A stretch of DNA of 64,000 bases from Nitrogeniibacter mangrovi (lineage in GTDB: Bacteria > Pseudomonadota > Gammaproteobacteria > Burkholderiales > Rhodocyclaceae), in the NCBI RefSeq assembly GCF_010983895.1, contig NZ_CP048836.1, positions 1,984,001 to 2,048,000 of the forward strand, in the 5' to 3' direction. Both the position numbers and the translations under genes were made by a program. The notes under the pieces are model-generated. The model saw only the letters and a list, made by a program, of their open reading frames with translations, made no database searches and was not told where the DNA came from. Of the stretch, positions 1-64,000 are shown piece by piece; within the stretch, counting starts at the first letter, position 1, and every line of letters starts with the position of its first letter.

Positions 1-347
1 AGGGCTTCAGTCTCCCGGTCGCTGCCGATGCCCAGTGTCAGCATCACCAGATCCGACTCTGACCGTTGTTCGATCAGGCGCCACGGCCGGGTGCGCACCA
101 GGCCGTGTTTCGGCAGCGGACCCTGTTCGGCAAATTGCGGAAAACACACCGGAATACCGCCGCGGATGGCGCTGGAGCCGTCCAGGCAGGCCCGCTCGCT
201 CAGATACAGCCAGGGGTGACCGCCCGCCGGTTGCCAATGGATGACCTGGCCGCCGTTCAACGCAATGGTCGCCTGCGCGCCATCGCGGGTGGCCACGGTC
301 AGGACCGGGGCGCCCTGGAATTCGGTTTCCTCGATGCGAGCGTACAT
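1..347 (-). CDS. D-hexose-6-phosphate mutarotase, 3' end cut by window
   Basis: This is the N-terminal ~115 residues of an aldose-1-epimerase-fold enzyme of the YeaD type, which interconverts alpha and beta anomers of hexose 6-phosphates in the cytoplasm. The diagnostic stretch is GGIPVCFPQF followed by a KHGLVRTRPW segment, where the family carries its substrate-binding Arg and His. The ATG at 345-347 is the first start and lies 2 bases downstream of the tag stop codon, so the two are probably co-transcribed. The C-terminal part, with the catalytic Glu, lies outside the window. Family assignment is good; substrate preference is taken from the family only. Confidence 0.85.
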   Translation of the reverse strand, partial: MYARIEETEFQGAPVLTVATRDGAQATIALNGGQVIHWQPAGGHPWLYLSERACLDGSSAIRGGIPVCFPQFAEQGPLPKHGLVRTRPWRLIEQRSESDLVMLTLGIGSDRETEA

Positions 348-349
348 GG

Positions 350-934
350 TCACAGTCTCTCGGCGTTGTATTGGGGGTGACGATGGCAGCCGAGCAGGTG
401 GTCATTGACCATGCCGGTCGCCTGCATGAACGCGTAGCAGATGGTCTCGCCCACGAACTTGAAGCCGAGCCGCTTCAGGGCACGACTCATGGCGCGAGAG
501 GCCTCCGTGCTCGCCGGCACCTCGTGCAGGTGTGCGAACCGGTTGATCTGCGGGGTGCCGTCGACGAACTGCCAGATCCATGGGACGAAGGCGCCTTCCC
601 GGTCCACCAGGGCCAGCCATGCCTGCGCGTTGCCGATGGTGGCGCGGATCTTTCCGGCGTGGCGCACGATGCCGGGATTGTTCAGCAATGCCTGGACCTC
701 AGCTTCGCCGAAGCGGGCGATGCGTTCCGGGTCGAAGCCGGCGAAGGCTTCCCGATAGCCTTCGCGGCGCTGCAGAATGGTGCGCCACGACAGGCCGGCC
801 TGGGCGCCCTCGAGGATCAGCATCTCGAACAGGCGTGTGTCGTCGTGCTCGGGCACGCCCCATTCGTTGTCGTGGTAGGCCACGTAGGCGGGATCGTCCC
901 CGCACCAGGGGCAGCGGGGCAATGCATCTGTCAT
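350..934 (-). CDS. tag: DNA-3-methyladenine glycosylase I
   Basis: Constitutive base-excision repair glycosylase that removes 3-methyladenine from alkylated DNA. The protein is about 194 aa, the usual Tag length. It shows the N-terminal RCPWCG, the YHDNEWG motif and the C-terminal HLLGCHRH, which together supply the Cys/His zinc ligands of the Tag family, and the central helix-hairpin-helix region is intact. I use the ATG at 932-934 because the longer frame would need a TTG start and adds seven residues not expected in the family. It is followed after 2 bases by the mutarotase gene. Confidence 0.95.
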   Translation of the reverse strand: MTDALPRCPWCGDDPAYVAYHDNEWGVPEHDDTRLFEMLILEGAQAGLSWRTILQRREGYREAFAGFDPERIARFGEAEVQALLNNPGIVRHAGKIRATIGNAQAWLALVDREGAFVPWIWQFVDGTPQINRFAHLHEVPASTEASRAMSRALKRLGFKFVGETICYAFMQATGMVNDHLLGCHRHPQYNAERL

Positions 935-1006
935 TGGCGGGCGCTCTCGTGGCAAGGAAGCTCACATTCTAGCCCGAGGCCTTGCCATCTGCAGCGTGGC
1001 TGCGGC

Positions 1007-3694
1007 TCAGTCCTGCAGCGAGAGCACGCCAAGTTTCACCGAGGAGTCCTCAGGATCGTTGGAGAGCACGAAGCCGAGGCTCTGCACGAAGCGCAGCATG
1101 CGTTCGTTGTTCGACAGGAACACGCCGTTCATGTAGGCCAGCCCGCGATCCCGCGCCGTTTCGATCAGCACGCCCATGAGCCGGCGGGCGAGCCCCCGGT
1201 GCTGCCAGTCGTCGGCCACCACGATCGCGAACTCGCATGATTCGCCGTCCGGATTGACCGCATAGCGGGTCACGCCGATCTCCACTTCCTCGCCATCTTC
1301 CTCGACCGTGGCCAGGAAGGCCATCTCACGGTCGTAGTCGATCTGCGTGAGGCGCACCACCATGGCCGGCGGCAGTTCGCGCATGGTGTTCATGAAGCGG
1401 TAGTACTTGGATTCGGCCGACAGCTTGCGCACGAACTCTTCTTCGAGCTCGGCATCTTCCGGCCGGATCGGGCGGATGGTGATCTTCGTGCCGTCGGGCA
1501 CCGTCCAGTGGGAGATGAGATGCTGCGGGTAGGGGTGGATCGCCATGTGGTCATAGCGATCTGCCGTTGGCGACACGTTGTCCGCGACGATGCGCGCGTC
1601 GACCACGACGGCGCCGTCCTCGTCGATGATGAGCGGGTTGATCTCCAGCTCCTTCATCCACGGCAGCTCGCAAACCATTTCCGACACCCGCAACAGCACC
1701 AGCTCCAGCGCCTCCATGTCCACCGGGGGCATGTTGCGGAACTCGTCCAGATAGCTGTAGACCCGGGACGAGCGGATCAGGTCGCGCGCCAGGTAGGTGT
1801 TGAGCGGGGGCAGGGCGATGGCCTGGTCCTTGTCGGCCTCCACCCGCGTGCCGCCCTCGCCGAAGGTGATGACCGGGCCGAACACCGGGTCACGGCGCAC
1901 ACCCACCATCAGCTCGCGACCATTGGGCTTGCGTACCATCGGCTCGATTGCCAGCCCGTTGATGGCGGCGTTCGGATGCGCCTTGCGCACCCCTTCGAGA
2001 ATCTCCTGATAGGCGGTGCGCACCGCGGCGAGGCTGGTCAGGTTGAGGCGCACGCCGCCCACGTCGGACTTGTGCTTGACGTCGGGCGAGTCGATCTTCA
2101 TGGCCACCGGCAGGCCGATCTCCTCGGCCAACACCATGGCCTCGGTGGCCGAGCGGGCCACCACGGTCTGGGCGATGGGGATCCGGAAAGCTGCCAGGAT
2201 GGCCTTCGATTCCATCTCGTTGAGCACCTTGCGGCGCTCGTTGAGTGCGGTTTCGATCACCAGGCGGGCGCTTTCGATCGATGGGGGATTCAGCTCGGTG
2301 AGCGAGGCCGGCGTCTGCGCCAGCAGCTTCTGGTTCCGATAGTAGGCGGAGATGTGGCTGAACAGCTCGACCGCCGGCTCCGGCGTGCGGAAGGTGGGAA
2401 TGCCGGCCGCCTCGAAGCGCTTGCGTGCGTCGGTGACGATCTCCTCGCCCATGAAGCAGGTCACCACCGGCTTGTCGGCGTTGCGCTCTTCCTCGATCAG
2501 GGCCTGCGCCACGTCGCTGGGGTTGGACATCGCCTGCGGCGTCAGCATCACCATGACGCCGTCCACGTTCGGTCCTTCGAGCACGGTCTTGATGGCCGCC
2601 CGATAGCGTTCCACGTCGGCGTCGCCGAGCACGTCGACCGGGTTGCCGTGCGACCAGGTCGGGGGCAGGACCTCGTTGAGCTTGGCGAGCGTGCCCTCGG
2701 AGAATTCGGCCAGGGGAATGCCCAGATCCGAGGCCCTGTCCGCCGCCATCACACCGGGGCCACCGCCATTGGTGATGATCGCCAGCCGGTTGCCACGCGG
2801 GCGGAAATGGGAGAACAGCGCGTTGGCCGCGGCGAACAGCTGGCCGAGGGTGTACAGGCGAATGACGCCGGCGCGGCGCACGGCAGCATCGAAGACCGAA
2901 TCCTCACCGACGTTGGCGCCGGTATGGCTGAGCACGGCGCGCGACGCTTCCGGGTGGCGCCCGACCTTGATGAGCAGCACGGGCTTGACCCGCGCGGCGC
3001 TGCGCAGCGCGCTCATGAAGCGGCGCGCGTCGCGTACACCTTCAACATAGAGAAAGATGCTCTCGGTGCGCGGATCGGAGATCATGAACTCGAGCGCTTC
3101 GCCGAAGTCGATGTCCCGCGACGACCCGAGTGAGATCACCGAGGAGAAGCCGACGTTGTTCGGTCGTGCCCAGTCGAGAATGGCGGTGCACAGCGCCCCG
3201 GACTGGGAGATCAGGCCGATGGAGCCGGGCAGCGCGCGGCCCTGCGCAAAGGTGGCGTTCAGACCCAGTTCCGGGCGCATGATGCCGAGGCAGTTGGGGC
3301 CGAGCAGGCGAATGCGATGGCGCCGCGCGGTCTCGAGCAACGAGCGTTCCAGCGCCGCGCCGCGCCGTCCGGTTTCGGAGAATCCGGCCGACATGACGAT
3401 CGCCGCCCGGGCACCGGCACGACCGCAGGCGTCGATGACCGATGGAATCTTCTCCGCTGCGATCGCGATGACGACCAGATCGAGGCGCTGCGGGACGTCT
3501 TCCACGCTCTTGTAACAGGGCACGCCCTGCACTTCGTCGTGTTTGGGGTTGATGGCGAACAGCCGACCCTTGAAGCCGCCGTCCTTCATGTTGCGCAGAA
3601 CCACCGTGCCGATCGCGTTTTCGCGTTCGCTGGCGCCGACGATGGCCACCGACTTGGGCTCGAAAAGGGGCGTAAGGTAGTGTTTTTCTTTCAT
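1007..3694 (-). CDS. Acyl-CoA synthetase-like protein fused to GNAT (Pat/YfiQ-type protein lysine acetyltransferase)
   Basis: An 895-aa cytoplasmic protein with the domain order of bacterial Pat: CoA-binding Rossmann domain (about residues 8-100, with VAIVGASERE), succinyl-CoA-ligase-like domain (about 150-290, with GPNCLGIM and LISQSGA), ATP-grasp domain (about 480-700) and a C-terminal GNAT acetyltransferase domain (about 730-890, with the RGLARRLMG acetyl-CoA loop). In characterised relatives the ligase part is regulatory and the GNAT part acetylates lysines of metabolic enzymes such as acetyl-CoA synthetase. Whether this ligase half is active cannot be read here. It stands alone, 174 bases downstream of the PAS kinase on the same strand. 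Confidence 0.85.
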   Translation of the reverse strand: MKEKHYLTPLFEPKSVAIVGASERENAIGTVVLRNMKDGGFKGRLFAINPKHDEVQGVPCYKSVEDVPQRLDLVVIAIAAEKIPSVIDACGRAGARAAIVMSAGFSETGRRGAALERSLLETARRHRIRLLGPNCLGIMRPELGLNATFAQGRALPGSIGLISQSGALCTAILDWARPNNVGFSSVISLGSSRDIDFGEALEFMISDPRTESIFLYVEGVRDARRFMSALRSAARVKPVLLIKVGRHPEASRAVLSHTGANVGEDSVFDAAVRRAGVIRLYTLGQLFAAANALFSHFRPRGNRLAIITNGGGPGVMAADRASDLGIPLAEFSEGTLAKLNEVLPPTWSHGNPVDVLGDADVERYRAAIKTVLEGPNVDGVMVMLTPQAMSNPSDVAQALIEEERNADKPVVTCFMGEEIVTDARKRFEAAGIPTFRTPEPAVELFSHISAYYRNQKLLAQTPASLTELNPPSIESARLVIETALNERRKVLNEMESKAILAAFRIPIAQTVVARSATEAMVLAEEIGLPVAMKIDSPDVKHKSDVGGVRLNLTSLAAVRTAYQEILEGVRKAHPNAAINGLAIEPMVRKPNGRELMVGVRRDPVFGPVITFGEGGTRVEADKDQAIALPPLNTYLARDLIRSSRVYSYLDEFRNMPPVDMEALELVLLRVSEMVCELPWMKELEINPLIIDEDGAVVVDARIVADNVSPTADRYDHMAIHPYPQHLISHWTVPDGTKITIRPIRPEDAELEEEFVRKLSAESKYYRFMNTMRELPPAMVVRLTQIDYDREMAFLATVEEDGEEVEIGVTRYAVNPDGESCEFAIVVADDWQHRGLARRLMGVLIETARDRGLAYMNGVFLSNNERMLRFVQSLGFVLSNDPEDSSVKLGVLSLQD

Positions 3695-3868
3695 TTTTCT
3701 GTCCGGAAAAAGGACATGCGATGGTGTGGTTCAGGGCCGGCGAGGCAGCTCACCTGCCAGTAGCTAGACTAAGGATAGTGCAATGCAACATTCTTGACTC
3801 TGACACAGATCAGATTTGTGCCGATGTCAGGTCGCCGATGTGGTATCGATCACACACCGGCCGCGGCG

Positions 3869-6814
3869 TCAGTGACCCATACTGAACTGGAAGCGGGCGC
3901 CTTCCCCCGGTGCGGCTTCGGCCGAGATTTCGCCGCCGTGGCGCTGGATGATGCGGGCGACCGTCGCCAGGCCGATGCCCGAGCCCTCGAACTGGCTGTG
4001 CGGGTGAAGCCGATAAAAGGGGACGAAAAGCTTTCCGGCGTAGGCCATGTCGAAACCGACGCCGTTGTCCTCGATGCAGAACGTGATGCGGTCATTGACG
4101 CGCGTGGCGTAGAAGGCGATGCGGGCCACCGGGCGCGTGGCGCTGAATTTCCACGCGTTGCGCACCAGGTTCTCGATGGCCACGCGCATGAGCGTCGGGT
4201 CGGCATTGATCGTCAGCCCCGGCGTGATGTCGGTCTCCAGGCGGCGTGACGGATCGGTCGAGCGGATCTCCTCGACGACCTCGCTCACCAGATGCGACAG
4301 ATCGATGTTCTGTCGCCGCAGCGGCTGGCGGGTCAGGCGGGCCAGTTCGATCAGGTCGTCGATGAGCTGGGCCATGCGCGCGGTCGCCGAGCGGATGCGC
4401 TTCAGATAGGTGCGCGTGGTGCCGTCGAGGCGGTCGTCGAGGTCTTCCTGAAGGATGACGGAGAAGCCATCGATGGCCCGCAGCGGCGCGCGCAGGTCGT
4501 GAGACACGGAGTAGGAGAACGCCTCGAGTTCACGATTGGAGGCTTCCAGTTCGGCCGTCCGCGCCCGCACCCGGGCCTCGAGTTCCTTGTTGATGTTCTT
4601 GAGGGTCAGTTCGGCCACCTTGCGCGCGGTGATGTCGTCCAGCGATCCCATGACCCCGCCGGGGGCGCCGGACGGGTCGCGCATCAAGCGCGCATGGGTT
4701 TCCATCCAGCGCAACTCGCCCGTGGTGGTGCGCATGCGCACTTCGCACACGCAGGCGTCCTCGCGTTCGTGGAGCACGGCGTCGAGCCTGGATCGGATCA
4801 GAGGACGATCGTCCGGATGGGCAAAATCGGTCACCGGGCGGCCGATGCTCGTGTCGATCGCGAAGCCGGTGGCGCTCGCCCATGCGCCGTTGAGAAAGCG
4901 GAAGCGGCCCTCCATGTCGGTCTGGAAGATGACTTCGTTGATCGATTCGACCACGTCCTGATAGCGCGCCCGGCTCTGCTGCAGCGCGTTCTGCGCTGCG
5001 ATGCGCTCGGACACGTCGCGGACCACCGACAGCACCGCCGGTCCGTCGTCGAAACCGATCACGACGCTGGTGATCTCCACGTCGCCGATCAGGCCGTTGT
5101 CGCGCTGCAGGCGGTGCTGGGCCAGCGGCATGGTGGTGCCCGGTTCGAGGGGGGGGCGGGGAGTGACTTCGTGCCTTGGCGGGTCGGTGTAGAAGCCGCT
5201 CAGCGTCTGGCCGAGCAGCGCTTCATGGGTGGCGACGCCGAAGATGGCGACCGCGGCGCGGTTGGCGAACACGATGCGGTCATCGCGGTGCACGAGGATC
5301 CCGTCAGGGGAGACGTCGACCAGCCGGCGGTAGCGTTCCTCGACCGCCTGGCGCTCGTGCTCGGCCCGCACGCGCGCCGAGATGTCCAGAATGATGCCGA
5401 TGCATGCTTTCAGGTGCCCGTCCTCATCGCGCAGTGCGCTGACGGCAATCGAGGTCCAGATTTCGCGGCCAGAGGCATGGATATAGCGGCGCTCACGCCG
5501 ATAGCTGTCGACGCGCCCTTCGCGCAAGGCCTCGAACATTGCCGCATCCACCGCCTGATCGGCCGGATGGGTCAGCTCGCTCATGTGCTTGCCGATCAGT
5601 TCGGCGCGTTGACGGCCGAGCAGGCTGGCAAAGGCAAGGTTGACGCTTTCGAGGTGGCCGGACGGGCCCGTGTTGACGATGCCGACAGGCGCCAGCTCGA
5701 AGGTGGTGCGATAGCGCGCCTCGCTGTCGACGAGGGCCTGGCGGGTCTCGTGTTCGCGGCTCACGTCGCGCGCCACCCCCCGGTAGCCGGTAAATCGGCC
5801 TGCCTCGTCGAAGGTCGGCCGTCCGGTGACCGAGAACCAGGCGTGGCTGCCGTCGGCCAGCGGACGTCGATACACGAAGTCATCGAAGGGAAGGTGTTCG
5901 CGCAGCGTGTCGATGTGGCTGCGCCACTCCGGGGTGTCGGCGTCCGAGCCGTCCCAGCGGGTGCGACCGAGCAAGTCCGGCTCGCTCAGCGCCAATGGGT
6001 TCTGCGGACTGGTGAGCAGCCGGGTGAAACGGAACTGGGCGTCCTGCTCCCAGTACCAGTCGAAGAAGGACTCGATCAGGGTGCGGTAACGGGTCTCGCT
6101 GTCGCGCAACTCGGTCTCGGCGTTGATCCGTTCGGTCAGGTCGCGACCGACGCCCCGATAGCCGACGAAGCCGTGTTCGTCGAACTGGGGCTTGCCGGTG
6201 AATTCGAGGTGGCGCAGACGATCCGACAGATCCCGTCGCGCGACCAGCACCGCGAACGGCTCGTGACGAACGAGCTTGCGACGCAGATCCCGCCACACCG
6301 CCTCGTCGGTCTCATCGCCGGGCAGCGCCCAGGGGCTCAGTCCGATGAACGGATCCGGAGCCATGTTGGCGACGCTCCTGAACCCGCTGCTGATGAGGGT
6401 GAAGCGATGCTCGGCGTCGGTCTCCCACATCCAGTCGCTGGACAGTTCGACGAAATCGAGCAACCGCGCATGATTGAATTCCGCCACTTCGGTGGCGCGG
6501 CGCGCGAATTCGGCCGCAAAGCGGTAGGAGACCAGGTAGCGGTAGCCAAGGATGAGAACGGCCGCGATCAGGACCACGGCGATCACGCCAAGCACGAGCA
6601 GGGGGACCGACACCAGCGCGTCCTTGCCATTGCCTGCGGCGGCCACGGTCAGCTGTCCGGAGCTGGCCGCGGCGTCGAATCCTTGCCACCAGCGGATGAG
6701 CAGCAGCAACAGCACGAGCGCGCCGAGCGACGCCAGTGCCAGGGACACGGCATACACGGGCCGGAACGTCTTGTCGTCTCTCGCGCGAATCTCTGCCACG
6801 GTCTTGTTCGACAT
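3869..6814 (-). CDS. Multi-PAS membrane sensor histidine kinase
   Basis: A 981-aa sensor kinase. Two hydrophobic segments (about residues 19-40 and 66-88) anchor it. Five PAS modules follow; the first two are similar tandem copies, each with a D-W-x-W-E-x-D-A signature. The fifth leads into a coiled coil, a HisKA domain (H-box SVSHDLRAPLRAIDGFS) and an HATPase domain (N box ENLVRNAWKFS, G boxes EDNGVGFD and GSGIGLATV). No receiver domain is attached and no response regulator is adjacent, so the partner is encoded elsewhere. I place the start at the ATG at 6812-6814, because upstream extension would overlap gabD and has no domain character. The signal sensed cannot be told. Confidence 0.9.
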   Translation of the reverse strand: MSNKTVAEIRARDDKTFRPVYAVSLALASLGALVLLLLLIRWWQGFDAAASSGQLTVAAAGNGKDALVSVPLLVLGVIAVVLIAAVLILGYRYLVSYRFAAEFARRATEVAEFNHARLLDFVELSSDWMWETDAEHRFTLISSGFRSVANMAPDPFIGLSPWALPGDETDEAVWRDLRRKLVRHEPFAVLVARRDLSDRLRHLEFTGKPQFDEHGFVGYRGVGRDLTERINAETELRDSETRYRTLIESFFDWYWEQDAQFRFTRLLTSPQNPLALSEPDLLGRTRWDGSDADTPEWRSHIDTLREHLPFDDFVYRRPLADGSHAWFSVTGRPTFDEAGRFTGYRGVARDVSREHETRQALVDSEARYRTTFELAPVGIVNTGPSGHLESVNLAFASLLGRQRAELIGKHMSELTHPADQAVDAAMFEALREGRVDSYRRERRYIHASGREIWTSIAVSALRDEDGHLKACIGIILDISARVRAEHERQAVEERYRRLVDVSPDGILVHRDDRIVFANRAAVAIFGVATHEALLGQTLSGFYTDPPRHEVTPRPPLEPGTTMPLAQHRLQRDNGLIGDVEITSVVIGFDDGPAVLSVVRDVSERIAAQNALQQSRARYQDVVESINEVIFQTDMEGRFRFLNGAWASATGFAIDTSIGRPVTDFAHPDDRPLIRSRLDAVLHEREDACVCEVRMRTTTGELRWMETHARLMRDPSGAPGGVMGSLDDITARKVAELTLKNINKELEARVRARTAELEASNRELEAFSYSVSHDLRAPLRAIDGFSVILQEDLDDRLDGTTRTYLKRIRSATARMAQLIDDLIELARLTRQPLRRQNIDLSHLVSEVVEEIRSTDPSRRLETDITPGLTINADPTLMRVAIENLVRNAWKFSATRPVARIAFYATRVNDRITFCIEDNGVGFDMAYAGKLFVPFYRLHPHSQFEGSGIGLATVARIIQRHGGEISAEAAPGEGARFQFSMGH

Positions 6815-7011
6815 CACCCTGCATCGCGTCCGGCGCTGGATGCAGGGGCGCAAGCGGCCATGGACGCACACCGATCGATGAGCGGAATTTCTCTCTATTC
6901 CCGGCATCATACCTGCTGGTCGGCGCAGCTTGGCCTCGCACGACGGTCGATCGATGCGAATCGTGACGTATTGCGCCACAATGGAATCCACAACGAGGAG
7001 GGAGCCCAACA

Positions 7012-8465
<1,454 letters not shown>

Positions 8466-8469
<4 letters not shown>

Positions 8470-9026
8470 GCACTCATGGCGGGACCACGCCATCCGCCTG
8501 GGTGGTGCGCTTCGCCTCGCTGCTGCCGGCCGGCGCCCGGGTACTCGATCTGGCCTGCGGGCGCGGCCGCCATGCGCGTTTCCTGGCCGAGCGTGGCTGC
8601 CACGTGATCGCGGCGGATCGCGACGAGGCGGCGCTGGAGGTCATGTCCGAGGTACCGGGCGTGGTGACCTGCCATCTCGATCTCGAAGACGGTTCGGCGT
8701 GGCCGTGGGACAAGGATGCCTTCGATGCGGTGGTGGTGAGCAACTATCTGTTCCGCCCCGCGTTCGCGCAGCTGTGCGATCGCGTCGCGCCCGAGGGGTT
8801 GTTGATCTACGAGACCTTCATGGTGGGCAACGAGCGCTTCGGGCGGCCGACCAATCCCGATTTTCTGCTCCAGCCCGGCGAGCTGCTGGCGCGCACCGCC
8901 GACCGGTTCACCCCGATCGCCTTCGAGCAGGGCACCATCGGCGAGCCGCCCCTTGCCGCCGTGCAACGTCTGTGCGCGCGCAAGGGGACGGGGCCCGGCC
9001 ATGTCCCGCCCGCGTCAGTCCTCTGA
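8466..9026 (+). CDS. Class I SAM-dependent methyltransferase
   Basis: A 186-aa soluble methyltransferase with motif I VLDLACGRGRHARFLA, the acidic ribose-binding residue in AADRD, and a post-I motif FDAVVVSNYLF, as in TehB/UbiE-like small-molecule methyltransferases. The substrate is not predictable. The ATG overlaps the gabD stop codon, which decides the start against an upstream GTG at 8445. Its 3' end overlaps the convergent ABM gene by 12 bases. Confidence 0.85.
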
Positions 9027-9365
9027 GGGCTTGCCGTAGGCGCGGGTCACCAGGGCGATGCGCAGCTCGTAGTCGGCGTACCAGCGCTCCTTGCCCAGCT
9101 GCTGGGCGATGCGATGGATGGCCACGTCGTGCCATGCGGCGATGGCTTCCTCGCTTTCCCAGTAGGACACCGTGATGCCGAGCCCGTTGGGCCCGCGCGT
9201 GCTCTCCGCGTCGATGAAACCGGGCTGACGCGTGGCCAGTTCCACCAGGCGGGCGGCCATGTCGGCGTAGCCGGCTTCGTCCTCCCCGGTGCGGCGCGAA
9301 GTGAAGATGGCGGCGTAGTAGGGCGGCTCGGGGGTGCGAGCGATCGCGGGGTCTCTCGTTGGCAT
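9015..9365 (-). CDS. Antibiotic biosynthesis monooxygenase (ABM) domain protein
   Basis: A 116-aa dimeric alpha+beta barrel-type protein. The pattern YYAAIFTSRRTGED, then GFIDAESTRG and a late ITVSYWESEEAIAAWH is typical of the ABM/YgiN-like family, whose members act as small monooxygenases or heme-degrading or stress proteins. No cofactor site is visible, as expected for the family. The reaction is unknown. It may share a transcript with mnmH, which lies upstream on the same strand after a 33-base gap. Confidence 0.8.
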   Translation of the reverse strand: MPTRDPAIARTPEPPYYAAIFTSRRTGEDEAGYADMAARLVELATRQPGFIDAESTRGPNGLGITVSYWESEEAIAAWHDVAIHRIAQQLGKERWYADYELRIALVTRAYGKPSED

Positions 9366-9398
9366 GTCGCGCCCTCTGCGTGGCCGGCGGGTCTGTCG

Positions 9399-10442
9399 TT
9401 ACGCCTCGAGAATGCGTTTGGCTACCTCGACGATGCCTGCATCGCTCAAGTCGTCTGTCTCTATTCTTTTCGCATCAGCATAGCGCAGGTAGTTGCTGTT
9501 TTGCGAGCGTCGGTAGAGCGGGTCGTAATGCTGGTCGATCAGTTCCGCGAACAGCCCGGGCAGGTCGTGCCGGTCCGCGTACTCGCACCAGCGTGCGAGC
9601 GTCGCCGAGGACACCAGGCGCTGCAGGCATGAGAGCTTGAATTTCAGCGCCTCGGCATCATCGCCCAGGTAGGCGTAATCGCGCAGCAGGAAGGCGATGC
9701 GGGCATCGCGGCTGGCGTCGATGGTCACGCACGGGCTGGCGCGCATTCGCTCGATGAGGGCGCCGGGTACATGCAGGCGCCCGATCTTGCGGCTCTCGGC
9801 CTCGACGAACACCGGCCGCGCCGGATCGAAGCCCTTGAGCCGGGCGTGCAGCTGGGTTTCGAAGGCTTTCTGGCTCGGTTGCGCCACGCCGGGTAGCCCG
9901 CCGAGCACCGAACCCTTGTGGGCGACCAGAGCCTCCAGATCGAGGATCTGCGCGCCGAGTCCGGCCAGGGCCTCGAGCACTCGCGTCTTGGCGCTGCCGG
10001 TCGGACCACAGACGATACGAAAATCGAGTGCGGCGGGGCGGCTCTCGAGCTCATCCACCACCTGACGGCGAAACTGTTTGTAGCCGCCGACGAGCTGGCA
10101 GGCGTCCCAGCCGACCATGCGCAGCCAGGTCACGAAGGCACCGCTGCGCTGGCCGCCGCGCCAGCAATAGACCAGGGGGCGCCACGAACGCGGCTTGTCC
10201 TGAAAATGCGCGAACAGGTGCCGGGCCAGGTTCTCGGCCACCAGCGCGCCGCCCAGGCGGCGGGCCTCGAAGGGGGAGACCTGCTTGTAGATGGTGCCGA
10301 CCCGGGCGCGCTGTTCGTCGTCGAGCACCGGCATGTTGATGGCGCCGGGCAGGTGATCGTCGGCGAACTCCGCCGGCGAGCGGACGTCGATGATCTCGTC
10401 AAATTCGGGGAGCTGTGCTACGGTCGCGCTGCCTTTTATCAT
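9399..10442 (-). CDS. mnmH: tRNA 2-selenouridine synthase
   Basis: A 347-aa protein (also SelU/YbbB) that replaces sulfur by selenium at the wobble 2-thiouridine of tRNA-Lys, -Glu and -Gln, using selenophosphate. The N-terminal rhodanese domain has its active Cys in YCWRGGQRSG. The C-terminal part carries a P-loop-like GPTGSAKTRVLEAL. It is divergent from selD, its selenophosphate supplier, with 39 bases between the two starts, so the promoters must overlap. A GTG start one codon earlier (10445) is possible. Confidence 0.95.
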   Translation of the reverse strand: MIKGSATVAQLPEFDEIIDVRSPAEFADDHLPGAINMPVLDDEQRARVGTIYKQVSPFEARRLGGALVAENLARHLFAHFQDKPRSWRPLVYCWRGGQRSGAFVTWLRMVGWDACQLVGGYKQFRRQVVDELESRPAALDFRIVCGPTGSAKTRVLEALAGLGAQILDLEALVAHKGSVLGGLPGVAQPSQKAFETQLHARLKGFDPARPVFVEAESRKIGRLHVPGALIERMRASPCVTIDASRDARIAFLLRDYAYLGDDAEALKFKLSCLQRLVSSATLARWCEYADRHDLPGLFAELIDQHYDPLYRRSQNSNYLRYADAKRIETDDLSDAGIVEVAKRILEA

Positions 10443-10481
10443 CACCTGTCCAGTCGCGCCTCATCGGCGCTCGAGAGTGTC

Positions 10482-11519
10482 ATGTCCATCCGATTGACCG
10501 AATTTTCCCATGGCGGCGGCTGCGGCTGCAAAATCGCACCGTCGGTGCTGTCGGACATCCTCGCGCGCTCGCCGGCAGCCATCGTGCCGACCGACCTGCT
10601 GGTGGGCAATGCCTCGTCGGACGATGCGGCGGTCTATCGCCTCAACGACCAGCAGGCGATCGTCGCCACCACCGATTTCTTCACGCCGATCGTGGACGAT
10701 CCACGCGACTTCGGTCGCATCGCGGCGACCAACGCCATCAGTGACATCTACGCCATGGGGGCGACGCCGATCATGGCCCTGGCCATCGTCGGTATGCCGC
10801 TCGACAAGCTGCCGGTCGAGGTGATCGGCGAGATTCTCGAGGGCGGCGCCAGCGTTTGCGCCGAGGCCGGCATTCCGGTGGCGGGCGGCCATTCCATCGA
10901 CGTGCTCGAACCGATCTACGGCCTCGTGGCGCTCGGTGTGGTCGCTCCCGACCGGCTGCTGCGCAACGATTCGGCCCAGGCGGGAGATGTGCTCATTCTC
11001 GGCAAGCCGCTCGGCGTCGGAGTGCTCTCCGCGGCGCTCAAGAAGGGCGAGCTGTCGGCAGCCGGGTATGCGCAGATGATCGCCCACACCACGCGGCTCA
11101 ACACCCCGGGCCCGGCGCTGGCCGCCATCGAGGGCGTGCACGCGGTCACCGACGTGACCGGCTTCGGCCTGGCCGGCCATCTGCTGGAAATGTGTCGTGG
11201 CGCCGGGCTGCACGCCGAGCTCGACTTCGGCGCGATTCCCGTGATCGACGAGGCCGTGGACTTTGCCCGTCAGGGCGTGGCCACGGGGGCGTCACGGCGC
11301 AACTGGGCGGGCTATGGCGAGTCGGTGGCGCTCGATCCGGCACTGGCGCCGTGGCAGCAGGTGCTGCTCACCGACCCGCAGACCAGCGGCGGACTGCTCG
11401 TGGCTTGTGCGCCCGACGCCACCGAGACGGTGCTGAGCACCTTCCGCGACCAAGGCTTTGCCGAAGCCGCCCCCATCGGCACGCTCGTCGCAGGCCCTGC
11501 GCGGATCAGCGTGCGCTGA
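10482..11519 (+). CDS. selD: Selenide, water dikinase
   Basis: Makes selenophosphate from selenide and ATP. 345 aa, normal length. The N-terminal GGGCGCKI carries the catalytic cysteine, so this is a Cys form and not a selenocysteine form, and Lys of the same motif is present. AIR-synthase folds follow, with DDAAVYRLND and the TDVTGFGLAGHLLEM segment. The start is the ATG at 10482; in-frame codons further upstream would run into mnmH. No selA or selB is in the window, so the visible role is supply of MnmH. The 3' end overlaps the convergent esterase gene by 14 bases. Confidence 0.95.
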   Translation: MSIRLTEFSHGGGCGCKIAPSVLSDILARSPAAIVPTDLLVGNASSDDAAVYRLNDQQAIVATTDFFTPIVDDPRDFGRIAATNAISDIYAMGATPIMALAIVGMPLDKLPVEVIGEILEGGASVCAEAGIPVAGGHSIDVLEPIYGLVALGVVAPDRLLRNDSAQAGDVLILGKPLGVGVLSAALKKGELSAAGYAQMIAHTTRLNTPGPALAAIEGVHAVTDVTGFGLAGHLLEMCRGAGLHAELDFGAIPVIDEAVDFARQGVATGASRRNWAGYGESVALDPALAPWQQVLLTDPQTSGGLLVACAPDATETVLSTFRDQGFAEAAPIGTLVAGPARISVR

Positions 11520-12135
11520 GCTGCGCTTCGGCCTTGATCAGGGGCTGTAACGCACGCCATACCGTATCGAGGATGGCCGGCTGGGCCGCAGCCACCGGGT
11601 GGATGCCGTCTGCCTGGAACCATTCGCGCCGGCTCGCGAAGCCTTCGAGCAGGAAGGGTACGAACGGCGTCTTGCGTTCGTCCGCCACTTCGGCGAACAC
11701 CGCGTGGAACTTGTTGGCATAGGCGGGGCCATAGTTCGGAGGCAGGCGCATGCCCACGAGCACCACCCGCGCGCCGGCCTGGCGGGCGGTTTCGATCATC
11801 GATTCCAGATTGGCTTTCATGAGCGTCAGCGGCAGGCCGCGCAGGCCGTCGTTGGCGCCCAGTTCGAGAACGACCACGTCGGGCCGGTGGGCGGCCAGCG
11901 CCTGGGGCAGACGTGAGCGACCGCCGGCGGTGGTTTCGCCACTGACGCTGGCATTGACGACCGTGTGCTCGCCGGGCAGGGTGTCGAGGCGGCGCTGCAG
12001 CAGCGTCGGCCACGCGTCGTCGGCGCGCAGGCCGTAACCGGCGGACAGGCTGTCGCCCATCACCAGCACGGTGGTGGCGCCGGCCAGCGGGCTTATCACG
12101 AGGAGCATCAGAAACACGATGGATCGAGGCGTCAT
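11506..12135 (-). CDS. GDSL-type esterase/lysophospholipase (TesA-like), exported
   Basis: A 209-aa SGNH hydrolase. A short hydrophobic signal segment (MTPRSIVFLMLLVISPLAGA) leads directly into block I VLVMGDSLSAGYG with the nucleophile Ser. The block III GANDGLRG and block V DGIHPVAAAQP with the catalytic Asp and His are present. Homologues hydrolyse acyl-CoA, lysophospholipids and aryl esters in the periplasm. The start at 12135 is set by the signal peptide. Its first 17 bases overlap the divergent ABC ATPase gene, the same tesA/ybbA arrangement as in enterobacteria. Confidence 0.9.
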   Translation of the reverse strand: MTPRSIVFLMLLVISPLAGATTVLVMGDSLSAGYGLRADDAWPTLLQRRLDTLPGEHTVVNASVSGETTAGGRSRLPQALAAHRPDVVVLELGANDGLRGLPLTLMKANLESMIETARQAGARVVLVGMRLPPNYGPAYANKFHAVFAEVADERKTPFVPFLLEGFASRREWFQADGIHPVAAAQPAILDTVWRALQPLIKAEAQLSAR

Positions 12136-12856
12136 ACCCAACTCCGGACCGGTCGTGGTCGTGACCGGCTTGTCTAAATCGGTGCCCCTGCAGGACGGGG
12201 ACGGCAAGATGCTGCCTATTTTGCGCGACATCGGCCTGAGCGTGCACGCGGGAGAGACCATTGCCATCGTCGGCGCTTCCGGATCCGGCAAGTCGACCCT
12301 GCTCGGCCTCATCGCCGGCCTGGACGAACCGAGTGCGGGGTCGGTGCAGCTGTGCGGTCAGTCACTGTTCGAACTCGACGAGGACGCGCGCGCGACGCTG
12401 CGTGGCGCGCAGATGGGTTTCGTGTTCCAGTCCTTCCAGCTGCTGCCAGCACTCACGGCGCTGGACAACGTGATGCTGCCGCTGGAGCTGGCCGGCCGCC
12501 GCGATGCCGAGGCGGTGGCGCGGCAGTGGCTCGAGCGCGTTGGACTGGGTAGCCGCATGCGCCATTATCCGAAGCATCTGTCCGGTGGCGAGCAGCAGCG
12601 CGTGGCGCTAGCGCGGGCGTTCGCGCCGGATCCGGCGGTGTTGCTCGCCGACGAGCCGACGGGCAACCTCGACGCCGATACGGGCGCGGCGATCATCGAG
12701 CTGATGTTCTCGCTCAACCGGGAGCGCGGCACGACCCTGATTCTCGTGACCCATGACGATGCACTGGCGCGCCGTTGCGATCGCGTGGTGCACATGCACG
12801 GCGGCACGCTCGACGACACCCCGGCGGCCATGCCCGTGGCCGAATCAGCGCGCTGA
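12119..12856 (+). CDS. ABC transporter ATP-binding protein, YbbA/LolD type
   Basis: A 245-aa nucleotide-binding subunit with Walker A GASGSGKSTLL, Q-loop FVFQSFQLLP, signature LSGGEQQRVALARA, Walker B VLLADEPTGNLD and switch His in LVTHDD. This is the LolD/MacB/YbbA group, which works with FtsX-like permeases. In the related gene pair of E. coli a large permease (YbbP) follows; here the next gene is the opposite-strand hpnE, so no permease is encoded beside it. The ATG at 12119 lies inside the 5' end of the divergent esterase gene. The substrate is unknown. Confidence 0.88.
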   Translation: MDRGVIPNSGPVVVVTGLSKSVPLQDGDGKMLPILRDIGLSVHAGETIAIVGASGSGKSTLLGLIAGLDEPSAGSVQLCGQSLFELDEDARATLRGAQMGFVFQSFQLLPALTALDNVMLPLELAGRRDAEAVARQWLERVGLGSRMRHYPKHLSGGEQQRVALARAFAPDPAVLLADEPTGNLDADTGAAIIELMFSLNRERGTTLILVTHDDALARRCDRVVHMHGGTLDDTPAAMPVAESAR

Positions 12857-14158
12857 CAGGATGGCCCGGGCGCAGGCCACGCCGGAGCGCACCGCGCCCT
12901 CGATGGTGGCCGGGTAGGGGCCATCAACATAGTCGCCGGCCAGCCACAGGCCCGGCTCTCCGGTGCGGGTGGCGGGGCGGCTCAGATTGGGGCCGCAGGC
13001 AAAGGTGGCGCGTTTCTCGACGATGGTGAGGATGGCCTCGGGGCGCGGCAGCTGACGTCCCAGCAGGCCTTCGAGCTGGTTGTGCATGGCCAGTTCGATT
13101 TCTTGGCGGGGGACGGTCAGGTGCGGGCCGCTGGCGCTGACGACGCCGGCGATGAGCCCGTCCGGGCCGCCGAACTGGGCACGATCGAAGAACCACTCGG
13201 CCGGCCCGTCCAGAGTGCCGACCATGGGGCCGGCGAGGCGTACCGGCGCGTCGTACTGCAGATAGGTGGTGAGGATGGGCTCGTAGGTCAGCGCGGCCAG
13301 TTGTGCCTCCACCGGCGCCAGGGCGGGGAAGCCACTCAGGAGGTCGCCCGCGTGATAGGGTGCCGTGGCGATGACCACCTGATCGAAACGCCGCTTGGGG
13401 GTCGGGTCACCCTTGAGCGCGAAGCCGTCGCGGGTCCGCTCGATCGCGCTGATCGGTTCGGTCACGTAGACATGGCCGCCGTGCCGGGCCAGCCAGCGCG
13501 CGGCTGGCACCGGGAACAGCTCCGAAAGATCTACCTTGGGCAGCAGCATCTCGCTGGCGGAGGCGCCGGCGGCGAGGCTGTCGCGCAGAACGGTGGCGAA
13601 GACGCGCGCCGATGCCTGTGCCGAGGGGGTGTTGAGCGCCGCCACGCACAGTGGCGCCCACAGCAGGCGGCGCAGGCGCTCGGGCTGGTCGGCGCGCTCG
13701 AGCAGCTCATCCACGGTCATGTTCACCGGCAGGCGGAAGCGCTGCTTCTTCAGATGGCGCAGGAAGCGCAGGCAGGCGAAACGCTCCGACCAGCTCATGC
13801 CTTCGGCACGCAGCAGCCCGACCGCCAGATGCAACGGCGCGGGCAGGGCGGCGGCGCGCAGGCGGAATTCACCGGGATAGTGCAGATCGAGAGGGCGGGT
13901 ATCGAAGATGCCGGGGCGTACCCCCACCGTGCGCATCAGACGCAGGGTTTCGGCGTAGGCCCCCAGCAGCAGATGCTGCCCATTGTCCACATGGAAGTCG
14001 TCGGTGTGGACGATGCGCGCCCGTCCGCCCAGCACCCGCGACGCTTCGAAGACGGCGACACGCACGTCGCGCCGGGCCAGTTCGACCGCGCAGGCCAGAC
14101 CGGCATAGCCGCCGCCGATGATCCCGACCTGTCGGGGGCGCGTGCCCTGGCCTGGCAT
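12845..14158 (-). CDS. hpnE: Hydroxysqualene dehydroxylase
   Basis: A 437-aa FAD-dependent enzyme that reduces hydroxysqualene to squalene, last of three steps from farnesyl diphosphate. The N-terminal dinucleotide motif is GIIGGGYAGLACAVELARRD, followed by the ARIVHTDDFHVDNGQHLLLG segment characteristic of squalene-associated desaturase-like proteins, and a C-terminal LWLAGDYVDGPYPATIEGA flavin-site motif. It starts 2 bases after the hpnD stop. The hopene cyclase that would use the squalene is not in the window. Confidence 0.93.
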   Translation of the reverse strand: MPGQGTRPRQVGIIGGGYAGLACAVELARRDVRVAVFEASRVLGGRARIVHTDDFHVDNGQHLLLGAYAETLRLMRTVGVRPGIFDTRPLDLHYPGEFRLRAAALPAPLHLAVGLLRAEGMSWSERFACLRFLRHLKKQRFRLPVNMTVDELLERADQPERLRRLLWAPLCVAALNTPSAQASARVFATVLRDSLAAGASASEMLLPKVDLSELFPVPAARWLARHGGHVYVTEPISAIERTRDGFALKGDPTPKRRFDQVVIATAPYHAGDLLSGFPALAPVEAQLAALTYEPILTTYLQYDAPVRLAGPMVGTLDGPAEWFFDRAQFGGPDGLIAGVVSASGPHLTVPRQEIELAMHNQLEGLLGRQLPRPEAILTIVEKRATFACGPNLSRPATRTGEPGLWLAGDYVDGPYPATIEGAVRSGVACARAILSAR

Positions 14159-14160
14159 GG

Positions 14161-14994
14161 TCAGCCCTTGAACCAGGTGCGCGAGGCGATCCAGAGCTTG
14201 CGGATCGGGGTGAGCGAGGTGCGCCGATCGAGGACCTGGAAATCGTCGCGGGCAATCTCGTCGAGCAGCGTCCGGTAGATTGCCGCCATGATCAGCCCCG
14301 GGCGCTGGGGCTTGCGATCGGCGGCCGGCAACTGGGCCATGGCCTGATCGTAGAAGCCGATGGCGCGTTCGGTCTGGAAGCGCATGAGCGCCACGAAGGC
14401 GTCGGAGTGTTTCGCCTCGAGCAGATCGCGGGCCGGGACATTGAAGCGTTGCAGGTCTTCGACGGGCAGGTAGATGCGGCCGCGGCGCGCGTCTTCACCC
14501 ACGTCGCGGATGATGTTGGTGAGCTGGAAGGCCAGGCCCAGGTCATGGGCATACTTGAGCGTCTGCCGGTCGCTGTAGCCGAAGATCTCCGCGGCGAGCA
14601 GGCCGACCACCGAGGCGACCCGGTAGCAGTAGAGGCGCAAGCCCTTGAAGTCGAGGTAGCGCGTCTGGCTCAGGTCCATCTGCATGCCGTCGATGATCTC
14701 GAGCAACTGCTCGGTGGGCAGGTTGAAGCGCGGCCGGATGTCGGCCAGCGCCTGGCCGACCGGATGGGTCGGCGTGCCCTCGGCGGCGCGCAGGATCTCG
14801 GAGCGCCACCAGTCGAGCTTGCTCTGGGCGATGGACGGATCCTGGCATTCGTCCACCACGTCGTCCACCTCCCGGCAGAAGGCATACAGCGCCATGATCG
14901 CCTGGCGCCGCTCCGGCGGCAGGAACAGGAAACTGTAGTAGAAGCTCGAGCCGCTGGCGGCGGCCTTCTGCTGGCAGTAGTCGTGGGGATTCAT
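14161..14994 (-). CDS. hpnD: Presqualene diphosphate synthase
   Basis: A 277-aa trans-isoprenyl diphosphate synthase that condenses two farnesyl diphosphates to presqualene diphosphate. Both Asp-rich motifs are visible: CREVDDVVDE near residue 43 and QLTNIIRDVGEDARRGR near residue 160, together with SFYYSFLFLP at the N terminus. The ATG at 14992-14994 overlaps the hpnC stop (ATGA type), so translation is coupled. It sits centrally in the hpnC-hpnD-hpnE operon. Confidence 0.94.
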   Translation of the reverse strand: MNPHDYCQQKAAASGSSFYYSFLFLPPERRQAIMALYAFCREVDDVVDECQDPSIAQSKLDWWRSEILRAAEGTPTHPVGQALADIRPRFNLPTEQLLEIIDGMQMDLSQTRYLDFKGLRLYCYRVASVVGLLAAEIFGYSDRQTLKYAHDLGLAFQLTNIIRDVGEDARRGRIYLPVEDLQRFNVPARDLLEAKHSDAFVALMRFQTERAIGFYDQAMAQLPAADRKPQRPGLIMAAIYRTLLDEIARDDFQVLDRRTSLTPIRKLWIASRTWFKG

Positions 14995-15815
14995 CGTGTC
15001 GAATGGGTGTAGTTGAGCGCACGCAGCGCCAGGCGCAGGGCGTCGCCCTTGCCGAGCGTGGGGCGGTGGCGAAAGACGTCGTAGCCGATCGCTTCGATGC
15101 GCTGGAGAATACGCAGCCCGCCCAGAACGATCAACCGCAATTCCCAGCCGACGCGGCCGGGCAGGGCGAGGGGCAGCGACGCCCCCGATTGCATGAGGGC
15201 GCGGGCGCGGTCCACCTGAAAGCGCATGAGCGCGCGCCAGTGATCGTCCACCTGGCCTGCTGCGATCTGCGCCTCGGTGACGCCGAAGCGCTCGAGCTCG
15301 TCCTGCGGCAGGTAGACGCGCCCCTTGGCCCAGTCGATGGCCACGTCCTGCCAGAAATTGATGAGCTGCAGGCTGGTACAGATGGCGTCGGATGCGGTCA
15401 GCAGCGGCGCGTGGTGGGCATCGAACAGCGTCAGCATGAGGCGGCCGACCGGGTCGGCGGAGCGGCGGCAGTAGTCCCGCAGCTCCTCGTAGGATGCATA
15501 GCGCGTCTTGCCCACATCCTGGCTGAAGGCGTCGAGCAGGTCGCGAAAGTAACGGATGGGCAGGCGGTGGCGGTCGATGGCCTGCGCAAGCGGGCCGAAC
15601 AGGCCGATGGTGGTCGGCTTGCCCTGTTCGATCAGATGCAGTTCGCGGCGGTAGTCGTTGAGCCCGGCCAGCCGCGCCACCGCCGGCGCGTCGCCTTCGT
15701 CGGCAATGTCGTCGGCGCTGCGGGCGAAGGCATAGATCGCCTCGACGGGCGAACGCAACCGGGCCGGCAACAGCAGCGACGCGACGGGAAAGTTCTCGTA
15801 GTGATCGACCGGCAT
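14991..15815 (-). CDS. hpnC: Hydroxysqualene synthase
   Basis: A 274-aa relative of HpnD that converts presqualene diphosphate to hydroxysqualene. It starts with the family hallmark DHYENFPVASLLLP and shows the Asp-rich FARSADDIADEGD and QLINFWQDVAIDWAKGR motifs. First gene of the operon. Its ATG follows the 3' end of tRNA-Leu by only 28 bases, and no clear Shine-Dalgarno sequence is seen in that gap, which suggests read-through from the tRNA promoter. Confidence 0.93.
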   Translation of the reverse strand: MPVDHYENFPVASLLLPARLRSPVEAIYAFARSADDIADEGDAPAVARLAGLNDYRRELHLIEQGKPTTIGLFGPLAQAIDRHRLPIRYFRDLLDAFSQDVGKTRYASYEELRDYCRRSADPVGRLMLTLFDAHHAPLLTASDAICTSLQLINFWQDVAIDWAKGRVYLPQDELERFGVTEAQIAAGQVDDHWRALMRFQVDRARALMQSGASLPLALPGRVGWELRLIVLGGLRILQRIEAIGYDVFRHRPTLGKGDALRLALRALNYTHSTR

Positions 15816-15843
15816 GGAATGCGGGTGCGCAAGCCTGAACGCG

Positions 15844-15928
15844 TGGTGCGAGAGGAGGGATTCGAACCCTCACGCCGTAAGGCGCTGGAACCTAAATCCA
15901 GTGCGTCTACCAATTCCGCCACCCTCGC
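15844..15928 (-). tRNA. tRNA-Leu (UAG)
   Basis: An 85-nt class II tRNA read on the minus strand. The 5' GCGAGGG pairs with 3' CTCTCGC, the T-arm is GGTTCGAATCC, the anticodon stem-loop CTGGATTTAGGTTCCAG gives anticodon UAG, and the variable arm GCCTTACGGCG marks a Leu tRNA. The CCA end is encoded at 15844-15846. It lies just upstream of hpnC. Confidence 0.96.
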
Positions 15929-16014
15929 AAGGTGGATCGCCGGGGGCGACCCCGAGAGCAAGTGGCGGATTATACACGCCCCATGGCGATGGCAGAGAGT
16001 CGCATGGTGTGCGG

Positions 16015-16902
16015 TCAGCCTCGCAGCGCGGCGAGCAGGCTGTCGCGCGTCTCGCGAGCCGAGTCGCGCAGTTCTGCGAGCAGGTCCGCGTCCACGTCGC
16101 GCGTAGCCGCCTGCAACAATGAGCTGCGCATCTCCGGGCTGAACTGAATGAAGGGATTGGGTGTGTCGGCGCACAGGCAGGCGATGAAATAGATGTCTCG
16201 CAGTTGCTTGGGCGGCCAGGTGCCGCCGTACGGATTGCGATCATCGAAGACATCGCTGACCAATTCCGGAACGTCGAGGGCATTCACCAGAGCCCGAGCG
16301 ACCGGTTCGTGCCACAGGGCGACGAATTCGGCGAAGCGGTTCATGTCGTCTTCGAGTGGTGGGTGCTTGGTTGCGCGGGCGAGCAGATAGAACTGTCCGA
16401 TGGTGCTGAGCATGCCAGCGAACAGGGCGGTGTCGGCGTTGCCTGCGCGCACGTGTTTGGCGATACCCCACGACCAGGCGGCCACGTCGATGGTGTGCAT
16501 CCACAGGCCGGAGGCGACCAGCCGCGCATCGGCGCTGCGGGTTTCGGCCGCCAGCTGTTCGGTCGCGACGGCGAAGGCGAGGGAGCGCACATTCACCAGC
16601 CCGACCCGCTGGATCGCTTCACCGATTGAGGTGATTTCCTTGCCGTACGGGTTGAGGGCGACGGAGTTGGCCAGGCGGATGATCCGGGCGCTGAGCAATG
16701 GATCGGGGCGGATGACGTTCAGCACCGCGTCGGTGGTGCTGTTCGGGTCGTCGCAGACGCGCTTGATACGGACCGTGAGATCGAGGAAGGTCGGAAAAGT
16801 CAGCTGACGGGTGGCAAGGTCATGTTCGATCGTGCGTGAAAAGGCTTCTAGCGCTTCCTCGAACGGGTCTTCGTTGCGGATTTCGAGTGTGGGTGTCGAC
16901 AT
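16015..16902 (-). CDS. HDOD domain signalling protein
   Basis: A 295-aa cytoplasmic protein whose central ~200 residues form an HDOD domain, a catalytically inactive HD-like module found in regulators. The pattern is VIRPDPLLSARIIRLANS, IGEAIQRVGL, and VATEQLA, with no metal-binding HD pair. Such proteins act in c-di-GMP, motility or stress signalling through protein contacts. I use the ATG at 16900-16902, which has a strong GGAGG site 5 bases upstream, over a GTG 13 codons earlier. No effector domain is attached and the partner is unknown. Confidence 0.82.
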   Translation of the reverse strand: MSTPTLEIRNEDPFEEALEAFSRTIEHDLATRQLTFPTFLDLTVRIKRVCDDPNSTTDAVLNVIRPDPLLSARIIRLANSVALNPYGKEITSIGEAIQRVGLVNVRSLAFAVATEQLAAETRSADARLVASGLWMHTIDVAAWSWGIAKHVRAGNADTALFAGMLSTIGQFYLLARATKHPPLEDDMNRFAEFVALWHEPVARALVNALDVPELVSDVFDDRNPYGGTWPPKQLRDIYFIACLCADTPNPFIQFSPEMRSSLLQAATRDVDADLLAELRDSARETRDSLLAALRG

Positions 16903-16985
16903 GCTGCCTCCAGTGGACCTTCCCGGCAGCGGTGTCGTCACGTGCGGGGTCGGATGCGGTTTCTCACGCTATAACGGCAGTAACG

Positions 16986-17011
16986 ACGGCGGGCTTGAGC
17001 GGTCCCGCCGT
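16986..17011 (-). terminator. Possible terminator hairpin after spoVR
   Basis: Eight-base inverted repeat ACGGCGGG/CCCGCCGT with a 10-nt loop, 72 bases downstream of the spoVR stop codon on the minus strand. The T-run is poor, so it may only be an RNA 3'-end stabiliser. Confidence 0.35.
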
Positions 17012-17082
17012 TTCTCGCGACGGGCGTGAGGGGGTGCGCTGGCCGCAGCGCTGGCGGAGAATGCCCTCGTCGGGTCCGCGCT

Positions 17083-18630
17083 TCAGCGTTGCGCGCTGCC
17101 GCCGTTGCCCGCGTGTCGTTTCTCGCGCCGGCACTCGTAGCTGACCCGAGCGCTGCCGTCGGGCTGGACGGTTTCGAGCCGGACGGTGAATCCCCACAGG
17201 CGTGCCAGATGTTTCATGACTTCTTCCGCAGAGTCGGCCAGCGGGCGGCGATTGTAGGGCTGATACCGCAAGGTCAGCGATCGGTCGCCGCGAACGTCCA
17301 CGTTCCATATCTGGATGTTCGGCTCCCGGCAACCGAGGTTGTACTGGTTCGAGAGTCGTTCGCGCAGCGCCCGGAATCCATGTTCGTCGTGAATGGCGGA
17401 AACCGACAGCTTGCTCTTCTCGTCGTCGTCGACCACCGCGAAGAACTTGAACTCGCGCATGAGCTTGGGCGACAGGAACTGGGCGATGAAGCTCTCGTCC
17501 TTGAAGTTGCGCATGGCGAAATCGAACGTTTCCCGCCAGTCGGATCCGGCGATTTCGGGGAACCAGGCGCGATCTTCGTCGGTGGGCTGCTCGCAGATGC
17601 GCCGGATGTCCTGCCACATGGCGAATCCGAGGGCGTACGGGTTGATGCCGTTGTACCAGGGGTCGTTGTAGTTGGGCTGATAGAGCACGCTGGAGTGGCT
17701 GTGCAGGAACTCCATCATGAAGCTGTCGGCCAGCAAGCCTTCGTCGTAAAGGGTATTGAGCAGGGTGTAGTGCCAGAAGCTGGCCCAGCCCTCATTCATG
17801 ACCTGGGTCTGACGCTGGGGGAAGAAATACTGCGCGACCTTGCGCACGATGCGCACGATCTCGCGCTGCCACGGTTCGAGCAGCGGGGCGTGCTTCTCGA
17901 TGAAATAGAGCAGGTTTTCCTGCGGTTCGGGCGGGAAGCGCGGGCGCTCGCGTGGCGCTTCGCTGGTCTCCTGCTCGGGCAGGGTGCGCCACAGTTCATT
18001 GACCTGACTTTGCAGATAGGCTTCGCGTTCTTGCTGCCGCTCGCGCTCCTTGGCCATCGACAGCTTGGGGGGGCGCTTGTAGCGGTCCACGCCGAGGTTC
18101 ATGAGCGCGTGGCAGGAATCGAGCAATTCCTCGACGGCTTCCACGCCGTGGCGCTCTTCACACTGGGCAATGTAATTGCGCGCAAAGATGAGGTAGTCGA
18201 CGATCGCGTCCGGGCTGGTCCAGGTGCGGAACAGGTAATTGCCCTTGAAGAAGGCGTTGTGCCCGTAAGCAGCGTGGGCGATCACCAGGGCCTGCATGGT
18301 GAGGGTGTTCTCTTCCATGAGGTAGGCGATGCACGGATCGGAGTTGATGACGATCTCGTAGGCCAGCCCCATCTGACCGCGCTTGTATTGCCGTTCGGTG
18401 GCCAGGAACTGCTTGCCGAAGGTCCAGTGATGGTAGTTGACCGGCATGCCCACCGAGGCATAGGCGTCCATCATCTGCTCGGAGGTGATCATCTCGATCT
18501 GCACCCGGTAGGTGTCGAGACCGTAGTCGGCGGCGACCCGGGCGATCTCCTCATGGTAGGCGTCGATGGCCTCGAAGCTCCACTCGGCCCCGGAGGGCAG
18601 CTTCTTGCGTTCGAGAATGATGTCGCTCAT
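17083..18630 (-). CDS. SpoVR family protein (YcgB-like)
   Basis: A 515-aa soluble protein of the SpoVR/YcgB family. The N-terminal half has the conserved LPSGAEWSFEAID and PVNYHHWTFGKQF; further on it carries IAHAAYGHNAFFKGNYLF, VMNEGWASFWHYTLLN and NPYALGFAMWQDI, which include conserved His and Glu residues. The biochemical role is not established. The gene overlaps the yeaH-type gene by 4 bases and completes the prkA-yeaH-spoVR operon, a stationary-phase/stress unit in many proteobacteria. The start at 18630 is preceded by GAAGGA and agrees with the family N terminus. Confidence 0.93.
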   Translation of the reverse strand: MSDIILERKKLPSGAEWSFEAIDAYHEEIARVAADYGLDTYRVQIEMITSEQMMDAYASVGMPVNYHHWTFGKQFLATERQYKRGQMGLAYEIVINSDPCIAYLMEENTLTMQALVIAHAAYGHNAFFKGNYLFRTWTSPDAIVDYLIFARNYIAQCEERHGVEAVEELLDSCHALMNLGVDRYKRPPKLSMAKERERQQEREAYLQSQVNELWRTLPEQETSEAPRERPRFPPEPQENLLYFIEKHAPLLEPWQREIVRIVRKVAQYFFPQRQTQVMNEGWASFWHYTLLNTLYDEGLLADSFMMEFLHSHSSVLYQPNYNDPWYNGINPYALGFAMWQDIRRICEQPTDEDRAWFPEIAGSDWRETFDFAMRNFKDESFIAQFLSPKLMREFKFFAVVDDDEKSKLSVSAIHDEHGFRALRERLSNQYNLGCREPNIQIWNVDVRGDRSLTLRYQPYNRRPLADSAEEVMKHLARLWGFTVRLETVQPDGSARVSYECRREKRHAGNGGSAQR

Positions 18631-19889
18631 GCCGGTTCCTTCTTGAACAGCTCGCGGAACACCGGGTAGATGTCTTCCAGCGATTCGATGCGCTGCATGG
18701 CGAAGTTGGGGTGCCGTTCGGACAGCGCCTCGTACTGACGCCACAGGTTCTGCGGTTCGCCGGCGGTGATCTCGATGTAGGCGAAGTAGCGCACCAGGGC
18801 CAGCAGCTCCTCGTCGAGGATCTTGTAGCAGAGGGGCGAGTCGTTGTCCCAGTTGTCACCATCGGAGGCTTGGGCGCCGTAGATGTTCCACTGGCTCGGG
18901 CTGTAACGCTCGCGGATGATGTCGGTCATCATGTGCAGCGCGCTGGAGACCACCGTGCCGCCGGACTCACGCGAGTAGAAAAAGTCGTTCTCGTCCACTT
19001 CCTTGGCGATGGTGTGGTGGCGGACGAACACCACTTCGATGTGCTCGTAGTTCCGCTTCAGGAACAGGTACAGCAGCATGAAGAAGCGCTTCGCCGTGCT
19101 CTTCTTGTGCTCGTCCATGGAGCCGGAGACGTCCATGAGGCAGAACATGACCGCCTGGGTGACGGGCTGCGGTTCCTTGACCCGGTTGTTGTAGCGCAGA
19201 TCGAACTGGTCGATGAAGGGAATCGCCTCCATGCGCACCCGCAGGTTGGCTCGCTCTTCCTTGAGCGCCTTGATCCGCTCGGCGTTGGCGATCTCGTCCT
19301 GCTCGAGTTCTTCCAGTTCGGCGTTGATCTCGCGCACGCGCGCGGCCAGCGGCCCGCCCAGCGCCATGCGCCGGCCCAGGGCGCCGCGCAGCGACCGGAC
19401 CACATTGATGTTGGTCGGCACGCCATCGGAGGTGAAGCCGGCGCGTCGCGACTTGAATTCGGTGATCTTGGCCAGCTGGGTGCGCACGAGATTCGGCAGC
19501 GCGAGGTCCTCGAAGAAGATGTCGAGGAATTCTTCGCGCGAGAGGGCGAACACGAAGTCGTCCTCGCCTTCGCCGTCCTTGCTGGCCTTGCTGCCGCCAC
19601 CGCCTTCACCGGAGAGCGGGCGATCGATGGCGTCGCCCTCGGCAAAGCGGTCGTTGCCCGAGAACACCTGCTCCCAGACCCCTTCGCGCCCCTGGTGGAA
19701 GCTCGGTTCGGACAGGTCTTTGGCGGGAATGGAAATCTGCTCGCCGCTGTCCAGATCGCGAATCGAGCGGCCCTCGATCGCGTCGGAGACGGCGCGGCGG
19801 ATCTGCCCCTTGAACCGGCGCATGAAACGCTGCCGGTTCACGGTGCTCTTCTTTTTGCTGTCGAAACGTCGGTCGATGATCCGGACCAT
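18627..19889 (-). CDS. yeaH: DUF444 / YeaH family protein with VWA-like fold
   Basis: A 420-aa protein with a basic N terminus (IIDRRFDSKKKS), a coiled-coil-like region rich in Glu/Arg around residues 195-225, and a C-terminal von Willebrand A-like domain whose MIDAS-type motif is visible as DVSGSMDEHKKS. Known relatives are co-expressed with the PrkA kinase and affect nitrogen-starvation and stress responses; the activity is unknown. It follows prkA by 74 bases, a gap that holds a strong hairpin, and overlaps spoVR. Confidence 0.92.
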   Translation of the reverse strand: MVRIIDRRFDSKKKSTVNRQRFMRRFKGQIRRAVSDAIEGRSIRDLDSGEQISIPAKDLSEPSFHQGREGVWEQVFSGNDRFAEGDAIDRPLSGEGGGGSKASKDGEGEDDFVFALSREEFLDIFFEDLALPNLVRTQLAKITEFKSRRAGFTSDGVPTNINVVRSLRGALGRRMALGGPLAARVREINAELEELEQDEIANAERIKALKEERANLRVRMEAIPFIDQFDLRYNNRVKEPQPVTQAVMFCLMDVSGSMDEHKKSTAKRFFMLLYLFLKRNYEHIEVVFVRHHTIAKEVDENDFFYSRESGGTVVSSALHMMTDIIRERYSPSQWNIYGAQASDGDNWDNDSPLCYKILDEELLALVRYFAYIEITAGEPQNLWRQYEALSERHPNFAMQRIESLEDIYPVFRELFKKEPA

Positions 19890-19914
19890 GGTCGCTCCCT
19901 GGCGTGTTGTCGGG

Positions 19915-19941
19915 CCGGCGGGGCGTCAGCCACCCCGCCGG
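19915..19941 (-). other. Intercistronic hairpin between prkA and yeaH
   Basis: Nine-base perfect inverted repeat CCGGCGGGG/CCCCGCCGG with a 9-nt loop, placed between the prkA stop (19964) and the yeaH start (19889). There is no T-run, so it is not a standard terminator. It could stabilise the upstream prkA message or mark a processing site and so set unequal expression. Confidence 0.5.
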
Positions 19942-19963
19942 TGAGCCACCTTACCGGTACCGC

Positions 19964-21886
19964 TTACGATGACTTGCGCACCCGCAGATACCATTCACAC
20001 AGCAAGCGCACCTGCTTCTCGGTATAGCCCTTGTCGATCATGCGATTGACGAAGTCCTGGTGCTTGCGCTGCTCTTCGGCGCTGGACTTGGTGTTGAAGC
20101 TGATCACCGGCAGCAGGTCCTCGGTGTTCGAGAACATCTTCTTCTCGATGACGGCGCGCAGCTTCTCGTAGCTCGTCCAGCTCGGGTTCTTGCCACCATG
20201 CTGGGCGCGCGCGCGCAGCACGAAGTTCACCACTTCGTTGCGGAAGTCCTTCGGATTGCTGATGCCGGCCGGCTTCTCGATCTTCTCAAGCTCGTCGTTG
20301 AGTGCGTTGCGGTCGAGGATTTCGCCGGTGTTCGGGTCGCGGAATTCCTGATCCTGGATCCAGAAATCGGCGTAGGTGACATAGCGGTCGAAGATGTTCT
20401 GACCGTACTCGGAGTAGCTCTCCAGGTAAGCGGTCTGGATCTCCTTGCCGATGAACTCGGCGTAGTGCGGCGACAGATATTCCTTGATGAAGGCGCGGTA
20501 ACGGTTCTCCGTCTCGGGGGGGAACTGTTCCTGCTCGATCTGCTGCTCGAGCACATACATGAGATGCACCGGGTTGGCGGCCACCTCGCGGTGATCGAAG
20601 TTGAATACCCGCGAGAGCACCTTGAAGGCAAAGCGCGTGGACAGGCCGGTCATGCCTTCATCGACGCCGGCATAGTCGCGGTACTCCTGGTAGGACTTGG
20701 CCTTCGGGTCGGTGTCCTTGAGGTTCTCGCCGTCGTAGATGCGCATCTTGGAGAAGATGCTCGAGTTCTCCGGCTCCTTGAGTCGCGACAGGATGGCGAA
20801 CTGGGCCATCATGGCCAGCGTGTCCGGCGCACAGGGTGCCTTCGACAGCGAGCTTTCGCGCAACAGCTTTTCATAGATGCGGATCTCGTCCGATACGCGC
20901 AGGCAGTAGGGCACCTTGACCGTGTAGATGCGGTCGAGGAACGCCTCGTTGTTCTTGTTGTTCTTGAACGCCGCCCATTCCGATTCGTTGGAGTGGGCCA
21001 TGATGATGCCGTCGAAGGGAATGGCGCCAAAGCCCTCCGTGCCCTTGTAGTTGCCTTCCTGGGTCGCGGTCAGCAGCGGGTGCAAGACCTTGATCGGTGC
21101 CTTGAACATCTCCACGAATTCGAGCAGGCCACGGTTGGCCAGACACAGGCCGCCGGAGTAGCTGTAGGCGTCCGGGTCGTCCTGGGAGTGCGCTTCGAGC
21201 TTGCGGATGTCCACCTTGCCGACCAGCGAGGAGATGTCCTGGTTGTTCTCGTCGCCGGGCTCGGTCTTGGCGACCGCGACTTGTCGCAGAACCGACGGAC
21301 GCAGCTTGACCACGCGGAACTTGGTGATGTCTCCGCCAAACTCGTGCAGCCGTTTGACCGCCCACGGGCTCATGATCGCGTTCAGGTAACGGCGAGGAAT
21401 GCCGAAGTCGTCCTCCAGCAGCTTCGCGTCCTCCTCGGGGTTGAACAGCCCGAGGGGCGACTCGTTGACCGGCGAATCCTTGATTGCATAAAAGGGGACA
21501 TGCTCGATCAGGCGTTTGAGTTTTTCCGCCAGAGAGCTCTTGCCGCCGCCGACGGGGCCGAGCAGGTACAGAATCTGCTTCTTCTCCTCGAGCCCCTGTG
21601 CCGCATGTCGGAAGTACGACACGATGTTCTCGATCGACTCCTCCATGCCGTAGAACTCCTTGAACGCCGGGTAGCGTTTGAGCACCTTGTTCGAGAAAAT
21701 GCGCGAGAGCCTGGGGTCTTCGCGGGTGTCGGTCAGTTCCGGTTCGCCGATGGCCATCAGCATGCGTTCGGCCGAGGTGGCGTAGGCGCTCGGATCGTTC
21801 CGGCACAGTTCAAGGTATTCCTGGAGCGACATCTCCTCTTCGCGTGTCGCTTCGAAGCGGGCTTGGTAGGCGTTAAAGATGCTCAT
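19964..21886 (-). CDS. prkA: PrkA family serine protein kinase (YeaG)
   Basis: A 640-aa AAA+-like protein kinase. The N-terminal AAA part has the P-loop GPVGGGKSSLAEKLK and conserved FSNKVLKRYPAFKEFYGME; the C-terminal PrkA domain resembles a kinase fold. Homologues act in stationary phase, nitrogen starvation and sporulation. The ATG at 21884-21886 begins the family-typical MSIFNAYQARF; the frame is open far upstream but only as antisense to tig. First gene of the prkA-yeaH-spoVR operon. A sigma-S-like -10 element lies about 155 bases upstream. Confidence 0.95.
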   Translation of the reverse strand: MSIFNAYQARFEATREEEMSLQEYLELCRNDPSAYATSAERMLMAIGEPELTDTREDPRLSRIFSNKVLKRYPAFKEFYGMEESIENIVSYFRHAAQGLEEKKQILYLLGPVGGGKSSLAEKLKRLIEHVPFYAIKDSPVNESPLGLFNPEEDAKLLEDDFGIPRRYLNAIMSPWAVKRLHEFGGDITKFRVVKLRPSVLRQVAVAKTEPGDENNQDISSLVGKVDIRKLEAHSQDDPDAYSYSGGLCLANRGLLEFVEMFKAPIKVLHPLLTATQEGNYKGTEGFGAIPFDGIIMAHSNESEWAAFKNNKNNEAFLDRIYTVKVPYCLRVSDEIRIYEKLLRESSLSKAPCAPDTLAMMAQFAILSRLKEPENSSIFSKMRIYDGENLKDTDPKAKSYQEYRDYAGVDEGMTGLSTRFAFKVLSRVFNFDHREVAANPVHLMYVLEQQIEQEQFPPETENRYRAFIKEYLSPHYAEFIGKEIQTAYLESYSEYGQNIFDRYVTYADFWIQDQEFRDPNTGEILDRNALNDELEKIEKPAGISNPKDFRNEVVNFVLRARAQHGGKNPSWTSYEKLRAVIEKKMFSNTEDLLPVISFNTKSSAEEQRKHQDFVNRMIDKGYTEKQVRLLCEWYLRVRKSS

Positions 21887-22252
21887 GACTCGTCTCCTGG
21901 AGGGGGCAGCGATAGCGGGGCTCGGCGACGAATGGTGCTCACCGTTCGGCGTGGCGCGATCCGCTGGCAGGTCAACAATACAACGGAGCGCCCGGTGATG
22001 ACTGAAGCCATTTACGTCCCTGAGAAACTCGACTCGGTCAGTTATAGGAGAAACGAAGAGTGTTTCGGGTTCCCCATCGCCGTGGCCTTTTTTCACGATG
22101 GGCAAACGGCTGCGATTCCCTTGTGTCACCGTGCGTCGACACGCAGAACGCGGCGTGTGCCTGTGATAAGATTCCCGTTTGTCTTCATTCAACGTGACGC
22201 TGTCCGGCATGCCTTGCCAGCGGGTCAGCGGGTTTAATTTTCGGGAATTTTC
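21887..22252. promoter_or_regulatory. Divergent promoter region prkA / tig
   Basis: 366 bases with no gene. Toward prkA (minus strand), 22040-22047 reads CTATAACT, close to the sigma-S -10 consensus CTATACT, with no good -35, as often seen at sigma-S promoters. Toward tig, a TAAGAT-like -10 lies near 22165, without a convincing -35. An imperfect inverted repeat (CCCATCG / CGATGGG) lies at about 22075-22102. Calls are by eye and only suggestive. Confidence 0.35.
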
Positions 22253-23557
22253 ATGCAGACCAACCAGGAAACCACCAACGCACTCGAGCGCCGCATCGAT
22301 CTGACCATTTCCATGGAAACCGTAGAGGCGCAAGTGCAGACCCGTCTGAAGCAGCTGGCACGCACCGTGAAGATGCCAGGCTTCCGTCCGGGCAAGGTGC
22401 CTCTCAAGATGGTCGAGCAGACCCATGGCGGCCAGGCCCGCTCCGAGGCCATCGGCGCTGCGCTGGAACAGGCCTTCGGCGAGAAGATCCAGGAAGAGAA
22501 GCTGCGTGTGGCCGGTCAGCCGCGCATCGAGCCGAAAGAAGGCACGGCCGAAGGCGCCATGGAATTCACCGCGGTGTTCGAGGTGTATCCGGAAGTGACG
22601 GTGGGTGACCTGAGTGATCGTCAGATCGAGCGCCCGACCCTTGAAGTGAGCGATGCCGAGGTGGACAAGACCATCGATGTATTGCGCAAGCAACGTACCA
22701 GCTACGAGGCTGTCGAGCGCGAGGCCGCTGCCGACGATCGCGTGGTGATCGACTTTACCGGGCGCAAGGACGGCGAAGTGTTCCAGGGCGGTGAAGCCAA
22801 GGATTTTCCGTTCGTTCTCGGTGCCGGCAGCATGCTCAAGGACTTCGAGGATGCCGCGCTGGGCATGAAGACGGGTGAGACCAAGACCTTCAAGATGACC
22901 TTCCCCGAGGACTACCACGCCAGCGAGCTGGCCGGTCAGGAAGTCGAATTCGAAATCACCATGAAGGAAGTCGGCGCGCCGAAGCTGCCCGAGGTGGACG
23001 AAGAGTTTGCCAAGAGCCTCGGCGTGGCCGACGGCGATGTCGCCAAGATGCGCGAGGAAGTGAAAGCCAATCTCGAGCGCGAGGTTTCCCGTCGACTCAA
23101 GGCTCGCATCAAAGAGCAGGCCATGGATGCGCTGCTGGAGGCCCATCCGATCGACGTGCCGCAGACGCTGATCAACCGCGAGGCCGAGCAGATGGCCGCG
23201 AACGCCCGGCGCGACATGGAGCAGCGTGGCATGCAGACGAAAGATCTGCCGATTTCGGCCGATTGGTTTACCGAACAGGCTGTGCGCCGCGTGAAGCTGG
23301 GCCTGGTGCTGGCTGAACTCGTCAAGGCGAAGGATCTGTACGCCAAACCCGAACAGGTGCGCGCCCTCGTCGAGGATTTCGCCCAGAGCTACGAAGATCC
23401 GAAAGAGGTGATCGACTGGTATTACACCCAGCCCGAACGCCTGGCTCAGGCCGAAGCGCTGGTGATCGAAGACAACGCGGTGGAGTGGGTGCTCGCCAAC
23501 GCCAAGACCGAAGACACGTCGGTGGACTTTGACGAGCTCATGGGCTCTGCGGCATGA
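22253..23557 (+). CDS. tig: Trigger factor, ribosome-associated chaperone/PPIase
   Basis: A 434-aa trigger factor: N-terminal ribosome-binding domain with the GFRPGKVPLKMV version of the ribosome-docking signature (about residues 43-54), central FKBP-type prolyl isomerase domain (about 155-245, VVIDFTGRKDG), and a long helical C-terminal chaperone domain. It holds nascent chains at the exit tunnel. It leads the tig-clpP-clpX-lon cluster. The ATG at 22253 follows an A/T-rich leader without a strong Shine-Dalgarno. Confidence 0.97.
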   Translation: MQTNQETTNALERRIDLTISMETVEAQVQTRLKQLARTVKMPGFRPGKVPLKMVEQTHGGQARSEAIGAALEQAFGEKIQEEKLRVAGQPRIEPKEGTAEGAMEFTAVFEVYPEVTVGDLSDRQIERPTLEVSDAEVDKTIDVLRKQRTSYEAVEREAAADDRVVIDFTGRKDGEVFQGGEAKDFPFVLGAGSMLKDFEDAALGMKTGETKTFKMTFPEDYHASELAGQEVEFEITMKEVGAPKLPEVDEEFAKSLGVADGDVAKMREEVKANLEREVSRRLKARIKEQAMDALLEAHPIDVPQTLINREAEQMAANARRDMEQRGMQTKDLPISADWFTEQAVRRVKLGLVLAELVKAKDLYAKPEQVRALVEDFAQSYEDPKEVIDWYYTQPERLAQAEALVIEDNAVEWVLANAKTEDTSVDFDELMGSAA

Positions 23558-23600
23558 TCGAAACACGACCCGACCAACACGACGAACCGAGTAACAGACG

Positions 23601-24221
23601 ATGATGAGTGACTGGAATCCGCAGGCCCTGGGCCTGGTCCCCATGGTGGTGGAACAAAGTGGGCGTGGCGAGCGCGCCTACGACATCTACTCGCGTCTGC
23701 TGCGCGAGCACGTCGTGTTTCTCGTCGGGCCCGTCAACGACGCCACGGCCAACCTGATCGTGGCGCAGATGCTCTACCTGGAGTCCGAAAACCCGGACAA
23801 GGACATCTACTTCTACATCAACTCCCCCGGTGGCTCGGTGACCGCGGGCATGGCGATCTACGACACCATGCAGTTCATCAAGCCCAACGTGAGCACCCTG
23901 TGCATCGGCCAGGCGGCGAGCATGGGGGCGTTCCTGCTGGCGGCAGGGGCCAAGGGCAAGCGCTTCTGCCTGCCCAACTCACGCATCATGATCCACCAGC
24001 CGCTGGGCGGTTTTCAGGGGCAGGCCTCGGACATCGAGATCCACGCCCGGGAAATCCTCACCCTGCGCGAAAAGCTCAACGGCATGCTGTCGCACCACAC
24101 CGGTCAGCCCATGGAGCAGATCGAAAAGGACACGGATCGGGACAATTTCATGTCCGCCGAGCAGGCAATGAGCTACGGTATTGTTGACAAGGTGCTCAGT
24201 TGCCGCGCTGATGCGGCCTGA
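23601..24221 (+). CDS. clpP: ATP-dependent Clp protease proteolytic subunit
   Basis: A 206-aa serine protease subunit that assembles into the double-heptamer chamber used by ClpX. The catalytic triad is visible: Ser about 107 in [10 protein letters not shown], His about 132 in [10 protein letters not shown], and Asp about 181 in [12 protein letters not shown] short N-terminal leader ([20 protein letters not shown]) is probably processed. Two ATG codons stand in tandem at 23601 and 23604; either could be used. The gap to clpX is 20 bases. Confidence 0.97.
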
Positions 24222-24241
24222 AGACAGGACGAGAGGACGCC

Positions 24242-25510
24242 ATGACGGATAAGAAAACGGGCGGCGAAAAGCTGCTGTACTGCTCGTTTTGCGGAAAGAG
24301 TCAGCATGAGGTTCGCAAGCTCATCGCGGGCCCCTCCGTCTTCATCTGCGACGAGTGCATCGAGCTGTGCAACGACATCATCCGGGACGAACTGGCTGTC
24401 GACCATCCGGGTGGCGAAGCGGGCTCGGATCTGCCCACGCCGAAGGAAATCTTCGACATTCTCAACCAGTACGTCATTGGCCAGTCGCAGGCCAAGCGCA
24501 TCCTGGCCGTGGCGGTGTACAACCACTACAAGCGCCTGCGCCACCTCGACGGCACCAAGGACGATGTCGAACTGGCGAAGAGCAACATCCTGCTGATCGG
24601 GCCCACCGGCTCGGGCAAGACGCTGCTTGCGCAGACGCTCGCACGCCTGCTGAACGTGCCGTTCGTGATGGCCGATGCGACGACGCTCACCGAAGCGGGT
24701 TACGTGGGTGAGGACGTCGAGAACATCATCCAGAAGCTCCTGCAAAAATGCGACTACGATGTGGACAAGGCTCAGCAAGGCATTGTTTACATTGACGAGA
24801 TCGACAAGATTTCGCGCAAGTCGGACAACCCGTCGATCACCCGCGACGTGTCCGGCGAAGGTGTCCAGCAGGCCCTGCTCAAACTGATCGAGGGCACGGT
24901 TGCCGCGGTGCCGCCACAGGGCGGGCGCAAGCACCCGAATCAGGACTTCGTCCAGATCGACACCACGAACATCCTGTTCATCTGCGGCGGCGCCTTCGAC
25001 GGTCTGGAGAAGGTCATCCGCGATCGTACCGAGCAGGCCGGCATCGGCTTTGGCGCCGAGGTGCGCAGCAAGCAGGACAAGTCCGTTTCCGAGACGCTGA
25101 TGCAGGCGGAACCCGAGGATCTGGTGAAGTTCGGCCTGATTCCCGAGTTCGTCGGCCGCCTTCCCGTGGTCGCCACCTTGAAGGAACTCGACGAGGAGGC
25201 GCTCGTCACAATTCTGACAGAGCCCAAGAATGCGCTGGTCAAGCAGTACGGCAAGCTGTTCGCGATGGAAGGCGCCGAGCTCGAATTCCGCGAAGGCGCG
25301 TTGCGCGCCATTGCGCGCCGGGCGCTGAAGCGCCGCACCGGTGCGCGCGGTCTGCGGTCCATCCTCGAAGGGACGCTGCTCGACGTCATGTACGACCTGC
25401 CCGGCATGGACAACGTGGAAAAAGTGGTGATCGACGAGGGCGCCATCGACGGTTCGTCCCAGCCCATGATTCTCTTCGCCGACCAGCAGAAGGTCGCCGG
25501 ATCGAACTGA
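24242..25510 (+). CDS. clpX: Clp protease ATP-binding subunit ClpX
   Basis: A 422-aa AAA+ unfoldase. The N-terminal zinc-binding domain has [11 protein letters not shown] and [10 protein letters not shown] (four Cys), followed by Walker [12 protein letters not shown], Walker [11 protein letters not shown], the pore loop GYVGEDVEN, the IGF loop for ClpP docking (IGFGAEV) and a sensor II Arg in GARGLRSI. It feeds substrates into ClpP. The arrangement clpP-clpX is conserved and probably co-transcribed with tig. Confidence 0.97.
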
Positions 25511-25537
25511 TCGGGGTCGCCCCCGGCCTCGGGTGGG

Positions 25538-25574
25538 CTTGAAAATTTCTCATGGGCCCGCACATAGGCCCATG
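25538..25574 (+). promoter_or_regulatory. Candidate heat-shock promoter of lon overlapping a palindrome
   Basis: CTTGAAA at 25538-25544 matches the sigma-32 -35 element; 13 bases further, CCGCACAT at 25558-25565 resembles its -10 element. A perfect 8-base inverted repeat CATGGGCC/GGCCCATG (25551-25558, 25567-25574) spans this -10. The lon ATG is at 25597. Sigma-32 control of lon is known in other proteobacteria; the operator idea is inference. Confidence 0.5.
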
Positions 25575-25596
25575 ACCCCAATCAAAGGAACAAATC

Positions 25597-28017
25597 ATGT
25601 CTGGCATCCAGGAGTTGCCGCAGGAGCAGATGGAGCTGCCGCTCCTGCCGCTGCGTGATGTGGTGGTTTTCCCCCACATGGTGATCCCGCTGTTCGTGGG
25701 ACGCCCCAAGTCAATCAAGGCGCTCGAAAACGCAATGGACGCGGGCAAGAGCATTCTCCTCGTGGCGCAGAAGTCCGCCGCGCAGGACGAACCGAGCGCC
25801 GACGACCTCTACGAAACCGGCTGCGTCGCCAACATTCTGCAAATGCTCAAACTCCCCGACGGCACCATCAAGGTGCTGGTCGAGGGGGTTCAGCGTGCGC
25901 ATATCGACAGCGTCGAGGATCTGGGGACGGTGTTCTCCGCCAAGGCGACGCCGGTGCCGGTCGAAGAGGGCGCCTCGCACGAGGTCGAAGCCATGCGCCG
26001 GGCGATCATTGCGCAGTTCGACCAGTACGTGAAGCTCAACAAGAAGATTCCCCCGGAGATCCTCACCTCCCTGGGCGGCATCGAGGAGCCGGGCCGGCTG
26101 GCCGATACGATTGCGGCGCATCTGCCGCTCAAGCTCGAGCAGAAGCAGGAAGTGCTCGAGATGTCGGACGCCGTCGAGCGTCTGGAGAAGCTGCTCGCCC
26201 AGCTGGAGTCCGAACTGGACATCCTGCAGGTGGAGAAGCGCATCCGCGGGCGCGTCAAGCGCCAGATGGAAAAGAGCCAGCGCGAGTATTACCTCAACGA
26301 GCAGGTCAAGGCCATCCAGAAGGAGCTCGGTGAAGGGGAAGACGGCGCGGATCTCGAGGAGCTCGAACGCAAGGTCAAATCCGCGGGCATGACCAAGGAA
26401 GCGCTCACCAAGGCCAACGCCGAACTCAAGAAGCTGCGCCTGATGTCCCCCATGTCGGCCGAGGCCACCGTGGTGCGCAACTACATCGAGACGCTGGCGG
26501 GGCTGCCGTGGAAGAAGCGTTCGCGCATCCACAAGGATCTGAAGGAAGCGCAGAAGGTGCTCGACAAGGAGCACTACGGCCTCGAGCGGGTCAAGGAGCG
26601 CATCGTCGAGTATCTGGCCGTTCAGCAGCGCGTGGAAAAACTCAAAGGCCCGATCCTCTGCCTGGTCGGACCTCCGGGTGTCGGCAAGACCTCGCTTGGG
26701 CAATCCATCGCACGGGCGACCAACCGGAAGTTCGTACGCATGTCGCTGGGCGGAGTTCGGGATGAAGCCGAGATCCGCGGTCATCGGCGCACCTACATCG
26801 GTTCGATGCCCGGCAAGATTCTCCAGAACATGACCAAGGTGGCGGTCAAGAACCCGCTGTTCCTCCTCGACGAGGTGGACAAGATGGGGCAGGACTTCCG
26901 CGGCGATCCTTCGTCGGCGCTCCTCGAGGTCCTCGATCCGGAGCAGAACGCCACCTTCGTCGATCACTACGTCGAGGTCGAATTCGACCTGTCCGACGTG
27001 ATGTTCGTCGCCACGGCCAACACGCTGAACATTCCGGCGCCATTGCTCGACCGGATGGAAGTCATCCGGCTGTCCGGCTACACGGAAGACGAAAAGGTCA
27101 ACATCGCCGAGCGCTATCTGCTGCCCAAGCAGATGCGCAACAACGGTCTGAAGAAGACCGAGATGACGATCACCGACGACGCGATGCGTGACATCGTGCG
27201 CTACTACACCCGCGAGGCAGGTGTACGGGGCATGGAGCGCGAAATCTCGAAGATCTGCCGCAAGGTGGTCCGCTCGCTGGTGTTGCGTAGCCGAAAGTCC
27301 AAGATCGTCGTCAATGCAAAGACGCTCGATAAATACCTGGGCGTGCGCCGATACGCCTACGGCGTGGCCGAAAAGGAAAATCAGATCGGTCAGGTGACGG
27401 GTCTGGCATGGACCGAAGTCGGTGGGGAACTGCTCACCGTCGAGGCTGTAGCGTTGCCGGGCAAGGGCAAGATCATCAACACCGGCAAGCTCGGTGAGGT
27501 GATGCAGGAGTCCATTCAGGCGGCCCTCTCCGTCGTGCGTCGCCGTGCCGAATCGCTGGGGATCGTGGAAGACTTCTACCAGAAGAAGGATATCCACATT
27601 CACCTGCCGGAAGGTGCGATTCCGAAAGACGGCCCATCGGCCGGCATCGCGATCGCCACCTCGCTGGTGTCGATCCTCACGGGTATTCCGGTGCGGTGCG
27701 ATGTCGCCATGACCGGCGAGATCACGCTGCGCGGTGAAGTGCTCGCCATCGGCGGTCTCAAGGAGAAGCTGCTGGCGGCGGTGCGCGGTGGTATCACCAA
27801 GGCGTTGATCCCGGAAGAAAACGTCAAGGATCTGGTCGATATCCCCGAGAACATCAAAAATGCGCTCGAGATCGTTCCGGTCAAGTGGATCGATCAGGTG
27901 CTCAAGCATGCGCTCGAGCGAATGCCGGAGCCGTTGCCCCCCAAGGGGGAGCAAGGTGATACGCCGGTCGCCAGCCCCGATCCGGGCGATGCAGAGCATG
28001 GCGTAAGAGCTCACTGA
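25597..28017 (+). CDS. lon: ATP-dependent protease Lon
   Basis: An 806-aa LonA protease: N-terminal substrate domain (residues ~10-205), coiled coil, AAA+ module with Walker [13 protein letters not shown] and Walker [10 protein letters not shown], and C-terminal protease domain with the catalytic Ser in [11 protein letters not shown] and catalytic Lys in [10 protein letters not shown]. It degrades damaged and regulatory proteins in the cytoplasm. It has its own heat-shock-like promoter region in the 86-base gap after clpX and a strong terminator directly after the stop. Confidence 0.97.
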
Positions 28018-28026
28018 CGCAACTCA

Positions 28027-28058
28027 ACGACGGCCGCCTTGTGCGGCCGTCGTCTTTT
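28027..28058 (+). terminator. Rho-independent terminator of lon
   Basis: Perfect 11-base stem ACGACGGCCGC/GCGGCCGTCGT with loop CTTGT, followed by CTTTT, ten bases after the lon stop codon. Confidence 0.85.
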
Positions 28059-28086
28059 CGTCACGCCCCCCGCGTTGCGGCGCGCC

Positions 28087-28116
28087 TTGACATTGGCAAA
28101 AATCGCACGCTATAAC
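28087..28116 (+). promoter_or_regulatory. Sigma-70 promoter of hupB-tRNA unit
   Basis: Consensus -35 TTGACA at 28087-28092, 18-base spacer, -10 TATAAC at 28111-28116. It lies after the lon terminator and 92 bases before the hupB start, leaving an untranslated leader of about 85 nt. Confidence 0.8.
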
Positions 28117-28208
28117 CTCTGTGCGCATCAGGCTGAAACGCCGTTGTCACAAAGCTCAGGGGCGTTGCCGATGATGCGAAATCCACACCAGAAAAGAAGG
28201 GGACATTT

Positions 28209-28481
28209 GTGAACAAATCCGAATTGATCGATCAGATTGCCGATGATGCCGAGATCTCCAAGGCCGCGGCGGGTCGCGCGCTGGATGCCGCCATCAATGC
28301 CGTGTCCAAGGCCCTGAAGAAGGGAGGAACGGTGACCCTCGTAGGCTTCGGTACATTCTATGTCGGCAAGCGCGCCGCCCGTACCGGACGCAACCCGCGT
28401 ACCGGGGCCGCCATCAAGATCAAATCGGCCAAGGTGCCCAAGTTCCGCGCTGGCAAAGCGCTCAAGGATGCAGTAAACTAG
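28209..28481 (+). CDS. hupB: DNA-binding protein HU, beta type
   Basis: A 90-aa histone-like nucleoid protein that bends and wraps DNA. It shows [11 protein letters not shown], the [19 protein letters not shown] arm with the DNA-intercalating Pro, and the basic C terminus. The start is GTG. A ribosome-binding AGGGGA lies a few bases upstream. The gene is followed after 25 bases by tRNA-Val with no terminator between, so message and tRNAs are probably made as one transcript. Confidence 0.97.
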
Positions 28482-28506
28482 CGCGCTTTCGGGCGTAGCC
28501 CGGCGC

Positions 28507-28582
28507 GGGTGCTTAGCTCAGTTGGTAGAGCGTCGCCCTTACAAGGCGAATGTCGGCGGTTCGATCCCGTCAGCACCCACCA
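28507..28582 (+). tRNA. tRNA-Val (UAC)
   Basis: A 76-nt cloverleaf: acceptor GGGTGCT/AGCACCC, D-arm GCTCAGTTGGTAGAGC, anticodon loop CTTACAA gives UAC, T-arm GGTTCGATCCC, encoded CCA. It stands between hupB and tRNA-Asp. Confidence 0.97.
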
Positions 28583-28595
28583 GCGCGAAGGCGCC

Positions 28596-28672
28596 GGAGT
28601 GGTAGTTCAGTTGGTCAGAATACCGGCCTGTCACGCCGGGGGTCGCGGGTTCGAGCCCCGTCCACTCCGCCA
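28596..28672 (+). tRNA. tRNA-Asp (GUC)
   Basis: A 77-nt cloverleaf: acceptor GGAGTGG/CCACTCC, D-arm GTTCAGTTGGTCAGAAT, anticodon loop CTGTCAC gives GUC, T-arm GGGTTCGAGCCCC, encoded CCA. Thirteen bases after tRNA-Val. Confidence 0.97.
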
Positions 28673-28680
28673 GCGATCAA

Positions 28681-28711
28681 AAAAGGCGAGCACATGTTCG
28701 CCTTTTTTTTT
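28681..28711 (+). terminator. Rho-independent terminator after tRNA-Asp
   Basis: AAAAGGCGA/TCGCCTTTT hairpin followed by a long T-run (28703-28711), eight bases after the tRNA-Asp CCA end. It closes the hupB-tRNA-Val-tRNA-Asp unit; the A-run on the other side would also let it work on the minus strand. Confidence 0.85.
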
Positions 28712-28788
28712 ACTTAAATTTGACCTGAAGCCAAGCGGGGTTACACTCCCGTCTTCGCTCTCTCTGGCTCAATTTCCCGGTCGATCCC

Positions 28789-30693
28789 ATGTTCGAGGCA
28801 GTTCGTAACAACAAACGCATCGCGCAGCTCATTCTCGGCGTGATCTCGCTTACTTTTGCTTTCTGGGGTGTCGAGTCCTATCTCAAGGACCGCACCGGTG
28901 GTGACGAGGTGGCGTCCGTCGGCGGCACCAAGATCAGTGTCTTTGATTTCCGGAATGCGTTGAGAAATCAGCAGGATCGCATGCGAGCCGCCAGCGATAC
29001 GCCCGTTGATCCGGAAACCTTTCAAAATCCCCTGTTCAAGCGCGCCGTGCTCGACAATCTGATCAATCAGCGCGTACTGGCGATCTATGCCGCCGAGCAC
29101 AGCCTCTCGGTGACCGACGAGCAACTGCGGGACACCATCGCGGGGATTCAGGCCTTTCAGGAGAACGGTCAGTTCTCGATGCAGCGCTACGAGCGCGCCG
29201 TTCGCGCCCAGGGCCTGACCGTTCAGGGCTTCCAGGAGAAGCTCCGGGCGGATCTTGAAAATCAGCAGGTCGTGACCGCGGTCAGTGAGGCCTCGGTGGT
29301 GCCTGAAGGCGTGATTTCACGTTTTCTCGAGGCTCAGCTCGAGGAGCGTACGGTCCACATGGTCCAGCTCACGGCGGATGAGTTCACCCAGCAGGTTCAG
29401 GTCGATGCGGACGAGGCCCGGAAGTATTACGACGAGCATAGCGCAGACTACGCGCAGCCGGCCAAGATCAAGGCCAGCTACGTGGTGCTGACGCCGGATG
29501 CGGTCAAGTCCCAGGTGAAGGTGAGCGAGGACGAGATCCGGGCCGAATACGAACAGCGCAAGGGATCCCTCGGTACGCCAGAAGAGCGCAAGGCGAGTCA
29601 CATTCTCATCGAGGTGGCCACCGATGCTCCCGAAGCCGACGTCAAGGCGGCGAAGGCGAAGGCGGAAGCACTGCTCGGCAAGATCAAGGCGAATCCCGAC
29701 CAGTTCGCGGCGCTGGCCAAGAGCGAATCGAACGATCCGGGGTCCGCGGCGAAGGGAGGAGACCTGGGTTACTTCGGTCGTGGCGCCATGCTGGCGCCGT
29801 TCGAAAAAGCGGTGTTCGATGCCAAGACCCCCGGTTTGATTCCCGAAATCATCCGCACCGAATTCGGATTTCACATCATCCGTCTTGACGACATCCGGCC
29901 GTCCACGACACCGTCTCTCGAGGCCATGCACGACAAGATTCGCGACGACCTGATCGCGAAGGCCGCCAACCGCCGTTTCCTCGAAGTGGCCGAGCAGTTC
30001 GCCAACATGGTCTACGAACAGCCCGACAGTCTCCAGCCTGCGGCTGATGCCTTCGGGCTCAAGGTCGAACAAACCAAGGGCTGGATCGATGCGAAGGCGA
30101 CGGGCCTGGGCGGCCACGAGAGCGAGGCCCTGGTGCGTGCGCTGTTCTCGGATGACGTGCTCAAGGACAAACACAACACCGACGCCATCGACGTGGGCGA
30201 CAACACGATGATGGCGGCACGCGTGGTCGCCCACGAACCGGCACGTCAGCGCAGCTTCGACGAAGTGAAGAGCGAAGTCGAGGACACGCTGCGCAAAGAC
30301 AAGGCGGCCGAACTCGCGGTCAAGCAGGGCGAAGCCAAGTTGGCGAAACTCCAGGCGGGCGAGTCGCTCGCGCTGAAATGGGGCGACGAGTTCAAGCTCA
30401 AAAGGGGCGTGGCCACCTTGCCGCCCCATCTGATGGCCGCGATTTTCTCGGCGGCGGCCAGTCCGTTGCCGGCCTATACGGGGGTCGAACTGGCTGGTGC
30501 CGGGTATGCCTTGTTCCGAATCGACGCGGTGAAGGACGCCAAGGTCGAGAAGGGCGACGAACGGCTCAAGACCATCGGTCAACAATACGCCCAGCTGTTG
30601 GGCACGCAGGACCTGCGGGCCTTCCTGAATGCGCTGCGCGAGCGTTACGAGGTCAAGATCAACGCGTCGGCCTTGGCGAGCGACGAAGGCTGA
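28789..30693 (+). CDS. ppiD: Periplasmic folding chaperone PpiD (SurA-N / parvulin)
   Basis: A 634-aa inner-membrane-anchored periplasmic chaperone. A short cytoplasmic N terminus (FEAVRNNKR) precedes one transmembrane helix (about residues 13-32), a SurA_N-like chaperone domain (about 35-165), and a parvulin domain (about 265-360, RKASHILIEVATD to EFGFHIIRLDDI), then a second helical domain. PpiD helps newly exported proteins leave the SecYEG translocon. It starts after the tRNA terminator and ends in its own terminator. The position next to lon-hupB is conserved in beta/gammaproteobacteria. Confidence 0.94.
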   Translation: MFEAVRNNKRIAQLILGVISLTFAFWGVESYLKDRTGGDEVASVGGTKISVFDFRNALRNQQDRMRAASDTPVDPETFQNPLFKRAVLDNLINQRVLAIYAAEHSLSVTDEQLRDTIAGIQAFQENGQFSMQRYERAVRAQGLTVQGFQEKLRADLENQQVVTAVSEASVVPEGVISRFLEAQLEERTVHMVQLTADEFTQQVQVDADEARKYYDEHSADYAQPAKIKASYVVLTPDAVKSQVKVSEDEIRAEYEQRKGSLGTPEERKASHILIEVATDAPEADVKAAKAKAEALLGKIKANPDQFAALAKSESNDPGSAAKGGDLGYFGRGAMLAPFEKAVFDAKTPGLIPEIIRTEFGFHIIRLDDIRPSTTPSLEAMHDKIRDDLIAKAANRRFLEVAEQFANMVYEQPDSLQPAADAFGLKVEQTKGWIDAKATGLGGHESEALVRALFSDDVLKDKHNTDAIDVGDNTMMAARVVAHEPARQRSFDEVKSEVEDTLRKDKAAELAVKQGEAKLAKLQAGESLALKWGDEFKLKRGVATLPPHLMAAIFSAAASPLPAYTGVELAGAGYALFRIDAVKDAKVEKGDERLKTIGQQYAQLLGTQDLRAFLNALRERYEVKINASALASDEG

Positions 30694-30711
30694 GGGTGTG
30701 TCTCGGCCAAC

Positions 30712-30740
30712 AAAAAGCCCGGCTGCTGCCGGGCTTTTTT
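30712..30740 (+). terminator. Rho-independent terminator between ppiD and fabI
   Basis: AAGCCCGGC/GCCGGGCTT stem with a TGCT loop (30715-30736) and T-run on the plus strand; the A-run on the left means it can also end the convergent fabI transcript. Confidence 0.9.
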
Positions 30741-30757
30741 GTTGTCGGGTCGCTGGC

Positions 30758-31549
30758 TCAGCCCTGCTCCGGATTCCCCAGCGCGGTGGTATTGAAGCCA
30801 CCGTCAACATACATGATCTCGCCCGTGATGCCGCTGGCCAGGTCCGAGCTGAGGAAGGCGGCGGCGTTGCCGACTTCGTCGATGGTCACGTTGCGCCGTA
30901 GTGGGGCGTTGTGCTCGTTGAACGCGAGCAGTTTGCCAAAACTGCCGACGCCGGAGGCCGCGAGGGTCTTGATCGGGCCGGCGGAGATGCCGTTGACACG
31001 GGTGCCTTCCGGTCCGAGGCAGACGGCCAGATAACGCACCGAGGCTTCCAGGCTCGCCTTGGCCAGCCCCATGATGTTGTAGTTGGGCATGGTGCGCACG
31101 GCGCCCAGGTAGGACAGCGTCAGCAGCGAGCCATTGCGCCCGGCAAGCAGGGGGCGGGCGGCCTTGGCCAGCGCCGGAAAACTGTAGGCACTCACTTCCT
31201 GAGAGATGCGGAAGGCTTCGCGGGACAGCCCGTTGAGGAAGTCGCCTTCGAGTGCCTCGGTCGGCGCATAGGCGATGGAGTGAACCACGCTGTCCACGCC
31301 GCCCCAGACGTCACCGATCCGCGAGAACAGGTCATCGATCTGCTTGTCTTCCTGCACATCGAGCGGCATCACCAGCTCGCTGCCGAAGTCGTTCGCCATC
31401 TTGGCCACACGATCGTGGAAACGGTCGTTCTGATAGGTGAAAGCCAGTTCGGCGCCTTCGCGGTGCATGGCGCGGGCGATGCCGTAGGCAATCGAACGGT
31501 TGCTGAGCAATCCGGTGATCAGGATCCGTTTGCCGGAAAGAAAACCCAT
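30758..31549 (-). CDS. fabI: Enoyl-[acyl-carrier-protein] reductase (NADH)
   Basis: A 263-aa short-chain dehydrogenase-like enzyme that performs the last reduction in each round of fatty acid elongation and is the triclosan target. It begins [24 protein letters not shown] (nucleotide site with the FabI-specific insertion) and has the catalytic Tyr-x6-Lys in [10 protein letters not shown] and the following [10 protein letters not shown] loop. A TATAAT -10 box lies 32 bases upstream of the ATG. Monocistronic between a bidirectional terminator and the divergent transporter operon. Confidence 0.97.
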
Positions 31550-31580
31550 TTTCTCCAGTCTCCATTGAGCAGATCGGCGG

Positions 31581-31586
31581 ATTATA
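31581..31586 (-). promoter_or_regulatory. -10 box of fabI
   Basis: Exact TATAAT on the minus strand, placing the start point about 25 bases before the fabI ATG. No good -35 hexamer is seen at 16-18 bases, so the promoter may need an activator or be weak. Confidence 0.55.
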
Positions 31587-31662
31587 GCTGATCCGCATCG
31601 TGCTTCGGCAGGCCCGGGTGCGCCGATGCAGCTTTTGACGTGCTTCGGCTACACTCACGCAC

Positions 31663-33852
31663 ATGCGTTCTGTGCATCGGCTGCTCGCTCGTGTCGTGAT
31701 CTGCCTCGTCGTCCCGGCGCTGCTGGCCGCCTGCGGCCGTGCTTGGAACGACCCGTATCCGGCAGCCGAGGCGGGCAAGAACATCCTCTATGCGGCCTTT
31801 ACCGCCAAGCCCAAGCATCTCGATCCGGTGCAGTCCTACACCGAGGACGAAGCGACCTTCCTCTACCAGATCTACGAGCCGCCGCTGCAGTATCACTACC
31901 TGAAGCGGCCGTACACCCTGATTCCCGGATCGGCAGCGCGCATGCCCCGGGTGACGCGCTACGATCGGGCAGGGGCGGTGCTGCCGGACGATGCGCCCAA
32001 CAGCGCGGTCGATCATACGGTCTTCGAGATCGAGATCCGTCATGGTGTCCGCTATCAGCCCCATCCGGCCTTTGCGCTGCGCCCCGACGGTGCCCCCGCC
32101 TACGTCCCCATGCCCGCCGCGGTGCTGGAGAAGGTGAACACGATGGGCGATTTTCCGCTCACCGGTACGCGGGAGCTGGTGGCGGACGATTTCATCTATC
32201 AACTCAAACGCCTGGCGTCGCCGCAGCTGCATTCGCCGATTCTCGAGCTCATGAGCGGCTATATTCCGGGGCTCAAACGCCTCCACGAGCAGCTGGTGGC
32301 CGCAGCCAAGGGCTTGCCGGAAGACGCCTGGCTCGATCTGGACGAATTCACGCTCGACGGGGTCGAGCGTGTCGACCGCTACACCTACCGGATTCGCGTG
32401 AAAGGGGCCTATCCGCAGCTGTTGTACTGGATGAGCATGCAGTTTTTCGCCCCTGTACCACGCGAGGTCGACCGCTTCTTCCATCAGCCCGGCATGGCGG
32501 CGAAAAACCTGACGCTGGATTGGTGGCCGGTTGGCACCGGCCCGTACATGCTGGTGGAAAACGATCCGAATGCACGCATGGTGCTGGCGCGCAACCCGAA
32601 CTACCGCCACGAGACCTATCCGTGCCAGGGCGAGCCCGAGGATGGCCCGGCCGGCCTGCTGGCCGACTGCGGCAAGCCGATCCCGTTTCTCGACGAGGCG
32701 GTCTTCACGCGGGAGAAGGAAAGCATTCCGTACTGGACCAAGTTCCTGCAGGGGTATTACGACGCCTCGGGCGTGTCCTCCGACAACTTCGACCAGGCCG
32801 TCCAGATCAGCGGCGAAGGCGAGGTGAGCCTGAGCGACGAGATGCGGGACAAGGGCATCGAACTGGTCACCTCGGTGTCGCCGAGTCTGTTCTACATGGG
32901 CTTCAACATGCTCGATGGCGTCGTGGGTGGCGACAGCGAACGGGCACGCAAGCTGCGCCTGGCGGTATCCATCGTCATCGACCAGGAGGAATTCATCTCC
33001 GTGTTCCTCAATGGGCGCGGGACGCCGGGCATGGGCCCGATCCCCACCGGCATCTATGGCAGCGAGGAAGGCGAGGCCGGCATCAATCCGTTCGTGTACG
33101 ACTGGAAGGACGGCCATGCGGTCCGCAAGCCGGTCGCCGAAGCGAGGCAGTTGCTTGCCGAGGCGGGTTACCCCAATGGTCGTGACGCAAAAACCGGCGA
33201 ACCGTTGGTGCTGTATCTGGATACCACCACCGGCGGCATGGGCGACAAGGCCTACTCGGACTGGCTCATCAAGCAGTTCCACAAGATCGACGTGCAGCTG
33301 GTGGTGCGCGCCACCGACTGGAACCGCTTCCAGGACAAGCTGCGCAAGGGCAGCGCGCAACTGTTCTTTCTCGGGTGGAACGCCGACTACCCCGACCCGG
33401 AGAATTTCTTCTTCCTGCTGCACGGGCCGCAGAGCCGGGTGACGAGCCAGGGCGAAAATGCCGCCAATTACCGCAATCCGCGCTTCGATGCGCTGTTCGA
33501 GAAGATGAAGACCATGCGCAACGGACCGGAGCGGCTGGCCATCATCCGGGAGATGAACCACATCGTGCAGCATGATGCACCCTGGATCTTCGCCTATTAT
33601 CCGAAAGCCTACGTGCTCCAGCACGGCTGGATGAAGAATCGCAAGCCGGGCAAGATCATCCGCAACACGCTCAAGTACCAGCGTGTCGACCCGGCGCTGC
33701 GCGCGCGCGAGCGCGCCGAATGGAACCAGCCGGTGCTGTGGCCGCTCGGGCTGCTCGCGCTGGTCGGTGCGGCAATCGTCCTGCCCGCGCTGCGGCGGTA
33801 CCGCGCACATGAGCGCACCACGGCCGCCACCCACGAGACGGGGAGGGGCTGA
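31663..33852 (+). CDS. ABC transporter substrate-binding lipoprotein, family 5 (peptide type)
   Basis: A 729-aa extracytoplasmic solute-binding protein, longer than the usual 500-600. The signal peptide ends in a lipobox LLAAC (Cys about residue 24). The binding-protein body includes PKHLDPVQSYTEDEA at the start and MVLARNPNYR and GSAQLFFLGWNADYPDP later, typical of DppA/OppA-type family 5. Unusually, a hydrophobic helix (about residues 690-712) and a basic tail lie at the C terminus, so it may be anchored at both ends. Its stop overlaps the start of the first permease. The ligand, presumably a peptide, is inferred from the family. Confidence 0.88.
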   Translation: MRSVHRLLARVVICLVVPALLAACGRAWNDPYPAAEAGKNILYAAFTAKPKHLDPVQSYTEDEATFLYQIYEPPLQYHYLKRPYTLIPGSAARMPRVTRYDRAGAVLPDDAPNSAVDHTVFEIEIRHGVRYQPHPAFALRPDGAPAYVPMPAAVLEKVNTMGDFPLTGTRELVADDFIYQLKRLASPQLHSPILELMSGYIPGLKRLHEQLVAAAKGLPEDAWLDLDEFTLDGVERVDRYTYRIRVKGAYPQLLYWMSMQFFAPVPREVDRFFHQPGMAAKNLTLDWWPVGTGPYMLVENDPNARMVLARNPNYRHETYPCQGEPEDGPAGLLADCGKPIPFLDEAVFTREKESIPYWTKFLQGYYDASGVSSDNFDQAVQISGEGEVSLSDEMRDKGIELVTSVSPSLFYMGFNMLDGVVGGDSERARKLRLAVSIVIDQEEFISVFLNGRGTPGMGPIPTGIYGSEEGEAGINPFVYDWKDGHAVRKPVAEARQLLAEAGYPNGRDAKTGEPLVLYLDTTTGGMGDKAYSDWLIKQFHKIDVQLVVRATDWNRFQDKLRKGSAQLFFLGWNADYPDPENFFFLLHGPQSRVTSQGENAANYRNPRFDALFEKMKTMRNGPERLAIIREMNHIVQHDAPWIFAYYPKAYVLQHGWMKNRKPGKIIRNTLKYQRVDPALRARERAEWNQPVLWPLGLLALVGAAIVLPALRRYRAHERTTAATHETGRG

Positions 33853-34829
33853 TGTTTGCCTATCTGGTCCGTCGCCTGCTCTACACGCTCCCGATCCTGA
33901 TCGGCGTGAACGTCATCACCTTCGCGCTGTTCTTCGTCGTCAATACGCCCGACGACATGGCGCGGATGCAGCTGGGCACCAAACGGGTCACACCGGAGGC
34001 CATCGAGCGCTGGAAGGTGGAGCGGGGCTATGACAAACCCCTTTTCTTCAATGCGGGGGTATCGGGCACGGCGAGGGTGACCGACACCATCTTTTTCGAG
34101 AAATCGGTGCGCATGTTCGCCTTCGATTTCGGTCGCGCCGAAGACGGGCGCGACATCGCGCGCGAGATCAGGATGCGCATGGGCCCGTCGCTGTCCATCG
34201 CCATCCCCACGTTTCTGCTCGGCTTGTTCGTGACCGTGAGCTTCGCGCTCATGCTCGTGTTCTTCCGCGCCACGCCGCTCGATTTCTGGGGGGTGGTGCT
34301 GTGCGTGGCGATGATGTCCATCTCCAGCCTGTTCTACATCATCGGCGGGCAATGGCTCATCTCCAAGGTGTGGCATCTGGTGCCCATCAGCGGCTACGAC
34401 GGCGGGCTCGACGCGCCGCGTTTCCTGATCCTGCCGGTGATTCTCGGCGTCATCTCGGGTATCGGCAGCAGCACACGCTGGTATCGCACCATCTTCCTCG
34501 AGGAAATCTCGCGTGACTACGTGCGCACGGCACGGGCGAAGGGCCTCTCGGAGCTGGTGGTGCTGTTCCGCCATGTGCTCAAGAACGCCATGATTCCGAT
34601 TCTCACCGGCGTGGTGGTGGTCATTCCGATGTTGTTCATGGGCAGCCTCATCATCGAGTCCTTCTTCGGCATTCCCGGCCTCGGCAGCTACACCATCGAC
34701 GCCATCCAGTCGCAGGACTTCGCGGTGGTGCGCGCCATGGTCTTCATCGGCTCGGTGCTCTACATCATCGGCCTCATCGCCACCGACATTTCCTACACGC
34801 TCGTCGACCCGCGGGTGAGGCTGCAATGA
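33852..34829 (+). CDS. ABC transporter permease, DppB/OppB type
   Basis: A 325-aa inner-membrane permease with six predicted helices. The EAA loop is visible as DYVRTARAKGLSELVVLFRH, the contact site for the ATPase. The N terminus FAYLVRRLLYTLPILIGVNV is the standard first helix of DppB-type proteins. The ATG overlaps the upstream stop, and the 3' end overlaps the second permease by 4 bases, so the three genes form a tight operon. Confidence 0.92.
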   Translation: MFAYLVRRLLYTLPILIGVNVITFALFFVVNTPDDMARMQLGTKRVTPEAIERWKVERGYDKPLFFNAGVSGTARVTDTIFFEKSVRMFAFDFGRAEDGRDIAREIRMRMGPSLSIAIPTFLLGLFVTVSFALMLVFFRATPLDFWGVVLCVAMMSISSLFYIIGGQWLISKVWHLVPISGYDGGLDAPRFLILPVILGVISGIGSSTRWYRTIFLEEISRDYVRTARAKGLSELVVLFRHVLKNAMIPILTGVVVVIPMLFMGSLIIESFFGIPGLGSYTIDAIQSQDFAVVRAMVFIGSVLYIIGLIATDISYTLVDPRVRLQ

Positions 34830-36214
34830 TCGAACACGGCTTCGAACCGGTCGTCCTGTGGACCGATGCGCTGTTTTTCGCGCTGCTGGTTGCCATGGCC
34901 GGCGGGCTCTGGCACGCCTGGCGCAGCCCGCCGCTGCGCGCCCAGTGGCAAAAGGTGACCGGTCGCGCCACGGGCATGTCCGCCATCGTGGTGCTGCTGG
35001 CCTTCCTCGTCATCGGCGTGCTCGACAGCCTCCATTTCCGCGCCGCGTTGGCGCCCACCGAAAACACGTCGCAGACGGTCTACTCGACCGAGGTCAATAG
35101 CGTGCTCGACCTGTTGCTGGCCCGGCAGCGCCAGGAAAACGAGCGGACCTACTCGGCCCCCCTGGCCACCCACGCCTACGTCAAGGACACCATCGAGCTG
35201 CCGGGCGGCGGGCAGGCGCGCGAATACCCGCGGCTGCGCTATGGCGGTGCCGGACTCGGCGAGGGCGGTGACGCCCATCGGGAAGACGTGCTCGAGCGCG
35301 TCGCCATCGGCATCGGCCTGGGGGCGGCCGCATCGGTCGCCGCGCTGGTGCTGGTGGGCGCGGGGGTCGGCGGACCGCTTACGCTGCTGCGCGGGCGCAC
35401 GCGCCTGGCCTGGCGTGCGGCCTGGGTGACCTTCTCGATCATTGCGCTGGTCACCGGCGTCCTCTATTCGCTGGCGCAGGGCTATCACGTCTTCGGCACC
35501 GACAAGGTCGGCCAGGACGTGCTCGTGCTCACCCTCAAGAGCGTGCGCACCGCGCTCATGATCGGCACCCTCACGACCCTGGTGACCCTGCCGATCGCCA
35601 TTGCCCTGGGCATCATGGCCGGCTACTTCGGCGGCTGGGTGGACGATGTCATCCAGTACATCTACACCGTGCTCAACTCGATTCCCGGGGTGCTGCTGAT
35701 CGCCGCCGCGGTGCTCATGATGCAGGTGTTCATCGAACTGCACCCGGAATGGTTCTCCACCGCGGCGGCGCGCTCCGACGCCCGGCTGCTGGCCCTGTGC
35801 GTGATTCTCGGCATGACCAGCTGGACGGGTCTGTGCCGGTTGCTGCGCGGCGAGACGCTCAAGCTGCGCGAGCTCGAGTACGTACAGGCGGCGCGCGCCT
35901 TCGCGGTGCCGACGCCGAAGATCCTGCTCCGGCACATCCTGCCCAACCTCATGCACATCGTGCTGATCGCCCTGGTGATGGACTTTTCCGGGCTGGTGCT
36001 GGCCGAGGCGGTGCTTTCCTACGTGGGCATCGGTGTGGATCCCACCATGGCCAGCTTCGGCACCATGATCAACGCCGCGCGCATGGAACTGGCGCGCGAC
36101 CCGATGGTGTGGTGGTCACTGGCCGCCGCCTTCGTGTTCATGTTTGTGCTCGTGCTCGCCGCCAACCTGCTGGCCGATGTGGTGCGCGACGCCTTCGATC
36201 CGCGCGCGGGCTGA
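34826..36214 (+). CDS. ABC transporter permease, DppC/OppC type, with long N-terminal extension
   Basis: A 462-aa permease; DppC proteins are usually near 300 aa. The extra ~190 residues at the N terminus hold two or three more hydrophobic helices and a loop with charged repeats. The C-terminal half is a normal OppC permease: GTDKVGQDVLVLTLKSVRTAL, and an EAA loop ELEYVQAARAFAVPTPKILL. It is the last gene of the operon. No ATP-binding subunits follow, so the ATPases must be encoded elsewhere. Confidence 0.88.
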   Translation: MIEHGFEPVVLWTDALFFALLVAMAGGLWHAWRSPPLRAQWQKVTGRATGMSAIVVLLAFLVIGVLDSLHFRAALAPTENTSQTVYSTEVNSVLDLLLARQRQENERTYSAPLATHAYVKDTIELPGGGQAREYPRLRYGGAGLGEGGDAHREDVLERVAIGIGLGAAASVAALVLVGAGVGGPLTLLRGRTRLAWRAAWVTFSIIALVTGVLYSLAQGYHVFGTDKVGQDVLVLTLKSVRTALMIGTLTTLVTLPIAIALGIMAGYFGGWVDDVIQYIYTVLNSIPGVLLIAAAVLMMQVFIELHPEWFSTAAARSDARLLALCVILGMTSWTGLCRLLRGETLKLRELEYVQAARAFAVPTPKILLRHILPNLMHIVLIALVMDFSGLVLAEAVLSYVGIGVDPTMASFGTMINAARMELARDPMVWWSLAAAFVFMFVLVLAANLLADVVRDAFDPRAG

Positions 36215-36224
36215 ATCTGCGCCC

Positions 36225-36797
36225 TCAGGCGAACAGGTTGAATCGGCCAACGGTGTCCCCGGCCGATCGGGTGTAGGCGTCGATCGCACGGCGCGACGGA
36301 TCGGGCGCGGCCCCCGTGCTGCCTTGGGCATCGGTTCGCTGGGTGATCAACTCGCGTTGCGCCTCGGCCATCATCTGCGCCGCCTGGGCTGCCACGCGGT
36401 AGTCCTGGGCGGAGGGATCCGCGGGTGCCAAAGCGGCACGACGGACCTGCTCGGCGCGGCTGAGGGTTTCTTCCGGTGTGCGCCCGGGCGACAGATCGAT
36501 CGACACTTCACCGGCCACGGCGTACAGCTTGCCGTTCGGGCCCCGCTCGGTCTGGAAATTGGCGCCGCCTTGCGCCAGCCCGCCCGCTGCGGCCAGATGG
36601 GCCGCCTCATGGGCACGTACCCGCCGATCCGTCGCGGCCAGTTCGGCCGCTGCCTGCGCCGAGGTGTCCGGGTTCGGTTTGCCGCCCGCGCCCCGCGGGA
36701 TCCCATGCCCGGTGTCATCGGCGCGATCCGATGCGTTCGCATGCGCGCTGGGAGCGCGTTGCGCGATGTTGACGACGGAAGGGAGAGCGGAAATCAT
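36225..36797 (-). CDS. Putative metalloprotease, CJM1_0395/SprA-related family
   Basis: A 190-aa protein with an N-terminal low-complexity part rich in Ala, Asp and Pro, then a conserved core with AHEAAHLAAAGG, an HExxH zinc-protease-type motif, followed by GKLYAVAGEVSIDLSPG. This matches a family annotated as putative metalloprotease (SprA-related); proteolysis has not been shown as far as I know. No signal peptide is evident. ATG at 36797 is preferred to a GTG one codon upstream. The gene is convergent with the transporter operon, with 10 bases between stops. Confidence 0.75.
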   Translation of the reverse strand: MISALPSVVNIAQRAPSAHANASDRADDTGHGIPRGAGGKPNPDTSAQAAAELAATDRRVRAHEAAHLAAAGGLAQGGANFQTERGPNGKLYAVAGEVSIDLSPGRTPEETLSRAEQVRRAALAPADPSAQDYRVAAQAAQMMAEAQRELITQRTDAQGSTGAAPDPSRRAIDAYTRSAGDTVGRFNLFA

Positions 36798-36864
36798 CAC
36801 CAGGCAGACGGTGTCTTCGAGAGCACTTCTGCAGTCTAGTGGTTGAATTCCCGGGAAAAAAGGG

Positions 36865-37581
36865 TCACAGAGGTTTTGATGCGCCGTCCGTCACGCTGCC
36901 CGCGGAGGGTTCATCGGCCGGTGGCGGTGATGACGGCGGCAAGGTGCGATCGAACCACTCGGCGGCGATGCGTGTGACACGCTCGAGCGCACCGGGCTGG
37001 GTGAACGCATCGTCGGCGCCCGGCACGTCTTCCCATTGCTTTTCGGCGCGCACATGATCGTAGGCGCGACGGATCATTTCCCGGCCACGGTCCTGGCGTC
37101 CGACGGCGACGCACAGCGGCATGGTCACGTTGGCCAGGGGCCCGACCCCGGCCAGATCGAGGCGGCCGGCACGGCAGAACAGGGCGTCGAATTTTTCATC
37201 GGTTCGACTGGCGGCGCGAATGGCGGCACCGCTACCGGTTCCGCTCGTCATCAGCCCCCGTGACAAGCCCATGAGCGGAGGCTGGTGCTCGACCCACTCG
37301 AGCGCCGACTCGAGACGTGTCGCCAGCAGCGGCGTGTTGTAGCGCAGATCGGGGTCGCGTGACTCTTCATGCGGCGTGAGCAGATCCAGCAGCAGGGTGG
37401 CGAAGCCGGCTGTCTGCAAATGCTTGGCGACATAGGCTTCGCGCGAGTTCAGATGCTTGCCCGCAGCGGTCTGCGCGAGGATGACCAGGGCGCGCACGTC
37501 GGGTGCGTGGGCCATGTGCGCCCCGAGCCATACCGACCCCGCCGGCAGGCTCAATTCGATCTGTCTGAGCTTCATTCCCAT
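36865..37581 (-). CDS. Alpha/beta hydrolase (dienelactone hydrolase-like), nucleophile position altered
   Basis: A 238-aa single-domain alpha/beta hydrolase resembling those fused to or beside phosphoribosyltransferases. It has LVILAQTAAGKHLNSRE, LLLDLLTPHEESRD and a late DDAFTQPGALERV. Where relatives have G-x-S-x-G at the nucleophile elbow, this protein reads SGTGSGAAIRAA: in my alignment by eye the serine is one position off and glycine holds the nucleophile place. It may be inactive, or the neighbouring Ser may serve. The C terminus is a Pro/Ser-rich tail. Confidence 0.72.
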   Translation of the reverse strand: MGMKLRQIELSLPAGSVWLGAHMAHAPDVRALVILAQTAAGKHLNSREAYVAKHLQTAGFATLLLDLLTPHEESRDPDLRYNTPLLATRLESALEWVEHQPPLMGLSRGLMTSGTGSGAAIRAASRTDEKFDALFCRAGRLDLAGVGPLANVTMPLCVAVGRQDRGREMIRRAYDHVRAEKQWEDVPGADDAFTQPGALERVTRIAAEWFDRTLPPSSPPPADEPSAGSVTDGASKPL

Positions 37582-37605
37582 GGCCGCACGTTACACCGGA
37601 TCGGC

Positions 37606-38709
<1,104 letters not shown>

Positions 38710-38729
38710 GGCAAACCTCCGTGAAGCGT

Positions 38730-39284
38730 TCAGTCAGCCTCGGACCATTTCTGGACCGGGTAGGTCGCGATCATGACCTCGTCGCCCCAGTAATCCGGGG
38801 GCAAGCCGGCTTTCTGTTTGAGCGCACCCAGGAAGCGGCGCGGCTCGGGCAGCTGCGCCCACACCTGGGGGAGGAAGGTGGCCTGGCGACAGCCGGCGAA
38901 GAAGATCACGCCGTCCTGACCCGGTCGCAGCCGGGCCAACACCTCGTCTTCGGCACGCGCATCCATGAACTCGGCCTGACCGAGCAACGAGACGCCGATC
39001 CGGATCGCAGGCCACTCCGCCCGGGATACCGGGGGAAAGCGCGGATCGCCGAAGGCCGCGGCACAGGCGTTGGCGGCGATGTCTTCGGCCAGTGGGCGGT
39101 GCGGTTTGAGGCTGCCGATGCAGCCGCGCAACTCGCCATGCTTGGTCAGGGTGACGAAGGTGGCGCCGCGTGAAGCCAGCGACGGATCGTCGCCGGGGGC
39201 CGGCGCGAGCCCCAGTTCATGTTCGATCGCCGCCCGCGCACGCGCCAGCAGGCGCGCGCCGAGATCGGACTCAGTGGGCGACAT
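38730..39284 (-). CDS. amrA: AmmeMemoRadiSam system protein A (AMMECR1 domain)
   Basis: A 184-aa AMMECR1-domain protein. The family signature LRGCIGSL is present (about residue 53), together with EVSLLGQAEFMD-like and late VWAQLPEPRRFLGALKQKAGL segments. The human homologue AMMECR1 is a disease-linked protein of unclear biochemistry. The start overlaps the amrB stop by 14 bases. Function is known only through its constant company with MEMO-like and radical SAM proteins. Confidence 0.92.
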   Translation of the reverse strand: MSPTESDLGARLLARARAAIEHELGLAPAPGDDPSLASRGATFVTLTKHGELRGCIGSLKPHRPLAEDIAANACAAAFGDPRFPPVSRAEWPAIRIGVSLLGQAEFMDARAEDEVLARLRPGQDGVIFFAGCRQATFLPQVWAQLPEPRRFLGALKQKAGLPPDYWGDEVMIATYPVQKWSEAD

Positions 39285-40089
39285 GGGGGCGCTCCTCGCA
39301 AAAGGCGATGGCGCTGTAGCCGACGACCCGGTTGCGATCGCCCGCCGTGTCGCCCGAATTGCGCTGATCGAGCAGCACCGGCCGGAGGTGATGGCGGTCC
39401 GCCGCGATCAACAGGCCATTGACGGGCAGGGCGCCGCAGGCCTGGTCGAAGTTGAGCTTGGGTTGGAGCTGAAGGATCTCTTCGACGGTGGCCTGGTCGC
39501 GCCAGCGCGCCTGGTGGTAGGGCAGGTAATGGGACAGGTCCGAGGAAATGAGGATCAGCGTGTCTTCCTGCCCCCACAGGCTTTCGAGCAGCTGGGCGAC
39601 GCGCTCGGAACTGGTCCGGCCCACCAGGATCGGCACCACGGTGATGTGCTCGAGCACGGTCTGCAGAAACGGCAGCTGGACCTCGAGACAGTGTTCGAAG
39701 GCATGCGCCCGCTCATCGACGCTGACGTCGGGCTGGGCCTGCAGGGCCAGCCAGCTGTCCCGGTCCACGGCCACTTCCCCCAGCGGGGTCGCCAGCCACT
39801 GCGAGGCCGGCAGCGCAAAACCGTCGACCGGCTCGCGATGGGCTGGGCCGAGCATGACGACGCGGCGATAGTAGGGCGCCGCACCGCGCAGGCTGTTGTA
39901 TGCGGCGGCGGCAATGGGGCCGGAGTACACGTAGCCGGCGTGGGGCACGATGACGGCCTTGGGCCAGTTGACGGTCTCGAGCGGGACGGCGGCACTGAGC
40001 ATGTCGCCGATCATGGTACTGAGCGCCCTCGGATCGGCCGGGTAGAACGCGCCGGCCACTGCCGCGGGGCGGACGGACGCGTTTGCCAT
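39271..40089 (-). CDS. amrB: AmmeMemoRadiSam system protein B (MEMO1 family)
   Basis: A 272-aa MEMO-family protein, related to extradiol dioxygenases. Likely metal ligands are visible by comparison with human MEMO1: His in VPHAGYVYSG, His in LGPAHRE, and Cys in ACGALPVNG; EHCLEVQLPF is also conserved. The ATG at 40087-40089 is chosen because AGGAGG lies 8 bases upstream; a longer frame exists but lacks such a site. First gene of the three-gene cluster amrB-amrA-amrS. Confidence 0.93.
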   Translation of the reverse strand: MANASVRPAAVAGAFYPADPRALSTMIGDMLSAAVPLETVNWPKAVIVPHAGYVYSGPIAAAAYNSLRGAAPYYRRVVMLGPAHREPVDGFALPASQWLATPLGEVAVDRDSWLALQAQPDVSVDERAHAFEHCLEVQLPFLQTVLEHITVVPILVGRTSSERVAQLLESLWGQEDTLILISSDLSHYLPYHQARWRDQATVEEILQLQPKLNFDQACGALPVNGLLIAADRHHLRPVLLDQRNSGDTAGDRNRVVGYSAIAFCEERPHVAH

Positions 40090-40132
40090 CGACGCCTCCT
40101 TGGTGGCGGGAATCACTCAGTAAATTATACGC

Positions 40133-41398
40133 TCACGGCACAAGTGCGATCCATGCGAGCCCGGCCCCGAGGCCCAGGCCGGTCACGGTCATTCCCGTCA
40201 GCACGGGGCGGGCCAGCGGCCGACCGCCGATCGAGATGGCCATGCCGGTCTTGAAGCCCAGGTTGGCGATCATCGCCAGCCCGGCGGCGATGACGGTGGG
40301 GGCGGCGCTCAGCCGTTCGAGGGAAAACAGGCGCAGGCTCGACAGGGTGATCGCGTCCACGTCGGTCAGGCCCGAGGCCAGCGCGATCGCGTACAGCCCG
40401 CCGTTGCCGACCGATTCGGAGAGCCAGGCCGACCCGAACAGCACGCCAGCGTACAGGGTGCCGAACGCGAGCGCGGCGCGCAGCTCGGTGGGGTTCTTGG
40501 TTTCGGGCACCGGCACGCTTTCGTGCCGGCGCAGGTCACGCCAGTTAAGCAGCACCGCGACTGCCCCGAGCACCAGCCCCGGGACGACGACACGCAGCAG
40601 CATCGGTAGCAGGGTGGGGGCGAGCACCGCCACGATGGCGCCGACACGGATCACCATGACGAGATTGGCCAGCACGATGACCAGCGCCGCGGCGGGTGCG
40701 AACTCGTCCCGCTCGCGGGCATCGCGGGCGAACACCAGCGTGGTCGCGGTGCTCGACACCAGCCCGCCGAGAAATCCCACCAGGGCCGCGCCGTAGCGGT
40801 TGCCGACGAGTTTGAGGGCGGCATAGCCGGCCAGGCTCACGCCGGCGATCAGCACCACCATGAGCCAGATCTGATGTGGATTGAGGGCGCCGAAGGGGCC
40901 GAAGTTCTCGTCCGGCAGCACCGGCAGGATGACCAGCGAGAGGACGCCGAACTGGAGAATCGATATCCAGTCCTTGGGGGTCAGCCGCGCCGCCCAGCCC
41001 CGCAGCGTGGCCTTGAAATAGAGCAGCACCGTGGTGGCCACCGCGATCATGATCGACAGCTGGACATAGCCTTGCCAGACCATGAAGCCGAGGGTGTGGC
41101 ACAGCAGCAACGCAACCACCGTGGTGGTTCCCGGGTCGAGCGGATCGGGCTGGCGCAAATAGGCAGCGATGATCATCGCGGCGACCAGCCCCGTGCCCAG
41201 CGCAAACGGCCACAGCGAATCGAGCCGATCGCCGAGCAGGCCGTTGAGGGCACCGAACAGCGCCACCAGGGCAAAGGTGCGCAAACCCGCCCGCGCCGAG
41301 GGGCGCTGCTCGCGCTCCAACCCCATCAGCAGGCCGATGCCCAGCGCCACGGCCAAGGTCTCGATCTGCGCGGTCTCGATGGGAATGTCCGGGTGCAT
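40133..41398 (-). CDS. MgtC/SapB family membrane protein with DUF4010
   Basis: A 421-aa polytopic membrane protein with roughly twelve hydrophobic segments. The N-terminal ~130 residues match MgtC/SapB (GIGLLMGLEREQRP, ALFGALNGLLGD), and the rest matches DUF4010 (GFLGGLVSSTATTLVFA, GLTDVDAITLS). MgtC proteins are tied to low-magnesium survival and regulation of ATP synthase; whether this fused type does the same is unknown. Divergent from ispD with 41 bases between the starts. Confidence 0.85.
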   Translation of the reverse strand: MHPDIPIETAQIETLAVALGIGLLMGLEREQRPSARAGLRTFALVALFGALNGLLGDRLDSLWPFALGTGLVAAMIIAAYLRQPDPLDPGTTTVVALLLCHTLGFMVWQGYVQLSIMIAVATTVLLYFKATLRGWAARLTPKDWISILQFGVLSLVILPVLPDENFGPFGALNPHQIWLMVVLIAGVSLAGYAALKLVGNRYGAALVGFLGGLVSSTATTLVFARDARERDEFAPAAALVIVLANLVMVIRVGAIVAVLAPTLLPMLLRVVVPGLVLGAVAVLLNWRDLRRHESVPVPETKNPTELRAALAFGTLYAGVLFGSAWLSESVGNGGLYAIALASGLTDVDAITLSSLRLFSLERLSAAPTVIAAGLAMIANLGFKTGMAISIGGRPLARPVLTGMTVTGLGLGAGLAWIALVP

Positions 41399-41439
41399 GC
41401 GGCCATTCTACGCCGGCTGCGGTTAGAATCGCTGCCATC

Positions 41440-42141
41440 ATGCACAGCCATCGTCATCGCCACTTCGCCCTCGTGCCCGCCGCCGGTTCGGGCAGCCGCA
41501 TGGGGCGCGAGACCCCGAAACAGTACCTGCCCCTGCTCGGCGAACCCCTGCTGCGCCACACCCTGCGGGTGCTGTGCCAGTCACCGCTGATCGACCGGGT
41601 GTTCGTGGTGCTGTCGGTCGGCGATCCGATCTGGAACACGGCCGACTGGAGCGCCCTGGGCGACAAGCTGGTGCCGCTGTACGTCGGTGGCGCCAGCCGG
41701 GCGGACAGCGTGCTCAACGGCCTGCGCGCGATCCGCCCGCAAGTGGCGGATGGCGACTGGATCCTGGTGCACGACGCCGCACGGCCCTGCCTGGCGCCCT
41801 GGCATATCGACACCTTGATCACGACCCTGGACGAGGACGAGGTCGGCGGTCTGCTGGCGGTGCCGGTGGCCGATACCCTCAAGCGCAGTACCCGCCACGG
41901 CCGCGTCGAGGCGACGGTGGCGCGCGACAGCCTGTGGCAGGCACAGACGCCGCAGATGTTCCGCTACGTGATGCTGCGCCGCGCGCTCGAATCCGCCCGT
42001 GAAGTCACCGACGAGGCCAGCGCCATCGAGGCGGCCGGACTGCACCCCCGCCTCGTCCAGGGGGATACCACCAATCTCAAGGTCACCTATCCGCTCGACC
42101 TGCATCTGGCCGAGTGGATTCTCAGCAACCGGGAGGGCTGA
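41440..42141 (+). CDS. ispD: 2-C-methyl-D-erythritol 4-phosphate cytidylyltransferase
   Basis: A 233-aa enzyme of the non-mevalonate isoprenoid pathway that attaches CMP to methylerythritol 4-phosphate. The nucleotide-binding loop ALVPAAGSGSRMGRETPKQY carries the essential Arg and Lys, and VHDAARPCL and the ATVARDSLWQAQTPQMF segment are intact. It is followed 3 bases later by ispF, the usual pairing. The pathway supplies farnesyl diphosphate for the hpnCDE products. Confidence 0.96.
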   Translation: MHSHRHRHFALVPAAGSGSRMGRETPKQYLPLLGEPLLRHTLRVLCQSPLIDRVFVVLSVGDPIWNTADWSALGDKLVPLYVGGASRADSVLNGLRAIRPQVADGDWILVHDAARPCLAPWHIDTLITTLDEDEVGGLLAVPVADTLKRSTRHGRVEATVARDSLWQAQTPQMFRYVMLRRALESAREVTDEASAIEAAGLHPRLVQGDTTNLKVTYPLDLHLAEWILSNREG

Positions 42142-42144
42142 CAC

Positions 42145-42642
42145 GTGTTTGCCGGCATTCGTATCGGGCAGGGCTTCGACGTCCACGCCCTGGTGAGCGG
42201 CCGTCCGTTGATCATCGGCGGCGTGCGCATTCCTTACGCAAAGGGGCTGCTCGGCCATTCGGACGCGGACGTGTTGCTGCACGCGATCACCGACGCCGTG
42301 CTCGGCGCGGCCGGACTGGGCGACATCGGCCGGCATTTTCCGGACACCGACCCCGCGCACGCGGGGGCCGATAGCCGGGTGCTGCTGCGCGAGACGATGC
42401 GGGCGGTCCACGAGGCCGGCTTTCGCGTCGGCAACGTGGATGCGACGGTGATTGCCCAGGCGCCCAGGCTCCTGCCCCACGTCCCCGCCATGGTGGCGAA
42501 TATCGCCGCCGATCTGGGCGTGGCGCCGGCGTGCGTCAACATCAAGGGCAAGACCACCGAGCGGCTCGGCTTCACCGGTCGTGGCGAGGGCATTGCCGCG
42601 CAGGCCGTGGCCTTGCTGCTGCGGGATGAACGCGGCGACTGA
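42145..42642 (+). CDS. ispF: 2-C-methyl-D-erythritol 2,4-cyclodiphosphate synthase
   Basis: A 165-aa trimeric, zinc-dependent cyclase. Metal ligands are the Asp and His of FDVHALV and the His of [19 protein letters not shown]; the end carries [20 protein letters not shown] for CDP binding. GTG start, directly after ispD. The 3' end overlaps thpR by 17 bases. Confidence 0.96.
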
Positions 42643-43168
42643 ACGCCTGCGGGTGTTCTACGCGCTGTGGCCCGACCGGGTCACCGCCGATGCGCTGGCA
42701 CGGTTGGGGCGGGCGGCCGCGCCGGCCCATGCGCGACGGATGCGGACCGACACCTTGCACGCGACGCTCGCCTTCGTCGGCGATGTCGATACCGTCCGCC
42801 TGTCCACCTTGTTGGCTATCGGTGACGCCATGGCCTGGCCCGCCGGTGATCTGTGCATCGATCGGGTCGCCCACTGGCCCCACAACGGCATCGTCTGGGC
42901 CGGATTCGCGCCCCTTCCGGCGCCGTTCGATGCCTGCGTCGCCCAACTACATGAACGCCTGGCGGAGGCCGGCATCGACCTGCCCGCGCGGGCGTTCGTT
43001 CCCCACGTCACACTGGCGCGCAAGGCACAGGTGCTGCGCCCGGCGCACCATCTGCCGCTGCCGATTTCGTGGCCGGTGGACGGGGCCGTGCTGGTGGCCT
43101 CGGAGCGTGACCACAGCGGTGCGCGCTATCGCTGCGTGCGCCGCTGGCCTGCGCTAGCGCGCGGTTGA
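42626..43168 (+). CDS. thpR: RNA 2',3'-cyclic phosphodiesterase (LigT/ThpR)
   Basis: A 180-aa 2H phosphoesterase. The two catalytic H-x-T motifs are HATLAFVG (about residue 43) and HVTLARKA (about residue 127), spaced as in the family, which opens 2',3'-cyclic phosphates at RNA ends. The ATG at 42626 lies inside the end of ispF, which fixes the start. The physiological substrate is unclear for the family as a whole. Confidence 0.92.
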
Positions 43169-43170
43169 GC

Positions 43171-43198
43171 AAAAAAAGAGGCGCTCGATGGCGCCTCG
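43171..43198 (-). terminator. Terminator of the host-attachment gene
   Basis: GAGGCGC/GCGCCTC stem with a six-base loop, followed on the minus strand by a run of seven T (43173-43179). It lies 20 bases beyond the stop of the gene at 43218 and directly after the convergent thpR stop. Confidence 0.8.
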
Positions 43199-43217
43199 AA
43201 TCAGGGTTGCTCGTGGA

Positions 43218-43652
43218 TCAAAGGCAGATGCAGTCTCCGAGTCGCTGCGCCAGCACCGGCTCGGCTGCCTTCGTGTAATCCTTCTCGACTCGGGCGCTGA
43301 CCAGGCGCTCCGTCGGTCCGTCCATGTTGGCGTTGATCATGCCCATGAAGGCCGGGGGCGCAACCAGGATGGCGCGGCCGAACTGCTGCTTCGTCCGGCC
43401 ATGGTAGAACTCCTGCGCCAGTTCCTGCGCGAAGGCCCAGGCCGCCTGTTCCTTGGGTTGCCGGTGAGATTCATACCCGCCACCGGGCGACGATTGAATC
43501 GCGCCAGGCCGGTCGGTGACCATGTCGCTGTTCTTCTGTCGACTCTCCGGGTGCATCAGCTCCTTGACCAGCTTCAGCCCCTTGTTCGGGCCGTAGTTTG
43601 CATAGAGCTTCGCCAGGCTGGCATTGGCAACGAGGATCCAGGTAATAGCCAT
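43218..43652 (-). CDS. Host attachment family protein
   Basis: A 144-aa protein of the family first linked to plant-host attachment in Agrobacterium and related to eRF1-like folds. The N terminus ITWILVANASLAKLYANY and the FGRAILVAPPAFMGMI and RVEKDYTK segments are characteristic. No signal peptide, so direct adhesion is doubtful; the true function is unknown. A good ribosome-binding site (GGAGGAACAAG) precedes the ATG. Single-gene unit with its own terminator. Confidence 0.8.
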   Translation of the reverse strand: MAITWILVANASLAKLYANYGPNKGLKLVKELMHPESRQKNSDMVTDRPGAIQSSPGGGYESHRQPKEQAAWAFAQELAQEFYHGRTKQQFGRAILVAPPAFMGMINANMDGPTERLVSARVEKDYTKAAEPVLAQRLGDCICL

Positions 43653-43899
43653 TCTTGTTCCTCCGAAACGGATGGGAAGATGAAACCTGCCCCTGGATCG
43701 TGTCCCCGGAGCGGGGCGCGAAGGGGCAGTTTTTCCAGCTTAGAACGCGGCCGTCGCGGGTGCAAAACCGGTGCATGCGCGAGCGGATGGGCGGCGTCAC
43801 GAAACTGACATGTTGCGGCGCGGCAAACGGCGTCGCGGGCCGGGTTCCGTTCGCATCGAACCGTTCGTCAGATGCATCGGGACATCGCGCCGCAACGGT

Positions 43900-44364
43900 T
43901 CAGAACACCCCCATGGCCAGCCCCTCGGCCATGGCCCGACCGAGATCCCGGCACTCCCCCAGGTGCGTTTCGGTCACTTCGCCGCGGGCGATGCACGCCG
44001 GGGCAACCTCCCGCCAGCCATAGCCGTTGGCGATGCGGCCGATCTCGCGCACGGCATTGGTGCCGTCGTTGCCGGCGCTCACGAACACCGCGTAGGGCAG
44101 GCCGGTGAGCTGGCCTTCGAGCGGATAGAAGGTGCGATCGAAGAAATCCTTGAGCGCGCCGGACATGGTGCCGAAGTTCTCCGGCGTGCCCAGCAGCAGG
44201 CCGTCGCAGCGGGCCAGATCGTCCACCCCGGCGTCGAAGGCGCGCAGGCAGCGCACCGAGACACCTTCGGCCTCGCTGGCCCCCTCGGCCACACAGCGCG
44301 CGAGGCGCTCGGTGTTTCCGCTTTGGGAGTGATAGACGATCAGCAGGGTCTTGGCGGGGCTCAT
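43900..44364 (-). CDS. Flavodoxin-like NAD(P)H oxidoreductase
   Basis: A 154-aa flavodoxin-fold protein. The FMN phosphate loop is visible as YHSQSGNTERLA, then GLLLGTPENFGTMSGALKDF and VFVSAGNDGTNAV, as in flavodoxin family and WrbA-related proteins. The electron partner is unknown. The ATG at 44364 overlaps the upstream MtfA-type gene's stop by 4 bases, which decides the start and implies coupling. Confidence 0.85.
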   Translation of the reverse strand: MSPAKTLLIVYHSQSGNTERLARCVAEGASEAEGVSVRCLRAFDAGVDDLARCDGLLLGTPENFGTMSGALKDFFDRTFYPLEGQLTGLPYAVFVSAGNDGTNAVREIGRIANGYGWREVAPACIARGEVTETHLGECRDLGRAMAEGLAMGVF

Positions 44365-45137
44365 GGCGTTGTCGAAGCCACCGATGATGATGACGGGTCG
44401 ACCCCGAACAGGGCGCCCAGTTGCGCATACACCGCCGGATAGGTGTCGCGCAGCGCGTCCGGGCGTTCGAAGAAGGCCTCGCTGGCGACGGCGAAGAACT
44501 CCGCCGGATGTTCGCTGGCGTAGGGGTCGAGTACCGTGGGCATGCCATGGTCGACCCGAGCGCACAGATCCTCGTAGGCCGCCTCGAAGGCCTGCGCCCA
44601 GGCGTGACGGTTCATGTCGGCCGGCAACGGCGGAAAGCCGTCGGCGGCGCCGTTGAGCATGTCGAGGGTGTGGGCGAATTCATGGATCACCACATTGACG
44701 CCGGCGGGGCCGCCCGCGGGCGCCCAGGAGACGATCACCGGTCCGCCGTCCCAGGCTTCGCCGAGCAGGGTGTGGTGGTCGTTGTGCACCACGCCGTCCT
44801 CGTCCATGACCTCGCGGTCGACGACGAAATCGCCCGGATAGACCACGATGCCGACCCAGTGGCGGTAGCCCTCCAGTCCCACCCGCAGGATCGGCAGGCA
44901 GGCCTGCAGGGCGATCGAGAGCATGATCTCGTCGCTCAGGACCATGCCCCGCGCGCCGTGAAACTCCTTTTCCGCCAGAAAACGCCGCGCCAGATCGCGC
45001 AAGCGCGCGCGGGTTTCGGCTGGCAGGCCGTGCAGGCAGGGCAGGCCGGCCTCGACCCGCGCCCACAGGGCGGCGGGAATGTCGTCGTCGCGAGCGTCGG
45101 GGGTTCTGGACAACCAGCGTCTGAGCGCGGCGAACAT
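44361..45137 (-). CDS. MtfA-type zinc-dependent peptidase
   Basis: A 258-aa M90-family protein. The catalytic zinc site is VVIHEFAHTLDMLNG (HExxH) with a likely third-ligand Glu further on in EHPAEFFAVASEAFFE. It also shows LSDEIMLSIALQACLPILRVG and VVYPGDFVV, typical of the family. In E. coli MtfA binds the Mlc repressor and so affects the glucose PTS; here a target is not evident. Five bases separate it from the upstream transporter gene. Confidence 0.92.
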   Translation of the reverse strand: MFAALRRWLSRTPDARDDDIPAALWARVEAGLPCLHGLPAETRARLRDLARRFLAEKEFHGARGMVLSDEIMLSIALQACLPILRVGLEGYRHWVGIVVYPGDFVVDREVMDEDGVVHNDHHTLLGEAWDGGPVIVSWAPAGGPAGVNVVIHEFAHTLDMLNGAADGFPPLPADMNRHAWAQAFEAAYEDLCARVDHGMPTVLDPYASEHPAEFFAVASEAFFERPDALRDTYPAVYAQLGALFGVDPSSSSVASTTP

Positions 45138-45142
45138 GGCGT

Positions 45143-46039
45143 TCAGCTCGTTGCCCGGGCGCGGGTGGTCATCCAGATCCCGCACAGGATCAGGGCGATC
45201 CCGGCGGCGTGAAAGCCCTTGGGGTTCTCCCCGAGGAAGATCATGGACAGCACGGTGCCGAAGGCCGGCATCAAGTGGAGGAACAGGGAGCCCCGGTTGG
45301 GGCCGACCATGGCCACGCCGCGGTTGTAGAAGATGTAGCCGAGGAAGCCGGGAAAGATCGCCGTGTACAGCATGCCGGCGACGCTGGGCAGCGACACGAC
45401 GATGAACCGGCCGTGCGACATCTCCCACGCCCACAGCGGGCCGAGGATGAGAATGCCGACCACGGTCATGGCGGCCAGCATCAGCATCGGATCGACCCCC
45501 TTGGGGCGCCAGTGCAGGGCAACGGTGTACAGCCCCCAGTCGAGCACCGCCACCAGCATCCAGAAGTCGCCCGGGTTGAGCTTCAGCCCGAGCAGCGTGC
45601 CGAGCTGACCGTGGCTGACGATGACGCTCACGCCCAGCAGCGACACGAGCACGCCGATGGCCTCGAGGCGATGCAGATGGCGGCCGATCAGCACCCGCGC
45701 CAGCAGGATCGTGGCCACCGGGATCAGCGAGTTGAGCATGGTGGCGTTGATCGCCGTGGTGTATTGCAGCGCGAGATAGGCGAAGGTGTTGTAGCCGCCG
45801 ACGCCGAGGGCGCCGAGCAGCACGATCGGCTTCCAGCCGGCACGCAGCGCCTGACGCTGGGTGCGCCAGTGCGGCAGCGCCAGCGGCAGCATCAGCATCA
45901 GGGCCAGGGTCCAACGCCAGAACGCCAGCGCGATGGGCGGCACGTCCGCACGGATGCTGCGGCCGAGCACCATGTTGCCGGCCCAGAAAAGGGCCGTGAG
46001 GGTGAGCAGCAGATAGGGGGAATCGAACAGGCGACGCAT
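45143..46039 (-). CDS. EamA/DMT superfamily transporter
   Basis: A 298-aa inner-membrane protein with ten predicted helices arranged as two EamA repeats (about residues 5-140 and 150-290). ALFWAGNMVLGRSI and NATMLNSLIPVATILLA mark the first repeat; YTAIFPGFLGYIFYNRGV and LMPAFGTVLSMIFLGE the second. Substrates in this family range from amino acids to nucleosides, so none is proposed. First gene of a three-gene run with the peptidase and flavodoxin. Confidence 0.9.
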   Translation of the reverse strand: MRRLFDSPYLLLTLTALFWAGNMVLGRSIRADVPPIALAFWRWTLALMLMLPLALPHWRTQRQALRAGWKPIVLLGALGVGGYNTFAYLALQYTTAINATMLNSLIPVATILLARVLIGRHLHRLEAIGVLVSLLGVSVIVSHGQLGTLLGLKLNPGDFWMLVAVLDWGLYTVALHWRPKGVDPMLMLAAMTVVGILILGPLWAWEMSHGRFIVVSLPSVAGMLYTAIFPGFLGYIFYNRGVAMVGPNRGSLFLHLMPAFGTVLSMIFLGENPKGFHAAGIALILCGIWMTTRARATS

Positions 46040-46150
46040 GGGTTCCAGTGATCTCGGTCGAGTGCCCTGCGCGACGGATCGGGGCGCAGGAATGCTGATC
46101 CGCGATTATCATGTCTGTGCTTCGCTCAGAACATCAGGACAAGCCCCAGC

Positions 46151-48352
46151 ATGGTTTCGGTCACGCACGCCCTCTCCGCCGACAATGATACCCAACCGCT
46201 CGTCGAGCGCCTGTGCGAGGGGCTCGACGATGCCGACGCGGCCCGCGTGGTCCGTGCCGTCGAGGCGATGCGGACCCATTACGGCGACGCGGTGCTCGGC
46301 ACCGGCGAGAACACCCTCCAGCACGCCCTCGGCATGGCGCTGATCTGCGTCTCGCTGAAGATGGACGTCGAGGCGCGTATCGCGGCCCTGTGCTTTGCGC
46401 TGCACGCGGAGATGGACAACGCCACCGAGTATCTGGAAAAGCATTTCGGTGCGCGTGTGGCGCGTCTGGTGGGCGGCATGCACCGGCTCAACGGCCTGCG
46501 CGTCATCACCCGGCGCACAGCCACCGCCATGGCCCCCGAGATGCGCATGCAGGCCGAGACCCTGCGCAAGATGCTGCTGGCCATGGTCGAGGACATCCGC
46601 GTGGTGCTCATGCGCCTGGCCTCGCGCACCCAGACGCTGCGCTACTACGCCGGCACCGACTGCGAGGCGCGCAAGGACGTCGCCCGCGAGAGCCTGGACA
46701 TCTACGCCCCGCTGGCCAACCGGCTTGGCGTGTGGCAGCTCAAATGGGAGCTGGAGGATCTGTCGTTCCGTTTCCTCGAGCCGGAGACCTACAAACGGGT
46801 TGCCAAGATGCTCGACGAACGCCGTGTCGAGCGCGAGCAGTTCATCACCGACGCCATCGCCCGCCTCGAGGCCGAGACCCGCAAGGCCGGCGTCAAGGCC
46901 GACGTATTTGGCCGCCCCAAGCACATCTACAGCATCTATCACAAGATGCATTCGAAGAAGCTGGACTTCTCGCAGCTCTACGACGTGCGTGCCCTGCGGG
47001 TGCTGGTGGACGAGGTCAAGGACTGCTACACGGTGCTGGGCATCGTGCACCAGATGTGGACGCCGATCCCCAAGGAATACGACGACTACATCCTCAAGCC
47101 CAAGGGCAACCACTACCAGTCGCTGCATACTGCGGTGATGGCCGACGACGGGCGCGCGCTCGAGGTGCAGATCCGCACCCACGACATGCATCGCCACGCC
47201 GAGTACGGCGTCGCCGCCCACTGGCGCTACAAGGAGGGCTCGGGCCCCGCCGGCAGCGCCTACGACGAGAAGATCGCGCTGCTGCGCAGCCTGCTGTCGT
47301 GGCGCGACGAGATCAGCGACGCCGACCAGTGGGAGGCCAAGTATCGCGACGCGTCGATGGACGACACCATCTACGCGATCACCCCGCAGGGGCGGGTGGT
47401 GGACTTGCCGCGCGGCGCCACGCCCATCGACTTCGCCTACACCCTGCACACCGAGCTCGGTCACCGCTGCCGTGGCGCCAAGGTGGACGGGCAGCTGGTG
47501 CCGCTCAACACGCCGCTCGAGAGCGGGCAGACCGTGGAGATCACGGTGGCGAAGGAGGGCGGTCCCTCGCGCGACTGGCTCAACCCGCAGCAGGGCTATG
47601 TCGCCACGGGTCGGGCGCGGCGCAAGATCAAGCAACACTTCAGCCAGCTCGAGCAGGGCGAACTGCTCGAACGCGGGCGCAGCGTCGTCCACAAGGAGCT
47701 GCAGCGCGAAGGACAGACCCAGGCCAACATCGAGGCGCTGGCCACGCGCATGGGCTTCAAGACCGCCGACGCCATGTTCATGGCCGCCGGTCGCGGCGAC
47801 GTGGGCCCGCGGGCCGTGCAGGTGGCCTTGCAGGGGCCGGACGCGGAAACGCCCGCGGCGGACGAGGAGGTCCATCTAGGGCGGGCACGCAGCGGGCACG
47901 GCGATGAAGACATCCTGGTCGTCGGCGTCGGCAAGCTCATGACCTCGCTGGCGCGTTGCTGCAAGCCGGCGCCGCCGGACGCCATCGAGGGCTTCGTGAC
48001 CCGCGGTCGCGGCATCTCGGTGCACCGGGTGGACTGCCACGACTTCAAGATCATGGCCCGGCGCAATCCGGAACGGGTGATCCCGGCCACCTGGGGCGGC
48101 TCGGCCGTGGCGCCCAACCACCGCTACCCGATCGACCTCCTCGTCCAGGCGGTCGACCGGCAGGGGCTGCTGCGCGACATCACCGACGTGCTCTCGCGCG
48201 AGCACCTGAACGTGATCGCGGTCAACACGCTGACCAAAAAGGGCAAGGCGCGCATGCGCTTCACGGTCGAGGTCAGCGGTGCCCAGCAGGTACAGCGGGC
48301 GCTCGCCCTGATCTGCGAAGTGCCCGGCATCGACGAGGCGCAGCGCGCCTGA
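46151..48352 (+). CDS. relA: GTP pyrophosphokinase RelA, (p)ppGpp synthetase
   Basis: A 733-aa long RSH protein that makes (p)ppGpp on starved ribosomes. The synthetase domain (about residues 240-350) has FGRPKHIYSIYHKM and KEYDDYILKPKGNHYQSLHT; the EYDD motif instead of RxKD marks the RelA branch. The N-terminal HD hydrolase region has lost its catalytic pair: where hydrolases have HDVVED this one reads LHAEMDN, so it should only synthesise. TGS (about 400-460) and C-terminal ACT (about 655-730) domains follow. A bifunctional SpoT must be encoded elsewhere. Confidence 0.95.
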   Translation: MVSVTHALSADNDTQPLVERLCEGLDDADAARVVRAVEAMRTHYGDAVLGTGENTLQHALGMALICVSLKMDVEARIAALCFALHAEMDNATEYLEKHFGARVARLVGGMHRLNGLRVITRRTATAMAPEMRMQAETLRKMLLAMVEDIRVVLMRLASRTQTLRYYAGTDCEARKDVARESLDIYAPLANRLGVWQLKWELEDLSFRFLEPETYKRVAKMLDERRVEREQFITDAIARLEAETRKAGVKADVFGRPKHIYSIYHKMHSKKLDFSQLYDVRALRVLVDEVKDCYTVLGIVHQMWTPIPKEYDDYILKPKGNHYQSLHTAVMADDGRALEVQIRTHDMHRHAEYGVAAHWRYKEGSGPAGSAYDEKIALLRSLLSWRDEISDADQWEAKYRDASMDDTIYAITPQGRVVDLPRGATPIDFAYTLHTELGHRCRGAKVDGQLVPLNTPLESGQTVEITVAKEGGPSRDWLNPQQGYVATGRARRKIKQHFSQLEQGELLERGRSVVHKELQREGQTQANIEALATRMGFKTADAMFMAAGRGDVGPRAVQVALQGPDAETPAADEEVHLGRARSGHGDEDILVVGVGKLMTSLARCCKPAPPDAIEGFVTRGRGISVHRVDCHDFKIMARRNPERVIPATWGGSAVAPNHRYPIDLLVQAVDRQGLLRDITDVLSREHLNVIAVNTLTKKGKARMRFTVEVSGAQQVQRALALICEVPGIDEAQRA

Positions 48353-48360
48353 TCGAGCCC

Positions 48361-49722
48361 TCAGTGCGCCGGCGGTGATTCCCCCGCGCCGCCCGTGGGC
48401 AGGCGGACGCGGATGCTCAGACCGGGGTGAGCGTTGTGCGCCTGCGCGTCGCCGCCATGAAAGCGGGCGATGGCCCGCACCAGGGTGAGCCCGACCCCGC
48501 CGTGCCCCGGATCACCGCGTGCGTCGTCCACCTGATAGAAGCGTTCGAACAGGCGTGGCAGGGCGCTGTCCGGCACGCCATTGCCGTGATCACGCACCTG
48601 CAGATCGGCGTGATCGTGCGCCACGCGCAGTTGCACGTCGATCGGACCGGCGCCGTGGCGCAAGGCGTTCTCCAGCAGGTTGGACACCATCTGCGCGAGC
48701 AGCTGCCGGTCGCCGTGGAGGGTGACCGCCTGGCAGTCGGCAACGATGGAACACCCCATGGCTTCGGCCAGCGGCCGATGCAGCTCCACCATGTCGAGGA
48801 CGACCTCATCGACGGCGCACGACTGCGTCGGTGCCGCCCACGCGCCCGATTCCAGACGCCCCAGCCGCAGCAGGGCGGCAAACGTCTGTAGGAGCTGGTC
48901 CACCTGGGCCGACACCGCGCCGAGGCGATGGTGCAGCACGGCCTCGGACACCGGCGGTCCGGCGAGGATCTCGTCGAGACTCTGGCGCAAGGCGATCAGG
49001 GGACGGCGCATGTCGTGCGCCAGCGCACTGGAGACATGCCGGGTCGCATCGACGAGCTGCTCGATTTCGTCGAAGGCGGCATTGAAGCGGATCGCCAGTG
49101 CGTCGAGCTCGTCGCCGGGGGTGCGCGTGCGCAGGCGGCGGGACAGGTGTCCACGGTGGATCGCGTCCACATCGTCGGCAAGGCGCCCGAGGCGCCGATG
49201 CAGGTAGCGCATGAACAGGGTGCTGGCCAGCGCGGTGACCACCACGATCAGGAGCGCCGAGCCGATCAGGCGTACGATCATGCCCCGACGAAACCCCGCC
49301 AGCGGCGAGCGGCGCCCCACCAGCAGGCGCTGGCCGCCGAAGAGGACGAATACCTTGCCCTCGATGAACTGGCCGTCGGCGCCGACGACGCGGAACCAGG
49401 TGTCGTCGCGGGCATCGAGGCCGGCAGGCCACGCGCTCAGGTTGCCGGCCAGGCGGGTGCCATCGGCCGCTTCGAGCCGATAGACCGCATCCGCATCCAG
49501 CGGCGCCGCGGCGCGGTCGTCCAGCTCCTGCACCAGGGCGGCCATGCCACGGGCGTGCAGGTGGGCGTCCAGGGTGAGCAACTCCTGCTCGATGGCGGCA
49601 TGAACCTCGGTGCGGATGAGCGTCTCCGCTTCACGGTACAGGGGCAGGAAGACCAGCGCGACGATGCACGAGACGGTCAGCGGCAGGGCGAGCGCGAAGC
49701 GCTGGAAGGGGCTGCGGAGCAT
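48361..49722 (-). CDS. Two-component sensor histidine kinase
   Basis: A 453-aa membrane kinase. A first helix (about residues 8-29), a periplasmic domain of about 120 residues and a second helix (about 148-170) lead to a HAMP linker, then HisKA with the phosphorylated His in SSALAHDMRRPLIAL, and HATPase with NLLENALRHG, RDHGNGVPD and GHGGVGLTLVRAI. The partner is the OmpR-type regulator encoded 18 bases upstream in the same operon. The signal is unknown. It is convergent with relA, with 8 bases between the stops. Confidence 0.92.
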   Translation of the reverse strand: MLRSPFQRFALALPLTVSCIVALVFLPLYREAETLIRTEVHAAIEQELLTLDAHLHARGMAALVQELDDRAAAPLDADAVYRLEAADGTRLAGNLSAWPAGLDARDDTWFRVVGADGQFIEGKVFVLFGGQRLLVGRRSPLAGFRRGMIVRLIGSALLIVVVTALASTLFMRYLHRRLGRLADDVDAIHRGHLSRRLRTRTPGDELDALAIRFNAAFDEIEQLVDATRHVSSALAHDMRRPLIALRQSLDEILAGPPVSEAVLHHRLGAVSAQVDQLLQTFAALLRLGRLESGAWAAPTQSCAVDEVVLDMVELHRPLAEAMGCSIVADCQAVTLHGDRQLLAQMVSNLLENALRHGAGPIDVQLRVAHDHADLQVRDHGNGVPDSALPRLFERFYQVDDARGDPGHGGVGLTLVRAIARFHGGDAQAHNAHPGLSIRVRLPTGGAGESPPAH

Positions 49723-49740
49723 GAAGTCGTATTGGGCGCG

Positions 49741-50418
49741 TCAGGCCTCGAGGCGATACCCCACGCCCCGCACCGTCTGAATCAGCGACGGGCGCCCTTC
49801 GATATCGAGGCTGCCGCGCAGGTTGGAGATGTGCACATCGATCACGTTGGTGCCGGGGTCGAAGTGGTAGTCCCACACCGCCTCGAGTAGCATGGTGCGC
49901 GAAACCACCTGGCCAGCGTGGCGCATCAGGTACTCGAGCAGCTTGAATTCCTTCGGCTTGAGGGCCATCGGGCGACCGGCTCGGGCCACCGAGTGGCGCA
50001 TCAGATCCATCTCCAGATCGGCCACCCGCAGCCGGGTCGGCTCCCCACCGGGGGGCGGGGCGCTGCGCCGCTGCAACGCCTCCATGCGAGCCAGCAACTC
50101 GGCGATGGAGAAGGGCTTGCCGAGATAGTCGTCGCCGCCGGCACGCAGCCCTTCGATTCGCTCATCCACCTCCGCCAGGGCGCTGAGCACGATGATCGGG
50201 GTGCGGATGTCCGAGGCGCGCAAGGTGCGCAGGATGGTGAGCCCGTCGACCCGCGGCAACATGCGGTCGAGGACGATCATGTCGAAGGTTTCGCTGCCGG
50301 CCAGAAACAGGCCGTCCCGGCCGTCGGTACTGGTCTCGACCTGGTGCCCGGCCTCGGTCAGGCCACGACGTACGAACTGCGCCTGGTGGACATCGTCCTC
50401 GATCAGCAAGACGCGCAT
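49741..50418 (-). CDS. OmpR-family response regulator
   Basis: A 225-aa regulator: receiver domain with acidic pocket IEDD, phospho-acceptor Asp in IVLDRMLPRVDGL and Lys in YLGKPF, then an OmpR/PhoB winged helix (about residues 128-224) with VIDVHISNLR. The start at 50418 is the family-typical MRVLLIEDD; upstream codons are not supported. It is followed by its kinase. A palindromic TTAA-rich site near the exported Lys-rich gene upstream could be a target (inference). Confidence 0.93.
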   Translation of the reverse strand: MRVLLIEDDVHQAQFVRRGLTEAGHQVETSTDGRDGLFLAGSETFDMIVLDRMLPRVDGLTILRTLRASDIRTPIIVLSALAEVDERIEGLRAGGDDYLGKPFSIAELLARMEALQRRSAPPPGGEPTRLRVADLEMDLMRHSVARAGRPMALKPKEFKLLEYLMRHAGQVVSRTMLLEAVWDYHFDPGTNVIDVHISNLRGSLDIEGRPSLIQTVRGVGYRLEA

Positions 50419-50425
50419 GAAGACC

Positions 50426-50860
50426 TCATTGACGCGCAGACGTGTTTGTCGCCGGAGCGGCGACGAGCGGCAGCGCACGATGGGGACGTGGCATGCCCGG
50501 GGCGGGCTCGGCGCGGTCGATGGCACGCACCGCGCAGCGCAGGCGTCCGAACAGCACCGCGTCGGCGCCGACCACGACGCTGCGCCCATGTCGGGTCAGG
50601 GCGGTGGGCGCGATCTGACGCAGGTCCGGGCATCCGGGCGCGAGCCTGACCCGGTAAGGCTCCTCCACCCCCAGCCACAGCAACATCACGTCCGCTGCCA
50701 AGGGCGTCCAGCCGTAGGTATGTACGGCTCGCACGCTATGCGGATGCGGGGTAGCGGCGTGACGCTCCGGTGCTCGGGTCGCCGCCAGCGCGGTGTGGCC
50801 GGCAAGGGTCAGCTGGGCAGCGCCCAGCGCATACATGACCACTGTGCGACCGATGCTCAT
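50426..50860 (-). CDS. Small exported protein of unknown function
   Basis: A 144-aa protein with a weak signal sequence (MSIGRTVVMYALGAAQLTLAGHTALA). The mature part contains LLWLGVEEPYRVRLAPGCPDL and a later pair RLRCAVRAI, with a single Cys in each, which could form a disulfide in the periplasm. The LAPGCPDL segment is reminiscent of small DUF6491-type proteins, but I cannot confirm this. The gene ends 7 bases before the response regulator gene and probably begins that operon, which suggests a link to the same signal. Confidence 0.6.
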   Translation of the reverse strand: MSIGRTVVMYALGAAQLTLAGHTALAATRAPERHAATPHPHSVRAVHTYGWTPLAADVMLLWLGVEEPYRVRLAPGCPDLRQIAPTALTRHGRSVVVGADAVLFGRLRCAVRAIDRAEPAPGMPRPHRALPLVAAPATNTSARQ

Positions 50861-50962
50861 GAGTCCAACCCCCTGCGCGAGAGCATAGCGCTTGTGGCTG
50901 ATTTCGTGCACGGCATCCCGTGTCCGCGCGCGCAAGCGATGGCGGACACGGGGGCCGGTGCA

Positions 50963-51211
50963 TCAGGACTTCGGTGCCTCCGGTGCGGCCATGGGCTTCG
51001 CCTTCTTCTTGGCGGTGTGCTTCTTCACCGCCTTCTTGGCGTGCTTCTTCTTGACGACCTTCTTCTGGGCCGGTGCGGGCGTTGCGGCCGCGCCAGTGCT
51101 TGCGGCCGCCGGGGTTTCGGCAGCAACGGCCACATTGGCCAGTCCTGCACCCAGGGCAAGCATGGAGGCCATGGACAGCGCCCCAAGGGCACGAACAAAT
51201 CGGATGTGCAT
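50963..51211 (-). CDS. Small Lys/Ala-rich exported protein
   Basis: An 82-aa protein: signal peptide of about 30 residues ending AVAAE, an Ala/Thr/Pro-rich linker, and a strongly basic tail with KKVVKKKHAKKAVKKHTAKK. Composition resembles acid-shock-type or histone H1-like tails, but with a Sec signal it should be periplasmic. GGAGAA precedes the ATG. It is divergent from the diiron gene and lies upstream of the two-component operon. Role unknown; binding of polyanions or buffering is a guess. Confidence 0.65.
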   Translation of the reverse strand: MHIRFVRALGALSMASMLALGAGLANVAVAAETPAAASTGAAATPAPAQKKVVKKKHAKKAVKKHTAKKKAKPMAAPEAPKS

Positions 51212-51632
51212 CGTGATTCTCCAATCAGGTTTCGAAACAGACCGCAGCGTTGCGTTTGCGACACGCGGTCCGTGAGAAGCAGTCTGCGCGGCCGTCCATG
51301 AGCCGATGATGATGCAAGGATTAAGAAGGTTTAATCCATGCGGACACGGCGGGGCGTCGGCCACACCCGTTCGTCGGTGATGCATGCCGTTCATGCCTCG
51401 ACGGCCCTCTGGATGGGAACAATCATGATCCGGGTCAACATCCAGCACCCCGAAGCCGACTAAGCTTCGCCCGACCGTTCAGCCGCACATCACCCGTCGG
51501 GCGCATCGCCAATGGGTTTGTCGGACGTTGAGCGCGCAGTGTCCTGCCTGCGTCGTGGCAGGGAATGATGTGGGTTGGCGCAACGGGGATCGCGGGATCT
51601 CCGGCCTCAATCCTTCGCCGAGGAAATTGCTA
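51212..51632. promoter_or_regulatory. Divergent intergenic region with TTAA palindrome
   Basis: 421 bases without a gene. It holds GACCGC/GCGGTC at 51240-51270, which would fold in the leader of the Lys-rich gene, and a palindrome at 51318-51337. I see no convincing sigma-70 promoter for either gene by eye. Confidence 0.4.
51318..51337. promoter_or_regulatory. Palindromic TTAA box, possible response-regulator site
   Basis: GGATTAA, six-base spacer, TTAATCC. On the minus strand the two TTAA cores are 10 bases apart, close to the spacing of OmpR-family half-sites such as PmrA/QseB boxes. It lies about 107 bases upstream of the Lys-rich protein gene. Confidence 0.4.
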
Positions 51633-52403
51633 GTGGCCGTAGAACTTTTCAACGATGGTCGCCATGTCTGCCTGGCCTTTTACGACCTGGTGGACGAGGA
51701 AGCCAACCATGTGGTGCAGAGCAACCAGTTCCTGATCGTCGACGGCGATCACGGAGCGCTCATCGACCCGGGTGGCAACATGACCTACAACGAGTTGCTC
51801 ATGGGGATGCAGCGCTACTTCCCCTCGCGCAACCTCGATTTCATCCTCGCCTCGCATGCCGACCCCGACATCATCGCCTCGCTCAACAAGTGGATGATCG
51901 CCACCCACTGCAAGGTGCTCATCTCCAGCCTGTGGACGCGATTCCTGCCGCACTTCACCTCCGGCAAGGACTACACCGCGCGCATCGTCGGCATTCCGGA
52001 CGCCGGCATGCTGATTCCCATCGGCGAGTGCAAGGTCAAGGCGCTGCCGGCGCACTTCCTGCACTCGGAAGGCAACTTCCAGTTCTACGACCCGGTGTCG
52101 AAGATCCTGTTCTCGGGTGACCTGGGTGCCTCGCTCATCGACCACGGCGCGGCCGCCGAACCGGTGCGGGATTTCGATGCGCACCTTCCGACCATGGCCG
52201 GTTTTCATCGACGCTACATGGTCTCCAACAAGATCTGCCGCCTGTGGGCGCACATGGTGCGACAGCTCGATATCGAGATGATCGTGCCGCAGCACGGCGC
52301 ACGCTTCGAGGGCAAGGCCATGGTCAATCGCTTCATCGACTGGATCGAACAGCTCGAGTGCGGCGTCGACCTGGTCACCCAGGACCAGTACCGGCCGATG
52401 TAA
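51633..52403 (+). CDS. Stand-alone oxygen-binding diiron (metallo-beta-lactamase fold) protein
   Basis: A 256-aa protein related to the diiron half of flavodiiron proteins, without the flavodoxin domain. Likely metal residues: ASHADPDI (about residue 80), His in LPAHFLHSEGNF, Asp in LFSGDLGAS, His in IVPQHGARF. Such ODP proteins sense or reduce oxygen or NO in other bacteria. The start is the GTG at 51633, six bases after a GAGGAAA ribosome-binding site; the upstream in-frame extension is not family-like. It ends about 60 bases before a bidirectional terminator at the edge of the genomic island. Confidence 0.82.
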   Translation: MAVELFNDGRHVCLAFYDLVDEEANHVVQSNQFLIVDGDHGALIDPGGNMTYNELLMGMQRYFPSRNLDFILASHADPDIIASLNKWMIATHCKVLISSLWTRFLPHFTSGKDYTARIVGIPDAGMLIPIGECKVKALPAHFLHSEGNFQFYDPVSKILFSGDLGASLIDHGAAAEPVRDFDAHLPTMAGFHRRYMVSNKICRLWAHMVRQLDIEMIVPQHGARFEGKAMVNRFIDWIEQLECGVDLVTQDQYRPM

Positions 52404-52465
52404 CGGCGGCGTATCGATCCCGGCCGCGAGAAACGGTCGGGAGGCCGCTTGGCGAGGCAACAACA

Positions 52466-52500
52466 AAAAACCCGCAGAGCGAATAGCCATGCGGGTTTTT
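52466..52500. terminator. Bidirectional terminator
   Basis: AAAAACCCGCA/TGCGGGTTTTT with a 13-base loop. On the plus strand it ends the diiron gene; on the minus strand, with TTTTTTG, it lies just beyond the 3' end of the tRNA-Val remnant and would have been that tRNA's terminator. Confidence 0.85.
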
Positions 52501-52514
52501 GCCGTTCTCGGAAG

Positions 52515-52562
52515 TGGTGGGCGGTACTGGGATCGAACCAGTGACCCCTGCCGTGTGAAGGC
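52515..52562 (-). repeat. 3' fragment of tRNA-Val (CAC): left attachment site
   Basis: On the minus strand this reads GCCTTCACACGGCAG, a full T-arm GGTTCGATCC and ACCGCCCACCA, which is the anticodon loop (CAC), variable loop, T-arm and 3' acceptor of a tRNA-Val. The matching 5' half is absent: upstream sequence departs from a tRNA after GCC of the anticodon stem. This is what integration of an element into the 3' half of a tRNA gene leaves behind; the intact copy should stand at the far end. Confidence 0.88.
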
Positions 52563-52571
52563 CGGATAATC

Positions 52572-52600
52572 GACCTGATGACGATTTTTGCGGTCAGGTC
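52572..52600. repeat. Inverted repeat beside the attachment site
   Basis: GACCTGA and TCAGGTC separated by 15 bases, ten bases inside the island end. Position fits an integrase arm or core-binding site, or an excisionase/repressor site before the int gene. Confidence 0.45.
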
Positions 52601-52694
52601 CGTTTTTAACCTACTGAAAAATGGTAACTTTTGACCTCTGAGTTCGCCTGGTGGTGGACTTTGTTTTTTCACACGGTTTTCACATGAGGTCGTG

Positions 52695-53831
52695 ATGGGC
52701 ATCAAGATTGACACTGTCAGCGCGAGAAAGGCACTCGATCCGAGGCCAGCACCGTACTTCCAGCGACTCGAGAAGGGGGCTTATATCGGCTACCGCAAGC
52801 TGGACGAGGCGTCAGGCACATGGGTGGCGCGCTGGCGTGATGAGCACGGAAAGCAGATCAACCACACGCTCGGGTGCTTCGATTCATTCGACCAGGCGTG
52901 CAAGGCGGCGCGCGAATGGGTCAAGGGTGCCCAAGGAGGGGTCACCGAGGTCGTCACGGTGGAGGAGGCGTGCAGGCGCTACGTGGAGGATCGAAAGGTC
53001 GCCAAGGGCGCGGCGACCGCGACAGACGCGGAAGGCCGCTTCAACAGAACGATCTATGGGACCAAGCTCGGCGTCCTGAAGCTGTCGGCGCTGAAAACCT
53101 CGCACATCATCGATTGGCGAAATGGCATCGCCGCCCTGGATGACGATGACGCGGAGGACCCCGACGAAGTGCGGCGGGCTAAAGACACGGCGAACCGCTA
53201 CCTCGCCACATTCAAAGCTGCTCTCAACCTCGCGTATCGCAGTGGTCTGGCTAACGACACGGCGCAGTGGGATCGGGTTGAGACCTTCAAAGGCGTCGGC
53301 AAACGGCGCATGCGCTGGCTGACCATCTCCGAGCGCAAGAAACTGATCCTGGCAGCCCCTAAGGCCCTTCAGACCTTCATGAAGGCGCTCCTTCACACGG
53401 GTGCTAGACCCGGTGAGTTGGCCAATTGCTACGTCGGCGACTTCGATAAAGCCGGTGTGCTAACCCTCGACGGCAAGACCGGACGGAGGACTGTGCCCGT
53501 CTCGCCGGAGGCCGCGAAGTTGCTCGCTGCGAGCGCGGGGACACGGCCGGACGATGAAGCGCTGCTGGTGCGCGCGGATGGCAAGGCGTGGACTCGGTTC
53601 GATTGGCGTGACGGTATCCAGGACGCGAGAACAACGGCAGCTCTCGGCGATGACGTGGTCGCCTACACCCTGCGGCACGTCGCGATCACCGAAATGATCG
53701 TCTCCGGGGGTATAGACCCCTTGAGCGTCGCGCGTCTCGCCGGGACCAGCGTTGCCATGATTGAACGGCACTACGGCCATCTCAGGAAGGACAAGGTCGC
53801 GGCACAACTGGCCAAGGTCAAGGTGCTCTGA
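52695..53831 (+). CDS. int: Tyrosine-type site-specific integrase
   Basis: A 378-aa phage/island integrase. The N-terminal part has an AP2-like arm-binding pattern (GYRKLDEASGTWVARWRDEHG), a SAM-like core-binding domain follows (about residues 85-200), then the catalytic domain: Arg in HTGARPGELAN, the YTLRHVAIT box (Tyr in place of the first His, with Arg and following His kept) and the nucleophile Tyr in MIERHYGHL. It is read away from the attachment site into the island, the usual arrangement. GAGG lies 5 bases before the ATG at 52695; a GTG directly before it is possible. Confidence 0.95.
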   Translation: MGIKIDTVSARKALDPRPAPYFQRLEKGAYIGYRKLDEASGTWVARWRDEHGKQINHTLGCFDSFDQACKAAREWVKGAQGGVTEVVTVEEACRRYVEDRKVAKGAATATDAEGRFNRTIYGTKLGVLKLSALKTSHIIDWRNGIAALDDDDAEDPDEVRRAKDTANRYLATFKAALNLAYRSGLANDTAQWDRVETFKGVGKRRMRWLTISERKKLILAAPKALQTFMKALLHTGARPGELANCYVGDFDKAGVLTLDGKTGRRTVPVSPEAAKLLAASAGTRPDDEALLVRADGKAWTRFDWRDGIQDARTTAALGDDVVAYTLRHVAITEMIVSGGIDPLSVARLAGTSVAMIERHYGHLRKDKVAAQLAKVKVL

Positions 53832-53898
53832 CCCCTGAATCAGAGCTGGCGAACCCAAAAAAATTTCCCCGCGACTCAGGTCGTGACAACACGATGAA

Positions 53899-54399
53899 AG
53901 CGTCGGAGTGGCATCCGGCGCTGACACAGCCGCACCCGGTATTTTGCTGGGCGATGAAGGTAAAGCACGACTGTGTCCGTCGCCGATCCTGCCTCGCCAA
54001 GGCTCGCCCAGCAAAGCATCGGGTGTTTTCTTTGGACTCCGGCCTACGCGGAGTCTATCGGCGAAGGGAGTACCCGAAGAAGGCCACTGGTGCAGACACC
54101 ATGCTGCAACAGTCCCGAGGGGAGATGCCCACAAACGTTCTGGCCGCGTCAGTACCGCACCACAGAAGAGTCGGGGTGCAGCAGTGATGGAGCAGGGCGG
54201 CATGCCGGGAGACAGACCGGCGTCAAAGTGTCGTTCTGTATCGGGGACTGCGAAGGCCGCCAGCAGTGGTGGAATGCCCCGATTAAGGATGCGACGACTG
54301 CGATGTCGCACCTGCCACGGGGCCAAGGTTCGAAGACATACGGGCATGTGATGCAGAAAATCCCTCTAACTCGCTTCATTGTGGGTTAGGGGGTTTTTT
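53899..54399 (+). ncRNA. Large structured non-coding RNA candidate
   Basis: About 500 bases with no credible protein but a chain of strong helices, all read on the plus strand. (1) 53899-53906/53915-53922, 8 bp. (2) 53933-53938 and 53943-53954 pair with 54020-54025 and 54004-54015: 18 bp broken by one 4x4 internal loop. (3) 54035-54041/54049-54055, 7 bp. (4) 54086-54095/54104-54113, 9 bp with one mismatch. (5) 54157-54161/54175-54179. (6) 54202-54208/54217-54223. (7) 54240-54251/54263-54267 plus 54277-54283, 12 bp. (8) 54286-54295/54305-54313, 9 bp with one bulge. Last comes a terminator. U-G pairs in helices 1, 6 and the terminator would be A-C mismatches on the other strand, so plus-strand RNA is favoured. 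I could not match it to RNase P, tmRNA, 6S or intron signatures. The exact 5' end and promoter are not clear. Confidence 0.65.
54357..54399 (+). terminator. Terminator of the structured RNA
   Basis: CCCTCTAAC/GTTAGGGGG stem (54362-54370/54385-54393) with a 14-base loop and six T following; flanking AAAA/TTTT can extend it. It stands at the 3' end of the structured region and has no protein gene directly before it. Confidence 0.8.
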
Positions 54400-54586
54400 G
54401 CCTGAAACCTGCAGCCCTCTCCCACCGAGCATGGTGTCCCCCCTCTCAGCGATGTGCGCTGATCAACCATTTTTTGCCGAAACTCCGACAACCGGTGAAC
54501 GCCGAGGAAGCGAGATCACTCGCCCAATTCGAGCGGGATCCTCAGAAAGCGAGGGTAAAACGAAGCCAGTCAGACTTAAGTCGTAG

Positions 54587-54624
54587 GACAACCGCGACAA
54601 CCAGACTCGACAACTTCGACAACC
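54587..54624. repeat. Iterated GACAAC(C) direct repeats upstream of hsdR
   Basis: GACAAC occurs at 54587, 54596, 54609 and 54618, that is two pairs each spaced 9 bases; a further GACAACC is at 54487. The cluster ends 12 bases before the -35 hexamer of the hsdR promoter, a typical regulator position. The rest of the 54400-54709 gap holds no gene that I can support. Confidence 0.6.
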
Positions 54625-54636
54625 AGATCACATGCG

Positions 54637-54665
54637 TTGTGCGTAAATCGGCTGCCGGCTAGAAT
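54637..54665 (+). promoter_or_regulatory. Sigma-70 promoter of the hsd operon
   Basis: TTGTGC (54637-54642), 17-base spacer, TAGAAT (54660-54665). It lies 44 bases before the hsdR GTG start and directly downstream of the GACAAC repeats. Confidence 0.65.
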
Positions 54666-54709
54666 CGGCCGACACCTGAAACGGTAAGAAAAAGAAACAA
54701 GGCCTGCAC

Positions 54710-57082
54710 GTGAAATCAACGCTATCTGAGCGCGACATCTGTACGAAGTACATCACGCCCGCGATTTCCAAGGCGGGGTGGGATATTCAGACCCAGATCC
54801 GCGAGGAGGTGACCTTCACGGCCGGTCGAATCATCGTGCGCGGCAAGCTGCACAGCCGGGGCACCAAAAAGCGCGCCGATTACGTGCTGTACCTCAAACC
54901 GAACCTGCCATTGGCGGTCATTGAGGCGAAAGACAACAAGCACAGCGTCGGCGCCGGCATGCAGCAGGCCCAGAGCTATGCGGATGCCCTTGAGGTGCCC
55001 TTTGTCTTCAGCAGCAACGGCGACGGCTTCGTCTTTCACGACCGCACCGGTTTGGCGCCCCAGGTCGAACAGAACCTCACGCTTGACCAATTCCCCAGCC
55101 CAGAAACCCTGTGGCAGCTTTATTGCGAGTGGAAGGGGCTGAGCACGCCCGAGAGCCAGAAAACCGTCTCAACGCCCTATTTCGACGACGGCAGCGGCAA
55201 AACGCCGCGCTACTACCAGCTCAACGCAATCAATCGCACCATCGAAGCCATCGCCAAGGGGCAGGACCGCATCCTGCTCGTCATGGCCACCGGCACCGGC
55301 AAGACCTACACCGCCTTCCAGATCATCTGGCGGCTGTGGAAGTCCAAAACCAAGAAACGCATCCTCTTCCTGGCGGATCGCAACATCCTCGTCGATCAGA
55401 CGCGCACCAACGACTTCAAGCCTTTCGGTGCAGCCATGACCAAGATCGAGAAGCGCCAGGCCAATAAGGCGTTCGAGATCTACCTGTCGCTCTATCAGGC
55501 GGTCACCGGCACCGAGGAAGAAAAGAACATCTACAAGCAGTTCTCGCCTGACTTCTTCGACCTGGTCGTGATTGACGAGTGCCACCGTGGCAGCGCCGCC
55601 GAAGATTCAGCCTGGCGCGACATTCTCGACTACTTCTCCGGCGCCACCCACATCGGCCTGACCGCCACGCCCAAGGAGACCAAAGACGTCTCGAACCTCA
55701 AGTACTTCGGCGACCCGGTCTACAGCTACTCCCTCAAGCAAGGGATCGATGACGGCTTCCTCGCCCCGTACAAGGTGATCCGGATCGATATCGACAAAGA
55801 CCTTCAAGGTTGGCGCCCATCCAAAGGCCAAGCCGACAAGCAGGGGCAGGTGATCGAAGACCGCATCTACAACCAGAAGGATTTCGACAAATCGCTGGTG
55901 CTTGAGAGCCGCACGGAGCTGGTTGCTCAGAAAGTCACCGAATACCTGACGGCGACCGACCCCTTCGCCAAGACCATCGTCTTCTGCGAGAACATCGACC
56001 ATGCCGAGCGTATGCGACAGGCGCTGGTCAATCTGAATCCTGAGCGCGTCAAAGAGAACCGCAAATACATCATGCGGATCACCGGCGACGAAGCCGAGGG
56101 CAAGGCCGAACTCGACAACTTTATCGATCCCGCCAGTCGATACCCGGTCATCGCGACCACCAGCAAGCTCATGACCACCGGCGTCGATGCGCAGACCTGC
56201 AAACTCGTCGTCCTCGATCAGCGCATTCAGTCGATGACCGAGTTCAAGCAGATCATCGGGCGAGGCACGCGAATCAACGAGGATTACGGCAAGTTCTGGT
56301 TCGCCATCATGGATTTCAAGAAAGCGACCGAGCTGTTCGCCGATCCTGCGTTCGATGGCGATCCGGTTCAGATTTATGCGCCGGGCGAGGGGCAGACACC
56401 CGTTCCACCAGATGAGGAGGAGGCCGGCCAAGGGCCGGGCGCCTCGGACACCGATCTTCCATCCTTCGAGCACGAGACTGACGGCGGTGAAGGCGAGGAA
56501 GGCGAAAAGCCGATCAAGTACGTCATCGGCAACGAGGTCACCGTCAGTGTCGTGGCCGAGCGCGTTCAGTACTACGGCCCCGACGGCAAGCTCATCACCG
56601 AATCGCTCAAGGACTACACCCGCAAGGCGGTGCGGAAGGAGTTCGCATCCCTCAGCGATTTCCTGCTGCGCTGGAACAAGGCGGACAAAAAGCAGGCGCT
56701 GATCGAAGAGCTGGAGTCACAAGGCCTGCTCCTGGGCGCCTTGGCTGATGAGGTCAGCAAGAAGCAGGGCAAGGTCTTCGACCCCTTCGACCTCATCTGC
56801 CACGTCGCCTTCGATCAGCCACCGCTCACGCGCGCTGAGCGTGCCGCTCAGGTGAAGAAGAAGGACGTCTTCGCGAAGTACGGCGACAAGGCACGCGCCG
56901 TGCTGGATGCCTTGCTCGATAAATACGCAGATGCCGGCATCGAGAGCGTCGAGGACATTCAGATCCTGAGGCTCGACCCCTTCTCGCAGATCGGCACGGC
57001 ACCCGAACTGATCGGGGCCTTCGGTGGCAAGGCCGAATATCTGTCGGCACTCCAGATGCTGGAAAACGAGCTGTATGGCTGA
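54710..57082 (+). CDS. hsdR: Type I restriction enzyme, subunit R
   Basis: A 790-aa motor/nuclease subunit that cuts unmodified DNA after translocation. The N-terminal nuclease domain has the PD-(D/E)xK pattern [20 protein letters not shown]; the helicase core has Walker [19 protein letters not shown] in [22 protein letters not shown], and motif [16 protein letters not shown]. An acidic linker (about residues 565-605) and a C-terminal helical domain for contact with M/S follow. GTG start at 54710 with only a weak ribosome-binding site. First gene of the operon; it overlaps the next gene by 8 bases. Confidence 0.95.
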
Positions 57083-57740
57083 CCAACCTGGGCGGCCGAT
57101 CAGCGCAACAGAGTTCGACGCTTTCCTCGATCGAAACACCGAGTTTCACCAGCGCGTCGTCGAGATAGTGGCCGACCTCGAACCCTATCCGGACCAGCGC
57201 TTTGTCCTCGCCATGAAATCGGCGCATCTGTCGCTTGAGCACGGCGCTGCGGTGGCCTTGCTTGTCAGCGCCGACATGTGCGCGCCGGGCTTCACGCTCG
57301 TGCGCACACAGTTCGAGTCGCTGGTTCGTGGCATCTGGTTGTTGTACGCGGCGACCGACACATGGGTTGAAAAGCTCAGCCAGCCGCTGACCCAAGAGTC
57401 GGCAGACATGGCTAAAGACACCCTGATGCTCGCCGACATGCTCAAACGCCTGCGCGCCTCAGAGGGGGCGCCTGCCGGCTTGCTCGATCAGCTCGAAGCG
57501 TGTCGAGACGTGACGTGGAAGGCGCTCAACAGCTACGCGCACGGCGGCTTTCACCCGCTGTCGAGACTCGAAACCGGCTATCCTGCGCAGCTTGCCTATG
57601 ATGTGCTGCGCAACTCGAATGCCGTGACCGCGTTGGCCACGCAACTGACCGCGATCCTGACCGGCGACCAGCGCGCCATGGCGCCCGTCCGGTCGCTGCA
57701 CGTCGAGTTTGCCGACTGCCTCCCCATCATCAATCCATAA
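57075..57740 (+). CDS. DUF6988-type helical protein within the hsd operon
   Basis: A 221-aa mostly helical soluble protein. The core is [22 protein letters not shown] and a later [13 protein letters not shown], a pattern seen in DUF6988 and related AbiV/HEPN-like helical proteins. The two conserved spots (R-x-x-F-E and S-Y-A-H-G-G) could form an active site, but I do not see a clear HEPN R-x4-6-H motif. The start at 57075 lies inside the end of hsdR, so it is translated with the restriction genes and probably has a role in the system, for example in control or a second line of defence. Function unknown. Confidence 0.7.
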
Positions 57741-57758
57741 CTCAAAACAACCCAATCC

Positions 57759-59207
57759 ATGTCCATCAGCACCACCATCAAATCCATCCAGGACATCATG
57801 CGCAAGGATGTCGGCGTAGATGGCGACGCCCAGCGTATCGGCCAGTTGGTCTGGATGTTCTTCCTCAAGATCTACGACGACAAAGAGACCGAGTACGAGC
57901 TGTTCGACGACGGCTACAAGTCACCCATCCCCGAGCACCTGCGCTGGCGTCACTGGGCGGCTGATCCCGAGGGGATGACCGGCGACGAGCTGCTCGACTT
58001 CGTCAACAACCAGCTGTTCAGCACCCTCAAAGAGCTGCAGCCGACCGGCAAGGACAAGCGCGGCTTCGTGATCCGTGGCGTCTTCGAGGACGCCTACAAC
58101 TACATGAAGTCCGGCCACCTGATGCGTCAGGTCATCAACAAGATTCAGGAAGGCATCGACTTCAACAAGGCGCAGGACCGCCACCTCTTCGGCGACCTGT
58201 ACGAGCAGATCCTGCGCGACCTGCAGAACGCCGGCAACGCGGGCGAGTACTACACCCCGCGCCCGGTCACCCAGTTCATGGTGGACATGGTGGCCCCGCA
58301 GCTCGGCGAAAAGATCATGGACCCGGCCTGCGGTACCGGCGGCTTTCTCACCTGCGCCATCGAGCATGTGCGCAAACAGCATGTAAAGACGGTTGAGGAC
58401 GAGCAACTGCTCCAGCAGTGCATCTACGGCGTCGAAAAGAAGCCGCTGCCCCACCTGCTGTGCACCACCAACATGATCCTGCACGGCATAGACGTGCCCA
58501 CCAACGTGCGCCACGACAACACCCTGTCGCGACCGCTGCGCGACTATGGCCCAAAAGACCGGGTCGACGTCATCGTCACCAACCCGCCTTTCGGCGGCAT
58601 GGAAGAAGACGGCATCGAGAACAACTTCCCGGCCACGTTCCGAACCCGCGAAACGGCCGACCTGTTCCTCGTGCTCATCATGCACCTGCTCAAGGACGGC
58701 GGCCGCGCGGCCGTGGTGCTGCCCGACGGTACCCTGTTCGGCGAAGGCATCAAGACCCGCATCAAGGAGCGGCTGCTCGAGACCTGCAACCTGCACACCG
58801 TCGTGCGTTTGCCCAACGGCGTGTTCAACCCCTACACCGGCATCAAGACCAACCTGCTGTTCTTTACCAAAGGCGCACCGACGGAGGAGGTGTGGTTCTA
58901 CGAGCACCCGTATCCGGCCGGCTACAAGAGCTACTCCAAGACCAAGCCCATGCGGATTGAAGAGTTCGAGACCGAGAAGGCATGGTGGAGTGATCGCGTC
59001 GAAAACGAGTTCGCGTGGAAGGTCTCGGCCGACGAGATTAAAGCCCGCAACTACAACCTCGACATCAAGAACCCCCACAGCCCCGATCAGGTGAGTCACG
59101 ACCCGGACGAACTGCTTGCTGACTACGCGAAGCTCCAGACGCGTATTGCCCAAACGCGCGACGAACTCAAGGCCATCCTTGCTGCCGCGCTGGAGGACCA
59201 AGCGTGA
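57759..59207 (+). CDS. hsdM: Type I restriction-modification methyltransferase subunit M
   Basis: A 482-aa N6-adenine methyltransferase. N-terminal HsdM_N helical domain (about residues 6-140), SAM motif I MDPACGTGGFLTCAIEH, catalytic motif IV VIVTNPPFGGMEEDG, then a C-terminal helical tail that pairs with HsdS. The Gln/Tyr segment NAGEYYTPRPVTQFM is the family hallmark. It modifies adenines in the site chosen by HsdS and is part of the R2M2S complex. Its stop overlaps the hsdS GTG start. Confidence 0.96.
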   Translation: MSISTTIKSIQDIMRKDVGVDGDAQRIGQLVWMFFLKIYDDKETEYELFDDGYKSPIPEHLRWRHWAADPEGMTGDELLDFVNNQLFSTLKELQPTGKDKRGFVIRGVFEDAYNYMKSGHLMRQVINKIQEGIDFNKAQDRHLFGDLYEQILRDLQNAGNAGEYYTPRPVTQFMVDMVAPQLGEKIMDPACGTGGFLTCAIEHVRKQHVKTVEDEQLLQQCIYGVEKKPLPHLLCTTNMILHGIDVPTNVRHDNTLSRPLRDYGPKDRVDVIVTNPPFGGMEEDGIENNFPATFRTRETADLFLVLIMHLLKDGGRAAVVLPDGTLFGEGIKTRIKERLLETCNLHTVVRLPNGVFNPYTGIKTNLLFFTKGAPTEEVWFYEHPYPAGYKSYSKTKPMRIEEFETEKAWWSDRVENEFAWKVSADEIKARNYNLDIKNPHSPDQVSHDPDELLADYAKLQTRIAQTRDELKAILAAALEDQA

Positions 59208-60787
59208 GCGTAGTGCTGAGCGAACACCTGCCGTTGCTAGCGAGCGCGCCGGACGGCATTCAGAAGCTACGCGGGCTGATTCTGGACCTGGCGGTGCGTG
59301 GGAAATTGGTTTCGCAAGACCCCGCAAGTGATCCCGAGTTCACCACCCTTGGTGCTATTGGACGATGGGCAGTTGGGAGCGGCTTTCCGAAATCAGAGCA
59401 AGGAATCAAAGGCGAGGAGATCTTGTTTGCTAAGGTGAGTGACATGAATCTGCCTGAGAACGGACGATTTATTACAACGACAAACAACACTATTTCCCGT
59501 GCAAGTGCTGCGAGGCTCCGCGTCAATGTGCATCCGGCAGGTACCGTCATATTTCCAAAGATTGGTGGAGCCATAGCCACAAATAAGCGGCGACTACTGA
59601 TCCACGACACCGCGATTGACAACAATTGTCTTGGCCTTACGCCACATTCTGACGTGGTGCCTGATTGGCTGTTTGTCCTGCTTGCGTCGATCGATTTCAC
59701 CAAGTATCAAGCCGGAACCTCCATACCTGCCTTGGCCCAAGGAGTCCTCGCAGAGATTCCAGTCCGGGTCCCATCGATTGTCGAACAACACCGCATCGTC
59801 GCCAAAGTCGATGAACTGATGGCCCTCTGCGACCGGCTGGAGGCGGAGCAGACGGACGCCAACGCGGCGCACGCCCAGCTTGTCGACACCCTGCTCGGCA
59901 CGCTCACCCAAAGCGCCGACGCCACCGAACTGGCCGCCAACTGGCAACGCCTCGCCAGCCACTTCGACACCCTCTTCACCACCGAAGCCGCCATCGACGC
60001 CCTCAAGCAGACGGTGCTGCAGCTGGCCGTCATGGGCAAGCTCGTGCCGCAAGATCCGAAGGATGAGCCTGCGAGCGCGCTTTTCGACCGGATTGAGAAG
60101 GAGCGGGTGAGGTTGGTCGCTGAGGGGCGGATCAAGCAATCCAAGCCGGTTCCGCCAGTAGCGGAATGTAAGCGGCCCTTCCGCGAACCTGACGGATGGA
60201 TATGGACGAGATGGGTAGAAGTCGCTCAGAAAATTGGAGATATCGATCACAAGATGCCGGAGACTGTTGAGGACGGCATACCTTACGTATCTCCGCGTGA
60301 CTTCTATCCAGACAACCGGATTGACTTCGCAGGCGCAAAGAAGGTGTCTCGCGATGACTTCGTGAAGTTGTCGGCGAAGATTCGTCCCGAACTGGGAGAT
60401 ATCATTTACCCGCGATACGGGACTATTGGTGAAAACCGCCTGGTTGTCGACGATATTGAATTTTTGGCGTCATATTCTTGCTGTGTCATCAAGACGATGA
60501 TCGGGTTTGTGTCTGAAAAATATCAGTTCTACTTCTCTATTTCTCAGGTCTGTCGAGACCAAGCTCGGGCAGCCGAGAATAAGACGACTCAGGCAAACGT
60601 GGGGATTAAGAGTATCCAATTGTTTGCATTTCCACTTCCCCCTCTTGCTGAACAGCACCGCATCGTCGCCAAAGTCGATGAGCTGATGGCTCTCTGCGAC
60701 CGCCTCAAGGCCGATCTGAGCGAATCCAGAGAGCAAGAAGCCCGATTGGCCACCAGCCTCATCGACGCCGCCCTGATGGCTGCCTGA
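59204..60787 (+). CDS. hsdS: Type I restriction-modification specificity subunit S
   Basis: A 527-aa DNA-recognition subunit with two target-recognition domains (about residues 45-185 and 310-475), each followed by a coiled-coil spacer. The spacers share EQHRIVAKVDELMALCDRL, and both halves also share the entry motif LAVRGKLV / LAVMGKLV. GTG start with GGAGG seven bases upstream, overlapping hsdM (GTGA). The target regions are visibly more AT-rich than the conserved parts, a sign of exchange of recognition domains. The recognised bipartite DNA site cannot be read from sequence. Confidence 0.95.
   Translation: MSVVLSEHLPLLASAPDGIQKLRGLILDLAVRGKLVSQDPASDPEFTTLGAIGRWAVGSGFPKSEQGIKGEEILFAKVSDMNLPENGRFITTTNNTISRASAARLRVNVHPAGTVIFPKIGGAIATNKRRLLIHDTAIDNNCLGLTPHSDVVPDWLFVLLASIDFTKYQAGTSIPALAQGVLAEIPVRVPSIVEQHRIVAKVDELMALCDRLEAEQTDANAAHAQLVDTLLGTLTQSADATELAANWQRLASHFDTLFTTEAAIDALKQTVLQLAVMGKLVPQDPKDEPASALFDRIEKERVRLVAEGRIKQSKPVPPVAECKRPFREPDGWIWTRWVEVAQKIGDIDHKMPETVEDGIPYVSPRDFYPDNRIDFAGAKKVSRDDFVKLSAKIRPELGDIIYPRYGTIGENRLVVDDIEFLASYSCCVIKTMIGFVSEKYQFYFSISQVCRDQARAAENKTTQANVGIKSIQLFAFPLPPLAEQHRIVAKVDELMALCDRLKADLSESREQEARLATSLIDAALMAA
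59783..59843 (+). repeat. hsdS spacer repeat, copy 1
   Basis: 61-base stretch that differs from copy 2 (60650-60710) at about six positions. It encodes the EQHRIVAKVDELMALCDRL spacer and provides homology for swapping target-recognition domains. Confidence 0.85.
60650..60710 (+). repeat. hsdS spacer repeat, copy 2
   Basis: Second copy of the spacer-coding repeat, 867 bases after the first, closing the second target-recognition domain. Confidence 0.85.
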
Positions 60788-60823
60788 GCGGCTCTAAAGG
60801 TTTTAAGGACGCCACGCGCACAA

Positions 60824-61375
60824 ATGCCCAAGCAGTACAAACTCGACTTGCCCAAGGCGGCCCTGTCGCCCGCCAAGAAGACGCAGGCCTCCCAGAAGCT
60901 CACTCGGCTTCAGGCCCTGTCCAACCTGCGCTTGATCCAGAAGGATATGGCCAAGGGTAATGTGTCCAACGACGAGGCCGGCGTGCCTCGAACCGCGTTC
61001 GTGACGCGCCAGTCGCGGGCCGAGTACCTCGACATCGCCATCAGCGACATTCTGGCCGGCGTGGACGCCACAGAGGCGCTCTGCCTCGGCAAGCGTAAGG
61101 GACAGGCCAAGAAGGAGGAGCGCGACATCGTCATCGCCATGGTCGTCGATCAACTCCATGCGGTGGGGTACTCGATCGAAGAGGCAATCGGCGAGGCCGC
61201 GAGGCAACTGAACCTGCCCGAGGACACCGTCAAGACCAGCCGCAAGAAGGGGCAGAAGATCGCCGCCTTCATCGCGCGGATTCAGGCGCAGACCGACGCC
61301 TCCGGTCAGCGGCCCTACGAACCGCTGATCCGCCTGTTGCAGGGCAGCTACCTGACCGGGGCAGACGACGCATAG
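60824..61375 (+). CDS. Unknown 183-aa island protein, possible DNA-binding
   Basis: Soluble, charged protein. Lys-rich N terminus (MPKQYKLDLPKAALSPAKKT), then a helical middle (EYLDIAISDILAGVDATEAL) and a region SIEEAIGEAARQLNLPEDTVKTSRKK that looks like a helix-turn-helix with a basic recognition segment. I do not recognise the family. It lies 36 bases after hsdS on the same strand and may be the last gene of that operon, for instance a regulator. Confidence 0.6.
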   Translation: MPKQYKLDLPKAALSPAKKTQASQKLTRLQALSNLRLIQKDMAKGNVSNDEAGVPRTAFVTRQSRAEYLDIAISDILAGVDATEALCLGKRKGQAKKEERDIVIAMVVDQLHAVGYSIEEAIGEAARQLNLPEDTVKTSRKKGQKIAAFIARIQAQTDASGQRPYEPLIRLLQGSYLTGADDA

Positions 61376-61493
61376 GTCAAGGTGAAGTAATCCGCCATAG
61401 CTCGCCTGGATCGTCCAGTCAGCAGCGCATACAGTGCGCTCCAGACCTCGGCCACATTCACGGCTGAGTCACAAGAACAGGAGATCAAGCGCG

Positions 61494-62456
61494 ATGCCGC
61501 ACTACCACCCAAAGAAGAATGAACAGGGCAAGCCAGTCGAGCTGGAACACCCGAGCCAGCCGACGCCGCCAGCCACATGGCAAGACCCGGCCGCAATCGC
61601 CACCGTGGCCCCCGAAGGCGCGATGCCCGACTCCATCAATGGCATTGCGCTGCGTGCCTGGGCAGATGCTCCGACAACCGCAGACGGCTGGGAGCAGCTA
61701 GCCGCCGCCACCCGCTTCGACGAACCCGACTTTAACGCCAAGAAATCGCCAGCCTCGGGCGTGGTGATCGTCGAACCCGATGGCCGCATCTGGATAGTCT
61801 CCCCATCCAACCAGTTCGGCGGCTACATCAACACCTTTCCGAAAGGAAAACAGGGCAGTGAAAAGCTGTCATTGAAGGCGACCGCGCTCAAGGAGGCGTT
61901 CGAAGAATCTGGCCTGCAAGTCGAACTCATCGCCCACCTCTGCGACGTCGAGCGCACCACCTCAACAACCCGCTACTACCTCGCCCGCCGCATCGCCGGC
62001 AACCCCTCAGAAATGGGATGGGAGAGCCAGGCGGTGCATCTGGTGCCTCGGGATCACCTGGCCGCATTCGTGAGCCACACGAACGATCTGGCGGTCCTGG
62101 AGGCGCTTGATCGCAAGCTGCCGACTCGCCCGATGGAAGCTGACATCGTCAGGGCCGGTGCGTTGGCCGCCGGGTTTCGGATTCTGGCGACGGTCAATGG
62201 TTTTCGCCGCCAGTTTGGCTCGTGGCCGACTCAGCTACGGATTTACCGCATGACTGCCGAGGGGATCAAGCGTGACATCCTGACGGACACCGGGTGGCTC
62301 ATGCTCGAAGCCAAGATGAGGATCGCTCTGATGGAGGAGGCCTCTCTCTTCGCACACGGCGATGAGCGCCAGTTCGAGTACGACGGGGTTCACGATCTGC
62401 CGACGGATGGCGAGCGTGCCGACCGGTGGATCTGGAAAACCGACTTTTCGCTCTGA
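61494..62456 (+). CDS. NUDIX hydrolase domain protein
   Basis: A 320-aa protein. The N-terminal ~85 residues are Pro-rich and of no clear fold. The central Nudix box runs from FPKGKQGSEKLSL to KEAFEESGLQVEL: the catalytic EExG part is intact, while the first half is one residue longer than the consensus Gx5Ex7REUxEExGU and has Lys for Arg. A C-terminal ~110 residues (RMTAEGIKRDILTDTGWLML) may be a substrate or nucleic-acid-binding domain. Nudix enzymes cleave nucleoside diphosphate-X compounds; on islands they may act on nucleotide signals, which is only inference here. ATG at 61494 chosen over an upstream start in a Ser/Arg-rich stretch. Confidence 0.75.
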   Translation: MPHYHPKKNEQGKPVELEHPSQPTPPATWQDPAAIATVAPEGAMPDSINGIALRAWADAPTTADGWEQLAAATRFDEPDFNAKKSPASGVVIVEPDGRIWIVSPSNQFGGYINTFPKGKQGSEKLSLKATALKEAFEESGLQVELIAHLCDVERTTSTTRYYLARRIAGNPSEMGWESQAVHLVPRDHLAAFVSHTNDLAVLEALDRKLPTRPMEADIVRAGALAAGFRILATVNGFRRQFGSWPTQLRIYRMTAEGIKRDILTDTGWLMLEAKMRIALMEEASLFAHGDERQFEYDGVHDLPTDGERADRWIWKTDFSL

Positions 62457-62465
62457 GGTGCCGAG

Positions 62466-62819
62466 ATGTGGATCTTTCTCAAGAACAGCTTCCTGAGCAT
62501 CGTCCAGAAACCCGACGACATCGACACGCTGACCGTACGCGCCCGCATCAAGGGCGATATTGAAGCGGTGTTCCCCGAGGCGAAGGTATCGGAGGGTGAG
62601 GGCACCGACTACCGGTTTAGAGCCAGGATTCCGCGCGAGATAGTCGCCAAGGCGATGCAGGAACAGGTGATGACCTTAACGGCCTCGAACTTCAAGGCGT
62701 CCGTTTCGGAGCGCCATAGGCACGATGCCTACATGGGGGTGTGGAGCGTGATGTACGATTTTCAGGAGGGATATGAGGCTGGTCGATCAGGCCAACTGAA
62801 TGGGTCTTCACACGGTTGA
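62466..62819 (+). CDS. Conserved 117-aa hypothetical protein
   Basis: Starts MWIFLKNSFLSIV and carries DTLTVRARIKGDIEAVFPEA, DYRFRARIPREIV and a C-terminal HDAYMGVWSVMYDFQ. I have the impression of a widespread proteobacterial family of unknown role, but cannot name it. GAGGT lies 6 bases before the ATG. It follows the NUDIX gene by 9 bases, so the two are probably co-expressed. Confidence 0.7.
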   Translation: MWIFLKNSFLSIVQKPDDIDTLTVRARIKGDIEAVFPEAKVSEGEGTDYRFRARIPREIVAKAMQEQVMTLTASNFKASVSERHRHDAYMGVWSVMYDFQEGYEAGRSGQLNGSSHG

Positions 62820-62916
62820 TAATGGGCGCTGATGCCATGACCGCCGTCTTTACATCTCGCCTTGGCGATTGGCGTGGACCTGCACAGGGCGTGGCTTGAG
62901 TTGCTCATGTATCCAG

Positions 62917-63534
62917 TTACGAGGCCGTCTCCGTTCCGAACAACTCATCGAGAAGTTTTCGCCCGAGGGCAACCATCTCTTTCCGTTCATTGAGATCGTT
63001 GGTTGCTGTCTCAGGTTGGAACTCCCAATCGTCGGGAAATTCCAGGCCGCTCGCATACGACAGCTGAATCAGCTGCGCAAACTTATCGCTATTGTTCAGG
63101 TTCGTGTACGCGTAGCATCCGGTCGCGAGTTTCGAATAGTGCGCGGTATTGCATTGGTGCTTCGAGTCGTTCGGAAAGAGGTCGTTAGGGCGCCTCGCAA
63201 ATCGGTAACCCCCTCGACGTTTTCCGCCGCGTTGGTGCAGTGATAGGTATCGATCCAATGCATCGTCTCTGGACGACAAGAACGCCTGGGCGAGCCAGAG
63301 GTAGGCGTCTTTGCCACTGGCGAACGTTCTCGTGTCGTGCCGAAAGCGCACAGTCGTCGGAATTGAGCTACCACCGCGTTTGCTCGCTTTAGGAAATCTC
63401 GAATCGAGAATTCCGCGCGCGATGGCAGCGCACTCGGTTTCACCCTTCTCGAGTGCGTTCCGGTACATTGATTCGATCTCGGCCTGTGTTCGGTGCGGAT
63501 CGCTGGCGATGGTTTCGAATCGCGATTGGTCCAT
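62917..63534 (-). CDS. Unknown 205-aa island protein
   Basis: Soluble protein without recognised domain. N-terminal helical segment (TQAEIESMYRNALEKGETECAAIARGIL), a basic middle (HQRGGKRRGGYRFARRP), then an aromatic/Asn-rich part with TGCYAYTNLNNSDKF. AGGAGA precedes the ATG. It lies 24 bases after the gene at 63559 on the same strand and is probably in its operon. Codon use is less GC-rich than in the chromosome genes. Confidence 0.6.
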   Translation of the reverse strand: MDQSRFETIASDPHRTQAEIESMYRNALEKGETECAAIARGILDSRFPKASKRGGSSIPTTVRFRHDTRTFASGKDAYLWLAQAFLSSRDDALDRYLSLHQRGGKRRGGYRFARRPNDLFPNDSKHQCNTAHYSKLATGCYAYTNLNNSDKFAQLIQLSYASGLEFPDDWEFQPETATNDLNERKEMVALGRKLLDELFGTETAS

Positions 63535-63558
63535 GGTCGTGGTCTCCTGATTATTGAG

Positions 63559-63993
63559 TTACAGGCTATCGGGGTCGATTGCGTCTGCTCGGCAATCATC
63601 TGCGAGGCGCCATTCACTATCGGCCGGCCTCTTGATCCAGAGATCTCGCCAAGCGTTGCGACTGCTACCGGCAATCTTGTTTGCCATGGCTGCCGGCGAA
63701 ATCGGTTCCCCTTCGAAGTGAATGTCATCACCTTCGACCTTGGCATATGAATAGGCGCCCTTGTACTGCATCCTGATCTCTGTGCCTTCGGGCAAGAAGA
63801 GGGTCTTCCACTGGTAACCGCGAGCGGAACTGACTCTCAGTAGTTCAGGCTTCCAGCTTGCGTTGTCTATCCAGTAGTGGATTGCATTAGTCACCACATG
63901 GACCGGGTCGCTTGTGTCGCCTTGACTCCTTAGAAAGTCCACCAAGTCAATGAAAAGTTCGGTCGGCACGGGAACGGATATCTTCGAATTCAT
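63559..63993 (-). CDS. Putative DNA-binding protein, RHH-like N terminus plus RAMA/DUF4357-like domain
   Basis: 144 aa. The N-terminal ~45 residues (ISVPVPTELFIDLVDFLRS) resemble a ribbon-helix-helix protein. The C-terminal part, LFLPEGTEIRMQYKGAYSYA, then GEPISPAAMANKIAGSSRNAW and RDLWIKR, follows the pattern of RAMA/DUF4357-type domains that accompany restriction and methylase genes. A role in regulating or recognising modified DNA is plausible, not shown. The ATG at 63991-63993 is 7 bases from the window edge, so its promoter and any upstream partner are out of view. Confidence 0.6.
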   Translation of the reverse strand: MNSKISVPVPTELFIDLVDFLRSQGDTSDPVHVVTNAIHYWIDNASWKPELLRVSSARGYQWKTLFLPEGTEIRMQYKGAYSYAKVEGDDIHFEGEPISPAAMANKIAGSSRNAWRDLWIKRPADSEWRLADDCRADAIDPDSL

Positions 63994-64000
63994 ACTTGTA

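Follow-up and report, generated by a model that had tools for sequence, protein, structure and literature searches.

The region between the integrase gene int and the leader of the restriction gene hsdR (53832-54400) on a tRNA-Val island carries no coding signal, folds more strongly than its shuffled counterparts and ends in a terminator-like site. We give about an even chance to the reading that it constitutes a plus-strand, terminator-ended noncoding transcription unit that acts as a structured RNA; the transcription, start site, stability and RNA-level function of this candidate are inferred. The RNA would start near 53830-53865, just behind int; transcription, whether continuing from int or initiated at a promoter that escaped detection, would stop at the terminator (54362-54399) before hsdR. 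In the predicted fold, a 5' domain bearing a 22-bp arm is followed by a looser domain on the 3' side. The product would be a stable structured RNA that either has a promoter of its own or is released by processing from the 3' end of the int mRNA. Because of its position, the terminator would insulate hsdR from int, keeping int transcription out of the restriction gene, whereas the folding excess together with the plus-strand bias suggests that the folded RNA may have a job of its own. If transcribed and functional, the region would represent a large noncoding RNA outside Rfam, with a defence cassette as its neighbour on the integrative island; at present, it has the status of a single-sequence prediction.

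Coding potential, folding and termination of the region

The 569 bases of the region begin directly after the int stop codon, int being open up to 53831. Each of the six frames received a negative codon score (-0.35 to -0.55 bits/codon), against +0.15 to +0.66 for the nine genes used for training, all taken from the window (the whole 64-kb stretch of DNA that was analysed), and the third-position GC excess was absent. Protein-level scans yielded no match in PHROGs (three plus-strand frames and one minus-strand frame), Pfam (two plus and one minus) or NCBIfam (two plus), and tblastn searches of the plasmids with three frames were empty as well. The negative codon scores and the empty scans bear out the preliminary description, which had seen no credible gene between int and hsdR, and a decayed gene was rejected on the codon scores and the empty PHROGs and plasmid tblastn results. 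A repeated REP-type element was likewise rejected, the region and the hsdR leader being without a second copy in their own genome, where all 17 further matches to them had E values of 0.9-6.

The plus strand of 53832-54400 reached a folding energy of -250.3 kcal/mol (z -5.44), lower than any of 100 shuffles; the minus strand, with a z of -2.41, was likewise lower than all 100 of its shuffles. A run with 40 shuffles gave z values of -4.73 (plus) and -2.19 (minus), and the terminator-free segment 53860-54355, again with 40 shuffles, gave -4.24 and -2.23. The plus-strand folding excess of 37.0 kcal/mol was the largest among 104 windows and strands of 569 nt (runner-up, 25.9), the 102 others having been taken every 1.2 kb across the window, coding and noncoding unsorted, with 12 shuffles each. 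The excess is sensitive to the chosen ends: the slice 53890-54389, which retains most of the terminator and is without the 5' closing strand, ranked 6th of 126 half-kb windows and strands (12 shuffles each), and the excess of 53860-54355, at 23.9 kcal/mol, was close to that of the best other 500-nt window (about 23.5). The general lesson is that folding scores in GC-rich genomes depend on the ends and need controls drawn from windows of the same size in the same genome.

The signal is unevenly distributed: it is more pronounced in the 5' domain (53860-54130; z -4.09) than in the 3' domain (54125-54355; z -2.61), and the two strands are nearly alike around the arm (53923-54082; z -3.68 vs -3.00). 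U-G pairs had been cited in favour of a plus-strand RNA; the preference for that strand stands in that it folds better, but the pairs themselves do not contribute to it, as 20 of the 191 pairs in the plus-strand fold are G-U (10.5%), compared with 11.2% in shuffles. Because G-U pairing is near the shuffled rate, the strand evidence consists of the energy and the terminator direction, leaving G-U counts aside, and the strand argument is moderate.

The partition function predicted 16 helices, each with 5 or more pairs and a mean probability of 0.77 or higher, including the terminator and with overlapping variants counted once; at least eight strong helices had been noted initially, and this number is reached, although some helices are mutually exclusive. 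The predicted plus-strand 5' domain (53863-54126) is closed by the helix 53863-53873/54116-54126 (10 pairs, mean probability 0.85) and carries the long hairpin arm at 53932-54026, in which 53932-53954 pairs with 54004-54026 (22 pairs, mean probability 0.98). The predicted 3' domain on the same strand (54125-54347) is closed by 54125-54130/54342-54347 with a mean probability of 0.67. The arm first reported as 18 bp long (53933-53954 with 54004-54025) is indeed present, corresponding to a 22-nt inverted repeat of 86% complementarity that, read directly, comprises 19 Watson-Crick and 2 G-U pairs with one A-C mismatch. Several predicted pairings cannot coexist: the partner of ACUCC at 54036-54040 may be either 54050-54054 or 54067-54071, and the helix 53977-53987/54057-54067 competes with the interior of the arm. 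Pairing of 53923-53932 with 53968-53977 as a simultaneous pseudoknot looks sterically implausible beside the 22-bp arm, and we treat it as an alternative helix. The terminal inverted repeats of the region are weak (9 nt with one mismatch, 518 apart).

The plus-strand intrinsic terminator at 54362-54399 consists of a 13-bp stem (54362-54393) with a 6-nt loop, followed by T6, in agreement with the clear terminator originally recognized. It is the strongest of three such sites found, with shuffles giving 1.3 +/- 1.3, and it closes the folded region while sharing its orientation. A simple consensus scan of 53600-54760, which covered sigma-70-like promoters only, revealed no site of that type.

The tRNA-Val island and its genes

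A 58-bp repeat marks the ends of the island: the left att repeat, which corresponds to the 3' portion of a tRNA-Val(CAC) gene, lies at 52505-52562 and is 98% identical to genome positions 2048949-2049006, and an intact tRNA-Val(CAC) gene is located at the far end, outside the window (L028 2960-3034, minus strand). With the tRNA gene at one end and its duplicated 3' part at the other, the island measures about 12.4 kb, which confirms the tRNA-Val setting. Its first gene, int (52692-53831, plus strand), encodes a 379-aa tyrosine integrase (Pfam PF00589, E 5e-11; PHROG 1 integrase, E 2e-48) and is followed by the noncoding region and by hsdR (54710-57082, plus strand), a type I restriction subunit. 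Further downstream are a DUF6988 gene, hsdM and hsdS, and then an unknown gene, one of the NUDIX type and other small genes. The DUF6988 gene (57024-57740), between hsdR and hsdM, matches the candidate defence family PDC-S52 (E 6e-74). The 144-aa protein encoded at 63559-63993 on the minus strand had no match in Pfam, PHROGs, NCBIfam or PADLOC at the thresholds used; its C-terminal half is reminiscent of a RAMA-type domain. No phage structural family was found among the island proteins given to Pfam or to PHROGs, the latter set being without the hsd proteins. Toward the far end of the island, about 880 bases (L028 2000-2880; genome 2047999-2048879) have negative codon scores in six frames, z values of about -2 on both strands (20 shuffles) and no Rfam match above the cut-off.

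The noncoding leader of hsdR (54401-54709, plus strand) contains repeated AACTCCGACAACC-like 13-mers and is not conserved in the best related plasmids. Between 54481 and 54624, three copies of the 13-mer AACTCCGACAACC occur, 85-100% identical, which are possibly a regulator binding site.

GTDB genome contigs were scanned for the integrase, and its nearest relatives found, in Azonexus (65%) and Thauera (61%), have ORFs downstream of int; so does locus L004 (48%). The Azonexus locus (L035 9800-9850) lies behind the same type of tRNA-Val 3' end, which suggests that an attachment site is shared between genera. The flanks of the other int relatives, short in some cases, contain nothing similar to the region. 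Relatives of hsdR were found at 38 places in 35 genomes (own copy counted in both), and the region was absent from the 29 loci fetched (best blastn E 0.37); in the top-scoring plasmids related to the hsd operon, similarity begins only at about 54720. Absent from the flanks of int and hsdR relatives alike, the region therefore looks like a separate module, which seems to travel with neither gene. The roles in island maintenance, integrase control and restriction control once suggested for it find no support, and these flanks are without the sequence.

Known RNA families and homologues

At gathering thresholds, Rfam 15 detected three tRNAs only in the whole window. When 53700-54720 was compared with all Rfam 15 families at E <=10, NsiR1, Pseudomon-1 and SNORA57 were the only matches, all far below the cut-off, and no family of group I or group II introns was listed; there is therefore no recognizable GOLLD, ROOL, HEARO or intron. 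The first impression that the region matches no known RNA class is thus upheld, but the accompanying likeness to large, ornate RNAs such as GOLLD, ROOL or HEARO is not, as none of these appeared even at E = 10 and no HEARO was found in the whole genome.

No homologue was accepted from the searches of phages, plasmids, E. coli, viral contigs and whole genomes or from the flanks of int and hsdR relatives. In blastn with 53832-54400, none of 72,556 plasmid, 50,697 phage and 20,395 E. coli records, sets that may omit records near the window's own genome, matched at E <=0.01; at E <=10, 25 records (8 from plasmids, 17 from phages) gave single short matches, all but one of them coinciding with annotated genes. 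One of 60 other genomes of relatives matched, inside a gene (locus L002) whose product is presumably ArgG, and 1 of 40 int-carrying genomes, from the 80 with int-related loci, gave a 24-nt match. With the best two candidates per genome scored, matches were obtained in 1 of 228 other genomes of the family (L169, covered by reading frames) and, at E <=0.01, in 12 of 398 other genomes of the order, where about 4 were expected from the E values; this excess we put down to GC-rich composition. Reading frames were listed for three of the 12 (L115, L116 and L002). Whole-region alignments were made for 11 order loci, leaving out G313, which had no locus, against 10 mononucleotide shuffles each. Six of the 11 scored above their shuffles (L002, L115, L116, L119, L120 and L121), five of them narrowly; the L119 alignment was more clearly above (425 vs 364), but far from its blast match. 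L117, L118 and L120-L124 were taken no further. We judge the whole-genome blastn matches to be chance, based on a weak shuffle control and unequal scrutiny of the loci.

Other approaches gave similar results. In the viral contigs, one 16-base pattern retrieved 11 stretches, none with an Rfam RNA at the gathering level, and word searches with four translated frames produced no confirmed relative. Two covariance models, each built on one sequence and hence weak for diverged relatives, were also used: R1 (53923-54081) recovered its own copy only from 369 genomes of the class, and R2 (54152-54325) recovered, from 198 genomes of the order, its own copy plus a weak match in G191, whose E of 0.03 for one genome is at chance level for 198. 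When R1 was run on sets of 45, 2 and 59 loci, the best E values were 0.8, 0.013 and 0.13, none of them convincing, the match at 0.013 (L115 1105-1167; filters off, 14.8 bits) lying outside the HEARO RNA of that locus; R2 on 65 loci was equally unconvincing (best E 0.57). Genomes recur across these searches, so that the counts do not sum to distinct species. A narrow test of the literature, covering titles and abstract openings in open PubMed Central among the matches listed, found no such RNA described.

Competing explanations and known systems

Several observations speak against an RNA unit, namely, the orphan status of the region, the lack of a promoter-like site, the end-dependent folding, a minus strand that also beats its shuffles and the competing helices. 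The main rival, to which we assign a smaller yet appreciable probability, is that the region is unselected island DNA, that is, debris between cargo modules that includes the terminator of int and incidental GC-rich helices. This would fit a sequence that is an orphan in the searches made, that is surpassed in its slice 53890-54389 by five other windows or strands of the 64 kb and whose alternative helices compete with one another; the island, moreover, has a second noncoding-scoring stretch, the about 880 bases at its far end. However, no gene remnant was found in the frames tested, no other of the 104 windows and strands of this size equals the full region in folding excess, z remains at -4.2 when the terminator is removed, and the plus-strand bias matches the terminator direction. 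Considerably less probable is an element acting at the DNA level, with the inverted repeats serving as an origin of transfer or as recombination or replication sites for island mobility. The region, noncoding and containing several imperfect inverted repeats, adjoins int on a mobile island, and the loop of the long arm holds ATCCTGC, which resembles the core of P-type nick sites; but the base preceding ATCCTG is G, where the consensus wants a pyrimidine, the island proteins that were scanned include no relaxase, the sequence is absent from the plasmids of the collection searched, and the terminator and plus-strand bias point to RNA. An extension of the RNA reading to a new, large (~540 nt) class of mobile-island RNA with switch-like alternative helices is in our estimation improbable, if less so than the DNA-level element; such an RNA, alone or within a ribonucleoprotein, would serve island maintenance or phage defence next to a type I restriction system.

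Two more specific RNA functions appear less probable still. An antisense regulator, in which the hairpin 54086-54113 would present GACACCAUGCU for pairing with the hsdR leader and thereby repress hsdR, is an unlikely proposition, even though GACACCAUGCU (54095-54105) is perfectly complementary over 11 nt to 54428-54438 in the leader and only 1.4% of 500 shuffled leaders reached a longest match of 11 (5.6% reached the 8-mer count). In PLE and P4-type satellites, island RNAs do show antisense complementarity to leaders (PMC7567579). However, 2 of 39 control leaders, taken from roughly called genes of the window, also reach 11 nt, the region upstream of int attains 12 nt of complementarity, and shared 7-mers are not enriched, 32% of shuffles matching their count. 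The antisense candidate was therefore rejected as not above the control leaders, the leader pairing counts as no evidence, and control of restriction through the hsdR leader is left without support. The least probable reading of all, and a very improbable one, is a divergent standalone guide-RNA scaffold of the HEARO/IscB type. It stems from blastn of the order genomes, in which 54105-54134 was 90% identical over 30 nt to L115 1501-1530, covering the 3' end (AACANNNNCGAGG) of an RNA at L115 1290-1526 that scores above the Rfam cut-off for HEARO (93.7 bits vs 83). Striking as this match is, at an E of 4.6e-4 per genome and 399 genomes about 0.2 such matches are expected by chance; the HEARO model (RF02033) was silent on 53700-54720 at E <=10 and throughout the candidate's own genome, the remainder of the region aligns unconvincingly with L115, and Pfam identified no IscB among the island proteins scanned, the neighbours being int and hsdR. 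The HEARO relationship was rejected on the silent model, the HEARO-free genome and the chance expectation. In L115 itself (genome G083), the HEARO lies upstream of a PD-(D/E)XK nuclease-like gene (DUF3799), whose product was the only one with Pfam matches among seven frames of the 3 kb, none of them IscB; this HEARO may be a standalone guide RNA, carried by a phage-like element.

Compared with known systems, the candidate structured RNA has in common with the HEARO/IscB guide RNA (RF02033) the 30-nt stretch that resembles the 3' end of one HEARO, but differs from it in having no match to the model and a genome in which no HEARO was found. The resemblance to GOLLD and ROOL, the functions of which are described as poorly understood (PMC12286853), is one of general character: the region is large and noncoding, lies on mobile DNA near a tRNA gene and has extensive predicted structure. 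In contrast, it matches neither Rfam model at E <=10 and no homologue of it was found. GOLLD and ROOL are phage or prophage RNAs, often encoded close to tRNA genes; the candidate, predicted from sequence alone, resides on a tRNA-Val island with an integrase. As with the PLE and P4-type RNAs (PMC7567579), a noncoding region on an integrative element has short complementarity to a leader of that element, but here the complementarity does not rise above control leaders and the terminal inverted repeats are weak. Finally, the region resembles a long 3' untranslated region of an integrase mRNA, given that it begins right after the stop codon of int and has a terminator at its end, although the three nearest integrase relatives examined carry ORFs at this position. 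Moreover, for a plain 3' untranslated region, approximately 530 nt of strong structure would be a considerable length.
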